From: Lachnospiraceae bacterium
GTDB lineage: Bacteria > Bacillota > Clostridia > Lachnospirales > Lachnospiraceae
Assembly: GCA_021770755.1 (NCBI GenBank)
Contig: JAETQI010000048.1
Coordinates: forward strand, 1 to 46,296
Length of the DNA stretch: 46,296 nt
Direction of reading: 5' to 3'
In this document: in pieces, positions 1 to 46,296 of the stretch
Numbering within the stretch: the first letter of the stretch is position 1
Layout: each line of letters opens with the position of its first letter
The notes under the pieces: generated by a model
Seen by the model: the letters and a program-made list of their open reading frames with translations, nothing else
The model's database searches: none
What the model was told of the DNA's origin: nothing
Program-made: the position numbers and the translations under genes

Positions 1-299
1 TTCATCCACTCCATTTGAACAGCTTTCATCCAATCAATTTCTCCCTCTCCCTAATGCAATTACAATTTTGCAACTAATGTTTTTTCATTTTTGGAGTGAG
101 TTTCCGAGACCACTCCAGTATGGTTCTTCCGCTATAATTCATACTTTTCTATCTCTATTTTATTATTTTATATCGGTTAATGCAACAAAACATTTTATGA
201 ATTTTTTATAACTGATTTTCCACTTGCTATCCCGCCAAAACAGAGGTAAGCTACAACACCACGGAGGAGGGATTGAAAAAGGATTCTGCTTTGTATCAT
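1..299. other. AT-rich stretch without a supported gene
   Basis: No convincing gene is visible in these 300 bases. A possible minus-strand start codon lies at 29-27 behind a purine-rich GGGAGAGGGAG stretch and would run out of the window after nine codons (beginning MKAVQMEW). That is too short to identify, so it is only noted. The rest is AT-rich and reads as non-coding or decayed DNA leading into the relic genes that follow. Confidence 0.4.
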
Positions 300-593
300 A
301 TGATTCCCACACAGCACAAGCTTGCATGAGCGCTTATCCGCCGGAAATGTTGCAGTTACGAGGATGGCAACTGCATGGAGCTTGATGATGGGGAAAGTCA
401 CAGCTATATACAGTGCCACTTCCGGTTTGCGGTACTTCCGTTTCTTAAGATTCTGGAAGCAGAGGATTCACAGACGACTGAAAGCACAGAACAAACTGAA
501 AAAGAGGTCAGTCAAAATAACAGTGAAAAACACTGCCCGAATTTTGTGTCAGGACAAAGCGGGGGAAGGAGGCGTAATGGCGGCGGCGACTGA
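300..593 (+). pseudogene. Relic of a Cys-rich VLP-type mobile-element protein
   Basis: From the ATG at 300 the frame reads MIPTQHKLA, hits an in-frame TGA at 324-326, then continues ALIRRKCCSYEDGNC-MELDDGE and, after a shortened middle, FRFAVLP. The order RxCCxYxxGNC, then LDDGE, then a FRxAVLP-like block is what I recall of the small 'cysteine-rich VLP' proteins on Firmicutes conjugative elements. The second Cys-rich segment normally between LDDGE and FRxAVLP is mostly missing here. The stop codon, the internal deletion and a low-complexity tail make this a decayed copy. The family assignment is from memory of the motif. A short functional ORF starting at 375 is possible but unlikely. Confidence 0.4.
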
Positions 594-702
594 CGACAAT
601 GCAGTGCTTAAATACGCAACTGATATTTGCTTTTTAGCACTGATTCAATTCTTTATTTTTATTGTCATATACTTTATAATGGTTATAAGGGGCGTGATTT
701 TT

Positions 703-1172
703 ATGAATATGAATATTATATCAAAATACTTACAGTTTCTGCGCAAAAGCAACAACTACACACAAGATGACCTCGCCAAAAACTGGGCATATCAAGACAG
801 GCCGTATCAAAATGGGAAACAGGGACAACGATCCCCGACTTAGAAGTTTTATTGAAACTTTCTAAATTATACGGCATTACGATAAATGACATATTAGAAC
901 CAAAGATACCGCCGCACAAGATAACTGATTTTGAGCAGATCACAACAATTTCTGAAAAGGAACTGAAAAAAGTGTTAGAACAGTTTGACACGGATTCGCT
1001 TGTAACAGCCTTAATGGGGGCATCTCCCGAGACAAATCGTTTTTGTGAAAGATTGTTTCCCGATATGGATCTTGAAACGACAAGAAAAAATATAGGCAGA
1101 ATCAGATTAGAAACTGTTGAGGATATGCAGAATCAGATTATTTCTATGATAAATTTAGAATCATACATTTAG
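703..1172 (+). pseudogene. XRE-family HTH regulator broken by a one-base frameshift
   Basis: The first frame starts at ATG 703, behind AAGGGG, with a helix-turn-helix beginning (IISKYLQFLRKSNNYTQDDLAK). It leaves the gene after the A5 run at 778-782. Reading one frame over from that point restores LGISRQAVSKWETGTTIPDL and then LLKLSKLYGITINDILEPKI, a textbook XRE recognition helix, and runs to a stop at 1172 with a roughly 90-residue C-terminal region. One extra A in the run would give an intact 156-residue Cro/CI-type repressor. It may be a pseudogene, a phase-variable homopolymer tract or a sequencing error. It lies beside mobile-element debris, so it was probably the regulator of a lost element. 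Confidence 0.75.
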
Positions 1173-1220
1173 ATAAACTTACAGGCCGTGGAGGGAGCGG
1201 GCTTTTGGAGGGAAGGATAA

Positions 1221-1700
1221 ATGATGGAAATTATGCATAATGCTGTTTTGGAATTCGAGTGTTCTGGCATGGATAGCGGAAACAGATTTTCTATTGAATA
1301 TACCGGGCGTGGGCAGGACATATCGCCGGAATTTGTGATCAAGAATCTATCTCCGAATGCGAAGACCCTCGCTGTTACATTGGAAGATCTGTCACACCCG
1401 ATCAGGGATTTTACGCATTGGATCATCTGGAACATTCCTGCCGCTGACAGGATAAAGAAAAATATTCCTGCTGGCAGGATTGTTCCAGTGTTGGGGAATG
1501 CCCGCCAGGGGACAGGATATGGACTGCACCGCTATGCGGGGCCGAAGCCGCCGAAAGGAAAAACACATACATACCGTTTTACAATCTATTCTTTGGATTG
1601 CGAAATAAACATAAGCGCCAATTCCATGAAAAGAAAATTTCTGAAAAAGGCCAAAAAACACATCCTTCAAAAAGGAAGCATCGTTGGTGAGTTTGAGTAA
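1221..1700 (+). CDS. YbhB/YbcL family (PEBP, Raf-kinase-inhibitor-like) protein
   Basis: A 159-residue protein of the phosphatidylethanolamine-binding protein superfamily, bacterial YbhB/YbcL branch. Family hallmarks are visible: GQDISPEF near the start, the LAVTLEDLSHP strand, FTHWIIWNIP, and the ligand-loop block GTGYGLHRYAGPKPP followed by HTYRFTIYSLD. These proteins are soluble and bind small anionic ligands; the bacterial function is unsettled. GGAGGGAAGG lies seven to ten bases upstream of ATG 1221, supporting the start; a second ATG follows directly. It is monocistronic and converges on the symporter gene, with only 15 bases between the two stops. Length matches the family. Confidence 0.88.
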   Translation: MMEIMHNAVLEFECSGMDSGNRFSIEYTGRGQDISPEFVIKNLSPNAKTLAVTLEDLSHPIRDFTHWIIWNIPAADRIKKNIPAGRIVPVLGNARQGTGYGLHRYAGPKPPKGKTHTYRFTIYSLDCEINISANSMKRKFLKKAKKHILQKGSIVGEFE

Positions 1701-1715
1701 TCCTCCAGCTTTATT

Positions 1716-3293
1716 TCAATTGTTTTCCCGAAGCCTATCCATGTCCAGCATCTTGAGTCCAGCGGCCAGTTCCACCAGCTCTGCCTGCAGACAAAACAGA
1801 TTCACCGCAGTGGTGGCAAATTCCAGTATCACATTGAGGGCGATCGTGACCGCTATGGCCTCCATAGGTATTTTGAGCTGGACAAACAAAATGGTGTAGC
1901 AGGTCAGTGCACCGCCGGGAATAGGAGGCGCCGCCACTGCCAGCACAATGGATATGAGAAATGCCGTAGCCAGCCACACCGGTGAAACCGTCACCCCGTA
2001 AATTTCCGCCATGCAAAATCCAACCGCCAGAAACATAACGGAAACTCCCGGCATAAAGATTGCCTGTCCCAGGGGAACGCCGAAATTGACGATCCTCCTG
2101 TCAATCCCAAGATCCTTTTCACAGCACTCCATGTTCACCCCGAAAGCTGCCGAGGAAGATGCCGTAGTCAGTGCGATCAGAAAGGTGGGCATCATTTTTT
2201 TCAGCAGTACCCGCGGATGCACCTTCCTCCCCGCACATACCAGCACAAGATATGCTGCCAGAAGGATCACATCCCCCATAAGCATTGCCAGGATCAGTTT
2301 ATATGCAGAAAGAAATACAGAAAAATCATTGCCAAGTATCATATTTAAGATACTTCCGAATACAAACAGCGGCACAAAGGAACTGACCGCCTCCATGATA
2401 AGCTGTACGATATAGTTAGACTGCTCCACCATGGATGCGGCAGCCGTGGCTTTGTTCCCCAGGATCAGCATTGCCATGCCGATCAGGACTGCAACGAAAA
2501 TGATCTGCAGGGGATTCCCCTCTGTAAAGGGCGTAAAAAAATTTCCCGGAACAATGTCCAGAACCATTTGAAACAGTTCGGAAAAGTCAAACTTCCCCCC
2601 GCCTCCGGCCTTAAGGGAAAAAAGAGGCATAACTGCCCCGCAGCCAGCCAGCGTCAGAAGAACTGTCATCAGCATAAAGCGCCCGATCATCCTTTTTCCA
2701 ATCCTGCCCATAGTAGCCATATCCCCGATACTGTATATTCCCCAGGCAACCGAAAGGAACACCATAGGTCCCGCAATGGCCGACAAAAGCCCCATAAAAC
2801 GGTTAAACACAGGACCGATAAGATCCTCTGCAAGAAAGGCACGGACACCCTCCGGCAGGAAACGGCACAGCCCGCCGCACAAAAGGGCAAGAGCCACTGA
2901 CAGAGCCATGGAAGCCATCTGAGAACGCTTTTTCTTTTTCGGCGTAAACAAGATCAGATTTTTACCGTTTTTGTACTGCCACACAGGGGCGACACCCATA
3001 TTGGAAAGCAGCCCCCTAAGCACATCACTCTGTTCTTCCTCGCCCGTGTCAAAGGGGTCAAACTGCTCTCCCTTAAGGGAAAGTTCCAGGCGAATGCGCT
3101 GAAAGCGTCTGGTATGCTTCTGCACAAACACTGCCTCCGTGCCGAATGTTTCCTGATACTTTAACAGGGTTTCCTCCACTGCAAGGCGTATCTGGAGAAT
3201 ATTTCTTCCGTCTACGCCCCATTCCTCAAGATTTTTTTCCGCAAGAGCGCTTGCCCTGGCAATATTTTCATTACTAAGTGTCCATTTTTCCAT
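1716..3293 (-). CDS. Dicarboxylate/amino acid:cation symporter with an N-terminal GHKL-like domain
   Basis: A 525-residue membrane protein. From about residue 125 it is a DAACS-family symporter (GltP/SstT-like): multiple hydrophobic segments, a serine-rich reentrant loop (TTASSSAAFGVNMECC) and the later PPIPGGAL and NVILEFATTAVN blocks. It should import acidic or neutral amino acids or dicarboxylates with Na+ or H+. The first ~117 residues are an addition not usual for the family. They contain IRLAVEETLLKY and a strand ending in GEQFDPF, resembling the HATPase_c_2 (SpoIIAB/RsbW-like) fold, but with the N-box Asn missing. A similar domain ends the neighbouring ATPase. The start ATG has AAGGATAATA upstream. 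It is the last gene of the minus-strand operon, 11 bases after the ATPase gene. The symporter call is firm; the N-terminal call is fold-level inference. Confidence 0.85.
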   Translation of the reverse strand: MEKWTLSNENIARASALAEKNLEEWGVDGRNILQIRLAVEETLLKYQETFGTEAVFVQKHTRRFQRIRLELSLKGEQFDPFDTGEEEQSDVLRGLLSNMGVAPVWQYKNGKNLILFTPKKKKRSQMASMALSVALALLCGGLCRFLPEGVRAFLAEDLIGPVFNRFMGLLSAIAGPMVFLSVAWGIYSIGDMATMGRIGKRMIGRFMLMTVLLTLAGCGAVMPLFSLKAGGGGKFDFSELFQMVLDIVPGNFFTPFTEGNPLQIIFVAVLIGMAMLILGNKATAAASMVEQSNYIVQLIMEAVSSFVPLFVFGSILNMILGNDFSVFLSAYKLILAMLMGDVILLAAYLVLVCAGRKVHPRVLLKKMMPTFLIALTTASSSAAFGVNMECCEKDLGIDRRIVNFGVPLGQAIFMPGVSVMFLAVGFCMAEIYGVTVSPVWLATAFLISIVLAVAAPPIPGGALTCYTILFVQLKIPMEAIAVTIALNVILEFATTAVNLFCLQAELVELAAGLKMLDMDRLRENN

Positions 3294-3304
3294 TATTATC
3301 CTTC

Positions 3305-4417
3305 TTATATACTGATGATCAAACGGTTACATCCCTCTACAAATGTATGTTCTATACCTCTGGACATCCCTTTTATCATCCTGCCGGACAAATCTTCTTT
3401 CGTGCCAAAGGGATGATAAGCAGCGCCTCCGTAGGAGAAACACATCTGTGCCAGATTCTCCCGCTCACTGTATTCCACATCCAGGGAAATATCCATACCG
3501 CCCGCTTCCCCGGCTGCCGGCAGGAGTTTTTGCATCAGCACTTCCTCCGCCGTAAGCTGCATGGCGTAAATCTGCCTCTGGGAAAGCTGCTGCCTGCGCC
3601 CGAACTCCTCAAGCTGTGTCATAAAAGCCGGGAAGTCAAAATCACGTGAGATCTTTTCCACATGGAGCACCTTAAGCTGCCGGATGAATATCCGGGTCCT
3701 CTCCCTTTTGGGGTGCTCAAAAATCTGCTCCGGTGTTCCATCCTCATAAATTTCTCCCTGATCCATATAAAAGATCCTCGTGGACACATCCCGGGCAAAC
3801 TTCATCTCATGGGTCACGATCATCATGGTCATTCCCTGCCCTGCCAGCCTGCGGATCACGGAAAGCACTTCGCCCACCATAGTCGGGTCTAAAGCCGAGG
3901 TCGGCTCGTCAAAGAGAATGATCTCCGGCTGCATCGCCACCGTCCGGGCAATCGCTGCACGCTGCTTCTGTCCCCCGGAGAGTTCATCCGGGTAGGCAAG
4001 GGCTTTGTCCCCAAGTCCTATGGTGCGCAAAAGTTCCATTCCCCTGTCATAAGCTTCCTGCCGGCTCCTGCCAAGGAGATCCACCTGGCCCATCATGATA
4101 TTTTCAATAATGGTCTTGTGGGCAAACAGGTTAAAGGACTGGAATACCATACCCATCTTCCGCCGCACCAGATTTACCTTGCATTTCTTATCCGTGGTCG
4201 TCACGCCGTCCACCACGATCTCGCCTCCTGTGGGCGTCTCCAGAAGGTTGATACAGCGCAGCAGGGTTGATTTTCCGGTGCCTGACGGACCGATAATGGA
4301 AATCACTTCTCCCTTTTTGATCTCCACGCTCACATCCTGTAAAGGAGTTACATTGGGATATTCCTTGCGCAGATGCCTGATGGAAATGATGCTCCGGTCT
4401 TCCTGTTTCTCTGTCAT
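3305..4417 (-). CDS. Amino-acid ABC transporter ATPase with a C-terminal GHKL-like extension
   Basis: A GlnQ/HisP-type nucleotide-binding subunit. Residues ~10-250 hold Walker [10 protein letters not shown] (~43), Q-loop VFQSFNLF, signature LSGGQKQR, Walker [13 protein letters not shown] and the H-loop VTHEM, so it should be an active ATPase for the permease encoded just upstream. Residues ~252-370 are extra. They include [14 protein letters not shown] and later strands ending AAYHPF and LIISI, which parallel the N-terminal domain of the adjacent symporter (EE-x-L-x-x, then G...HPF or DPF). The ATG at 4417 overlaps the permease stop as TGATG, implying coupled translation; a GTG one codon earlier is possible. 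The ordinary family length is about 245 residues, so the extension is unusual and may be regulatory. Confidence 0.9.
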
Positions 4418-6681
4418 CACATGGACACCCCCTTTACGCTCCGTTTATTCCGTTTCGGCAAAACTTCCCTTTCTGCAAAGGAAAGGGCTGCCGTCATCAC
4501 ATTGGCAACGGCAAAATAGATCACCGCCGTCACGATCAGCGGGAAAAACGCCTCCATGGTACGCGACCGGATAATATCAGACACCTTGGTCAGATCCTGT
4601 ACGGCGATATATCCTGCCACGGAAGTCATTTTTACCATGGAAATAAACTCGCCTTTCAGCACAGGAATAAAATTTCCGGCAGCCTGTGGAAATACAACCT
4701 TAAAAAAGGTCTGGCTTCTGGTATAACCCATGGCAAGGGCTGCCTCCTGCTGTCCTTTATCCACGGTTTCTATACCTGTACGCATCATCTCCGATGAGTA
4801 GGCCGCAAAGTTAATGGAAAATCCAATGACCGCAACCAAAATCTCGGAAATATCCACCGACCCGAAAATCCCGTAATACAGGATCATCAGGAGGACCACA
4901 ACTGGCATTCCCTGCACCACACGGACAAAGATCCCTCCAAGATCCTGTACGGGCCTGCAATTCATCCGCCGCAGCATACAGATCCCAAACCCAAGGCCAA
5001 GTCCGAAAATGCCCGAACAGACAGAGATCAGTATGGTGACCCCCAGTCCCTGTAAGATCAGCCGCCACCGTCCCTCCACCACAAAAGTGCTCTTAAAGCT
5101 GTCCTCCAGACCTGCCAGGAAACCTTTCTTCTGCACTGCGCCGCCTGCATCACGCATCAAAAGCACCATGGCTGATTCATAGTGGGTATCCGCAAAGTCC
5201 ACCTTTTTCGCCCGTTCTTCCGTAATGGACATGCTTCCGCTGACCACATCTGCCTTTCCGCTTTCCAGAGAGGCGATCAGGGAGGCAAATTCACAGTCTG
5301 CCATTTCCACCTTCCAGTCCAATTCCCGTGCAACCAAAAGCATCAGATCTATCTCAAGCCCCAGCGGTTCTCCGCCGCTTCCAAGATAGGTCATCGGCTC
5401 ATGGGTGCTGTCATGGTAATACCGGATCGTCCCGTTCTCTCCCGGCCAGTCCTGCTCCGTCAGTATTTTTATGCTTTCGTCCGCTCCAAGCCATTTTTTC
5501 TTTAGCGCCTCAATGGTTCCGTCCTCTTTCAGTCTTGCAAGAACGCCGTTAAACTGCTCCCTGAGAGGGCTTCCCTTGGGAAAAGCATATCCGTACTGAT
5601 CCAGAATCACCGGCTCCTCAAAGATTTTCAGTCCTTCATTCTTCGCCACCGCAAGCTGCGCCAGCGGTTCGTCCAGCGCCCCCGCATCCACACGGCCTGC
5701 CTTTAGGGCTGCAACAATATCCGGTACAGAATTGTAGTAGGAGAAATCATCTGCGTCTTCGATCACTTCCTGCAAGAGCTTATCGTAAACTCCTCCGCTC
5801 AGGGCGGCAAACCTGGCCCCTTCAAAATCGGAAAGCGTCTCGTATTTTTCCCCTGACTGCGCGCCGCCCTCCTGCGGCGCCCTCACCATAACGGCTGTCT
5901 CCGAAGGATAAACGCAGTCGGAAAACGCAATATGCTTCCGCCTCTCCTCGGTAGCGTTCAGATTCGCCATAATACAGTCAATGTCCCCTGCCTGTGCCGC
6001 CGCAATGATTCCGTCATAGTCATAAACCTTGATCTCCACTTCCGCATTTAACCATGCCCCAAAGCGGTAGATCAGCTCCACATCGTATCCTGTCAGCGTC
6101 GTCCCCTCATAGTAGCTGAAAGGCTGGACCGTTCCCGTGGTCCCCACCTTAAGCTTACAGTCCGGTGTCTGGGGCATGGCTATTTCCGGCATGGTTCCTT
6201 CCGCGCGGCTGACCCACCGGCCGTACATCTCATCCAGCGTTCCCTCTGCCTTTGCCTGGGCAAGAAACTGGTTCACCTTATCCTCTAAGTTTTCAATCCG
6301 GCTTTTGGGTGAGATTCCCACAGCCACATCCATGCTCTCCCCCAGATTTTCGTCTAAGATCTTCACATCCTCAAGCCCGCTTGCTATGGCAAACTCCATC
6401 ATCACCCGGTCGTAAACAAACCCGTCCAGCTTTCCCTGGGAAATGGCAAGATACCCTGAAGCATTGCCGGAAAATGTTTTATGCTCCGCCTCCGGCAGAT
6501 ATTTTTCCGCCATATACATACCTGCCCCGCCCTCCGGCACACCGATGGTATATGCGGGATCGTTGAGCTGCTCTATGGAGGTGATCGTTTCGTTTTTCTT
6601 ATCTTTACACCCCCAGAGGCAAAGCGTTCCCAAAAGGATAACGATAAAAAGGCAGGGTCTTTTCTTGTCACAATTTGTCAT
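4417..6681 (-). CDS. Fused amino-acid substrate-binding/permease ABC protein
   Basis: A 754-residue fusion. ATG 6681 follows GGAGGATCATT and opens a lipoprotein-like signal (hydrophobic stretch, then LWGC at Cys25); upstream in-frame codons lack a signal, so this start is preferred. Residues 33-157 look like lobe II plus the C-terminal return of a polar amino-acid binding protein ([27 protein letters not shown]). Residues 176-399 are a complete SBP_bac_3 domain ([32 protein letters not shown]). Residues 418-510 are lobe I only ([22 protein letters not shown]). Residues ~530-745 are a HisM/GlnP-type permease with the [14 protein letters not shown] coupling loop. It pairs with the ATPase encoded next. 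Binding-domain/permease fusions are known in GlnPQ of lactic acid bacteria, but the half-whole-half arrangement is odd. Confidence 0.9.
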
Positions 6682-6776
6682 AATGATCCTCCATGCTGTC
6701 AACATCTGCAAATCTGCATACAGGCACAAATTTACGGTTTGCCCGGTATTCATAAGAAGATTGCCAGACGACCATG

Positions 6777-7082
6777 CTAACCGAGAAATTTGTTGATGCC
6801 TGAAGGGTTGTAATTCAGATTTTCTATCCAAGTTTTAGCGTCTTTATACCACTGAGATTCCAGGACTTCCCGGACTTTCTCTTCGTCCGCTTTTACAGGG
6901 GACACCTGCCGGGAATTCTCATCCACAATGGGGTGTCTGTTCATCTCTAGTCTGGTCAGTCCTCCAACCGTCTCATCCACTCCGCCTGCTGCGCCTTCCA
7001 GCTCTGCATCATTTAACGCCAACGCTTCTCCTTTCAGCAGACTTTCCTTCATTTCCACTCTCTCCACTGCTTTTTTCTTCAT
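6777..7082 (-). CDS. Putative secreted peptide precursor with double-glycine leader (copy A)
   Basis: A 101-residue precursor starting MKKKAVERVEMKESLLKG, with leader end ALNDAELEGAAGG, a double-glycine site of the type cut by C39 peptidase exporters. The start is fixed by GGAGG six bases upstream. The predicted ~67-residue product is polar, has no Cys, and contains several acidic and basic residues and two Trp, so it does not resemble a lanthipeptide or a hydrophobic class II bacteriocin. It lies directly downstream of two NHLM-type exporter genes and upstream of the amino-acid transporter genes. Its leader and 5' region are a near duplicate of copy B (7201-7566). The precursor role is inferred from leader and context; mature function is unknown. 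Confidence 0.7.
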   Translation of the reverse strand: MKKKAVERVEMKESLLKGEALALNDAELEGAAGGVDETVGGLTRLEMNRHPIVDENSRQVSPVKADEEKVREVLESQWYKDAKTWIENLNYNPSGINKFLG

Positions 7083-7099
7083 TTTTCCTCCATTCCTGT
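6981..7099 (-). repeat. Duplicated leader/ribosome-site segment, unit A
   Basis: About 119 bases covering the ribosome site and leader codons of copy A match 7465-7584 with roughly six substitutions and one base of indel (about 94% identity by eye). Similarity continues weakly upstream, where both have a small hairpin built from TGTC and GGACA arms. The product-coding parts do not align, so either only the leader was duplicated or the mature parts diverged far faster. Confidence 0.85.
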
Positions 7100-7200
7100 T
7101 TTGTGTCCATCTTTTCAGACACATCACGACTTCATATTTTTCTGTTTATTTATACGTCCTCTTCCGTCAATGCCTCCAAATGAGGTTTTTTCCAAAAGCG

Positions 7201-7566
7201 CTAAAAGTCAAAAGGGCTTCCAGACCTGCTTGCTTCCTGGTCCAATGAATTTTGAAGTCTTTTCAATTCGTTCATCAATTCCTCCCCATCTATATCATCA
7301 AAACCAGCAGGGGGCTGGATTGGCTTCCATTCTGGGGACTGCGGCTGGGTTTTTATCTCATCACCGCGCCTCCTCCTGGTATCTATCCTGTCCTCTATAG
7401 AAAGCCCAGGCGTTTTTGGATTCAGCAGACTTTCGGCGAACCGTTCTTCAAACGTCATACCCCCTCCGCCTGCTGCACATTCCAGCTCTGCATCATTTAA
7501 TGCCAACGCTTCTCCTTTCAGCAAACTTTCCTTCATTTCCACTTTCTCTACTGCTTTTTTCTTCAT
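7201..7566 (-). CDS. Putative secreted peptide precursor with double-glycine leader (copy B)
   Basis: A 121-residue precursor. The leader MKKKAVEKVEMKESLLKG...ALNDAELECAAGG differs from copy A at only two positions within the ~34-residue leader. ATG 7566 is preceded by GGAGG; an upstream in-frame start gives extra residues that lack a ribosome site. The predicted ~85-residue product starts with GG-MTFEER, is rich in Arg, Asp, Glu, Gln and Pro, has no Cys, and shows no clear relation to the copy A product. The change from Gly to Cys just before AAGG is the only Cys in the protein and lies in the leader. It follows the exporter gene at 7657 by about 90 bases on the same strand, so it is probably co-transcribed and exported by the C39 transporter. 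Confidence 0.7.
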   Translation of the reverse strand: MKKKAVEKVEMKESLLKGEALALNDAELECAAGGGGMTFEERFAESLLNPKTPGLSIEDRIDTRRRRGDEIKTQPQSPEWKPIQPPAGFDDIDGEELMNELKRLQNSLDQEASRSGSPFDF

Positions 7567-7584
7567 TTTTTCCTCCATTCCTGT
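7465..7584 (-). repeat. Duplicated leader/ribosome-site segment, unit B
   Basis: Partner of 6981-7099. The upstream hairpin here is TGTCCG, a short loop, then CGGACA (about 7589-7606), just before the ribosome site. Conservation of leader and 5' region with divergence of the mature portion is the pattern expected if the exporter recognises the leader. Confidence 0.85.
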
Positions 7585-7656
7585 GTCCGTCCCTTCGGAC
7601 ACATCACATCTGTTTTTTGTTTCTGTCTTTGTTTCTATCTATTGATACAAAGAAGT

Positions 7657-9867
7657 TCATGGAAGGGCCTTGCCATCCAGTCTCTGCCTTGCGATCAATC
7701 CCGCAAAGTATCCGTTCTTTTCCATGAGTTCCTCATAATTACCATCCTCTATGATCTTCCCTTTCTCCAGCACAATGATCCTGTCACACTGGCGGATCGT
7801 GGACAGTCTGTGGGCGATCACAATCCGGGTACATTTCAGTCCGTCCAGGGACTGTGACACCTTTTTCTGGGTCAGATTGTCCAGGGCGCTGGTGGCTTCG
7901 TCCAGCAGGAGGATCTTTGGTCTGGGCGCTATTGCCCTTGCGATCAGCAGACGCTGTCTCTGCCCCCCTGAGATCCCGCCCTGCCCTTCGGAGATCACGG
8001 TATGCATTCCCATAGGCATACGCCGGATATCCTCCGCAATACCGGCAAGCTCCGCCGCTTCCCAGGCTTCCTCCATGGTAAGATGAGGAGCGCAGATCGT
8101 GATATTGGAAAAAATATCCCCTGAAAACAGCCTGCCGCCCTGCATCACCACACCGATCCTGCTCCGCAGGGACTTTAGATCCATACCGGCAATGTCCCTG
8201 CCGTCATAGTAAATGGCGCCCTTCCCAGGCGTCTCAAACCCAAGCAGAAGCCTGAGCAGGGTAGACTTCCCACACCCACTGGCGCCAACCAATGCCACAT
8301 ACTGACCCGGCCTTATTTTCAGGGAAAGGTCATCCACCACAAGTGGCATGCTCTCCTGATAACGAAAGGATACATTGCTAAACTCTATGCCGCCCGAAAG
8401 GCGCGTCACCATCTGCTTGCCCTCCGCCACCTCCGGCGACGTTTCCAGAATGGGTTTCGCCATCTTAAGGATGGGACGAAGCTGTGCCACAGACAGTACG
8501 ATCCCTGCCAGGGAGGAAAAGGCGCCGGAAACCATCCCATAAGCGGTATTGAAAGCGTAATAATCCGCCACGGAAATCCCGCTTTTTACCGCAGTATAAT
8601 ACATGATAACCGTTCCACATAAAGAAATCGCCGTCAGCAGTACGCTGTTTATCTTTAAGAACAGCGGCGGGCTGTAGGCAAGCCTTGCCCCTTCTGCATA
8701 AATCCTGCCCCACCGGGCAAATGCGCGCTTCTCCGCGCCGGAAAGCCTGATTTTCTGGATGCCGCTGATCAGGGAATAGGTCATACCGCTTTCCTTCGCG
8801 CCAATTTCCATCTGCCTTTCGCTGACCCGTATCTGCATCAGCGCAGAAACCACCGAAAACACCGCCGTCACCAGTATGATCACCAAAGCCGGAACCACCA
8901 GCGCCGGGGCGTAGGTAAAAATCTGGGTAATGTATACCAGTGAGAATATCGCCGTAAGGCCTGTGGAAAATACCAGAGATACCAGCATGGAACAAAGGGT
9001 ATAGATGTTCCCCGCCCTGCCTGCCAGTTCTCCCGGGCTGTATTTCCGAAAAAAATCCGTGGGAAGGGACAAAATGCGCATCATCACTGCCGCCTGCACC
9101 TGAACCCCCATCTTGGTCCCGATGCGCTGCATCAGCATAGACCTGACCGCCGCCGCCAGCAGGGTGCTGACCCTTAAGCATACCAGAAAAAAGGTGATGG
9201 ATAGAAACAGGCGCATATTGCCGCTTGCTGTCACCTGGGAAAAGATGATATGGTTCAGCTTCGGTGAAAGCATTCCCAGTAACGTAATCCCCAGCGCCGC
9301 CGCCAGAAACATCCCCACGTCAAAGAGCGACAATGTCCCGGCGATATATCCCATCAGCTCCGGTATCCTTATGGGCTTCACAGGAAGCGGCTTATAAAAG
9401 CACAGGGCCTCTTCCTCTATCCCTTTCTTTGTATTCCTGTCAAGCTTTACCCGCCTGCCGGAAGTCTCATCCAGATAATGATAGACGCCTGTCCTGTCCG
9501 GGATCAGGGCGACTACCCTGCCATCCTCTTTCCTGGTTCCCAGCATTGCCCCAAAGGCATCCCGGTACCACTCCCCCTCCAGTTTCACCCTGCGCCGCAT
9601 AATGCCGCAGGGGCGCAGCAGATATTCAAGCTGGTCATTGATGTCCTTTATATCTTCCGGTATCTCCGAAGTCTTCGCATGATAAAATTTCAATATTTCA
9701 TCTATGGCGTTTTTCGTCTGTATCCTGTCGTCCTTCATGGCGGCCAGAATCCGTGTTCCCAGCACAGCTCCCGCTATGCCCACCAGGGAGTCCTCCAGCA
9801 TCTCGTCATCGCTGTACATCCGCTGCCGGATCTGTTCGTCAAACCATCCCATATCCATCTTCTCCAT
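7657..9867 (-). CDS. NHLM-type peptide-export ABC protein without peptidase domain
   Basis: A 736-residue half-transporter. The first ~165 residues are a soluble domain with no C39 peptidase motif, as in the second ABC protein of NHLM bacteriocin systems (the TIGR03797-type family, recalled). An ABC transporter membrane domain with about six segments follows (~170-460), then an ATPase domain with Walker A GASGCGKST, signature ISGGQRQR, Walker B ILLLDEATSALD and H-loop IAHRL. It should pair with the C39 protein encoded 15 bases upstream to secrete leader peptides. The first codon, ATG 9867, has only a weak ribosome site. ATG 9852 behind GGAGAAG is an alternative start that would remove five residues. 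Confidence 0.88.
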   Translation of the reverse strand: MEKMDMGWFDEQIRQRMYSDDEMLEDSLVGIAGAVLGTRILAAMKDDRIQTKNAIDEILKFYHAKTSEIPEDIKDINDQLEYLLRPCGIMRRRVKLEGEWYRDAFGAMLGTRKEDGRVVALIPDRTGVYHYLDETSGRRVKLDRNTKKGIEEEALCFYKPLPVKPIRIPELMGYIAGTLSLFDVGMFLAAALGITLLGMLSPKLNHIIFSQVTASGNMRLFLSITFFLVCLRVSTLLAAAVRSMLMQRIGTKMGVQVQAAVMMRILSLPTDFFRKYSPGELAGRAGNIYTLCSMLVSLVFSTGLTAIFSLVYITQIFTYAPALVVPALVIILVTAVFSVVSALMQIRVSERQMEIGAKESGMTYSLISGIQKIRLSGAEKRAFARWGRIYAEGARLAYSPPLFLKINSVLLTAISLCGTVIMYYTAVKSGISVADYYAFNTAYGMVSGAFSSLAGIVLSVAQLRPILKMAKPILETSPEVAEGKQMVTRLSGGIEFSNVSFRYQESMPLVVDDLSLKIRPGQYVALVGASGCGKSTLLRLLLGFETPGKGAIYYDGRDIAGMDLKSLRSRIGVVMQGGRLFSGDIFSNITICAPHLTMEEAWEAAELAGIAEDIRRMPMGMHTVISEGQGGISGGQRQRLLIARAIAPRPKILLLDEATSALDNLTQKKVSQSLDGLKCTRIVIAHRLSTIRQCDRIIVLEKGKIIEDGNYEELMEKNGYFAGLIARQRLDGKALP

Positions 9868-9882
9868 CGCTTCAATCTGTTT

Positions 9883-12081
9883 TCAGTCATTGGAAACCAG
9901 TTCGGTATAAGCGCCGCCCTTTGCATACAGTTCCTCATGGGTTCCCCGCTCCACCACTTTTCCGTGATCCATTACGATGATCTCGTCACAGTCCCGGATC
10001 GTAGACAGGCGGTGGGCAACCACGATACAGGTAATTCCCCGGTCCTTAATGGACCTGACTACCTCATACTCTGTCCTTGCATCCAGCGCCGAGGTGGCTT
10101 CATCCATAATAATAATGGTCGGGTCCTGGGCAAGCACTCTGGCGATTTCCATTCGCTGGCGCTGTCCCCCGGAAAAGTCCCTGCCGTCCTGGCTGATGCG
10201 GTAGGAATACCCGCCATCCCTCTGCATAATGTCCTCATGGAGCCTTGCGTCCCGGGCTGCCATGATGACCTCGAAATCCTCAATGGATTTGTCCCACATT
10301 CTGATATTGCCGGCTATGGTATCTTCAAACAGAATAATATCCTGGTCAACCACTGCCAGCGAGCCAGTAAATACATTTCTGTCGATCGCGCTCACAGGCT
10401 TCCCGTCAAAAAGGATTTCCCCCTTCCATGGCTGATACAGACCGGAAAGCAGTTTGGAAATGGTGGATTTTCCGCAGCCGGAAGCTCCCACAAGAGCCAC
10501 ACGGCTTCCCGGTTTTAAAGTCAGGTCAAAATCTTCTATCAGCGGTTCCGAAAGCCTGGAATAACCGAACGTAACCTTTTTCATCTCCACGCTGCCGGAG
10601 AGCTTCCTGTACTCCCCAGCCCCTTCCTTTGCCTGCACATACTCCCTGTGCCCACAGCAGACATCGGAAGGGTACTCCATCACATCTTCGATCCGCTCCA
10701 TCTGGGTACGCATCTCCTGAATACTCTGACCGGCCGCAATTAATTTGGCGGTCGGAGACATAAAGGAAGAAAGGAACCCCTGAAATGCCATGATCATGCC
10801 CACTGTAAAACTTCCCTGCATGGTCAGATATACCCCCAGCATCAGCACTGCCACCCCCGTAAGGGAAGATACAAGGGCGGGAAGAAGTCCCAGATACTGG
10901 TTCAGCCTGGCATACTTTACCTGCTGGGTGTTGACACTTGCCTGATACCCTGCCCACTTTTCAAAATAGCCGTTTTCCGCACCGTTGGCTTTGATCGTCT
11001 CTATCATTTCAATACCGGATACCGTTGCACCTGACAGCTTACCGCTATCCCGCATCTGTACCCGTGTAATGTTGATGCGTTTTCTGGCTATCATCTGGGA
11101 CAGCCCAAGATTGCACAGGATGGACAGCACGCCCACAAAGGTAAGCAGGGGGCTGTAGCGCAGCATGACTGCCAGATAAAACACCATCATTGCAATATCG
11201 ATCAAAAGAGGGGCAAACAGGTTCACAAGGCTGCCTGATGCCGAGGCGTTCATCCCCTGCCGCTGCTGGATATCCCCTGCCATGCGCTGGGAAAAAAACT
11301 CCATGGGCAGGTGAAGTACTTTCCACAGGTAGGAAGAGGAACCTGTAACTGCAAATCTGCCGTATATTTTCAGGGAATAAACCGTTAACAGAAAAGAGAC
11401 CAAAAGCCGCACTGCCGCGTATCCCATAAATATGCCCACAAAAGGCAGGAGCCAGTCAGGATTCTTCCCTGTCAGCAGCCTGTCCATAAAAATCCTTGGA
11501 AAAACCGAAGCCACAATTCCAAGAAGGGAACTGATGACGGTTGCAAGGATCACACAGACCACCGCCTCCCCTGCTCCTGCCATCCGCTTTTTCACAAATC
11601 CTGCAACACTTCTGGGTCTGCCGCCTGGAGTAAATTCCTCCCCCGGCTCAAAAAACAGGCAACCCCCCGTAAAGGACTGGTCGAAAGTTTCCATGGAAAC
11701 CGTATAATTCCCTCTTGCAGGATCATTTAAACAGGCTTTATTCCCTTTAAAGCCGTTCAATACCACAAAATGATTAAAATTCCAGTGGATAATACAGGGA
11801 AAGATCCCACCCCGCCTTAACGCGTCCGGCTCAAACCGAAAACCTTTTGCCGTCAGCCCATAGCTGCGGGCTGCCAGCAGCAGATTTTTGGCATTAGAAC
11901 CGTCTCTCGACACTCCGCAGTCCGCCCTCACCTGCTCTAAAGGAATCCATTTGCCATAATACGCCAGTATCATGGCAAGGGACGCCGCGCCGCACTCCAA
12001 GGCTTCCATCTGCATGATCACCGGCACCTTTGCATACCCTCTGCCCACCGGACGTTTCTGTGCATTTTTATGTAAAATCAT
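9883..12081 (-). CDS. NHLM-type C39 peptidase/ABC peptide exporter
   Basis: A 732-residue protease-exporter. The N-terminal C39 domain has the catalytic Cys30 in MEALECGAASLAMIL, His104 in HFVVLNGF and Asp120 in LNDPARG. A six-segment membrane domain follows (~160-440), then an ATPase domain with GASGCGKST, FSGGQRQR, IIIMDEATSALD and VAHRL. Such proteins cut leaders after a GG or GA site while exporting the peptide. The two downstream precursors carry AAGG sites, which fits. It lies between the HlyD-like gene and the second ABC gene with short gaps, so it is probably in one transcript. Architecture and length match NHLM micro ABC1 proteins. Confidence 0.92.
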   Translation of the reverse strand: MILHKNAQKRPVGRGYAKVPVIMQMEALECGAASLAMILAYYGKWIPLEQVRADCGVSRDGSNAKNLLLAARSYGLTAKGFRFEPDALRRGGIFPCIIHWNFNHFVVLNGFKGNKACLNDPARGNYTVSMETFDQSFTGGCLFFEPGEEFTPGGRPRSVAGFVKKRMAGAGEAVVCVILATVISSLLGIVASVFPRIFMDRLLTGKNPDWLLPFVGIFMGYAAVRLLVSFLLTVYSLKIYGRFAVTGSSSYLWKVLHLPMEFFSQRMAGDIQQRQGMNASASGSLVNLFAPLLIDIAMMVFYLAVMLRYSPLLTFVGVLSILCNLGLSQMIARKRINITRVQMRDSGKLSGATVSGIEMIETIKANGAENGYFEKWAGYQASVNTQQVKYARLNQYLGLLPALVSSLTGVAVLMLGVYLTMQGSFTVGMIMAFQGFLSSFMSPTAKLIAAGQSIQEMRTQMERIEDVMEYPSDVCCGHREYVQAKEGAGEYRKLSGSVEMKKVTFGYSRLSEPLIEDFDLTLKPGSRVALVGASGCGKSTISKLLSGLYQPWKGEILFDGKPVSAIDRNVFTGSLAVVDQDIILFEDTIAGNIRMWDKSIEDFEVIMAARDARLHEDIMQRDGGYSYRISQDGRDFSGGQRQRMEIARVLAQDPTIIIMDEATSALDARTEYEVVRSIKDRGITCIVVAHRLSTIRDCDEIIVMDHGKVVERGTHEELYAKGGAYTELVSND

Positions 12082-12142
12082 CTGCCATCTCCCATGTGTA
12101 CATGCCCATGTTGCATGACAATCATTTGATCAGTTAATTTGA

Positions 12143-12616
12143 TCAGTTAAATAGAAAAGCGGCCGGCGCAATACATTCCACAACCACTTCTGTCTCATAA
12201 ACGCCGTCCGCAAGTCCCGTATCAGCCACAGCCGCATAAACCCATTCCCCCTCTGCAAAGCCGCCTATATGCATGGCGTAAGGCGTAAGCAGACCGGAAG
12301 CCTCCATGGGCTCATCGGAAACTGATAAAATGGGATACCCTTTTCCCTTTATCTCCACCTTCATCCCGGCGGCGATCTGTTCCCTGTCGGATTCCCTTAT
12401 ATAGCAGAAAAGGGTTCCGTCCTTTACCACGGCAGGGGCTTTTATTACCGTGTCCAGCCGGCCGAAAATCCCCCAGACACACACACCTGCCAGCAAAAGA
12501 AGCACTGCCCCCATCACCATCCACATACCTGGACTTGTGACTCTGATATAATCCTCTAACTGCTCGGGGGAAGACACCCGTTCCATGCTCTTCTCCCTGA
12601 AAATCTTTTTTTCCAT
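12143..12616 (-). CDS. Short HlyD-like NHLM secretion adaptor
   Basis: A 157-residue membrane-anchored protein: a cytosolic stretch beginning MEKKIFREKSMERVSSPEQL, one transmembrane helix (~31-51), and an extracytoplasmic part starting GRLDTVIKAPAVV that resembles the barrel-sandwich of HlyD-family adaptors. It fits the NHLM system secretion-protein family by its start and position just before the C39 exporter gene. It lacks the long coiled-coil hairpin of full-size HlyD proteins, plausible in a cell without an outer membrane. AAGGATAAAG lies just upstream of ATG 12616. Its stop lies in a 13-base direct repeat (TTAACTGATCAAA twice, around 12122-12148). Confidence 0.75.
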   Translation of the reverse strand: MEKKIFREKSMERVSSPEQLEDYIRVTSPGMWMVMGAVLLLLAGVCVWGIFGRLDTVIKAPAVVKDGTLFCYIRESDREQIAAGMKVEIKGKGYPILSVSDEPMEASGLLTPYAMHIGGFAEGEWVYAAVADTGLADGVYETEVVVECIAPAAFLFN

Positions 12617-12867
12617 CTTTATCCTTCCTGCGCTGCTTTTTGCAAGGCAAAAGATTTGACAATTTTATTCTGTAAATTATCTTACCATAGAATCTGCCTG
12701 TTTTTTCTGTCCGGGAACATTTCGCATTTTTTTTAGTATCATTTGTATATATTTGTATATTGAAGTCTCTTACCGGATCGCCGTCACTCATACATCCTCC
12801 CCACGACATAGACCGGAAATCGAGTAGGGGAAGAGCCCTGCTGTATCAGGGATACCTGTCATCTCCT
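12617..12867. other. Gap between sigma gene and peptide-export operon
   Basis: A 251-base non-coding gap upstream of the HlyD-like gene, AT-rich on the operon side. It probably carries the operon promoter, but I see no consensus -35/-10 pair, consistent with an alternative sigma factor or an activator. A small hairpin with AGTAGGG and CCCTGCT arms lies at 12823-12842. Confidence 0.45.
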
Positions 12868-13629
12868 TTACGAATTTTGAATAATGGAAAACTGTGTGGA
12901 ATCCAGAAATTCCTGTATGAGCTGGCGCACCCGCTCGGGGGACTCATACGGCCTGCAGAACGAGAAATCCTGTGACAGATCGTCAATGTCCTCCATCGCC
13001 TGTTTCACCTCCACCATGGTCTGTAAAGGAATCTCAGAGGCCGTCATAAAGTCCAGCTTCTGCGGATTCAGCCGTCGGCTCTGGATCGCATAATTCAGCC
13101 GGTCTCTGCATCTGCATTTGCCGTTTCCATACTCCCCGCAGTACTGTCCCAGAAATTCCGCCATCTTTTTGCGCACCCTGGAAAGCCGCTGCCGGTACGC
13201 TTCCGGCGTCATCCCCAGAATATCCCCCGCAATGCGGCTGTCCACTTTGAACATCGTTCCCAATATGAAGATACATCTGCTCTCCGTGTCAAGGCACTGC
13301 AGCATCACGTTGGTGCACGACATCTTGAGCTCCTCCGCCAGGATCCCCTTCTCCACATTCTGCGTCAGATCCGGCAGATCCTGCACTTTTGCGTTTTCTA
13401 TGTCATTCCCATAGTACTCGAAGCTGAGCGGAAACTGAGCAAACATGTGCTTCCTGTAATCTCTCAGATGATTGACGGCGATGCCAAAGACCCATGTCGT
13501 AAATGCGCTCTCCCCTCTGAAAGAGGACAGATGCGTGATCATCCTGAGCAGGATATCCTGTGTGGCGTCCTCCGCGTCCGCAAAAGTGCCGAGCATTCGC
13601 AGGGACAGGTTAAATACAATGTCCTGCAC
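12868..13629 (-). CDS. ECF-type RNA polymerase sigma factor with Cys-bearing tail; start region damaged
   Basis: A sigma-70 family factor of Clostridia type. Region 2 shows NLSLRMLGTFADAEDATQDI and FTTWVFGIAVNHLRDYRK; region 4 shows IFILGTMFKVDSRIAGDILG then YRQRLSRVRKKM. The C-terminal tail has CGEYGNGKCRCRDRLNYAI and ends QFSIIQNS, as in related gut Firmicutes. In frame, the first usable start is GTG 13629, which cuts into region 2.1. The residues before it (AGDKKALETLVAGV) belong to the family but have no start codon ahead of the permease stop at 13689. An ATG at 13690, overlapping that stop as ATGA, encodes MKGYLL in the neighbouring frame. Removing one base would join it to TAGDKKALETL. 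So the gene is probably frameshifted or mis-sequenced near its start. It may control the peptide-export operon. Confidence 0.8.
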   Translation of the reverse strand: MQDIVFNLSLRMLGTFADAEDATQDILLRMITHLSSFRGESAFTTWVFGIAVNHLRDYRKHMFAQFPLSFEYYGNDIENAKVQDLPDLTQNVEKGILAEELKMSCTNVMLQCLDTESRCIFILGTMFKVDSRIAGDILGMTPEAYRQRLSRVRKKMAEFLGQYCGEYGNGKCRCRDRLNYAIQSRRLNPQKLDFMTASEIPLQTMVEVKQAMEDIDDLSQDFSFCRPYESPERVRQLIQEFLDSTQFSIIQNS

Positions 13630-13686
13630 ACCTGCGACAAGTGTTTCCAGGGCTTTCTTATCCCCTGCCGTCGAGCAGATAGCCCT

Positions 13687-14481
13687 TCATGAACCACATG
13701 ACTTATAATGTTTTACTCCGAACCGCCATACAAAATAGCAGATAAGCAAAAACACAATAATTCCCAAAGGATAGAATGCCAGATGCCAATCGCGCGTTTT
13801 GCCCAGCAAAAACTGCAAGGGATAATATTGGATCAATGTATATGGAATCACATAAGTACAGAACCGCAGAATCCCTTTCCCATAAATGTCTATGGGATAC
13901 TTTCCGTGCGATCTTGCCCCGTATGTCAATACATTGATCAGCGAAGTATCCTGAATGGAAAAGAAGCAAAAGCTCGCCTCCAGCATAAACAATCCCATGA
14001 ACAATAACATCCCCCCTGTGATCATGGCAGCCATCGTCCAGACAGTCATGATGTTCCATGCGATCTGACTATGCCTGATCCCCAGCGCCAGTGTGACAAA
14101 GGCAGTCAGCAGCGGTCCGATTCTCCCCACTGCAAAGTTCGTTCCCATGATCTGGAGGATCAGACTGCATGGTCTGAGCATCATTCGGTCAAATGCGCCG
14201 CTCCTCACCATCCCTGAAAAAGTTTTGAATCCATTGCCAAACAGCTCCGCAAATGTAAAGGACATTTGAACGACAGAAAAGCACAGCAAAACATCCCCAT
14301 AGGTGTAGCCTTTTATCTGTGTAAAGCCGGAGAACAGGAATTGAATTGAGATCAATTCACAAAATGCTATCATGAACCGCGCAATGACCATCAGCAAAAA
14401 AGACAGTTTATATTCCATTACGCTCTGTGTACAGACAGAGGCATACCTGAAATACAATTTTAAGTTTTCTCTGATCTTCAT
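13687..14481 (-). CDS. ABC-2 family transporter permease (second subunit)
   Basis: A 264-residue membrane protein with about six hydrophobic segments and no ATPase motifs, of the ABC-2/DUF990-like type that works as a heterodimer. ATG 14481 (MKIRENLKLYFRY) sits behind GGGAGG with good spacing and four bases after the previous stop, so it is preferred over upstream in-frame codons. The start pattern KLYFRYASVCTQSVMEYKLSF and the end FVWRFGVKHYKSCGS suit the family. It forms a set with the permease at 14486 and the ATPase at 15299. The substrate is unknown; relatives export antibiotics or lipids. Its stop overlaps a possible ATG of the damaged sigma gene. Confidence 0.85.
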   Translation of the reverse strand: MKIRENLKLYFRYASVCTQSVMEYKLSFLLMVIARFMIAFCELISIQFLFSGFTQIKGYTYGDVLLCFSVVQMSFTFAELFGNGFKTFSGMVRSGAFDRMMLRPCSLILQIMGTNFAVGRIGPLLTAFVTLALGIRHSQIAWNIMTVWTMAAMITGGMLLFMGLFMLEASFCFFSIQDTSLINVLTYGARSHGKYPIDIYGKGILRFCTYVIPYTLIQYYPLQFLLGKTRDWHLAFYPLGIIVFLLICYFVWRFGVKHYKSCGS

Positions 14482-14485
14482 GGTG

Positions 14486-15289
14486 TCAGCCTCCCTGTAT
14501 GACGATTCTTTTTTCCGCCTGTTTCCATAGGACGATCCCAAAAAACATTAGTGCTGCCAGCCAGAAGATCTGTTTGAAGATACACTGATACATTTCCCCT
14601 CCGGCAAGATCTCCGCTGTATATCCGAAACGGAACATTCTGCATATAAGCAAACGGAGACATCTCTACTAAAAACAAATATTTTTTCGGAAAAAACGGCA
14701 GAGGGATCAGATTCCCCGACAGAAACTCTACCGCTCCTGTCAATACCATCCTCCAGCCCTGCGGCGAGAGCGTAAAAAAGCACAGCATGTACACAATCAT
14801 ACAAAATGTAACCGTTATCCCGAGTGCCAGAAATAAAGTCAGCAAAAACAGCAAAAAGGAAGCGCCATTTACCGGCAAGGACATTCTATAGGCTTTGGGC
14901 ATTAAAAACGCACATAATAATACAGGAATACATCTCATGACCGCTTCTGCGATTCTTGCTCCGACTGTTCTTGAAAGCCACATGGAATAGATCGACACAG
15001 GACGGCACAATTCATATGCGATATCTCCATTTGTTATCATCGCAAAAAGATCATTATCTGCCGCCCATGTATTACAGAGAGCTAACAGTGCTTCTTTCAG
15101 CCAGATATAAGACACGATGGAAGAATAATTCATCGGCAGATTTCCGCCGGAAGCTTCCGCGATCGCTTTGTATGCAAGACACTCCATCAATCCCCAGATA
15201 AGCTGCGTTGTCAAAGCCGTGACAGATGCCATGCGGTACTGAATCCCGGCGGCAAATCGAAGTTTCAAAAAACAGTAATATTTTTTCAC
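14486..15289 (-). CDS. ABC-2 family transporter permease (first subunit)
   Basis: A 267-residue integral membrane protein with roughly six hydrophobic helices, starting MKKYYCFLKLRFAAGIQYR and ending in a basic tail (KRIVIQGG). No catalytic motifs are seen. Conserved-looking features are ITNGDIAYELCRPVS after the second helix and GNLIPLPFFP in the later half, both recalled in ABC-2 permeases of this heteromeric type. It is encoded nine bases downstream of the ATPase gene and five upstream of the second permease start, a tight three-gene operon. The likely role is export of a small molecule or peptide. Confidence 0.85.
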   Translation of the reverse strand: MKKYYCFLKLRFAAGIQYRMASVTALTTQLIWGLMECLAYKAIAEASGGNLPMNYSSIVSYIWLKEALLALCNTWAADNDLFAMITNGDIAYELCRPVSIYSMWLSRTVGARIAEAVMRCIPVLLCAFLMPKAYRMSLPVNGASFLLFLLTLFLALGITVTFCMIVYMLCFFTLSPQGWRMVLTGAVEFLSGNLIPLPFFPKKYLFLVEMSPFAYMQNVPFRIYSGDLAGGEMYQCIFKQIFWLAALMFFGIVLWKQAEKRIVIQGG

Positions 15290-15298
15290 AGCCGCCTC

Positions 15299-16123
15299 CT
15301 ACATAATGTTCAGTTTTGCATAGAGGCCTGCGATAATGTGATCGATATCCGTCTCAGAACCTCCGTTTTCTGTTCCCACGGACGCTGCTTCAAGGCGCAG
15401 ATCTTCCAGCGTGCCGTCCAGCAGCTTCTGCCCTTTGCCGATCAGGATCACACGCCTGGTAATGGCTTCAATATCCTGCATGTCATGTGTTGTCAGGATC
15501 ACCGTGGTTTGATGTTCTTCATTCATCTTTAAGATGAAGTCGCGGACGGCGATCTTAGACACTGCGTCTAATCCGATCGTCGGCTCGTCCAGAAACAGCA
15601 GCTTCGGCTCATGCAGCAAAGAGGCGGCAATTTCGCAGCGCATGCGCTGTCCCAATGACAACTGCCTTGTGGGTGTTTTTAATATCTCCTCCAGATGTAA
15701 AAGCTGCGTCAGTTCGTCCAGTTTGTTGCGATACCTCGGCGCAGGTATGGAATAAATGGACTGCAAAAGTTCAAACGAATCCACGACCGGAATATCCCAC
15801 CATAATTGCGAGCGCTGCCCAAAAACAACACCGATCTGCCGGACATACTCCTTCCTGTCTTTCCAGGGCACCTGGCCATTCACCAGACATGTTCCGCTGT
15901 CCGGTATCAATATTCCGCTCAGGATCTTGATCGTAGAGCTTTTGCCCGCCCCGTTCGGACCGATATAACCTACCATTTCACCATTGTCTATGGAAAAACT
16001 GACATGGCTGATGGCATGAATCGTGTTGTACTCTCTCTTAAAAAGCGATCTTACCGCATTGCCGAGTCCGGACTCGCGTCTGGCTACCCGATAAGTCTTG
16101 CAGATATCATTAAATTCTATCAA
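15299..16123 (-). CDS. ABC-2 exporter ATPase
   Basis: A 274-residue nucleotide-binding subunit. Seen: Walker A IGPNGAGKSS, the family insertion GVVFGQRSQLWWDIPV around the Q-loop, signature LSLGQRMRCEIA, Walker B LLFLDEPTIGLD, and H-loop TTHDM. The QLWWDIP segment is typical of the ATPases that pair with DUF990-type permeases. The start context is poor in sequence terms but AAGGAGGG lies ahead of the ATG at 16123. It leads the three-gene operon. The C-terminus is shorter than in many relatives (about 320 residues) but ends in an ordinary way. Confidence 0.9.
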   Translation of the reverse strand: MIEFNDICKTYRVARRESGLGNAVRSLFKREYNTIHAISHVSFSIDNGEMVGYIGPNGAGKSSTIKILSGILIPDSGTCLVNGQVPWKDRKEYVRQIGVVFGQRSQLWWDIPVVDSFELLQSIYSIPAPRYRNKLDELTQLLHLEEILKTPTRQLSLGQRMRCEIAASLLHEPKLLFLDEPTIGLDAVSKIAVRDFILKMNEEHQTTVILTTHDMQDIEAITRRVILIGKGQKLLDGTLEDLRLEAASVGTENGGSETDIDHIIAGLYAKLNIM

Positions 16124-16254
16124 AACAAATCCCTCCTTTCCTGTAGAAAAAATCCGGATCCACCGGTTGTCCTGATCTCTTTCAACAGGGATATTTTATG
16201 GGCATTTATCAGCCGATAAAAAAATTTTACCATAAAAATAAAAAAAGAGTAGAC

Positions 16255-16347
16255 TTGTAATCAACTTTGTGGTAAGCTTTATAATTAGTAGCGCCTGAAA
16301 ACCGATATTGCGCCGAGAGACTTTACTTAGTCTCTCGGTCTTTTTTG
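16255..16347 (+). ncRNA. Candidate small RNA: promoter plus strong terminator
   Basis: In a 400-base gap between divergent genes there is a plus-strand TTGTAA (16255-16260), a perfect TATAAT (16280-16285) at 19-base spacing, and then a 9-bp stem CCGAGAGAC/GTCTCTCGG (16313-16338) followed by a T-run. No gene ends upstream on this strand, so the terminator has no other owner. The predicted transcript would be only about 55 bases, containing a repeated GCGCC ahead of the hairpin. It could also be a relic or an attenuator for the ABM gene at 16524. Confidence 0.35.
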
Positions 16348-16406
16348 TTCTGCCTGGTATCAAGCAGATACAGGCAGGTTTATGATCCTTTTTGTCCGGG
16401 CAGATA

Positions 16407-16436
16407 TTGCAACCGATGCCAAAAATATGATAGAAT
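16407..16436 (+). promoter_or_regulatory. Candidate promoter for the ABM-domain gene
   Basis: TTGCAA (16407-16412), 18 bases, then TAGAAT (16431-16436), about 85 bases upstream of the ATG at 16524. Two of twelve positions depart from consensus. It lies after the terminator at 16313-16347, so the gene would be transcribed independently of any upstream RNA. Confidence 0.4.
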
Positions 16437-16523
16437 TCAAGTGCACCCGAAACAGACCAAATCTTTATAGTGATCCACCAACCCAAAATACTCTGATACA
16501 CACAAAACAAGGAGGAAGAAACC

Positions 16524-16871
16524 ATGCCATTTACAGAAATTTGTATTTATCAGGTCAAACCCCAAAAGATTGAGGAATTTGAATCGCTCATGCTGGAAGC
16601 CAGAAGTTTTCTGGAGAAACAGCCGGGTCTTCTCACACTGCGCCTGGTCAAGCGGGGGTATCATATTGACATGGAACAGATCAGAGAAGGTCTTCCCCCG
16701 CTGGCGATCACGCGCGTAGTAAAATGCGTCAAGTACATGCTCTACTGGGAATTTGACTCGAAAGAAAGCTATGGCGCGGCACAGAAAAATCTCTATGACA
16801 GCTATTGGAAGTCCATCGAAAAATGCCTGATCGTCCCGCATGACAAATATTTGGGTGAGGTACTGTTCTAA
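16524..16871 (+). CDS. Antibiotic biosynthesis monooxygenase (ABM)-like domain protein
   Basis: A 115-residue single-domain protein: an opening strand FTEICIYQVKPQKIEEF, then a helix FESLMLEARSFLEKQPGLLTL, and late aromatic-rich segments (YMLYWEFDSKESYGAA), a ferredoxin-like alpha/beta pattern typical of the dimeric ABM superfamily (YgiN/HmoB-like). Function is unpredictable from sequence; members include quinol monooxygenases and haem-degrading enzymes. AAGGAGGAAG lies directly upstream of the ATG. It is monocistronic, followed by a hairpin at 16893-16932. Confidence 0.65.
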   Translation: MPFTEICIYQVKPQKIEEFESLMLEARSFLEKQPGLLTLRLVKRGYHIDMEQIREGLPPLAITRVVKCVKYMLYWEFDSKESYGAAQKNLYDSYWKSIEKCLIVPHDKYLGEVLF

Positions 16872-16892
16872 CTCCCCGCCCTGCTGATACGC

Positions 16893-16932
16893 AGCAACGC
16901 GGAACCACCTGCTTCGGTAGTTCCGCGTTGCT
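16893..16932. terminator. 13-bp hairpin between convergent genes
   Basis: The arms AGCAACGCGGAAC (16893-16905) and GTTCCGCGTTGCT (16920-16932) are perfectly complementary around a 14-base loop. No T-run follows on either strand, so it may be a bidirectional terminator or an mRNA-end structure for the ABM gene (plus) and ptsI (minus). A related hairpin lies beyond the far end of the sucrose module (25044-25075). Confidence 0.5.
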
Positions 16933-16949
16933 ATTGATATAACGGCTGT

Positions 16950-18605
16950 TCAGCACTCTAATAATTCCAACGTACATGTCCTGGCAATCGACTGACGGAT
17001 CCGGGCACGGAGCGGCAGCACCGAAGCAGGCGATACCGACAACTCGTCAATTCCTATAGCCAGAAAAGTTTCCAGCAATGACAGATCCGCCCCCAGTTCT
17101 CCGCAGATGCCGATCCAGATACCCGCTTTATGCGCAGCGTCCGCAGCGATCTTCAACGCCCGCAGGACCGCCGGGTGATGCGGGTCAAAAAACTTTCCGA
17201 GATCATTTGCCTGCCGGTCGCATGCCAGGGTATACTGTGTCAGGTCATTGGTCCCGACAGAGAAAAAATCAACCTCTTTTGCCAGTTCTTCCGCAACCAG
17301 AATGGAAGCCGGCGTCTCGATCATAATACCGATCTCTGTATCTTTTTGGTACGGAACGCCCTCGGCATCCAGTTCTGCCATCACTTTCTGACATGCTCTT
17401 TTACATTCCTTCACTTCCCACACAGATGTGATCATCGGAAACATGATCGCTACTTTCCCATAAGCGGAAGCGCGGTACAGAGCCCGGAGCTGGGTGCGGA
17501 ATACTTCGGGACGGTTCAGGCAGATGCGGATCGCACGTACACCCAGGGCAGGATTTTCTTCCTTCTGGAGTCCAAAATAACCTACCTGCTTGTCAGCGCC
17601 GATGTCCAATGTGCGTATGACCACTCTCCTGCCTTCCATGGCGGCAGCCACTTCCTTGTATGCCTGGAACTGCTCTTCCTCAGATGGATAATCATCAGAA
17701 GCAAGGTACAAAAACTCCGAACGGAACAGGCCGATCCCCCGTCCGTCGTTTGACAAAACAGCCGAAATATCCTCAGGGGAGCCGATATTGCAGTACAGCA
17801 TGATCTTCCTGCCATCCAATGTCACATCTTCCTGCCCTTTCATGTTCTGCATCAGCGCTTTCATTTCCTGCTGTTTTTCATACTTTCCCTGAAAGGCCGC
17901 CAGCGTGATATCATCCGGTTCCACAGCCACCTGTCCGGTTTCACCGTCAATGTAAGCCGTCCTCCCGCCAATCTCCGGTTTCAGTGCGTCACCCAGCCCT
18001 GAAATGGCCGGGATCCCCATAGTGCGCGCCAGAATGGCTGTATGGCTGTTTCCCGATCCGCCCTGCGTAATAAAACCAAGGATTTTGCTTTTGTCAAGCT
18101 GGATCGTCTCGGACGGCGCCAGATCATCGGCAGCCAGTATCACTGGTACTTCCGAGTCAATACCGCCCTCGACGACGCCCATAAGGTTATTGAGTATCCG
18201 GCGGGTCACGTCTTTGATATCCGCAGCCCTCGCCTGCATATAGGCATTATCCATCGCGGCAAGCATGGCCGCAAATTTCTCACCGGCAATTTCCACCGCC
18301 CGCTCTGCAGTACACTTTTCCTCCGCCAGCGTTTCCATCATGCACTCCACATAATCCTCATCCTCCACAAACATGGCATGGGTCTCAAAAAGAAGCGCCG
18401 CTTCCTCACCCGTCTCCCCCCGGACCTTTTCCGCCAGCGCGTTCAATTGGGTAACAGCTTTTTCCTGAGCGGCAATGATACGGCTCTTTTCCGTCTCAGG
18501 ATCGGAGGCAGGCGCATCTGTGATCGTGATCTTGGGGCGCTGGAAGAAATAGACCGGACCGTTAGCAACGCCCTTTGAAACACCTTTTCCCTGTATTAAG
18601 ATCAT
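16950..18605 (-). CDS. ptsI: PTS enzyme I (phosphoenolpyruvate-protein phosphotransferase)
   Basis: A 551-residue cytosolic enzyme I. It moves phosphate from PEP to its active-site His188 (GGSGNSHTAILAR) and on to HPr. Also visible are the swivel-domain GIPAISGLG, the PEP-binding IGLFRSEFLYL, IRTLDIGADK, and the C-terminal VGTNDLTQYTLACDR with GICGELGAD containing the catalytic Cys. ATG 18605 is preceded by GGAGGGCAAT, and upstream codons in the frame lie inside the ptsH gene, so this start is clear. It is 19 bases after ptsH. The length is slightly below the usual ~570 residues. Placement inside a sugar operon, rather than a separate ptsHI operon, suggests local phosphate supply for the EIIBCA at 21920. 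Confidence 0.96.
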   Translation of the reverse strand: MILIQGKGVSKGVANGPVYFFQRPKITITDAPASDPETEKSRIIAAQEKAVTQLNALAEKVRGETGEEAALLFETHAMFVEDEDYVECMMETLAEEKCTAERAVEIAGEKFAAMLAAMDNAYMQARAADIKDVTRRILNNLMGVVEGGIDSEVPVILAADDLAPSETIQLDKSKILGFITQGGSGNSHTAILARTMGIPAISGLGDALKPEIGGRTAYIDGETGQVAVEPDDITLAAFQGKYEKQQEMKALMQNMKGQEDVTLDGRKIMLYCNIGSPEDISAVLSNDGRGIGLFRSEFLYLASDDYPSEEEQFQAYKEVAAAMEGRRVVIRTLDIGADKQVGYFGLQKEENPALGVRAIRICLNRPEVFRTQLRALYRASAYGKVAIMFPMITSVWEVKECKRACQKVMAELDAEGVPYQKDTEIGIMIETPASILVAEELAKEVDFFSVGTNDLTQYTLACDRQANDLGKFFDPHHPAVLRALKIAADAAHKAGIWIGICGELGADLSLLETFLAIGIDELSVSPASVLPLRARIRQSIARTCTLELLEC

Positions 18606-18624
18606 ATTGCCCTCCTTATGCCGC

Positions 18625-18885
18625 TTACAGATTATCCTTAAAGAACTGTTCCATGGCAGATGCGTTCGCCTCCTCGTCGCCTCCTTCAATGATGACGGAT
18701 ACGGTGTCGCCCTGCTTGATGCCAAGCCCCATGAGCGCCATAAGCTTGGAAGCGGTGGCAGACCTGCCGTCTGCCGTGGCGATCGTGACAGTGCTGTCCA
18801 ATGCTTTGGCTGCCTTAGCCAGCAGTCCGGCCGGACGGGCATGGATACCTACAGGATCATTAATGGTGTACTCAAATTTTTTCAT
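18625..18885 (-). CDS. ptsH: HPr phosphocarrier protein
   Basis: An 86-residue HPr. His15 lies in GIHARPAGLL, the enzyme I phosphorylation site. The regulatory-serine region reads TASKLMALMGLGIKQGD; there is a Ser at position 46, though by alignment to B. subtilis HPr it may be offset by one, so HPr-kinase regulation is plausible but not certain. AAAGGAAG lies upstream of the ATG. It is encoded between the GH13_4 gene and ptsI on the minus strand, and may also have its own promoter at 18915-18935. Confidence 0.96.
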   Translation of the reverse strand: MKKFEYTINDPVGIHARPAGLLAKAAKALDSTVTIATADGRSATASKLMALMGLGIKQGDTVSVIIEGGDEEANASAMEQFFKDNL

Positions 18886-18914
18886 AGTAATACTTCCTTT
18901 CTTTTAAAAAATTA

Positions 18915-18935
18915 ATTATAATGTAACATTTACAT
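18915..18935 (-). promoter_or_regulatory. Candidate ptsH promoter with palindrome
   Basis: On the minus strand the perfect palindrome ATGTAAATGTTACAT (18935-18921) runs straight into TATAAT (18920-18915), about 30 bases before the ptsH start. No good -35 is seen, and the palindrome occupies the spacer, so it may be an operator. It resembles but does not fit a CcpA cre site. Confidence 0.35.
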
Positions 18936-18945
18936 TCCTCTGATC

Positions 18946-20799
18946 TCACGTTCCCATTTCCTGTTCCAGATAATAGAAACCGTATGCAGGGATCACCAGA
19001 TCCTGCAGCACATGCGTATCACCCGTCAGCATGTCAACAAATTCACCCGGATCATAGATGAACGTAACCGTCTTTTCCCACTCGGTAAAATTAAAAACGC
19101 CAATGATTTTCTGTCCTTTGAAATAGCGTCCAATGGCCAGCAGTCCGGCATCGCCTGTATCCAGCGTCCATACATCCGCCTCGGTCCCAAACGCCGGGGA
19201 AGTCCCCCGCAAGGCCGCGAGCGCGTTCAGCCCGCAGAACACTTTTCCCTCCGGCGTTTCCAGATCATGTATATGTTCCGCCTGTTTCCATCTCAGCCTG
19301 CCCCGATGAAGGTAACGGCTGTCATCCGCTTTCCGGGGATCCTCCTTGTAGCTGTAATCGTTTACCTGGGCCAGCTCATCCCCGCTGTAAAGCATGGGGA
19401 TTCCCGTCTGCATAAACATCATGGCGTGCAGCGTCAGATCGAACTGTACCGCCCGCTCCATTGCCGCCTGATCCTGCTCAAACCCTGCTTTTTCGATACC
19501 GCACAGACTGGCTGTAGTGCCGCAGAACCGGGCGTCGCCGCTGGTAATGTCGTCATTGTAAAGCTCCCCCCTGCTGTTGCTGTTACCCGCAAATCCCTGA
19601 AAATAATCGTTCAGATACCGTTTATGGAGAACCTCATCCGTGCCAAAATTCTGGTGAAGCCAATCGTAATCCAGCCCCCATCCAATATCATCGTGACAGC
19701 GAAGATAATTCAGAAACACATAATTCTTCGGCAGGGCGTTTACGGCATCGAGCTGTCTGCGGAGCAGACGGGTATCCCGGGTCGCCACGGTATGCCATGT
19801 GGTGCACATGGTAGTCACATTATAAAGCAGATGGCACTCGGGTTTGTCTATACTGCCAAAGTAAGGCACGACCTTCACCGGTTCCATGACCACCTCCCCC
19901 AGCAATATCACGCTCGGACAGACGATCTCGCCTATCATCCGCATCATACGGACAATCGTGTGAACCTGTGGGCGGTTGCGGCAGTCAGTCCCCAGTTCCT
20001 TCCATATGTACGGCACCGCATCGATACGGATCATATCCATGCCCCTGTTTGCCAGAAAGAGATAATTATACATCATCTCATTAAATACCCGGGGATTCTG
20101 ATAGTTCAGATCCCATTGGTAGGGGTAAAAAGAAGTCATAACATAATGCCCGCAGTCCTCCAGCCATGTAAAGTTACCTGGCGCAGTCGTGGGAAATACC
20201 TGAGGTACGGTCTTCTCATATTCTGCCGGTATGGCCGGATCGGCAAAGAAGAAATACCGGCTCATGTACTCCCCTTCCCCCTCGCGCGCTCTTTTCGCCC
20301 ATTCGTGATCCTGACTGGTATGGTTCATTACAAAATCCATACACAGATTGATCCCTTTTTTATGGCAGAGCGCAGCCAGCTTCTCCAGATCCTCCATCGT
20401 TCCCAGATCGGGACGCACCTTGCGGAAATCCGCCACCGCATACCCGCCGTCGCTTCGGCCGGGCACCGTATCCAGAAAGGGCATCAGGTGGAGCAGGTTT
20501 ACCCCTGTCTGCTCTATGTAAGGCAGTTTTTCCCGCAGTCCATTCAGATCTCCGGCAAAATTGTCAATATACATCATCATCCCCGTAAGGGCGTTTGACT
20601 TGTACCACCCAGGATCCGCTTCCCGCTCCAGATCCCGCTTTTTCAGTTCTGCCGGGCGTTCCCCGGCAAATCTGTATAGATTCTGGCACAGTTCCGCAAA
20701 CATGGAATCATTGTGATAAAGCTCCATATACAGCCATCGCAGCTCATCTACATGGCGGTTCAGGCGATTTTGAAATAGCCGTTCTTCTTTCTGATCCAT
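18946..20799 (-). CDS. GH13_4 amylosucrase/sucrose hydrolase-like enzyme
   Basis: A 617-residue glycoside hydrolase family 13 enzyme. The helical start (FQNRLNRHVDELRWLYMELY), DGGYAVADFRKV, DFVMNHTSQDHEW, QWDLNYQNPRVF, the nucleophile Asp260 in MIRIDAVPYIWK, the acid/base Glu302 in LLGEVV, and RCHDDIGWG all match Neisseria amylosucrase as I recall it (subfamily GH13_4). These enzymes split sucrose and may transfer the glucosyl unit to glucan. ATG 20799 has AGAAGG at good spacing; the in-frame GTG three codons earlier has none. No signal peptide, so it is cytosolic. It is in an operon with HAD phosphatase, ptsH and ptsI, and divergent from a sucrose-type PTS gene, which suggests sucrose or sucrose-6-phosphate as substrate. 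The phosphate preference is inference. Confidence 0.85.
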   Translation of the reverse strand: MDQKEERLFQNRLNRHVDELRWLYMELYHNDSMFAELCQNLYRFAGERPAELKKRDLEREADPGWYKSNALTGMMMYIDNFAGDLNGLREKLPYIEQTGVNLLHLMPFLDTVPGRSDGGYAVADFRKVRPDLGTMEDLEKLAALCHKKGINLCMDFVMNHTSQDHEWAKRAREGEGEYMSRYFFFADPAIPAEYEKTVPQVFPTTAPGNFTWLEDCGHYVMTSFYPYQWDLNYQNPRVFNEMMYNYLFLANRGMDMIRIDAVPYIWKELGTDCRNRPQVHTIVRMMRMIGEIVCPSVILLGEVVMEPVKVVPYFGSIDKPECHLLYNVTTMCTTWHTVATRDTRLLRRQLDAVNALPKNYVFLNYLRCHDDIGWGLDYDWLHQNFGTDEVLHKRYLNDYFQGFAGNSNSRGELYNDDITSGDARFCGTTASLCGIEKAGFEQDQAAMERAVQFDLTLHAMMFMQTGIPMLYSGDELAQVNDYSYKEDPRKADDSRYLHRGRLRWKQAEHIHDLETPEGKVFCGLNALAALRGTSPAFGTEADVWTLDTGDAGLLAIGRYFKGQKIIGVFNFTEWEKTVTFIYDPGEFVDMLTGDTHVLQDLVIPAYGFYYLEQEMGT

Positions 20800-20816
20800 T
20801 CCTGTCACCTTCTTTC

Positions 20817-21647
20817 CTAAATCAACTGCAGCTTTTCAAAAGCGCTGTAGAGGCCGTCTTCTGTCACCGACGGACAGACCATGTCGGCAATCTTCTTTAG
20901 AGATGGACTTCCGTTGTCCATGCAGACGCCGATCTGCGCAGCCTGAAGCATCTCCAAATCGTTCATGCTGTCTCCGACAGCGATCGTATCCTCCCTGGAA
21001 ATGCCAAGAAATTCGCATAATCTCTCCACTGCCTTCCCTTTATTGAAGGCTTTGCTCGCCAGTTCTCCATTCACAATGCCGCAGGCGTCTTCGTCCTGAA
21101 TGCAGAAATCAAATTCATCTTTTAACATCTGCATCGGCTTTTTGAGGCGCTCTGCCCCCCTGCTCATGAACGCCATGCCATAAATAGGCTCGCCATCGTA
21201 TTCTGACATGGGATGGATATCCAGTTCACTCTCAATCTGGATCCGCCACCGCAGCAGTTCACTGTTTGCCTTGGATTGTGCATTCTCTGCGAGAAATTCC
21301 TTAAACCCCTCATCGGTGTAACTGCTGTTTCTGCCCCCTATGGTGCGGTAAATGCCGCTTTCCTTAAAAACATCCAGCACTCTCGCCTGCTGCTCCGGCG
21401 ACATCGGGCAGTCATAGACCACCTTGCCGTCATACTCAATATAGCCGCCGGCACTGGCGATCAGACCGTCAAAACCAAATTCCAGCACAGGATAGAGCAT
21501 CCCGTAATTCCTCCCGGAACATAACACTACTTTGTGACCCTGCACACGCGCCCGCCGGACTGCTTCCACCGCCGATGGGGGAGGAACATTTTTACCCGGT
21601 TCCGTCAAAGTTCCATCGATATCCAAAAAAATGAGTTTTTGATTCAT
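20817..21647 (-). CDS. Cof-type HAD-superfamily phosphatase
   Basis: A 276-residue cytosolic HAD hydrolase of the Cof/YidA (IIB) type. Motif I is FLDIDGTLTE with both catalytic Asp, motif II lies in VVLCSGRNYG, the motif III Lys is in KGKAVERL, and motif IV is AVGDSMNDLEML. These enzymes dephosphorylate sugar phosphates and similar small molecules. It is the first gene of the leftward sucrose arm, with the promoter and operator at 21675-21727, and is 17 bases ahead of the GH13_4 start. A role in relieving sugar-phosphate stress or cleaving a phosphorylated product is inferred from context. Confidence 0.9.
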   Translation of the reverse strand: MNQKLIFLDIDGTLTEPGKNVPPPSAVEAVRRARVQGHKVVLCSGRNYGMLYPVLEFGFDGLIASAGGYIEYDGKVVYDCPMSPEQQARVLDVFKESGIYRTIGGRNSSYTDEGFKEFLAENAQSKANSELLRWRIQIESELDIHPMSEYDGEPIYGMAFMSRGAERLKKPMQMLKDEFDFCIQDEDACGIVNGELASKAFNKGKAVERLCEFLGISREDTIAVGDSMNDLEMLQAAQIGVCMDNGSPSLKKIADMVCPSVTEDGLYSAFEKLQLI

Positions 21648-21674
21648 GATAACCTCCTTTGCATCATTTCGTGA

Positions 21675-21690
21675 ATGAACACGTTCTCAT
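21675..21690 (-). promoter_or_regulatory. LacI-type operator, leftward arm
   Basis: ATGAACACGTTCTCAT is an imperfect palindrome centred on CG and lies just downstream of the leftward -10 box, where bound repressor would block initiation. It shares ATGAAC-x-CG and a terminal CAT with the rightward site at 21855-21870. A further half-site, ATGAACGC on the minus strand, abuts at 21698-21691. The repressor encoded at 23980 is the natural candidate. Confidence 0.55.
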
Positions 21691-21697
21691 TGCGTTC

Positions 21698-21727
21698 ATT
21701 ATATATTGTTCAAAATACTTCTGTCAA
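21698..21727 (-). promoter_or_regulatory. Near-consensus promoter of HAD/GH13_4/ptsHI arm
   Basis: Minus-strand TTGACA (21727-21722), an 18-base spacer, then TATAAT (21703-21698). Both hexamers are perfect. It drives the gene at 21647 and probably the whole leftward arm, so tight repression through the adjoining operator is expected. Confidence 0.8.
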
Positions 21728-21815
21728 TCCGTCATGTCTGTTTTTCTGTTTTGAACAAAACGAAAAAGTCCGTTTTATGCAAAACGCCGATTTCATGTAT
21801 TTTTTGCTGCTTGTA

Positions 21816-21845
21816 TTGACTTTTAAAGGTTTCTCATGCTATCAT
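21816..21845 (+). promoter_or_regulatory. Promoter of the sucrose PTS gene
   Basis: TTGACT (21816-21821), 18 bases, then TATCAT (21840-21845). Transcription should begin around 21852, within or just ahead of the operator at 21855-21870, about 70 bases before the ATG at 21920. Confidence 0.65.
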
Positions 21846-21854
21846 CACCTCAAC

Positions 21855-21870
21855 ATGAACGCGAGTACAT
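21855..21870 (+). promoter_or_regulatory. LacI-type operator, rightward arm
   Basis: ATGAACGCGAGTACAT, a CG-centred imperfect palindrome overlapping the expected transcription start of the PTS gene. It matches the leftward site in ATGAAC-x-CG and the final CAT, so one repressor probably controls both arms. Confidence 0.5.
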
Positions 21871-21919
21871 TATGCTCATTTGCATGGTACTTCACAACAA
21901 AATAATTAAGGAGGAAACT

Positions 21920-23830
21920 ATGAACTACGATTATGCAAAGATTGCAAAAGAAGTCATTCAGGCCGTCGGCGGATCGGAAAACATCAAGTCTGCCGCCCAT
22001 TGCGCCACCCGCCTGCGCCTCATTGTCGCAGACCGCTCCCTGGCTGACGATGAAAAAGTCGGCGAGATCGATGCCGTAAAAGGGACTTTCTTCACCGCCG
22101 GGCAATATCAGATCATTTTCGGAACCGGTCACGTCAACCGGGTCTATGAACAGATCGTCCAGCTTGGTATCGCCGAGACTACTGCAAGCGAAGCAAAGGA
22201 AGCAAAAATGGATGGAAAAAACCAGGTACAAAAAGCCATCCGTACTTTTGGTGATGTGTTTGTCCCTGTCATCCCCGCCCTGGTAGCCACAGGTCTGTTC
22301 CTCGGCCTGAAAGGCGCCCTGCTCAATGACAATTTCCTGGCTTTACTCGGCATGACCAGTGCCGACATCCCCCAAACATTTCAGGTTCTGGTGGATGTGC
22401 TTTCCGGCACGACTTTCGCTTTTCTGCCCGCTATCGTGTGCTGGTCCACGTTCCGCGTATTTGGCGGCTCGCCGGTGCTGGGACTGATCCTGGGACTGAT
22501 GTTGGTAAACGGTTCCCTGCCAAATGCCTATTCCGTGGCAGACCCTTCCAGCGGCGTAACACCCCTGATGCTCTTTGGCTTTATTCCCATTGTCGGCTAT
22601 CAGGGCAGCATCCTGCCCGCTTTTGTTGCCGGTGTCATCGGCAGTAAGCTGGAAAAGAAACTGCGAAAGACAGTCCCAGCCGTTTTTGATTTTATGATCA
22701 CGCCTTTTCTGGTGCTGTTCGTCATGCTGATCCTGTCCCTGTTAGTCATCGGACCGCTCCTGCATGCGCTGGAAAATATCCTCCTGGTCATCGTAGAATA
22801 TGCACTGGAGCTTCCTTTTGGCATCGGCGGACTGGTCGTAGGATTCTTCTGGTCTATCATCACCCTTACAGGTGTCCACCATATCTTTAATATGTTGGAG
22901 ATCAGCCTGTTGGCAAGCACTGGTTTTAACCCGTTCAATGCCATTTTGTGTATGTGCGGCTTTTCCTCAGCCGGCGTATGTCTCGCCATCTCCATAAAGG
23001 CCAGGAAAAAAGAAATCCGCGCCATTGGTCCCAGTGCCACGGTATCTGCCCTGCTGGGCATCGGTGAACCTGCCCTGTTTGGTGTCATCCTGCGCTATGG
23101 CATGAAACCGTTTCTCCTTAGCTGTTCCATCAACGGCGTGGCAGGCATGATCGCCATGCTGCTGGGTATGAAGGGCACCGGAAACGGCATCACCACGATT
23201 CCGGGACTGCTGCTGTACATATACTCCCCCTCCCAGTTGGTAATGTATGTGCTGCTTGCCCTTGCTACTTTCGCCACCGCTTTCTGTCTGTGCTGGTTCT
23301 TTGCAGTGCCCGCAGAAGTTATGGAAGCCGACACGCCCAAGGGCGATAAAAAGGAAGTCCCTCCCGCTCCGGCTGCATTTCCCGATGTGCTTGGCGCTGT
23401 GGCACAGGGAAGGTTCGTCCCCATGGCAGAGATTCCGGACCCGACATTTTCACAGGGCGTCCTCGGCATATGCTGCGGCGTAGAGCCGGAAACAGGCAAG
23501 GTTTATTCTCCTATGGATGGCACCATCAGCCAGCTCGCCGACACCTTACATGCCGTGGGCATTGAGGCCGGAGGCGTTGAACTGCTCATCCATGTGGGTG
23601 TAGATACTGTGGAAATGAAAGGCGACGGCTTCAAGAGTCATGTCAAAGAAGGACAGACCATAAAAAAAGGCGATCTTCTGCTGACCATGGATCTGGAAAA
23701 GATCAAGGCTGCCGGTCATCCGACCACCATTATGGTCGCAGTCACCAACTCCGACGACCTCGCCTCTGTCGAAGCAGTAGCTTCCGGCCAGCTAAAGCCC
23801 GGAGACCGTCTGATGTGCCTGAAAGCATAA
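21920..23830 (+). CDS. scrA: Sucrose-type PTS transporter, EIIBCA
   Basis: A 636-residue PTS permease of the glucose/sucrose superfamily with domains in B-C-A order. EIIB: NIKSAAHCATRLRLIV with phospho-acceptor Cys28, the form typical of sucrose-specific EIIB. EIIC: about eight to ten membrane segments (~105-450) with GVHHIFNMLEISLLASTG and GIGEPALFGVILRYG. EIIA: GKVYSPMDGTI and LLIHVGVDTVEMKGDGF with active His558. It imports and phosphorylates a sugar, most likely sucrose, delivering sucrose-6-phosphate. AAGGAGGAAACT before ATG 21920 decides the start. It diverges from the GH13_4 arm and is followed by a terminator. Sugar specificity is inferred from the EIIB signature, the neighbours and the regulator; trehalose or beta-glucoside is less likely. 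Confidence 0.87.
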   Translation: MNYDYAKIAKEVIQAVGGSENIKSAAHCATRLRLIVADRSLADDEKVGEIDAVKGTFFTAGQYQIIFGTGHVNRVYEQIVQLGIAETTASEAKEAKMDGKNQVQKAIRTFGDVFVPVIPALVATGLFLGLKGALLNDNFLALLGMTSADIPQTFQVLVDVLSGTTFAFLPAIVCWSTFRVFGGSPVLGLILGLMLVNGSLPNAYSVADPSSGVTPLMLFGFIPIVGYQGSILPAFVAGVIGSKLEKKLRKTVPAVFDFMITPFLVLFVMLILSLLVIGPLLHALENILLVIVEYALELPFGIGGLVVGFFWSIITLTGVHHIFNMLEISLLASTGFNPFNAILCMCGFSSAGVCLAISIKARKKEIRAIGPSATVSALLGIGEPALFGVILRYGMKPFLLSCSINGVAGMIAMLLGMKGTGNGITTIPGLLLYIYSPSQLVMYVLLALATFATAFCLCWFFAVPAEVMEADTPKGDKKEVPPAPAAFPDVLGAVAQGRFVPMAEIPDPTFSQGVLGICCGVEPETGKVYSPMDGTISQLADTLHAVGIEAGGVELLIHVGVDTVEMKGDGFKSHVKEGQTIKKGDLLLTMDLEKIKAAGHPTTIMVAVTNSDDLASVEAVASGQLKPGDRLMCLKA

Positions 23831-23858
23831 TACCGATAGTCCTAAACTATCATCGAAT

Positions 23859-23890
23859 GAGCCACCCTGTCCGGGTGGCTCTTCTCTTCC
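23859..23890 (+). terminator. Terminator after the PTS gene
   Basis: A 9-bp stem GAGCCACCC/GGGTGGCTC (23859-23867 and 23873-23881) with a five-base loop and a pyrimidine-rich tail (TTCTCTTCC). It separates the PTS gene from the regulator, which therefore may have its own promoter. Confidence 0.8.
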
Positions 23891-23979
23891 ATTCTTGACA
23901 ACAGCGATAGTCAGGAATAAAATATTGCTATATAAGGCAGCCAACCATAATTCCATGCATGAAGAAAGGAGGGATCGCC

Positions 23980-24987
23980 GTGGTCAGTATGCAGGATATT
24001 GCCGATAAGGCAGGCGTCTCCAGAGTCACTGTCTCCAGAGTCCTCTCAAACCATCCTTCTGTCAAAGCAGAAACACGCCAAAAGGTACTCCACTGGGTCA
24101 AAGAACTGGATTATGAACCGAATCTCATCGCCCAAAGCCTGGCAGGAAACCGTACAAACATCATCGGTCTGCTGGTTCCGGAAATTGCCTACCCTTTTTT
24201 CAGTGAGATCATCGAATCCATAGAAAACCAGGCGTTTTATGAAGGCTACAGCGTTATCATCTGCAATACGCACCGCAGTCTGGACAAGGAGAGAAATATT
24301 CTCGCCCAACTGCGCCAGCGGAAAGTAGACGGTGTGATCGCGGTTCCGGTCTCTACGGAACAGAGCCTGCCCGCTTATCAGCGCCTGCAGGTTCCGGCAG
24401 TGATGATCACCAAGAAGATGGAAGGATTTAGCAGCGTATATATATCCCATTACAATGGCGGTCAACAGATCGCGAAGCATTTTTTGAACATGGGTTTTCA
24501 GAAAATAGGATATATTGGTCCCACCAGGGAGTCTACCTCCGCGGTAAAATACGCGGGATTTCAGCAGTACTTATCTGCCAGCCAGATCAATCTGACCGAT
24601 GTGATCGAATGTCCGGCGCCAGAGAATATGAACGCCAGTCTGGTCTATACATTGGTAAAGCAATACGCCGCAGATTCGGGGCTGCATTGTGAAGCGTACC
24701 TGGCTAACGATGACATCACCGCCTGCGAAGCCATCGCGGCTTTCCGTGAACTGGGTTATGCCGTTCCACAGGATATCGCCATTGCCGGTTTCGATAATTC
24801 GCTGCTGGCCAAGCAAATCAGCCCCAAGCTCACTGCCCTGGCCCAGCCTCTGGATGAGATCGGAAAAAAATCTGTAGAAGTCCTGATGGATCAGATCAAC
24901 AACGGTACAGCGCCATGTATGTACGAACTGGAATCCCGTGTCATTGCCAGGGAATCTACGATCCGGTTCGTATCTGCAAATCCGTAA
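23980..24987 (+). CDS. scrR: LacI-family transcriptional regulator (likely sucrose repressor)
   Basis: A 335-residue regulator. The LacI helix-turn-helix reads MQDIADKAGVSRVTVSRVLSN with the hinge YEPNLIAQSLAGNRTNIIGLLVP, followed by a periplasmic-binding-protein-like effector domain ending in GFDNSLLAKQISPKLTALAQP. GTG 23980 has AAAGGAGG at correct spacing; the ATG at 23959 would place that ribosome site inside the coding region, so GTG is preferred. It should bind CG-centred palindromes, and two such sites lie in the divergent region 21675-21870. The effector is probably sucrose, its 6-phosphate or fructose. The gene name rests on context. Confidence 0.85.
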   Translation: MVSMQDIADKAGVSRVTVSRVLSNHPSVKAETRQKVLHWVKELDYEPNLIAQSLAGNRTNIIGLLVPEIAYPFFSEIIESIENQAFYEGYSVIICNTHRSLDKERNILAQLRQRKVDGVIAVPVSTEQSLPAYQRLQVPAVMITKKMEGFSSVYISHYNGGQQIAKHFLNMGFQKIGYIGPTRESTSAVKYAGFQQYLSASQINLTDVIECPAPENMNASLVYTLVKQYAADSGLHCEAYLANDDITACEAIAAFRELGYAVPQDIAIAGFDNSLLAKQISPKLTALAQPLDEIGKKSVEVLMDQINNGTAPCMYELESRVIARESTIRFVSANP

Positions 24988-25027
24988 ATGGCAGCACCTG
25001 TCTGGGGAAATGGAAAAGGAGCAGCAC

Positions 25028-25078
25028 GGTTCTGCGCATAAAAACGCAGAACCAACCAGTCAGTCAGTTCCGCGTTAG
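25028..25078. terminator. Pair of competing hairpins between convergent genes
   Basis: GGTTCTGCG (25028-25036) pairs perfectly with CGCAGAACC (25045-25053). The right arm can instead pair, with one mismatch, with GTTCCGCGT at about 25067-25075. The second form resembles the hairpin at 16893-16932. No T-run follows. It lies between the LacI-family gene and the convergent ATPase gene and may end transcripts from both sides. Confidence 0.45.
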
Positions 25079-25089
25079 CTAATGAATGC

Positions 25090-27717
25090 CTATTTCAGCA
25101 ACAAAGAAAGCACCTTGGGACGCGCTCCTTTTTCATACTTAAATTTCAATGCGTGCCTGATAATTTCAGGCAAATAATATCGGTCATTGTCTATTTTCAG
25201 ATAACCTTCCTGTTTCATGATCTTTTCTTCTGCCTGAGTAAGATTGAAGGTATCCGCCGCAAACGGCAAAACCTTTTTTTCTTCCGATGCATGTTCTAGT
25301 TTGTCAAAAATGGGTCCCAACGCTTTAATCTCATCCCTGATCTCACCAATCTTACCATTAGAGCATTCTGAAACCGCCCTTCTGATCTCCGCAGGCATCA
25401 AGTATCTGTCCTCATATACTGCTTTGCCTACATGATCAGTTGCTTTTTCCAAAAATCTGATAATATCTCGCGCCTGTAACTGTCCGTTAAAATCTGATAA
25501 CGCCGCCAAGATCCATCTTGAAGAATTTGCTTCATTCGATGTCGGCTTTCCCAGCTTCACTCCCCATAATCTATTTAATGTCTGTTCGATCACTTCTCCC
25601 GGCGCCCTTTCAATTGATATATTTCCCTGATAAAAATCAGGTACCGCCTGGCTTGTCAGCCATACTGCCAATCTTAATGCTTCCGTATTGGACCATTGCA
25701 GTTCAACATCACGATACAAAGAATAAAATTGTTCATAATTAATCGTTAACGAATCCCGCGCCATATCTTTTCTCAGAAATATCATAAGACCTACATTGTG
25801 ATAGGCTATTTTCACTTCGTCGACCAGATCTCTGCATAACGCCCTGATAGCATTCTTTTCGTTTTCTGATGATACGGTATGTTCAAAAATCTCTTCCAGC
25901 CCATCCAGTAAAAAGACAATTTTAATATGCTTATCCTGCAATTCTTCCTCAAGTTCTGCCAACGACTGATATGTTTTATCGAATGCATTTAATATAACTT
26001 TTTTCCATATCTCTTTCCATTCCAAAATATCATGGTCTTTTCTGACGAGCGTTAACAGCATATCTTTGCTATCCACATACACCAGATTACTGATTTTCCC
26101 TCTTGTTCCACATTGGTTAAAACCAGCTATGGCATTCTTTATAACCTCAGGAAATCCTCCTGCATTTCCAGAAGCCAGAAGAGGAACTGTCAGTATACAT
26201 CTATCTCTCCCCGACCCTTTCGACTCCGTATCATTTTTGCTCATACGTTCAACAAATCTTTCCCAATATTGATCTCTTAGTATTTCTCTGTACAGGAAAG
26301 TTTTCCCAGACCCCTTCGCACCCATTATTACCGTATTGGGAATACTGTTTTTATGCTTTCTGATTAAATTCTGGATCGACTCCGTCATCAGTACTTCAAA
26401 TGTTCCATTCCCCTCTGCCGTGATCTGATTTGACGCAAACTCATGAATATGATTAATCACATCATTTCTTGATATCTTTAAAGTAGCATTCTTTGCTTCC
26501 CTGGAAACCATGTAGCTATTTTTAACAATATCACAAATATTCTTGTAAAAATCCCTGCCGCTTAAATTTGTCATTATCTTAGGCAATGTTTCCAAGTGCA
26601 CCAGTTCACTTGCAAATGGAAGCTCCGTCACGATATCATCCATTATAGAATCATCACCTGCCACTCTATCCGAATGATAAACAGCGATCAATTCACTGAT
26701 GATTTCAGCCGTATTCATTCCATTTTGCACCATAGTCAGTAATATTTCCGGTATTTTGGAATTTTCATTCAATGGCAGACCTTTGCTCAATTGTTGTAAG
26801 AGTATCCCTGTTCCCTTGACAGACTGATAAGACGTTGATGTCACGAGGTATTTTTTTACCCTGGGATCAAAAAGCAGCGGCGCAGAAAACTCGCTTAATC
26901 CTGCTCTCAGATCGACCAACACCAATCCTGCATTTACTTTCTTTCCTAATTTTGATAAAACTTCCGCCAATATATATTTTTTATTGTAGCTGATCGCAAG
27001 ACTTTCCGGACTTGCGTACATATCAAGCAACTGTTCCACGTACCTGTATGTTGGCAAAACAATATGCTCTGCCCTTCCTCTTTCTGTCTCTATCCTGACA
27101 GTCAATTCGGATACTTTATCTGCGATCAGTTCAATCACTTCGTCTGCATGATCCTTTTCCTGTGTAACTTCCAAAAGATCCAGAAAACTAAAGGCTGCTT
27201 CCTCCTGCTTCATAGTAAGCCATGTGATTCCCGGCGCCTCAAGATCTGCGTCAACGATAAGGAGCTTTTGGGCATATTCCAAATCATTGAGTTCGGACCA
27301 CGCTTTGACAAAAGCCAGTAAAGACAGTGTCCTGCCTACCCCTCCCTTATACGAATGAAATGCAAGGACCGGTGCTCCCGGTAACTCCTTTTCGATCAGC
27401 TCATTAAAATACGCTGTCTTCTGGTACAAAACATTCCTGAAAAGCGGTGTGACTACACTATCATGATCCTCAATCTCATCAATTCCAAAAGATACACCTA
27501 AAGATTCATCCGATAGATCCAGCATTATTTTCCCGCCGTCATATTTTTTTCCAAAAATATCCCCTAAGATTTTTTTGGCTGCTACCTCCGTCTGTCCTTT
27601 TTCTAAATAAATGATCACCTCATCGGAATATATTTCAGTATCAGAGATCACCCCTCTCCACTTACCTTTGTTTAACAACAACTCTCTTTCTATATCTTTC
27701 CAAGTATATAATGTCAT
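25090..27717 (-). CDS. KGGVGR-variant ATPase with a second, STAND-like P-loop domain
   Basis: An 875-residue protein with two nucleotide-binding regions. After a ~120-residue N-terminal domain comes a MinD/ParA-like deviant Walker A, HSYKGGVGRTLSLLAF (~121-136), with LLIVDADLEAPG (~153-162) and LVLVDLRAGLSE (~266-277), the signature of the KGGVGR-motif variant AAA ATPases. From about residue 460 a second P-loop, VIMGAKGSGKTFLYREIL, is followed by Walker B IVFLLDGLEEIFEH (~600) and a winged-helix-like C-terminus, resembling STAND/AAA signalling NTPases. ATG 27717 overlaps the HEPN-like gene's stop as ATGA, so the two are translationally coupled; an in-frame codon ten residues earlier is unnecessary. 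ATPases of this type are reported in bacterial conflict systems, where they gate an effector. The defence role is inference. No transmembrane segments seen. Confidence 0.82.
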   Translation of the reverse strand: MTLYTWKDIERELLLNKGKWRGVISDTEIYSDEVIIYLEKGQTEVAAKKILGDIFGKKYDGGKIMLDLSDESLGVSFGIDEIEDHDSVVTPLFRNVLYQKTAYFNELIEKELPGAPVLAFHSYKGGVGRTLSLLAFVKAWSELNDLEYAQKLLIVDADLEAPGITWLTMKQEEAAFSFLDLLEVTQEKDHADEVIELIADKVSELTVRIETERGRAEHIVLPTYRYVEQLLDMYASPESLAISYNKKYILAEVLSKLGKKVNAGLVLVDLRAGLSEFSAPLLFDPRVKKYLVTSTSYQSVKGTGILLQQLSKGLPLNENSKIPEILLTMVQNGMNTAEIISELIAVYHSDRVAGDDSIMDDIVTELPFASELVHLETLPKIMTNLSGRDFYKNICDIVKNSYMVSREAKNATLKISRNDVINHIHEFASNQITAEGNGTFEVLMTESIQNLIRKHKNSIPNTVIMGAKGSGKTFLYREILRDQYWERFVERMSKNDTESKGSGRDRCILTVPLLASGNAGGFPEVIKNAIAGFNQCGTRGKISNLVYVDSKDMLLTLVRKDHDILEWKEIWKKVILNAFDKTYQSLAELEEELQDKHIKIVFLLDGLEEIFEHTVSSENEKNAIRALCRDLVDEVKIAYHNVGLMIFLRKDMARDSLTINYEQFYSLYRDVELQWSNTEALRLAVWLTSQAVPDFYQGNISIERAPGEVIEQTLNRLWGVKLGKPTSNEANSSRWILAALSDFNGQLQARDIIRFLEKATDHVGKAVYEDRYLMPAEIRRAVSECSNGKIGEIRDEIKALGPIFDKLEHASEEKKVLPFAADTFNLTQAEEKIMKQEGYLKIDNDRYYLPEIIRHALKFKYEKGARPKVLSLLLK

Positions 27718-28160
27718 TGTCTTCTCATCCCTTCTTTGATCCAACACGCAATATCGTTTAACGAGTCCTCTACCTTTTCTCCCTCGTCCGATTGCTTTTC
27801 CTGTAATTTAATACAGTATCGATAAAACTGATGATAACTTTCTGCATCTACAATATCTCTATGCACCGTTTTCAAACGCGGAAATTTAAAATTTCCCTGC
27901 TGTCCTAATTCTTTCAATATTCTCTCCAAATTATGAGACTTTAAAATTCTAATCTTTTTATCGTCAGTACCTTCCAGAATTTTTTGTGGATTTTCCTCAT
28001 TCCATTTGTCCAATAACTTGTATTTTAAACCGCACTCTACACTGTAAACCAACAGTAATCTTCTGCTGTTTACATCTGCATTTGCACATTTAAGTCGTTT
28101 ATATGTCTGGTAATGCTTCTCGTATCCTTTTCTATAATCCTTTTTATCTGCAATCAGCAT
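27714..28160 (-). CDS. HEPN-like small protein coupled to the KGGVGR ATPase
   Basis: A 148-residue, helix-rich, charged protein. RRLLLVYSVECGLKYKLLDKW followed by KSHNLERILKELG resembles the HEPN fold (the E-x-x-LK helix, then the SH-x-L helix). Two R-x4-H strings are present, RILKSH (71-76) and RLKTVH (95-100), which could supply a HEPN RNase site, but neither is in the classical late-helix setting with certainty. AAAGGA lies ahead of ATG 28160. It is co-transcribed and coupled with the ATPase through an ATGA overlap, so the two products probably work together, the HEPN-like protein as effector or adaptor. I do not recognise a named family. Confidence 0.6.
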   Translation of the reverse strand: MLIADKKDYRKGYEKHYQTYKRLKCANADVNSRRLLLVYSVECGLKYKLLDKWNEENPQKILEGTDDKKIRILKSHNLERILKELGQQGNFKFPRLKTVHRDIVDAESYHQFYRYCIKLQEKQSDEGEKVEDSLNDIACWIKEGMRRQ

Positions 28161-28281
28161 TTTGAAAGTCCTTTCATTTGTCGCTTATTTCAAATAATTA
28201 TATCTGAATAATAGAGTAACAACATTTCTTTCCCATAAGTAAATACGGGTATATCTGCAAAATACCGGTCTGTCCAGTTTA

Positions 28282-28548
28282 TTAGAAAGTTTTTTCCTTA
28301 ATTTCTCCATGTATATACCCCACAATACAGTTTTCAGTCGTCCTGTCTATCACAATATTTTCATTGAAATGCTGTTTCCTATACATTTTGATATCCTTGT
28401 CAGTGACAACATCAACTAATATTCCATTTTCAATGTCAATACCGGACATTTCGCAGTCTCTAAACACCACCCACATATCCGGAAACAGATCCACGGCTTC
28501 ATCCCATGTCAAACGCTCTCCAATATACTGATCCTTATTTGCTGTCAT
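28282..28548 (-). CDS. Small protein of unknown function
   Basis: An 88-residue protein, not recognised. It contains RLTWDEAVDLFPDMWVVFRD, then GILVDVVTDKD and NIVIDRTTENCIVGYIHG, a compact mixed alpha/beta pattern without signal peptide or membrane segment. AAAGGAAG before ATG 28548 supports translation. It lies on the same strand as, and 121 bases upstream of, the HEPN-like gene and could be part of that operon or of an older accessory cassette with the XRE gene. Confidence 0.6.
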   Translation of the reverse strand: MTANKDQYIGERLTWDEAVDLFPDMWVVFRDCEMSGIDIENGILVDVVTDKDIKMYRKQHFNENIVIDRTTENCIVGYIHGEIKEKTF

Positions 28549-28717
28549 ATGACCATCTTCCTTTCATCGTGAAATAATCGCTCCCCTTTAATCCTCCCAT
28601 ATATCATTGATAAGTCGTCACGTATATTCTTCCCAATCACCCACAATTTCTGATCTTACCTTCCAACTTATGACTCGCCCCCAGTCGGACAAATCGTATG
28701 AAGCACTTACCATAAAA

Positions 28718-28912
28718 TCAATCGATAAATTTCACTACATCATTTGGCTTACAATTCATTGCACGGCACAATTTTTCAAGCGTTAACAATGTTATATTCT
28801 CATTCCTTTTCAACTTAAATATGGTTTTGCTGTCAATATCATGTTTCAGCAAATAGTACTGGCTGTAATTGTGTGTTTTCATATATTCCCACATGGGACT
28901 GTAATCAAGCAT
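28718..28912 (-). CDS. Minimal XRE/Cro-type HTH protein
   Basis: A 64-residue DNA-binding protein that is essentially only a helix-turn-helix: YSPMWEYMKTHNYSQYYLLK, then the recognition segment DSKTIFKLKRNENITLLTLEKLC and a final CKPNDVVKFID. ATG 28912 has GGAG at good spacing; a GTG three codons earlier is nearer to it and less likely. It is the first minus-strand gene of the accessory cluster and diverges from the gene at 29088. The palindrome TATCATAATATGATA at 29034-29048 in the shared intergenic region is a candidate operator. Confidence 0.78.
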   Translation of the reverse strand: MLDYSPMWEYMKTHNYSQYYLLKHDIDSKTIFKLKRNENITLLTLEKLCRAMNCKPNDVVKFID

Positions 28913-29023
28913 ACAAGTCACTCCTCTCTACACTATTATGCCCTGTTATAATGTATTCAAACAGAATGGAGATTTCTATAATGATTAATGACATTATGCA
29001 AATAATCATATTTCCATTTATCA

Positions 29024-29052
29024 TTGTGTAGATTATCATAATATGATATAAT
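29024..29052 (+). promoter_or_regulatory. Promoter for the duplicated-repeat gene with overlapping palindrome
   Basis: TTGTGT (29024-29029), 17 bases, then perfect TATAAT (29047-29052). The perfect palindrome TATCATA-A-TATGATA (about 29034-29048) sits in the spacer and reaches the -10 box, an ideal repressor site. The HTH protein encoded divergently at 28718-28912 is the likely binder. Confidence 0.6.
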
Positions 29053-29087
29053 AACGATGTATTTGAACAGAAAGGTAGCACATAATC

Positions 29088-29858
29088 ATGAAAAATCCAA
29101 ACTACATCACAACACAGGAATCCAAAAAATGCACAGAAGTAACCAATGCGTTTAAAGAGCTATTCGAAACACTTGACATCACTGTTATAAATACAGGGAA
29201 ATATGGATTTGCTCTTTTAAAATATTACTATTCCAATGGATTTCAATATATAGAAAATTACATCAACAGTAATAACCTTTTTGAAGCCTTATGGAACGAG
29301 TGGCTCAAAGAAAAATTAATTGAACTTTGTATTGATACGCTTTTAATCAACCTAGATTATAAAGATATGTACGACAATTTATCATTGGATACACAAAAGG
29401 AACTTATAAAAACAAAAAGACTATTTTTATCTAAGGTAAACAATGATACTATCAAGTCTGACATTTCGACCACCATACAATCACATATAAATAATAAGGA
29501 AAGAGACCAATGCAGAATTTTAGCAGCTATATTTAGAACCGAATTAGAAAAACATAGTATAGTAATAAAAGAAACTGAAAAATTTGGATTTATAATGCTA
29601 CAATACTTTGAGCCTAAAGCAAACTTTGATTGTGCTATGGTCTTTACAGATTGTCAGAAAATGTATGATACATTACTCAATGAATGGTTTGTGTGTCAGA
29701 TATCAGACTTAATGCAAAAAAGGTATATAATCAATATAGATATAGATGATTTTTATAATAAATTATCAAAAAAAGAAAAAGAAGAATTGCATAAGAAAAA
29801 AGAGCGTTTTATCAATCAGATAATGAAGAAAGCAAGTTTCATAAAAGACTTTATGTAA
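29088..29858 (+). CDS. AT-rich protein made of two diverged repeats, function unknown
   Basis: A 256-residue protein, not recognised. It consists of two copies of a ~100-residue unit: TGKYGFALLKYYYS...LFEALWNEWLKEKLIEL...DYKDMYDNLSLDTQKELIK in the first half, and TEKFGFIMLQYFEP...MYDTLLNEWFVCQISDL...DIDDFYNKLSKKEKEELHK in the second. Both are predicted mostly helical, without signal peptide or membrane segments. Base composition is strikingly AT-rich compared with the flanking chromosome, pointing to recent acquisition. GAAAGG lies ahead of the ATG. It diverges from the small XRE gene and shares its regulatory region. A role in the neighbouring HEPN/ATPase cluster is possible but unsupported by sequence. 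Confidence 0.7.
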   Translation: MKNPNYITTQESKKCTEVTNAFKELFETLDITVINTGKYGFALLKYYYSNGFQYIENYINSNNLFEALWNEWLKEKLIELCIDTLLINLDYKDMYDNLSLDTQKELIKTKRLFLSKVNNDTIKSDISTTIQSHINNKERDQCRILAAIFRTELEKHSIVIKETEKFGFIMLQYFEPKANFDCAMVFTDCQKMYDTLLNEWFVCQISDLMQKRYIINIDIDDFYNKLSKKEKEELHKKKERFINQIMKKASFIKDFM

Positions 29859-29982
29859 TTACGTCAAAACAGATATACATCACAGTTTGTGGGAAATTTG
29901 TGCCGAATAAAGGAAGTGTAGCGGGCTATGTTGACTGAATCCGGTGCAAATATCATGCCGATCTGTTTTGTCCATGTGCTGT

Positions 29983-30014
29983 AAAAAAACTCCTCAAAAC
30001 TGAGGAGTTTTTTT
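29983..30014. terminator. Bidirectional terminator
   Basis: AAAAAAACTCCTC, a short loop, then GAGGAGTTTTTTT (29983-29995 and 30002-30014): a symmetrical stem flanked by A-run and T-run. It ends the minus-strand nucleotidyltransferase gene (stop at 30018) and can also stop plus-strand transcripts. The ~120 bases between it and 29858 hold no gene I can support. Confidence 0.85.
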
Positions 30015-30017
30015 CGG

Positions 30018-31088
30018 CTAACGCTGGTAATCAGGCACAAAGGCATCGATATCGGGAAAACTGTTTGCCTGCATTCCCGCCCTCTGATACTCGCTCTGAT
30101 ATCTGCTTAGAATTGCGTCAAACGCCCGCGCTGTCTTATGAAGATCCTGCGGATCGTATCCTTCCAAAGCGTCGTATCTGTCAATATTTACTTCGCTGCC
30201 GATCTCCGAGAGCATTTCATTGAAGCTGACCAGACTCATCAATGCCAGATGTCTGTTTCCGGTCTCGGCGGCTGTATACATCTTGTTCCGCCAGTTGGAG
30301 TACATTTCCTCGTAAGTACCAGCCAGCACGTCGGCGCTTGCGGGCTTCTTCTGCGGCGCGATCTGTTCCCTCACTTGATGGAATACGGCGGTTGTTTCGC
30401 GCATGAGTGCAGTCAGATGCTCTTTGACCGATGCCTTCGAGGGCGCGGATATGACAGCATCTATCATGCCGCAGAATCCTTCCGGTCTGTTCTGCATGGC
30501 ATTCAGCTCTTCATAGGCACGGTTTACGCCGCAGTGAAAATACTGTTTATTTAACATTGCAACCGCATTTTTCACATAATAAATGACATTGCCCGCATTG
30601 CTCAGCACATCGGAATCACGCTCAGAGATCATGGCAGCCGTATAATGATGCTCCGCTTCCTTTAGCTGATTTTCTGCCTTTATATAATCTTCCGCCGAGA
30701 AGGGAGCCGATAAGATATCTCCTGCCGTCTGCCGCAGTGTGTCGAGCTGTCTCCGATATCTGTCATCAGCACAGTAAACGACCTGGGCATCCATGAGTTT
30801 GGAAATGTTGGGGTGGTCATATCTGGCATCAGCTTCTAGCTGTTTCCAGGTGGTGCAGTAGATGTCGTGTCCGACTTGCAGATCTTCCTGTATAAAACCG
30901 CATCCTAGCTGCCAGCCCCTGTCATCATTGATCAGAATGAGCAGATCCAGATCGGACCTTTCGTGAAAGTCTCCTCTTGCGAAGGATCCGTATACGCCGA
31001 TCAGGGCGAGGGCACCCGGACATACGGTATCCGCTTTTCGGATGACCGCATCGATTATCTTTTGGTTACGTTCTTCTAAATTTGTCAT
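30018..31088 (-). CDS. Nucleotidyltransferase-domain protein
   Basis: A 356-residue protein. The first ~110 residues form a polymerase-beta-type nucleotidyltransferase: GSFARGDFHERSDLDLLILI carries the GS motif (34-35) and the metal-binding Asp46 and Asp48. The remaining ~240 residues are helical with no motif I recognise; helical partners of this kind occur in aminoglycoside and other substrate-modifying enzymes. GGGAGGAG lies ahead of ATG 31088. It follows the GNAT gene by 17 bases on the same strand, and that pairing is suggestive of small-molecule modification or resistance, but the substrate cannot be read from sequence. Confidence 0.82.
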   Translation of the reverse strand: MTNLEERNQKIIDAVIRKADTVCPGALALIGVYGSFARGDFHERSDLDLLILINDDRGWQLGCGFIQEDLQVGHDIYCTTWKQLEADARYDHPNISKLMDAQVVYCADDRYRRQLDTLRQTAGDILSAPFSAEDYIKAENQLKEAEHHYTAAMISERDSDVLSNAGNVIYYVKNAVAMLNKQYFHCGVNRAYEELNAMQNRPEGFCGMIDAVISAPSKASVKEHLTALMRETTAVFHQVREQIAPQKKPASADVLAGTYEEMYSNWRNKMYTAAETGNRHLALMSLVSFNEMLSEIGSEVNIDRYDALEGYDPQDLHKTARAFDAILSRYQSEYQRAGMQANSFPDIDAFVPDYQR

Positions 31089-31105
31089 TGCCGGACTCCT
31101 CCCTT

Positions 31106-32017
31106 TTATGCTTTTTTCCAGCCAAATAATGGTTCCTTGCGATTGTATCCGATCCTGCGGTAAAAATCATCTTCTCCGCCAGTCATGCATTCAGCACCCA
31201 GTTCCTTCATTTTGCTGTAATGTCTGGAAAGCGCCGCTGATGCCAGTCCCCTGCCGCGATATGCCGGAACGGTGCAGAGCGGTTCCATGTATGCGAGCTT
31301 ATTTTCCGGCACCCACCACATTCCCGAATAGCAGACATATTCGTCCTGTTCATTGGCAATGATCACGTCGTATCCGTAGGTGGCATGCGGAGGCGGTGCC
31401 ATGAGATTGCTGATGATACCCTGATACGCTTTCTGCGGATTCCAGGGAGTTCCGGGATCTGCAGCTTCCCAGTCTTCAAAGGCTCCCTCGTCCTCGTGAT
31501 CAAATCCTTTCCAGGTGCAGACCGCAAGCTTTACCGGATCCACACGGGCGGGATCCACAAAATGATATCCGTCTGGCAAGGGTGTGTTTAAGGTAGCTGA
31601 TCCAAGATCGATTACATAGTTCTCGCAGACAAAGTTTTGTCTGTAACCGCTTTTTTCGGCGGCTTCCATCAGTGCTTTTTGTTCTGGACGAAAGATCAAA
31701 GCTTTTTCTTCGTCATTTCCCGGCATATGCATGCTTGCGTATTCGATCATCTCATCCGCCAGCATTTCATATCCATGACGCAAACAAAAATGTATGTCTG
31801 TGCAGGGAGCTTCATAAAAGACAAATCCCACCGCCCTGTCTTTGTCAAACCAGAGTCTGTCCAGGTAAAGATAGCGCTTATCCATCCATGCTGATGTGAG
31901 CGCATACTCAAAAAATGGCGCCTTTACTCCGTTTTTCGCATAACATGCTACCAGCAGATCCCATACGGTCTGATGATCTGTAAGTAATTGAAATTGTTTC
32001 GTAGTTATATTTTTCAT
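31106..32017 (-). CDS. GNAT-family N-acetyltransferase
   Basis: A 303-residue acetyltransferase with a clear GNAT core in the C-terminal half: ANEQDEYVCYSGMWWVPENKLAYMEPLCTVPAYRGRGLASAAL, of which VPAYRGRGLASAAL is the acetyl-CoA binding loop, followed by helix and strand to FYRRIGYNRKEPLFGW. The N-terminal half looks like a second, degenerate GNAT fold (FDKDRAVGFVFYEAPC). It precedes the nucleotidyltransferase gene in a two-gene unit. The substrate is unknown. Confidence 0.88.
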   Translation of the reverse strand: MKNITTKQFQLLTDHQTVWDLLVACYAKNGVKAPFFEYALTSAWMDKRYLYLDRLWFDKDRAVGFVFYEAPCTDIHFCLRHGYEMLADEMIEYASMHMPGNDEEKALIFRPEQKALMEAAEKSGYRQNFVCENYVIDLGSATLNTPLPDGYHFVDPARVDPVKLAVCTWKGFDHEDEGAFEDWEAADPGTPWNPQKAYQGIISNLMAPPPHATYGYDVIIANEQDEYVCYSGMWWVPENKLAYMEPLCTVPAYRGRGLASAALSRHYSKMKELGAECMTGGEDDFYRRIGYNRKEPLFGWKKA

Positions 32018-32111
32018 CTGATACCTTACCTTTCCCTATGTATCTTTATCATAGCAAACACAGAGCCAGGATAAAAGCGGTGAGAATGACTATAAACAAA
32101 ATTACCACAAA

Positions 32112-32143
32112 AGGGCGCCCGCCACTTTCGTGACAGGCGCCCT
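32112..32143 (-). terminator. Terminator of the CD3324-family gene
   Basis: On the minus strand, AGGGCGCC (32143-32136) and GGCGCCCT (32119-32112) form an 8-bp GC-rich stem with TTTTG following. It lies 10 bases past the stop of the gene at 32153. Confidence 0.75.
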
Positions 32144-32152
32144 GATACCAGA

Positions 32153-32410
32153 TCATCCATACAAAATCTTTTGAATGGTACTGTGTGCCAGACCGTACTG
32201 CTTCATGAGTGTATCGATGGATGAACCCTCTTTGTAAAGCCGCTGTATTTCCTTATTTCGTTCCTGATAAAAGGTACGGGAACCGTTGGCGGTGCCCCAT
32301 TCTTTTTTCGCCGTCGATCTCGGAATATACAGGATCTCTCCGTCAATGTAAGTCTGAAGTTCTTTTAATAACCGCTCTGGCAATATTTCTGCTGCATTGA
32401 TATATCTCAT
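32153..32410 (-). CDS. CD3324 family protein
   Basis: An 85-residue protein of the CD3324 family found across Clostridia. The opening YINAAEILPERLLKELQTYI, then GEILYIPRS, KKEWGTANGSR, a basic helix RNKEIQRLYKEGSSI and the final helix-turn-helix LMKQYGLAHSTIQKILYG fit it well. The C-terminal HTH of Mor/resolvase style implies DNA binding, but no function is established to my knowledge. It has its own terminator and is not obviously in an operon. Confidence 0.8.
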   Translation of the reverse strand: MRYINAAEILPERLLKELQTYIDGEILYIPRSTAKKEWGTANGSRTFYQERNKEIQRLYKEGSSIDTLMKQYGLAHSTIQKILYG

Positions 32411-32476
32411 TCTGACCGCTCCTTATCCATGCACAGAGGCGCATAATGTAATGCGCGCCCTGCCTGACTCTGTTCG

Positions 32477-32507
32477 ATCGAGTAGGGAAGAGTTATCTTT
32501 CCCTGCT
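32477..32507. repeat. Small hairpin related to one at 12819-12843
   Basis: ATCGAGTAGGGAAG begins a hairpin (AGTAGGGAAGAG against CTTTCCCTGCT). The same 11-base start AATCGAGTAGGG and a CCCTGCT arm occur at 12819-12842. It may be a short interspersed element of this genome. Two copies are weak evidence. Confidence 0.3.
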
Positions 32508-32576
32508 CTGGTGCATAAATAAAGTGCAGAAACAGCAGAACATTTTTATGTGCCCATACAGAGAGCTATATGTCTG

Positions 32577-33065
32577 CTATTCTGCATGGGCAAAGACATT
32601 CCGGGCTTTTTCTTTTTCAAGAAGTTTCTCCAGCTCGATGCGCAGACGGTTTTTTAAGTCCTCCAGTTCGTCCGGCGTTGGCAGAAATTCCTCGGATACC
32701 AATTCCGCCCCCAGCTTCCAGACAGGTCCGGCTGTATCCGTGTCCCCTTTTCTTCTGGGGAAGATATGCCAGTGCATGTGGACACCTTTTCCTGCGCCCA
32801 GCAGCTCATAGTTAAGCTTGTCCGGCTGGAATGCATTGTAGACAGCCTCCGCCACGATCGCCATTTCGTGGAGAAACTGATCCCTGAAAGCCGGCTCCAG
32901 AAAATGCAGCTCTGTTGCATGCTCCTTGCACAAAAATAGAGAGTACCCTTTTATGCGCTGGTGGTCTCCGATCACGACATAGCCTGTACTCAGTTCTTTG
33001 ACAAAGTACGGATTCTGGTCGTTTTTGATCCGCTCGATCCGCTCACAAATCATACAATCTTTCAT
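32577..33065 (-). CDS. HIT-family nucleotide-binding protein
   Basis: A 162-residue histidine-triad protein. The triad is HMHWHIFPR (His96, His98, His100), with MICERI at the start containing the Cys pair often seen in Zn-binding HIT members and GYSLFLCKEHATELHFLE before the active site. Family members hydrolyse or transfer nucleotides (Ap4A, AMP-lysine and similar). ATG 33065 directly follows AGGAGGTGAATCG, which fixes the start against an upstream in-frame ATG. The extended C-terminal helix (LPTPDELEDLKNRLR...) is longer than in minimal HIT proteins. Confidence 0.88.
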   Translation of the reverse strand: MKDCMICERIERIKNDQNPYFVKELSTGYVVIGDHQRIKGYSLFLCKEHATELHFLEPAFRDQFLHEMAIVAEAVYNAFQPDKLNYELLGAGKGVHMHWHIFPRRKGDTDTAGPVWKLGAELVSEEFLPTPDELEDLKNRLRIELEKLLEKEKARNVFAHAE

Positions 33066-33100
33066 CGATTCACCTCCTTTTGGCATTAATTTTATCATTT

Positions 33101-33134
33101 TTGACCTTGATTGTCTATGGAGTTATGGTATGAT
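33101..33134 (+). promoter_or_regulatory. Candidate promoter for the C39-like gene
   Basis: Two overlapping choices: TTGACC (33101-33106) with TATGGT 17 bases on, or TTGATT (33107-33112) with TATGAT (33129-33134) 16 bases on. Either lies 45 to 55 bases before the ATG at 33179. Confidence 0.4.
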
Positions 33135-33178
33135 TGTATTGTCGGTGTATGTGTGACAAAGAATGAGGAGGTGGGACA

Positions 33179-33796
33179 ATGGCAGGGTTCGTCTGGGAAC
33201 TCATGACAACTGTCATCAGCGCGTTTATCATCACAACGATCGTGGATATCATCGTGATGGGGAGCTATCTGTTAAAGATCGCGCCATCGTGCGAAGTGTC
33301 CCGATATATGGTCCGCAAAGAAAACCGTATTGACATACAGAAGGGAAATCAGTGCTCGGGCTATGCCGCCGCGTACCTTTTGCGTCACTATGATATCCTG
33401 GCAGACGGGGAGGAGATCTATCGGAAAATGCCCCACAAAGCCTCCGATGGGTGTGTTCCGCCCAAGGGAGTCAGGAAGGTGCTTGAAAGCTATGGATTTC
33501 GTGTGAGATACTGCGCCGGAAACCTAAATGCCCTAAAAAGGGAAGTATGTAAAGGAGCACCCGTCATTGTCTTTATCAGATCCCGGGCAGGCAGGAACGG
33601 GCTCCATTTTGTTCCTGTTGTCGGGTTTGATGAGGACAATCTATATCTTGCAGATTCAGCCGCGGGATCCGTCAACTGCAGTGAGGGCGCATATAATAGA
33701 AGGATCAGCACGAAAGACTTTCTGATCCTCTGGAATACCGCGATGTTGAAAATGCCATTGTATACGCATACGTTTTATGCGGTCGACCGCAAATGA
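33179..33796 (+). CDS. Membrane-anchored stand-alone C39-like cysteine peptidase
   Basis: A 205-residue protein: one N-terminal transmembrane helix (~10-33), then a papain-fold C39 domain with GNQCSGYAAAYLLRHY (Cys59), GLHFVPVVGFD (His143) and LADSAAG (Asp159). Unlike the exporters earlier in the window it has no ABC domains. Stand-alone peptidases of this kind may process secreted peptides or resemble bacteriocin-exporter accessory proteins. GAGGAGGTGGGACA precedes the ATG. It converges on an ABC exporter gene lacking a peptidase domain (33868-35544), 71 bases away. Cooperation is plausible but they are on opposite strands. Confidence 0.75.
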   Translation: MAGFVWELMTTVISAFIITTIVDIIVMGSYLLKIAPSCEVSRYMVRKENRIDIQKGNQCSGYAAAYLLRHYDILADGEEIYRKMPHKASDGCVPPKGVRKVLESYGFRVRYCAGNLNALKREVCKGAPVIVFIRSRAGRNGLHFVPVVGFDEDNLYLADSAAGSVNCSEGAYNRRISTKDFLILWNTAMLKMPLYTHTFYAVDRK

Positions 33797-33867
33797 AGCA
33801 GTTGTTGAGACTTAACTGTCTGTTCCCAAAGCCATGCTGCCTGATCCCAATAAAAACTAGAGCCGGT

Positions 33868-35544
33868 TTATTGATCAAGGACTTTATAAAGATCAAAAAA
33901 TTCCCCTTCTTTTTCCATCAGTTCATCGAACTTCCCTCTTTCTACGATCTTACCATCACCCATCACAATGATCTCACTGTATTTTTGCATAAGCGCTTTG
34001 TGGTATCTATGGGTGATGTTGATGATCGTCATATCTTCATCCAGCAGCCTTTTTTCGATCTCATAAGCAGTGGCATTGTCAAGCCCCGATGTGATCTCGT
34101 CAAGAAAAGTCATTGCTTTATTTCTTAAAAACAACCTCGCCAAAGCGATCCGCTGCAGCTCACCGCCTGAAAAATTCCTTCCGTTCTCCTGGATTTTTTC
34201 ATCTACGCCCTCCGGAAGTCTCTGGATGGTATCGTAGACGCCTGCTTTCTGCAGCGCCCTGATGACCTCGTCTTTTGAGAAATCCTGATATAAGGCTACA
34301 TTGTTGTAAACCGTATCGTTGAATATATAAGTCTGCTGGTAGCAGACCGGGCTGACATGCATGATGCTTTCCTTGTTCAGTCCCGAAAGTTCGTGTCCAT
34401 TGATCAGAATCCTGCCTGCATAGTCCGTTCCGTACTCTGTAAGCAATTTTATGATGCTTGATTTTCCGCTCCCGCTTTTGCCAACAATGGCATACTTCCT
34501 GCCCTTCTCAAAGGTCAATGTCAGTTTGTCCAGCGAAAAAGTTTCACTGATCTTCTGATCGACATTTTCCAGACAGATCTCCTGTATGTTTTCTTCAAGA
34601 TATTCTTTGTTGTCGTTTTCGCTTTCCTGCCCTAACAGATCCTCCAATTCGGCTGTCACTTTCTCCATTGCTTTTAGCTGGATCATTCCGTTGGAGATCG
34701 CCCTGCATGGCGTCAAAACGAAATTCATCATGTTGGTGATCGCCACGATCTCACCGATCGTGATCCTGCCTGCTACGGCAAAGAACATACAGCTCCCCAA
34801 AACGATCAGGAAAGCTCCATTGTTTACAAAAGACGCTAACGCCTGTGCCCAGTATAGCGTCTGGCAGGAGGACTCATTTTTCCTGCACACAAAATCACTC
34901 AGCTTCTGCTGTTTTCCCAGGATCTGATTCACGGCATCAAAGGTTCTGATGACTTTGTGACCGCCCAGATCACTTTTTATCCCATCCAGATAGATCTCCA
35001 AGGCTTCTGTATATTCTTTTCTTGAAGAACCGATCTTCTTTTTCAGCATGCCCGGAACTGCAAACTGCACAACGCTGACTATGGCTACGATCAGCAGGAT
35101 AAACGGTTCCACACAGAGCAGGTAGAGGACGGCGACCACCCCAAAGACAGCCTGCATGATCATGCCATATATATTGTTGACCCCGTCATTTAATATGATA
35201 TTGATGTCTGTGGTAAATTTTGAAAGATAATATGCCAGCCCCTTTTTTTCAAACTGATTGGCAGATATGTGAAAGAGCTTGTGCATCAATTGATCGCGTA
35301 TATCTTTTTCAATATCCCGCACAACGATCGCCTGGCTCTTCTTGCTCACCCACTCAAAGATAAATACCCCTATGCTGAAAACAGCGGCGATCAGACATTT
35401 TTCCAGCAGTTCCCTGTAACTTGAAGAATCGATCAAAAGCTGCATGATATAAGAACGCAAGGGAGCCATGATACCCACAATGATCACTGGAATCAGGCTC
35501 AGCAAAAACTTGTATATGTTCTTTTTGAAAATATCTTTTAACAT
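33868..35544 (-). CDS. ABC exporter, fused membrane and ATPase domains
   Basis: A 558-residue half-transporter of the multidrug/peptide exporter (ABCB/MsbA-like) class. Six membrane segments (~1-300) precede an ATPase domain with Walker A VGKSGSGKSSIIKLL, signature FSGGELQRIALAR, Walker B MTFLDEITSGLD and H-loop ITHRYH. ATG 35544 with GGGGGGAAGG upstream is preferred to an in-frame ATG eight codons earlier. It lacks a C39 domain; the stand-alone C39 gene lies convergent. It probably homodimerises, since no second ABC gene is near. The substrate is unknown. A hairpin with CGTGCAC/GTGCACG arms lies upstream at about 35612-35640. Confidence 0.88.
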   Translation of the reverse strand: MLKDIFKKNIYKFLLSLIPVIIVGIMAPLRSYIMQLLIDSSSYRELLEKCLIAAVFSIGVFIFEWVSKKSQAIVVRDIEKDIRDQLMHKLFHISANQFEKKGLAYYLSKFTTDINIILNDGVNNIYGMIMQAVFGVVAVLYLLCVEPFILLIVAIVSVVQFAVPGMLKKKIGSSRKEYTEALEIYLDGIKSDLGGHKVIRTFDAVNQILGKQQKLSDFVCRKNESSCQTLYWAQALASFVNNGAFLIVLGSCMFFAVAGRITIGEIVAITNMMNFVLTPCRAISNGMIQLKAMEKVTAELEDLLGQESENDNKEYLEENIQEICLENVDQKISETFSLDKLTLTFEKGRKYAIVGKSGSGKSSIIKLLTEYGTDYAGRILINGHELSGLNKESIMHVSPVCYQQTYIFNDTVYNNVALYQDFSKDEVIRALQKAGVYDTIQRLPEGVDEKIQENGRNFSGGELQRIALARLFLRNKAMTFLDEITSGLDNATAYEIEKRLLDEDMTIINITHRYHKALMQKYSEIIVMGDGKIVERGKFDELMEKEGEFFDLYKVLDQ

Positions 35545-35669
35545 TTTCCTTCCCCCCTTAATCTTCATACCATTTTATTTTACCACTCTCTGTAAAGAAC
35601 TAAAAAACCCGTGCACGAATTGCTGTTTTTTGTGCACGAGTATGTCATAGAATTTTGATCAAAAAGTCT

Positions 35670-35697
35670 TTTACAGTACTCCTGAATATGCTATAAT
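35670..35697 (+). promoter_or_regulatory. mscL promoter
   Basis: TTTACA (35670-35675), 16 bases, then perfect TATAAT (35692-35697), about 43 bases before the ATG at 35741. Confidence 0.6.
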
Positions 35698-35740
35698 AGC
35701 CGTGTTACGCTTTAGCAATATCACAAAAAGGAGCATTCGC

Positions 35741-36193
35741 ATGTTAAAAAAGTTTTTGGAGGAATTCAAGAAGTTTATCAGCAAGGGAAATGTGATGGAC
35801 ATGGCTGTCGGTATCATCATCGGCGGTGCCTTCACAAGCATCGTCTCTTCCCTGGTAAATGACATCATCAACCCGATCTTAGGTCTGTTTGGCGGCATGA
35901 ACTTTGACCAGCTCGCATGGAATATCACGGGCGATGTCACACTGTATTATGGCAAATTTATCACCGCCGTGGTAAACTTCCTGATCATGGCACTGATCGT
36001 GTTTTTGCTCGTCAAAGTGATGAACACGGCAATGTCCCGCATTCACAAGGAGGAACCGCCCAAAGCCCCGACCACCAAGACCTGCCCTTTCTGCAAGTCC
36101 GAGATCGCGGTCGCGGCCACCAGATGCCCGCACTGCACTTCACAGCTTGAGGGCGAAACGATCCATAAGACACAGCAGAACGAGCAGGCATAA
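35741..36193 (+). CDS. mscL: Large-conductance mechanosensitive channel with C-terminal zinc ribbon
   Basis: A 150-residue MscL. The N-terminal helix and first membrane segment read FKKFISKGNVMDMAVGIIIG, followed by AFTSIVSSLVNDIINPILG; the second segment is VNFLIMALIVFLLVKVMN. It forms a homopentameric pore that opens under membrane tension in osmotic downshock. The tail carries CPFC...CPHC (Cys115, 118, 129, 132), a zinc-ribbon addition not in the E. coli protein but seen in many Firmicutes. AAAGGAG lies ahead of ATG 35741. It is monocistronic with a terminator that overlaps its stop. Confidence 0.95.
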   Translation: MLKKFLEEFKKFISKGNVMDMAVGIIIGGAFTSIVSSLVNDIINPILGLFGGMNFDQLAWNITGDVTLYYGKFITAVVNFLIMALIVFLLVKVMNTAMSRIHKEEPPKAPTTKTCPFCKSEIAVAATRCPHCTSQLEGETIHKTQQNEQA

Positions 36194-36214
36194 CCTGCTC
36201 GTTCTGTTATTTCC
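36177..36214. terminator. Shared terminator between mscL and rsmA
   Basis: A 12-bp perfect stem AGAACGAGCAGG/CCTGCTCGTTCT (36177-36188 and 36194-36205) with a five-base loop and GTTATTT after it on the plus strand. It includes the last codons and stop of mscL and lies just past the minus-strand rsmA stop. Confidence 0.8.
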
Positions 36215-37078
36215 CTACGGGATCAGCAGATCTGTCAATGCCGCAAACTCTCCCAGCGTGAGCGCCTCACCGCGGACCGTGGGCGGCAGCCCCATCTTTT
36301 CCAGTGCGGACAGTACCTGCTCTTTTCTGATATTCAGTCCCGCGGCATTGCCAAGACCGTTTACGAGCGTTTTCCTGCGCTGGTTAAACGACGCGCGGAT
36401 CACGTCAAACATCCTCTTCTCGTCCGATACGGTCACGGGCGGCTTGTCATGGCACGTCAATCTTATGACAGCACTGTCAACATTGGGGCGCGGCATAAAA
36501 CAGCCCGACGGCACGGTCAGCATCACCTCCGGTCTGGCGTAATACTGGACTGCGAGCGAGAGCGCACCGTAATCTTTTGTACCCGGCCCCACCTGCATGC
36601 GCGCTGCCACTTCCTTCTGCACCATGATCGTGATGCTGTCGAGCGGTACATGGCTCTCAAAAAGTCCCATGATGATCGGTGTCGTGATATAATATGGAAG
36701 GTTTGCCACGACCTTGATCGGCTTTCCGTCATTTTTTTGCTGCACGATCGCATTGATATCGACTTTCAGGATATCTTCATTGATGATCGTGACATTATCA
36801 TAAGATGAAAGTGTATCCTGCTCGAGGATCGGTATCAGTTTTTTATCGATCTCTACCGCGACAACCTCCCTCGCATTTTCACAGAGGTACTGTGTCATCG
36901 TGCCGATCCCCGGTCCGATCTCCAGCACGCAGTCATTTTTGCCAACTCCTGCGGCGGCAATGATCTTTTCCAGTATATTCGCATCGATCAGAAAGTTCTG
37001 TCCGTATTTTTTCTGAAAATTAAAACCGTATCGCTGCAATACTGCGATCGTGTTTGTCGGATTTCCAAGCGTTGCCAT
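36215..37078 (-). CDS. rsmA: 16S rRNA dimethyladenosine transferase (RsmA/KsgA)
   Basis: A 287-residue SAM-dependent methyltransferase. Seen: QNFLIDANILEKIIAAAG, motif I VLEIGPGIGTMTQYL, the acidic motif VAVEIDKKLIPIL, and catalytic motif IV ANLPYYITTPI, then a C-terminal helical domain. It dimethylates the two adjacent adenines near the 3' end of 16S rRNA during 30S maturation; loss gives kasugamycin resistance in other bacteria. It starts at ATG 37078, three bases after the TatD gene, in a pair common in Firmicutes (tatD-rsmA, with rnmV missing here). Confidence 0.97.
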   Translation of the reverse strand: MATLGNPTNTIAVLQRYGFNFQKKYGQNFLIDANILEKIIAAAGVGKNDCVLEIGPGIGTMTQYLCENAREVVAVEIDKKLIPILEQDTLSSYDNVTIINEDILKVDINAIVQQKNDGKPIKVVANLPYYITTPIIMGLFESHVPLDSITIMVQKEVAARMQVGPGTKDYGALSLAVQYYARPEVMLTVPSGCFMPRPNVDSAVIRLTCHDKPPVTVSDEKRMFDVIRASFNQRRKTLVNGLGNAAGLNIRKEQVLSALEKMGLPPTVRGEALTLGEFAALTDLLIP

Positions 37079-37081
37079 GTA

Positions 37082-37870
37082 CTACTCTCCCTCTCTTCTT
37101 CCCTTTTCAGAAAGATACAGCCTCGCCGCGTTCTGCTGCGTCGCAGATACTACTTCCTCATAGGACATTCCCCTGATCCCGGCGATCTGCTGCGCAATGT
37201 ATGGTATATTGAGCGAAGAATTTCTCCTGCCCCGGTTTGGTTCCGGCGCCAGATAGGGGCTGTCCGTCTCGAGCAGGATCCGATCGATCGGGACTGCCTC
37301 CACCACTTCTTTTAATTTTTTGCCGTTTTTGAAGGTGACTACGCCGCCGACTCCGATGTAGAATCCCATTTTGACATACGCCTGCGCCATCTCCGCGCTG
37401 TAGGAAAAACAGTGGATGACGCCGCCAATCTCCTCCGCACGGTGGGCTGTCAGCAGATCATACGTGTCTTTTGCGGCGTCCCTGGAATGAATGATCACCG
37501 GCTTATTGACCGCGCGCGCAAGCTCTAGCTGACGCGCAAACCACAATTTCTGTATCTCATGATCAGGCTCGTCCCAATAGTAGTCAAGCCCGATCTCGCC
37601 CACTGCCACCACTTTTTCGTGAAGGCAGTGAACCCTTAACTGTGCAAAATTTTCCTCATTCAGTTCTGCCGTCTCACTTGGATGCACGCCCGCCGCCGCG
37701 TAGACAAACGGGTATTTTTCTGCAAGCCTGATGCTTGCCGCAGTACTTTTCAGGCTGGCGCCCACATTGACGATCCAGCCGATATCGTTCTCCTGCATCG
37801 TTGACAGCAGAAGATCCCTGTCGTCGTCAAACGCCTCGTCATCGTAATGGGCGTGTGTCTCGAATATCAT
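37082..37870 (-). CDS. tatD: TatD-family metal-dependent hydrolase/DNase
   Basis: A 262-residue TIM-barrel hydrolase. Metal and catalytic residues: FETHAHYDD (HxH), VGEIGLDYYWD (Glu), VIIHSRDA (His), GVIHCFSY (His) and LLETDSPYLAPE (Asp). Family members are 3'-5' exonucleases or DNases acting in DNA repair or turnover. ATG 37870 is chosen because the conserved domain begins two residues later; the in-frame upstream codon adds an unconserved basic stretch. It is encoded just upstream of rsmA on the same strand. Confidence 0.93.
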   Translation of the reverse strand: MIFETHAHYDDEAFDDDRDLLLSTMQENDIGWIVNVGASLKSTAASIRLAEKYPFVYAAAGVHPSETAELNEENFAQLRVHCLHEKVVAVGEIGLDYYWDEPDHEIQKLWFARQLELARAVNKPVIIHSRDAAKDTYDLLTAHRAEEIGGVIHCFSYSAEMAQAYVKMGFYIGVGGVVTFKNGKKLKEVVEAVPIDRILLETDSPYLAPEPNRGRRNSSLNIPYIAQQIAGIRGMSYEEVVSATQQNAARLYLSEKGRREGE

Positions 37871-38043
37871 GATCTTAACGATTTCCTTTCTGTTTAGTCT
37901 ATGTCTGTGCAAAGTCTATGCAGAATCCTCCGTCATGGTCGCATCAGCCGGATTCTGACCGCCGGTATCATTTCACAGGCGGATCACAAGATAATAAAAA
38001 ACACCATCCCCAAAGCGCTCTGCTTCAAAAATAGTGCTTTCAG

Positions 38044-38116
38044 TGCACCGCCAGGGGCTCGAACCCTGGACACCCTGATTAAGAGTCAGGTGCTCTACCA
38101 ACTGAGCTAGCGGTGC
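38044..38116 (-). tRNA. tRNA-Lys (anticodon CUU)
   Basis: A 73-base cloverleaf on the minus strand. The acceptor stem GCACCGC (38116-38110) pairs with GCGGTGC (38051-38045), with discriminator A at 38044. The D-arm is GCTC/GAGC with AGTTGGTA loop, the anticodon arm CCTGA/TCAGG with loop CTCTTAA (anticodon CTT, for AAG Lys), and the T-arm CAGGG-TTCGAGC-CCCTG. The CCA end is not encoded. It has its own strong promoter (38168-38196). Confidence 0.97.
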
Positions 38117-38167
38117 AGATCTTCATATTTTGTCCGGCTTCTCTGTGTTGTCCACCGAACAATAAAT

Positions 38168-38196
38168 ACTATATCACTCAATTTATAAAGTGTCAA
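38168..38196 (-). promoter_or_regulatory. tRNA-Lys promoter
   Basis: Minus-strand TTGACA (38196-38191), 17 bases, then TATAGT (38173-38168), about 50 bases ahead of the tRNA 5' end. Near-consensus, as expected of a stable-RNA gene. Confidence 0.8.
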
Positions 38197-38244
38197 CACT
38201 TTTTTATCAAAAATTTTATCAAAATATCGGATCAAAACATATTC

Positions 38245-38272
38245 TTTACATTTCACCAGAATATGGTAAAAT
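38245..38272 (+). promoter_or_regulatory. Chemoreceptor gene promoter
   Basis: TTTACA (38245-38250), 16 bases, then TAAAAT (38267-38272), about 78 bases before the ATG at 38350. Confidence 0.45.
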
Positions 38273-38349
38273 TTTTATTAAGGAAATCATCAAAAAATCC
38301 ACTACCAGTAATCACTACTAAAATTCGCTAAAAGAAAGAGGAATCAAAG

Positions 38350-40353
38350 ATGAACCAGACTAAAAAACCAGAGATTGGAACGAATGCCCCCAAACGGCTG
38401 GGCATCGGAATCACAGTAAAATTGGTGGCGGCTATCACGCTCAGCGTCATCATCGCCGGTTCGGCACTGTTGAGAGTTGTATTTGACCAGATGTCACAGA
38501 CACTTCTGGAAAAGAGCGAGGAAATGCTGCGGACCACGACTGACAAGACGCTCCAGGAGACCAGAGCATGGATGAACCGGACACTCGCTATGCTGGAAAC
38601 CCAAAGAGATACCATAGAGTACGAAGATATGGCAGTCCCTGAAATGCTGGAATACATCAAACATACAGCAGGACAGAGTGATGCTTACCCGGCAGGACTG
38701 TATGTGGCGCTGACAGACGGATCGTTATACCACGCGTCTTTCGTGCCCGGACCAGAGTTCGACGCCCTGGTCAAGAGCTGGTATCTGGACGGGATAGAAT
38801 CGGAAGACTTTATCCTGGGCGATGTGTATTTTGACGAGGACAGCAAGTCCTATGTCGTTGGCGCCTCCGGAATGCTGAGAGACAAAAAGGGCGCTGTGCG
38901 CGGCGTTGCCGCGGCGGATGTGTATCTGGATTCCATATCCGATATCGTCAGCAGCATCCGGATCGAGGATACCGGCGGCATTTTTCTCGTAGATACGCGC
39001 ACAGATACCATCATCGGCCACAGGGATGCGGCGGTGGTCGGAGAAAAGCTGGGTGAATCGGGCGGTATGTACGCCTATGCCAACAGCCAGATCCAGTCCG
39101 GAAAAACGGGTCTGAGCCTGTACGGCGATACTTATATCCAAATCGAGAGGGTTGAGGGCAGCAACTGGATCGCGGTCGCTTATGTTTCCAAAGCGGAAGT
39201 CCTGTCGGAGCTCTATGACCTGACGCGCACCATGACGGCGGTATCTCTGACAGCGGTGTTTGTGCTGATGCTGCTCGTGATCCTGCAGACGCGCTGGATC
39301 ATCGGAAGACCTGTCAGAGAGCTGAGCCGGGTTGCCACCCGCATCGCAGAGGGCGAACTCGACCAGACGATCCACTATCGTTCGAGGGACGAACTGGGAA
39401 CCCTCGCAAACAATTTTAACAGGGTCACGGAGAGACTGCGCGACTACATAAAATACATCAATGAGATCTCAGACACTTTGAAAGAGATCGCCAAGGGAAA
39501 TCTGGCGTTTGAACTGAAAAGTGAATATACGGGCGAATTTGCCAAGATCAGAAGTTCCCTGGAAGAGATCGGCGTTGAGCTGAATGTGGCAATGGGACAG
39601 TTGAAAGCTTCATCGAGGGATGTTGCCGCCGGAGCGGCGCAGGTTTCCGAAAGCGCAGTGAACCTCTCCCACGGTTCTACAGAGCAGTCTGCGGAAGTGG
39701 AAGCCTTAGCGGATCACATTGGCGAAGTATCCGCCAGTGTACAGAAGATCGCACAGAGTGCGCAGCAGACCAGCAGCCTCTCAAAAGAAGTGCGGGATGG
39801 ACTCCTCTCCAGCAACACAAAGATGCAGAATCTGGCAGAGGTGATCCAAAAGATCAGTGACAAATCAAACGAGATCCACAGGATCGTCAAGACCATAGAC
39901 GATATCGCATTCCAGACCAATATCCTGGCGCTGAACGCGGCGGTGGAAGCTGCCCGCGCCGGGGAAGCCGGAAAGGGCTTTGCAGTCGTTGCCGGCGAGG
40001 TCCGGACGCTGGCGGGCAGATCTGCCGACGCGGCGAAAGAAACCACGGAACTATTGGGAGAAACCATCAATTCCATGGCGGAGGGCGTCCACGCAGCCGA
40101 CGATACCGTGCAGTCCATGACGGCTGCAGTCAGACTGGCAGAGAAAATGGGCATCCTGATCGACGACATCGCGGGCAACACAGCGCAGCAGGCTGCCATG
40201 GCGTCGGAGATCAGCCACGGTATCGACCAGATCGCCAGTGTGGTACAGAGCAATGTGGACACCGCGGAGTCCAGCGCCGCCGCCAGCGAAGAGCTGTCCA
40301 GCCAGGCAGATATGTTAAGGGAGCTGGTATCGCGCTTCCAGTTGAAAGAATAA
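38350..40353 (+). CDS. Methyl-accepting chemotaxis protein
   Basis: A 667-residue chemoreceptor. TM1 is at ~22-44, an extracytoplasmic Cache-type sensor follows (~45-290; [33 protein letters not shown]), then TM2 (~294-314), a HAMP domain ([20 protein letters not shown]) and the cytoplasmic methyl-accepting helical hairpin with tip [21 protein letters not shown]. It senses a small extracellular ligand and signals to CheA/CheW; the ligand cannot be deduced. GAAAGAGGAATC precedes the ATG. No che or flagellar genes lie near, so it works in trans. The gene is followed at 120 bases by an ECF sigma gene. Confidence 0.93.
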
Positions 40354-40471
40354 AAAAAATTGTAACCTATCTCCCCCTTCAGTTGTGTTATTAGTGAAAG
40401 GACTTTCAAACGTCAGAATCATTATTTATGGCCGGGCGGGGAAATGCCCTTCCCGCATAAAAGGAGCACTC

Positions 40472-40954
40472 ATGAGACAATCCTTGCACGAACTGGCCGC
40501 AATGTATCAGGATAACCTCTTTGCCGCAGCGTTCAATATATGCCAGAATGCGCAGGACGCGGAGGATGTGATCCAGGATACGTTCATCCAGTATCACACA
40601 ACAAAAAAAGAATTTGAGAACGAGCAGCACATACGCGCGTGGCTGATCCGGGTAGCGATCAACAAGGCGAAGAATGTCACCCGGACTTTCTGGCGGCGGA
40701 ACAAAGTCTCCATCGAGGATTATATGGAGACGCTGACATTCGAGACGCCGGAATCAGCGGATCTGTTTGAGACTGTGATGCAGCTTCCGGAAAAGTACCG
40801 CATCGTGATCCATCTGTATTACTATGAGGATTACGCTGTCAGTGAGATCGCGGATATCCTAAAGCTCAGCGCAAGCAACATAAAAACAAGGCTGTCGCGC
40901 GGCCGTGCCATGCTCAGAAAAGAATTGGAGGGGGAATGGGTCGATGACAGATAG
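40472..40954 (+). CDS. ECF-type RNA polymerase sigma factor
   Basis: A 160-residue factor: region 2 LFAAAFNICQNAQDAEDVIQ, then RAWLIRVAINKAKNV, and region 4 YRIVIHLYYYEDYAVSEIAD with SASNIKTRLSRGRAMLRK. It starts at ATG 40472 after AAAGGAGC; an upstream in-frame ATG adds 29 unconserved residues. Its last codons overlap by 11 bases the start of a single-pass membrane protein, the usual arrangement for a sigma factor and its anti-sigma regulator. The target genes are unknown. Confidence 0.9.
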   Translation: MRQSLHELAAMYQDNLFAAAFNICQNAQDAEDVIQDTFIQYHTTKKEFENEQHIRAWLIRVAINKAKNVTRTFWRRNKVSIEDYMETLTFETPESADLFETVMQLPEKYRIVIHLYYYEDYAVSEIADILKLSASNIKTRLSRGRAMLRKELEGEWVDDR

Positions 40955-41609
40955 AGAACGGTACAAACAGGCTTTTTCAACGCTTCACTCCTCCGGACAG
41001 TTCACTTTGGAGGTAGAAGAGATGGAACAGATACGCAGAAACCACAGAAAAAATATAGCAGCCGCAGCGGCAATCGCATGCGCAGTCGTGATCGGTACAG
41101 GGGGAACCGTATACGCAGCCGACATCGGCGGTATCCAGCAGAAGATCTCGATGTGGCTGCATGGTGCACAGACAGAGGTCAACGTGACCCAGAACAGTGA
41201 GGACGGTTCCGGCGGATACACCTTCACGTACACACAGGAAGGTGAGACAAAAGAACTCGGTGTCGGCGGTGTGAGCCTTGACGAGGACGGCAATGAGACA
41301 TGGCTGTCCGCAGACGAGCTGGCTGAGGGGCTGAGCAAGTCCGCAGACATCTATGTGGACGAGGACGGCAGGGTCTGGATCTATTACTACGATCAGAAGA
41401 TCGACGTCACAGACTCGTTTGACGGGAACGGCGTCTGCAACCTCACCCTGACACATGGCGATGAGATTGTTTCCCTGGAGATCACAGAGGACGAGGACGG
41501 CGGATACTCCTTTATGCAGACGCAAGTTTCCAGCGAAACTGACGCTTCTGCAGAATCCGATACGAGCACTACGGCAACAACCTACTATGGCATCACAGAC
41601 GGCAGATAG
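40944..41609 (+). CDS. Single-pass membrane protein, probable anti-sigma factor
   Basis: A 221-residue protein. A ~38-residue cytosolic start (RERYKQAFSTLHSSGQF...RRNHRKN), one transmembrane helix (~39-62, IAAAAAIACAVVIGTGG), then a ~160-residue extracytoplasmic part rich in Asp, Glu, Gly and Thr with repeated DEDG motifs (LDEDGNE, VDEDGR, EDEDGGY). It overlaps the sigma gene, so the role as membrane-bound anti-sigma factor is inferred from arrangement; no zinc-binding HxxxCxxC motif is visible. The acidic DEDG repeats might bind Ca2+. ATG 40944 is preferred, as the extra upstream codons lie within the sigma frame overlap. Confidence 0.75.
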   Translation: MTDRERYKQAFSTLHSSGQFTLEVEEMEQIRRNHRKNIAAAAAIACAVVIGTGGTVYAADIGGIQQKISMWLHGAQTEVNVTQNSEDGSGGYTFTYTQEGETKELGVGGVSLDEDGNETWLSADELAEGLSKSADIYVDEDGRVWIYYYDQKIDVTDSFDGNGVCNLTLTHGDEIVSLEITEDEDGGYSFMQTQVSSETDASAESDTSTTATTYYGITDGR

Positions 41610-41614
41610 CATGA

Positions 41615-41650
41615 ATCGGGCAGTGGAAGAGGATTCTTCCTCTGCCCGAT
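41615..41650. terminator. Long hairpin between convergent operons
   Basis: ATCGGGCAG-T-GGAAGA / TCTTCC-T-CTGCCCGAT (41615-41630 and 41635-41650) makes about 15 paired bases around a GGAT loop. It lies past the anti-sigma stop and overlaps the stop of the minus-strand permease, so it can end both transcripts. Confidence 0.75.
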
Positions 41651-42405
41651 CATCTTCTCCGTAAGGCAGCAAAAAGCAATATCCCAGAGGCGGCGCCGAA
41701 AAACAGGTACGACTGTATCATCGGCACAAAATTGTAGGTCTCCCCAGTCCAGATCGCATAGAAATCCCTGCTGAAATAAGTGACCGGGAGCAGTCTGGCG
41801 ACCGCCTGCATCGCGGCAGGCATATTCTCATAGGAGATCCCCATCATCCCGCCAAAGATCATACATGCAAAATACACCATCATCACGATGCAGTACGTCA
41901 GGCTGAACCGTTTTGCCAGCGCTGCGACCGCATGGCCGAGCATAAAGCACATAATGCTGAAAAACAGCATACAGACCGCATACAGCACAAATCCCGACAG
42001 CACCGGCGCCTGCAGATCCATAAAAAAGATCCCGGCAAGAAAATAGAGTCCAAACGCTGCTGCCATATAGATGAGCTCCGAGACTGCCCTGTTACAGATC
42101 GTCACGCGATTTCTGATCCCGAACAGCCGCATGCGCTCCGGGATCCCTTTTTCCAGATCCTGCGCCTGCCGGACTGCGTAACCCATCAGAATGGTCGCCA
42201 TCGGGATCATCGCGCCGATCCCCAGAAAGATCGACGTCGAGAGCATTTTCATGACGGATGCATCCGGGATCTCCGATATCGAGATCCGCGTGATCAGGAT
42301 CGCCATAAATATGGGCATGCCGACGCCAAATATATGTACGAACGGATTGCCTGTGACATTGCGAAGCTCATAGAGCACCATATATTTTGAGATCATTTTA
42401 TTCAT
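41650..42405 (-). CDS. ABC-2-type transporter permease
   Basis: A 251-residue membrane protein with about six hydrophobic segments, e.g. MPIFMAILITRI, GAMIPMATILMGYAV, YMAAAFGLYFLAGIFF and VMMVYFACMIFGGMMG; GIPERMRLFGIRNR is the loop characteristic of ABC-2 permeases. ATG 42405 overlaps the ATPase stop as ATGA and has GGAGGGG upstream, so the two are coupled. It is the last gene of the two-component/ABC operon. The substrate is unknown; peptide-antibiotic exporters with adjacent kinase pairs are the closest analogy. Confidence 0.88.
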   Translation of the reverse strand: MNKMISKYMVLYELRNVTGNPFVHIFGVGMPIFMAILITRISISEIPDASVMKMLSTSIFLGIGAMIPMATILMGYAVRQAQDLEKGIPERMRLFGIRNRVTICNRAVSELIYMAAAFGLYFLAGIFFMDLQAPVLSGFVLYAVCMLFFSIMCFMLGHAVAALAKRFSLTYCIVMMVYFACMIFGGMMGISYENMPAAMQAVARLLPVTYFSRDFYAIWTGETYNFVPMIQSYLFFGAASGILLFAALRRR

Positions 42406-43298
42406 CGTTCCCCTCCGTCTAACCTGTTCTCCGTGCACTTTTTCGCGTTCGTGTAGATCATTTCGATATCTGTAGTACTCCTCGTGTAATCCATGTTGTG
42501 GGTGAGCAGCAGATCTGTCAGCTCCCGCTCTTTCTCCTCTGTCTCACAGGGCAGCGCGATCAGATGCGCCGGCGACGCCAGCTTGTCATAAGGGCGAAAC
42601 AGCGCCTCCTTCTCCTGTGAATGTTTCAGGATAATGACCGCCCTGCCGCAGTATCTGCGGAACAGTTCTTCCTTTTTCCCGTAAGCGATCACACGGCCTT
42701 TATCCAGGATCAGCAGCTTGTTGGCAAGCTGCTCGAGCTCTTCATAATAATGTGAGACGATACAGAGGCTCGCATCTCTTTGCTGGTACCATGTGACCAT
42801 CTTTTCCACCAGCTTCTGCCTGGTCTCAAAGTCCAGCCCCGACGTAACCTCATCGTAGAAGGTCAGCGGCGCGTCCTGCATCATCACCATGATGATCGTA
42901 AACCGCTGCTTCTGACCGCCCGACAGCTTACTATATCTTTTCCGCAGACAGTCCTCGAACTCAAAATACCGGATCAGTTCCTGCAGCCGCTGGTTTCGGG
43001 AGATCTTTGTCTGCAGGATCGCTTCCATGATATGCTTTGTCGCCATGGAGTCCGTGTACTCGTTGGACTGCATGTGCACCGCGATCCGGTCCATCGGGAG
43101 CGCGGTGCGGATACTTCCCTGATAGTTCACAAGCCCTAAGATGCTGCGGATCAGCGTGCTCTTGCCGGCACCGTTGGAGCCGATGATCCCCACCCTGTCA
43201 CCCTCCTCGATCAAAACAGGGGATCCGATCTGCAGGACGACATCTTTTCCGTAGCGCACTGTCAGATTTTCGATCGATAACAATACTTCCCTTTCCAT
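42402..43298 (-). CDS. ABC transporter ATPase of the two-component operon
   Basis: A 298-residue nucleotide-binding subunit. Walker A GIIGSNGAGKSTLIRSILG, signature KLSGGQKQR, Walker B LTFYDEVTSGLD and H-loop VSHYYEE are intact. The ~80 residues after the core are helical and unrecognised (KHSQEKEALFRPYDK...). It pairs with the permease encoded next, through an ATGA overlap. It follows the kinase gene by about 40 bases. Placement behind a kinase/regulator pair suggests the transporter is made in response to the signal that the kinase senses. Confidence 0.92.
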   Translation of the reverse strand: MEREVLLSIENLTVRYGKDVVLQIGSPVLIEEGDRVGIIGSNGAGKSTLIRSILGLVNYQGSIRTALPMDRIAVHMQSNEYTDSMATKHIMEAILQTKISRNQRLQELIRYFEFEDCLRKRYSKLSGGQKQRFTIIMVMMQDAPLTFYDEVTSGLDFETRQKLVEKMVTWYQQRDASLCIVSHYYEELEQLANKLLILDKGRVIAYGKKEELFRRYCGRAVIILKHSQEKEALFRPYDKLASPAHLIALPCETEEKERELTDLLLTHNMDYTRSTTDIEMIYTNAKKCTENRLDGGER

Positions 43299-43337
43299 AA
43301 AACGCCTCTCTTTCCCAAATATATCGCAGCTCCTGTC

Positions 43338-44966
43338 TCATAACATATCCACGCCGCCATACCGGATCGTCGTGACCACACCGTCAGGGTGATTCACGAT
43401 GCCGAGCTTCATGCCGAGCTTTCTGGCATAGTATGATGCGATGTACAGCCCAAGCCCGTGGCCACCCATCCGGCTGTCTGTCCGCTCATGGTTCCCGCTC
43501 ACAAAAGGCTCAAAAATATGGGGCAGGATATCCACATCGATCTGCGCTCCAAAGTTTTTTATCCACAATTCCCGCGCTGTCAGTGTGATCTGTACACATT
43601 CCTTCCGGGGCGTATAATTCACTACATTGGAAAGGATATTGTCCAGGATCTGTGCAAACAGAGTCTCATCCGTCTCAATGACAACGCTCTCCTCCCCGTC
43701 CACACGGACGTCAAGCTGCCTGTCTGCAATAGCGATCCGGTATATTTCCAGCTTTGCCTCCAGCACGCTTCGGAGCGCCACCTTCTGTATGTCCATATTT
43801 TCCCCGCAGTGACTCAGGTACAGGATATCCTCCACGATCTTTTTCATGGACAAAAGCTGCTGCTTCACTCCGGGCAGATAGGTTTCTGTGTCCTGATATT
43901 TTCCGACCTTATTCTGCATGCCGTCGACGAGCAGGAGCGCCGCGGAGACCGGCGTCTTGAGCTGATGGGCGGAAGCCCTCAGCAGCACCTCCTGCCGCTG
44001 GTTCTCCTCGGCAAGCGACTGGTTCTTCTCCTCGAGCTCCTCGTATTTTGCCCGGATCGTCTGATAGAGCGCATCGATCGTCACCGCGAGGACGCCGATC
44101 TCATCCTGTCTGCCCGCCAGATCCGCGTCCATGGGAATCCGCTGAAACCGGCGCTGTTCTGTATGCTGTACGAGACGCACGATCGGCGTGACGATCCCCC
44201 TGGAATAGATTTGGGAGAACAGCAGCACGAGCAGGAAAATGACCATTCCCAGCATTGGGAGACTCTGAAACACGACGGGCCTGATCTCGTTCATGTCCGG
44301 CGTCACCACCGGCAGAAAAGAAAGAACCATCCCTTCCCCTGTCCGCTGTACCGCTATATAGTTAATATACTGGTTGCTGCGGTCCCGCACGCCAGACTCC
44401 AGTATCATGAAGTCGTCAGATATCCAGTGTATCCTGCTGTACTCGCCGCTGTACGCGTCCTCCATGCCTGTCTGTTCCAGGATCTGTATCTGAAACGGTA
44501 ACTGCTCCGTAGACGAAAAGATGTCCCGAAAAGATTCCGACAGCATCCCTCTCCATGCTCCTGCCTTCCCGGCGAACTTTTCATACCCGTCCTCATCATC
44601 GCTATGCTGTCCATACGTTCTTAACAGACTGCGGAACTCCGCAAATATTTCTTTTATCTCTGGATCCTCCACAACAACCTTCACAGAAAAAAACTTTGTG
44701 GCAAGATAGACGCTGTCCTCCGTGTCAGGTATCTTTATGGAAAAGCATGCTGTCGGATTCTTCACCTGCACATCGGCATAGCTGCCGCTCTGCACGTACA
44801 TTTTGTGCTGCATCCTGACAGACTGCAGGTTCTGCTCCATCGTGTAGTCCACATAGAGGGAGGGCAGCATATACACAAAATATCCGACCAGAAAAGTGAG
44901 CATGCACCCCGCAAGAACCATGCTGTAAAACAGATTTCGTCCGCCCAGTCTGACCTTTGATCTCAT
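43338..44966 (-). CDS. Sensor histidine kinase
   Basis: A 542-residue membrane kinase: TM1 (~13-33), a ~200-residue extracytoplasmic sensor region, TM2 (~232-252), HAMP-like linker, a coiled coil (YEELEEKNQSLAEENQ), then the H-box LRASAHQLKTPVSAA with phospho-acceptor His334, N-box LDNILSNVVNY, and ATP-lid motifs WIKNFG and GGHGLGLYIASYYARKLG. It is paired with the response regulator encoded just upstream, whose stop overlaps this start as ATGA. The ligand is unknown. The extracytoplasmic domain is too large for a simple intramembrane-sensing BceS-type kinase. Confidence 0.93.
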   Translation of the reverse strand: MRSKVRLGGRNLFYSMVLAGCMLTFLVGYFVYMLPSLYVDYTMEQNLQSVRMQHKMYVQSGSYADVQVKNPTACFSIKIPDTEDSVYLATKFFSVKVVVEDPEIKEIFAEFRSLLRTYGQHSDDEDGYEKFAGKAGAWRGMLSESFRDIFSSTEQLPFQIQILEQTGMEDAYSGEYSRIHWISDDFMILESGVRDRSNQYINYIAVQRTGEGMVLSFLPVVTPDMNEIRPVVFQSLPMLGMVIFLLVLLFSQIYSRGIVTPIVRLVQHTEQRRFQRIPMDADLAGRQDEIGVLAVTIDALYQTIRAKYEELEEKNQSLAEENQRQEVLLRASAHQLKTPVSAALLLVDGMQNKVGKYQDTETYLPGVKQQLLSMKKIVEDILYLSHCGENMDIQKVALRSVLEAKLEIYRIAIADRQLDVRVDGEESVVIETDETLFAQILDNILSNVVNYTPRKECVQITLTARELWIKNFGAQIDVDILPHIFEPFVSGNHERTDSRMGGHGLGLYIASYYARKLGMKLGIVNHPDGVVTTIRYGGVDML

Positions 44967-45685
44967 TCTTTCCAGCCCTCTCCTTTCTTTGCCGCTTCCC
45001 CGTCAAACTGATAGCCCACACCGATCACAGTCCTGATGCAGGAGACCGGAAGCTTTTTGCGGAGATTTTTCACATGGGCGTCGATGATCCTGTCATTCCC
45101 GATATAATCTTCGTTGAAGATCCGCAAGATGAGCTGTTCCCTCGTAAACACCCTGTCCGGCTCCTTAAATAGCGTCTGCAGCAGCAGATACTCGCTCAGC
45201 GTGAGCGGAAGCTTCTCCTTCCGATAATAGGCACAGTAGGCTTCCTCTTTCAGATAAAGTCCTCTCTGCGCAGCGTCGTCCTCCTGTATCTCTTTCCCTG
45301 AGTGATCTCTGAGCGTGCGCCGCAGGATCGTCTCCATGCGCTTTAGCAGAATGATCGGCGACACCGGCTTTATGACATAGTCATCCGCGTACAGGTTAAA
45401 TGCCTTCACCTGCGTCTTCTCGTCCTCCAGTGCCGTCAGCATGATCACCGCCGTGTCCGCACAGTGCTGCTGGATATATTCGAGCACGGCAAAGCCGTCC
45501 ACCCCCGGCACCATGATATCCAGAACGGCGATGTCATACGCCTGCTCCCGCAATAGACCGATCGCCGTATCGCCCCGCTCCACGGCAGTCACGTCATATC
45601 CCGAGATCAGCATGTATTCCGTCAGCACCTCCCTGATCGTGGGCTCGTCCTCCAGAAACAGGACTTTGTGGGTTATTGTGTTCAT
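44963..45685 (-). CDS. OmpR-family response regulator
   Basis: A 240-residue regulator. The receiver domain has EDEP acidic residues and the phospho-acceptor Asp56 in AVLDIMVPGVDG, with the conserved Thr in IMLTA and Lys in YVIKPVSP. The C-terminal winged helix reads LPLTLSEYLLLQTLF, RVFTREQLI and IIDAHVKNLRKKL then IRTVIGVGYQF. GGGAGGTAACG ahead of ATG 45685 fixes the start. It is first in the operon with kinase and ABC genes. Direct repeats at the promoter suggest it regulates its own operon. Confidence 0.95.
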   Translation of the reverse strand: MNTITHKVLFLEDEPTIREVLTEYMLISGYDVTAVERGDTAIGLLREQAYDIAVLDIMVPGVDGFAVLEYIQQHCADTAVIMLTALEDEKTQVKAFNLYADDYVIKPVSPIILLKRMETILRRTLRDHSGKEIQEDDAAQRGLYLKEEAYCAYYRKEKLPLTLSEYLLLQTLFKEPDRVFTREQLILRIFNEDYIGNDRIIDAHVKNLRKKLPVSCIRTVIGVGYQFDGEAAKKGEGWKE

Positions 45686-45729
45686 CGTTACCTCCCTGTT
45701 TATAGAATCGTCTGACTATTGATATTGGT

Positions 45730-45761
45730 AGTATAGCATATGGGTATGAATTTGGTATGAA
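45730..45761 (-). promoter_or_regulatory. Operon promoter with response-regulator direct repeats
   Basis: On the minus strand TTCATACC occurs twice, at 45761-45754 and 45750-45743, with an 11-base period, followed by a TATACT -10 box (45735-45730). The position of a -35 box falls in the repeats and has no consensus. Tandem repeats one helical turn apart at -35 are the usual site of an OmpR-type activator. Confidence 0.6.
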
Positions 45762-45874
45762 GATTTTATCGATATCCGGTGCATTGTAGATGAGACTGTT
45801 ATGACAACACCCTTCTATCAACTTTTCACATAGACTGGGATAATCCAAATACTCTTCCACGCCGCAAAACGCAT

Positions 45875-46153
45875 TCACCCGATCAGGCATGTCTTCCCCT
45901 GAAACGCAAACCCGTATTTGCATATCTGCTCCGAGGCAAAACCCTCCGAAATCAGTTCCGCCTCGTACTTTTTTTCTTCGATCTGGTAATGAGCGTTTGC
46001 GAGTGTCTCCTCGAGCGTTTCTTCATCCTCGTAGGGATTCAGTACCTTAAATTCAAATATGAATGCCTTTCCACTCCTGTCAAACGGCTACGTCTGCGTG
46101 GGTATCTCCAAAATGAAGTCCTCTGATAAGAGAATGAGCGAAAAGCGGTCAGA
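45875..46153 (-). pseudogene. Remnant of a PD-(D/E)XK nuclease domain (AAA-ATPase-like family)
   Basis: Minus-strand translation reads SDRFSLILLSEDFILE, an in-frame TAG at 46090-46088, then DRSGKAFIFEFKVLNPYED and ...NAHYQIEEKKYEAELIS, ending QICKYGFAFQGKTCLIG-stop. SD...F-E-F-K matches the catalytic core, and the following YxxQIxxxxYxxxL block matches the C-terminal nuclease domain of the AAA-ATPase-like/PDDEXK_9 family common in gut anaerobes. The N-terminal ATPase domain is absent and there are stop codons inside, so it is a dead fragment. The 3' end is intact. Confidence 0.65.
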
Positions 46154-46226
46154 TCACACAGGCACATTACAATAAACGTGTGTGATAGTGTAACTTTACT
46201 TGGGGAATTTTTCCAAAAAATAATAT

Positions 46227-46296
46227 GGAGCACCTTCTTTTTATGTTATAATGTAATTACCAATAAAACATACACATAAAAAGAGGAGGTGCCCCT
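46227..46296 (+). promoter_or_regulatory. Promoter, inverted repeat and ribosome site for a gene beyond the window
   Basis: TATAAT lies at 46247-46252, and AAGAGGAGGT at 46281-46290 is a strong ribosome site at the window end, so a plus-strand gene probably starts just outside. Arms of ~20 bases, GGAGCACCTTCTTTTTATGT (46227-46246) and the complement of 46274-46295, flank the -10 box as an imperfect inverted repeat. The repeat could be a leader hairpin, an operator or the end of a mobile element. Confidence 0.5.

Follow-up and report, generated by a model that had tools for sequence, protein, structure and literature searches.

Probable amino-acid importers with degenerate RsbW/SpoIIAB-like domains next to peptide-export genes in a Lachnospiraceae bacterium, as candidates for control by partner switching

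The window considered here, by which we mean the whole 46,296-nucleotide stretch of Lachnospiraceae DNA that was analysed (GenBank contig JAETQI010000048.1), encodes a trio of probable amino-acid importer proteins, namely an SBP/permease fusion and its ATPase (an ABC importer) and a symporter, and sequence comparison, together with structural modelling for the symporter, shows that the ATPase and the symporter each carry a degenerate RsbW/SpoIIAB-like domain that has lost its ATP-site residues. The recurrent neighbours of this trio are the genes of partner switching (STAS, RsbW and SpoIIE), which in the window's genome lie on another contig, and the NHLM peptide exporter that adjoins the trio in the window appears, from the loci compared, to be a chance neighbour. 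We give even chances to the reading that the trio is part of a group of transporters held under STAS/RsbW/SpoIIE control through pseudo-kinase domains and that it was captured behind the exporter operon. Partner switching has so far been known mainly for the control of sigma factors, with a few other outputs, and our comparisons point to the possibility of such a switch acting on nutrient uptake directly. The eight genes concerned, whose presence was borne out by an ORF check of the window, run from 12616 to 1716 on the minus strand and are listed here with three features that overlap them.

12143..12616, minus strand: short HlyD-like adaptor, 157 aa, opening gene of the apparent operon (partial match to TIGR03794)
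9883..12081, minus strand: NHLM ABC1, with C39 peptidase, permease and ATPase (TIGR03796, PF03412)
7657..9867, minus strand: NHLM ABC2, with permease and ATPase (TIGR03797)
7201..7566, minus strand: double-glycine precursor-like peptide 1, 121 aa, predicted to be cut after AAGG
6777..7082, minus strand: double-glycine precursor-like peptide 2, 101 aa, with a leader identical to that of peptide 1 at 32 of 34 positions
6651..6692, minus strand: junction ahead of the SBP gene, matching the first codons of a small Cys-rich ORF in relatives
4417..6681, minus strand: SBP/permease fusion, 754 aa (PF00497, PF00528)
3305..4420, minus strand: ABC ATPase of the polar amino-acid type, 371 aa (PF00005)
3308..3670, minus strand: degenerate RsbW/SpoIIAB-like domain, ATPase C-terminus, aa 251-371 (hhalign to RsbW)
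1716..3293, minus strand: SDF (dicarboxylate/amino acid:cation) symporter, 525 aa (PF00375)
2919..3293, minus strand: degenerate RsbW/SpoIIAB-like domain, symporter N-terminus, aa 1-125 (hhalign to RsbW, AF2 model, structural matches)

From the HlyD-like gene to the symporter gene the successive spacings are 61, 15, 90, 118 and 95 bp, a 4-bp overlap and 11 bp, and no terminator-like site of the minus strand falls inside the gaps between the eight genes. Over the whole region the numbers of promoter-like sites (9, against 11.2 expected from shuffled sequence) and of terminator-like sites (16, against 11.9 +- 3.4) stay close to expectation, and promoter-like sites within the operon do not rise above chance level. 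It is plausible from this layout that the eight genes form a single transcription unit, in agreement with the apparent operon on one strand, with short gaps, of the preliminary description made from the same DNA. The SBP/permease fusion, ATPase and DAACS symporter named there likewise hold up. The fusion, which is 754 aa long from an ATG and 804 aa from an upstream TTG, matches PF00497 at 4.8e-58 and PF00528 at 2.8e-20; the ATPase matches PF00005 at 1.7e-34, with TcyN and GlnQ as its best NCBIfam matches, both under their cut-offs; and the symporter matches PF00375 at 209.7 bits (9.3e-62, cut-off 27.9), which places it in the SDF (DAACS) family. GlnP-type polar amino-acid ABC importers are SBP-permease fusions, and the window's protein resembles them in having SBP_bac_3 joined to a permease, but differs in that the SBP halves are circularly permuted, in tandem order, as read from the profile positions of the pieces alone. 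The AF2 model of the SBP part (pLDDT 46.6) was uninformative for the permutation and was left unused.

The preliminary description spoke of built-in regulatory domains and left the two extra regions, symporter residues 1-125 and ATPase residues 251-371, unnamed; neither reaches a cut-off against Pfam or NCBIfam, and it is to RsbW/SpoIIAB that both can now be related. For the ATPase region, hhalign to RsbW gives 98.1% with E 1.2e-13, and HATPase_c_2 is detected at E<=0.1 in 11 of the 27 members of its domain family, the window's own extension having no Pfam match. A sequence search of the PDB with this region has RsbW (6m36) as its top match, a weak one at E 0.053, and the same structure is reached at E 0.0022 when six MATE domains are included in the profile. 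By these comparisons the ATPase region is homologous to the RsbW/SpoIIAB family. For the symporter region, hhalign to RsbW gives 96.5% and the match to HATPase_c_2 is only at E 0.066; its profile, run against the sequences of the PDB, returned no anti-sigma factor, the rows at E 0.35-0.58 being unrelated proteins. Its AF2 model (pLDDT 86.0, pTM 0.81) is predicted to have the GHKL/Bergerat fold of the anti-sigma type, and anti-sigma factors are the top matches of a structural search with it.

The N-box Asn and the G1-box Asp are the catalytic residues for Mg-ATP. Both are present in all RsbW domains compared, stand-alone or fused to SpoIIE (14/14 for each residue). Their places are taken by K and L in the window's symporter domain and by Q and Y in its ATPase domain, so that neither has the catalytic residues of the RsbW/SpoIIAB kinase family; among symporter-type domains (n=21, including one from an ABC exporter) the Asn survives in one and the Asp in none, and among ATPase domains (n=27) the Asn survives in five and, again, the Asp in none. 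Because these two residues are lost, kinase activity is unlikely for the window's domains, and they are not classed here as kinases, so both would derive from RsbW or work like it. They thereby differ from the anti-sigma kinases RsbW, SpoIIAB and UsfX, being fused to transporters and lacking both residues.

Of 397 genomes of the family, 22, among them that of the window, have relatives of the ATPase domain, and the profile of the domain matches 30 of 391 genomes of the class at E 1e-5. In 14 of the 391 the match reaches 50 bits or more and the frame is as long as an ATPase or an SBP-permease-ATPase protein, and these 14 genomes fall in nine families (f1, f4, f14, f17, f18, f20, f38, f56 and f67). 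The weaker matches are to frames of ~540-610 aa, the length of MATE fusions, and to short or longer frames; three frames of MATE length were checked (in G000, G520 and G720) and resemble MATE proteins. A 594-aa MATE protein with HATPase_c_2 at 70.4 bits is also encoded in the window's own genome, on contig C46. At another locus (L186) the domain stands at the N-terminus of a 705-aa ABC exporter (PF00664, PF00005), and a further locus (L047) ends within what may be a second exporter of this sort.

The contig of the window encodes no STAS, RsbW or SpoIIE protein, and contig C46 of the same genome encodes all three, along with the MATE fusion. The search for neighbours elsewhere used BLAST, a single query standing for each family, over limited stretches, so that absence means not found in the DNA examined. 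A SpoIIE-type phosphatase gene lies within 10 kb at 5 of 26 ATPase-domain loci, against an expectation of 0.73 (P 5e-4), and at 8 of 26, against 1.42 (P 3e-5), when the distance is widened to 20 kb, by a density test that assumes uniform placement, uses rounded genome sizes and includes several loci that share a genome. A STAS, SpoIIE or RsbW gene was found at 6 of 25 ATPase-extension loci in the family set and at 6 of 13 in the class set, which comprises all class-wide matches of at least 50 bits beyond the loci already in the family set; the other 19 and 7 have none in the DNA examined. The ATPase type clusters with partner-switching genes above expectation, at a minority of loci. For loci with symporter relatives the count is 9 of 25, and for the N-extended symporter loci from 200 family genomes (L031-L046) it is 1 of 16, namely L031; the clustering of the symporter is mainly that of close relatives of the window's gene. 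Counted over all ORFs, 14 of 48 NHLM loci also have a partner-switching gene.

The three fullest gene runs illustrate the association. One (L182) consists of the symporter, a cNMP-binding-like protein, SBP/permease, ATPase, STAS, MATE fusion, a GH3-like enzyme, SpoIIE and RsbW; a second (L184, from a record labelled as an uncultured Spirochaetales bin) has RsbW on the opposite strand, then STAS, SBP/permease, ATPase, SpoIIE and symporter; and the third (L205) has STAS, a SpoIIE-RsbW fusion, the symporter and an SBP-permease-ATPase protein. Every frame in the three runs has been assigned and no sigma factor is among them, which sets the runs apart from the RsbW/SpoIIAB/UsfX systems. In the STAS proteins the Ser of LSS(A/S)GLR is invariant (8 of 8 aligned, the window genome's included) and is, by analogy with SpoIIAA and RsbV, the presumed phosphorylation site.

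The mechanism that we propose is drawn from analogy with SpoIIAA/SpoIIAB and RsbV/RsbW (PMC8256260). A true RsbW kinase would phosphorylate the STAS protein and a SpoIIE-type phosphatase with a sensor region would dephosphorylate it; in one of the two states the STAS protein would dock on the pseudo-kinase domains of the transporters and alter the uptake activity of the ABC importer and of the symporter, as well as efflux by MATE proteins with the same domain, the output of the switch being transport rather than a sigma factor. In the window's genome STAS, SpoIIE and RsbW would act from the other contig. The docking of STAS, its phospho-control, the direction of the effect, the substrate, the cytoplasmic side of the domains and the transcription of the trio are all elements that we infer. 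More tentatively, and at somewhat less than even odds, partner switching may be a general post-translational control of membrane transport in Clostridia, in which pseudo-RsbW domains fused to four or more unrelated kinds of transporter (SDF symporters, polar amino-acid ABC ATPases, MATE exporters and ABC exporters) are served by one kind of STAS/RsbW/SpoIIE switch with no sigma factor. Transporters bearing the anti-sigma-like domain would link a signal sensed by a phosphatase directly to the uptake of nutrients and to efflux in common gut bacteria, and transporters whose extra domains have lacked an explanation would gain a function.

The nearest known systems share parts of this scheme. In MlaFB the STAS protein MlaB is bound to the ABC ATPase MlaF, and the paper discusses STAS phosphorylation as a possible control (PMC7367683). 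The proposal for the window likewise lets a STAS protein act on an ABC ATPase; MlaB, however, contacts the ATPase domain directly, whereas in the window an RsbW-like domain is fused to the ATPase, some of whose relatives have genes for a kinase and a phosphatase next to them. SiaABCD of Pseudomonas aeruginosa is a related switch whose output is also something other than a sigma factor, the diguanylate cyclase SiaD (PMC8457831, PMC7647112) as compared with the transporter proposed here. Our search of the literature on RsbW-like domains, partner switching and transporters, which took in few subscription papers and no preprints, yielded no title on such fusions.

The main rival to control of the transporters by the switch reverses the flow, with the transporters as co-sensors whose transport state sets the binding or release of STAS, such that solute flux would set a switch acting elsewhere. 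The gene clustering and the domain homology fit this equally well, and a separate output of the switch is possible because the RsbW domains near the transporter genes retain their N-box and G1 residues; we nonetheless consider it unlikely, the runs at L182, L184 and L205 being without a sigma factor, although an output encoded elsewhere would still be compatible with them. Rather improbable, in our estimation, is that the domains are stand-alone allosteric devices binding a small molecule or a non-STAS protein and unconnected with partner switching, with the clustering reflecting the shared ancestry of a few loci. The lost ATP-site residues would suit such devices, as would the lack of nearby partner-switching genes at most loci (15 of 16 N-extended symporter loci in the family), but the clustering of the ATPase type is above expectation and recurs across Clostridia families f4, f17, f38 and f56.

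Comparison of loci shows the trio to be separable from the exporter. The preliminary description had proposed that peptide export is functionally coupled to uptake and had named a gene-neighbourhood search as a check; run in both directions, the search lends no support to co-occurrence of exporter and importers. Among 25 symporter-relative loci, 15 hold the whole trio, and NHLM genes were found at 0 of these 15 in the DNA examined, which covers under 2 kb ahead of the SBP gene at L165, L170, L178 and L180 and at least 3 kb at the other 11. Conversely, neither the SBP/permease nor the ATPase extension was found at any of 48 other NHLM ABC2 loci in the 397 family genomes, where 3.7-20 kb was examined at each locus, and the symporter was found at one. 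That one (L031, which is G157) appears to be on the same contig as L183, the sole NHLM locus among the 25; it has the symporter only, 53% identical, together with the NHLM genes and with STAS, the MATE fusion, SpoIIE and RsbW adjoining. At the loci compared, transporter genes were thus almost never seen beside exporter genes, the G157 symporter being the exception, which is close to the outcome that the preliminary description had said would refute it. In G421, the closest relative (same genus, symporter 82% identical), the trio adjoins STAS and NRPS genes instead of an exporter, and at L205, a further locus, the parts of the trio are likewise found with no NHLM genes. When the recurrent partners sit elsewhere, the genes that adjoin each other in a single genome, here exporter and importer, can mislead.

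The DNA ahead of the SBP gene may record how the trio came to its present place. An ATG and ~10 codons at the junction match the beginning of the small Cys-rich ORF found ahead of the SBP gene in 7 of 13 relatives (12 with the trio, plus L185), and in the window these codons run straight into the SBP signal peptide. The match to L170, 86% over 42 bp, ends 11 bp upstream of the ATG and 85 bp past peptide 2. In all 13 relatives the 330 bp ahead of the SBP gene contain a TATAAT, at variable distance (2.3 expected by chance), and in the window the same stretch has none. The simplest reading of this junction is that a deletion or rearrangement brought the trio behind the exporter operon; the trio would have lost its own promoter region and would probably be transcribed from the NHLM export operon. 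That a secreted signalling or scavenging peptide is coupled to amino-acid uptake is very doubtful to us, for all that the tight one-strand order free of terminator-like sites, the missing TATAAT and the symporter of G157 speak for it, given the 0 of 15 trio loci with NHLM genes and the 0 of 48 NHLM loci with the ABC importer in the DNA examined, and the orphan status of peptide 1; of the earlier interpretation the apparent operon and the regulatory domains are supported and the coupling is not.

The export genes themselves are largely as first described. ABC1 exceeds the cut-off of TIGR03796 (918.8 against 853.3 bits) and has a C39 peptidase (PF03412, 1.2e-33), and ABC2 exceeds that of TIGR03797 (737.3 against 709.4 bits), which makes them NHLM/NHLP ABC1 and ABC2 equivalogs and confirms the C39 exporter and its NHLM-type partner. 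The short HlyD-like adaptor is present, but as an NHLM adaptor it falls short, matching only positions 1-51 of 421 of TIGR03794 at 34 bits (E 1.5e-8) against a cut-off of 156.2. Unlike other NHLM/NHLP systems, the window thus has a partial HlyD-like protein, precursors that match no family and an operon with no modifying enzyme. Neither peptide matches Pfam or NCBIfam at E<=0.1, and each has a short GG leader only, not one of NHLP or Nif11 type. For peptide 1 no convincing relative turned up among 397 family genomes except the leader of peptide 2, the other matches being two weak ones (E 0.003 and 0.008), and phmmer with the leader and both cores against the small ORFs of NHLM loci returned nothing at E 10. 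Both peptides open at ATG codons preceded by GGAGG, and their 34-residue leaders, which differ at 2 positions, end in ELE(C/G)AAGG; as the preliminary description had it, the predicted products, of 87 residues for peptide 1 and 67 for peptide 2, are free of Cys, and the leader of peptide 1 has one.

The domain that binds the substrate in the importer next to the peptide-export genes of the window has an apparently permuted arrangement, which was examined by matching it to the PF00497 profile.

Window 4417-6681, SBP/permease fusion: permuted PF00497 pieces, followed by the permease

The pieces match, in order, PF00497 positions 100-130, 1-131 and 2-94, with the permease after these, and a relative that has a single SBP (12373-13095 of L182, a related locus) likewise matches positions 97-131 first and 7-94 second. 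On these profile matches the order of the SBP part is predicted to be circularly permuted. The third importer gene, the symporter, is in several of the trio loci followed by a gene for a cNMP-binding protein (e.g., L163:11633-12091; PF00027, 4e-18), after which another symporter of this type often comes.

There may be a wider link between peptide export and partner switching. At least one STAS, SpoIIE or RsbW gene is present in 14 of 48 NHLM loci (L031 and L062-L109, minus L069), as a raw count over the stretches examined.

An ABC exporter in locus L186 (9995-12109) carries the symporter-type RsbW-like domain at its N-terminus. A candidate for a similar exporter with this domain lies at L047:7454-7864, where the frame ends at the contig end.

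The partner-switching set is complete in L183, which appears to be contig C58 of another family genome, G157. L183 also has an NHLM exporter and a GG peptide; the core of this peptide contains much C-x-C and Gly, and its leader we take to be Nif11-like from its appearance. The locus further holds a radical SAM-like protein (by appearance), a CPBP-like protein and an ECF-like sigma factor.

Contig C46 of the window's own genome has, at 48001-88000 (L060 and L061), one gene cluster of NRPS-type and partner-switching genes, with these members:

3066-aa protein
MATE-HATPase fusion
acyltransferase-like protein
STAS
C-A-T-reductase NRPS (1420 aa)
SpoIIE
RsbW
cNMP-binding-like protein

The 3066-aa protein has ~30% likeness to the NRPSs of C-A-T-reductase type in L165 and L177-L180, and in L165 and L178-L180 importer genes sit within a similar cluster.

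Upstream of the HlyD-like gene in the window is a further gene:

Window 12868-13629, sigma-70 family protein (PF04542, 1.3e-11)

Its frame runs on upstream of the GTG, and no ATG was seen in that extension. Elsewhere, window 33179-33796 encodes a protein of 205 aa that begins with hydrophobic residues and, by its appearance, may be a stand-alone C39-type peptidase.
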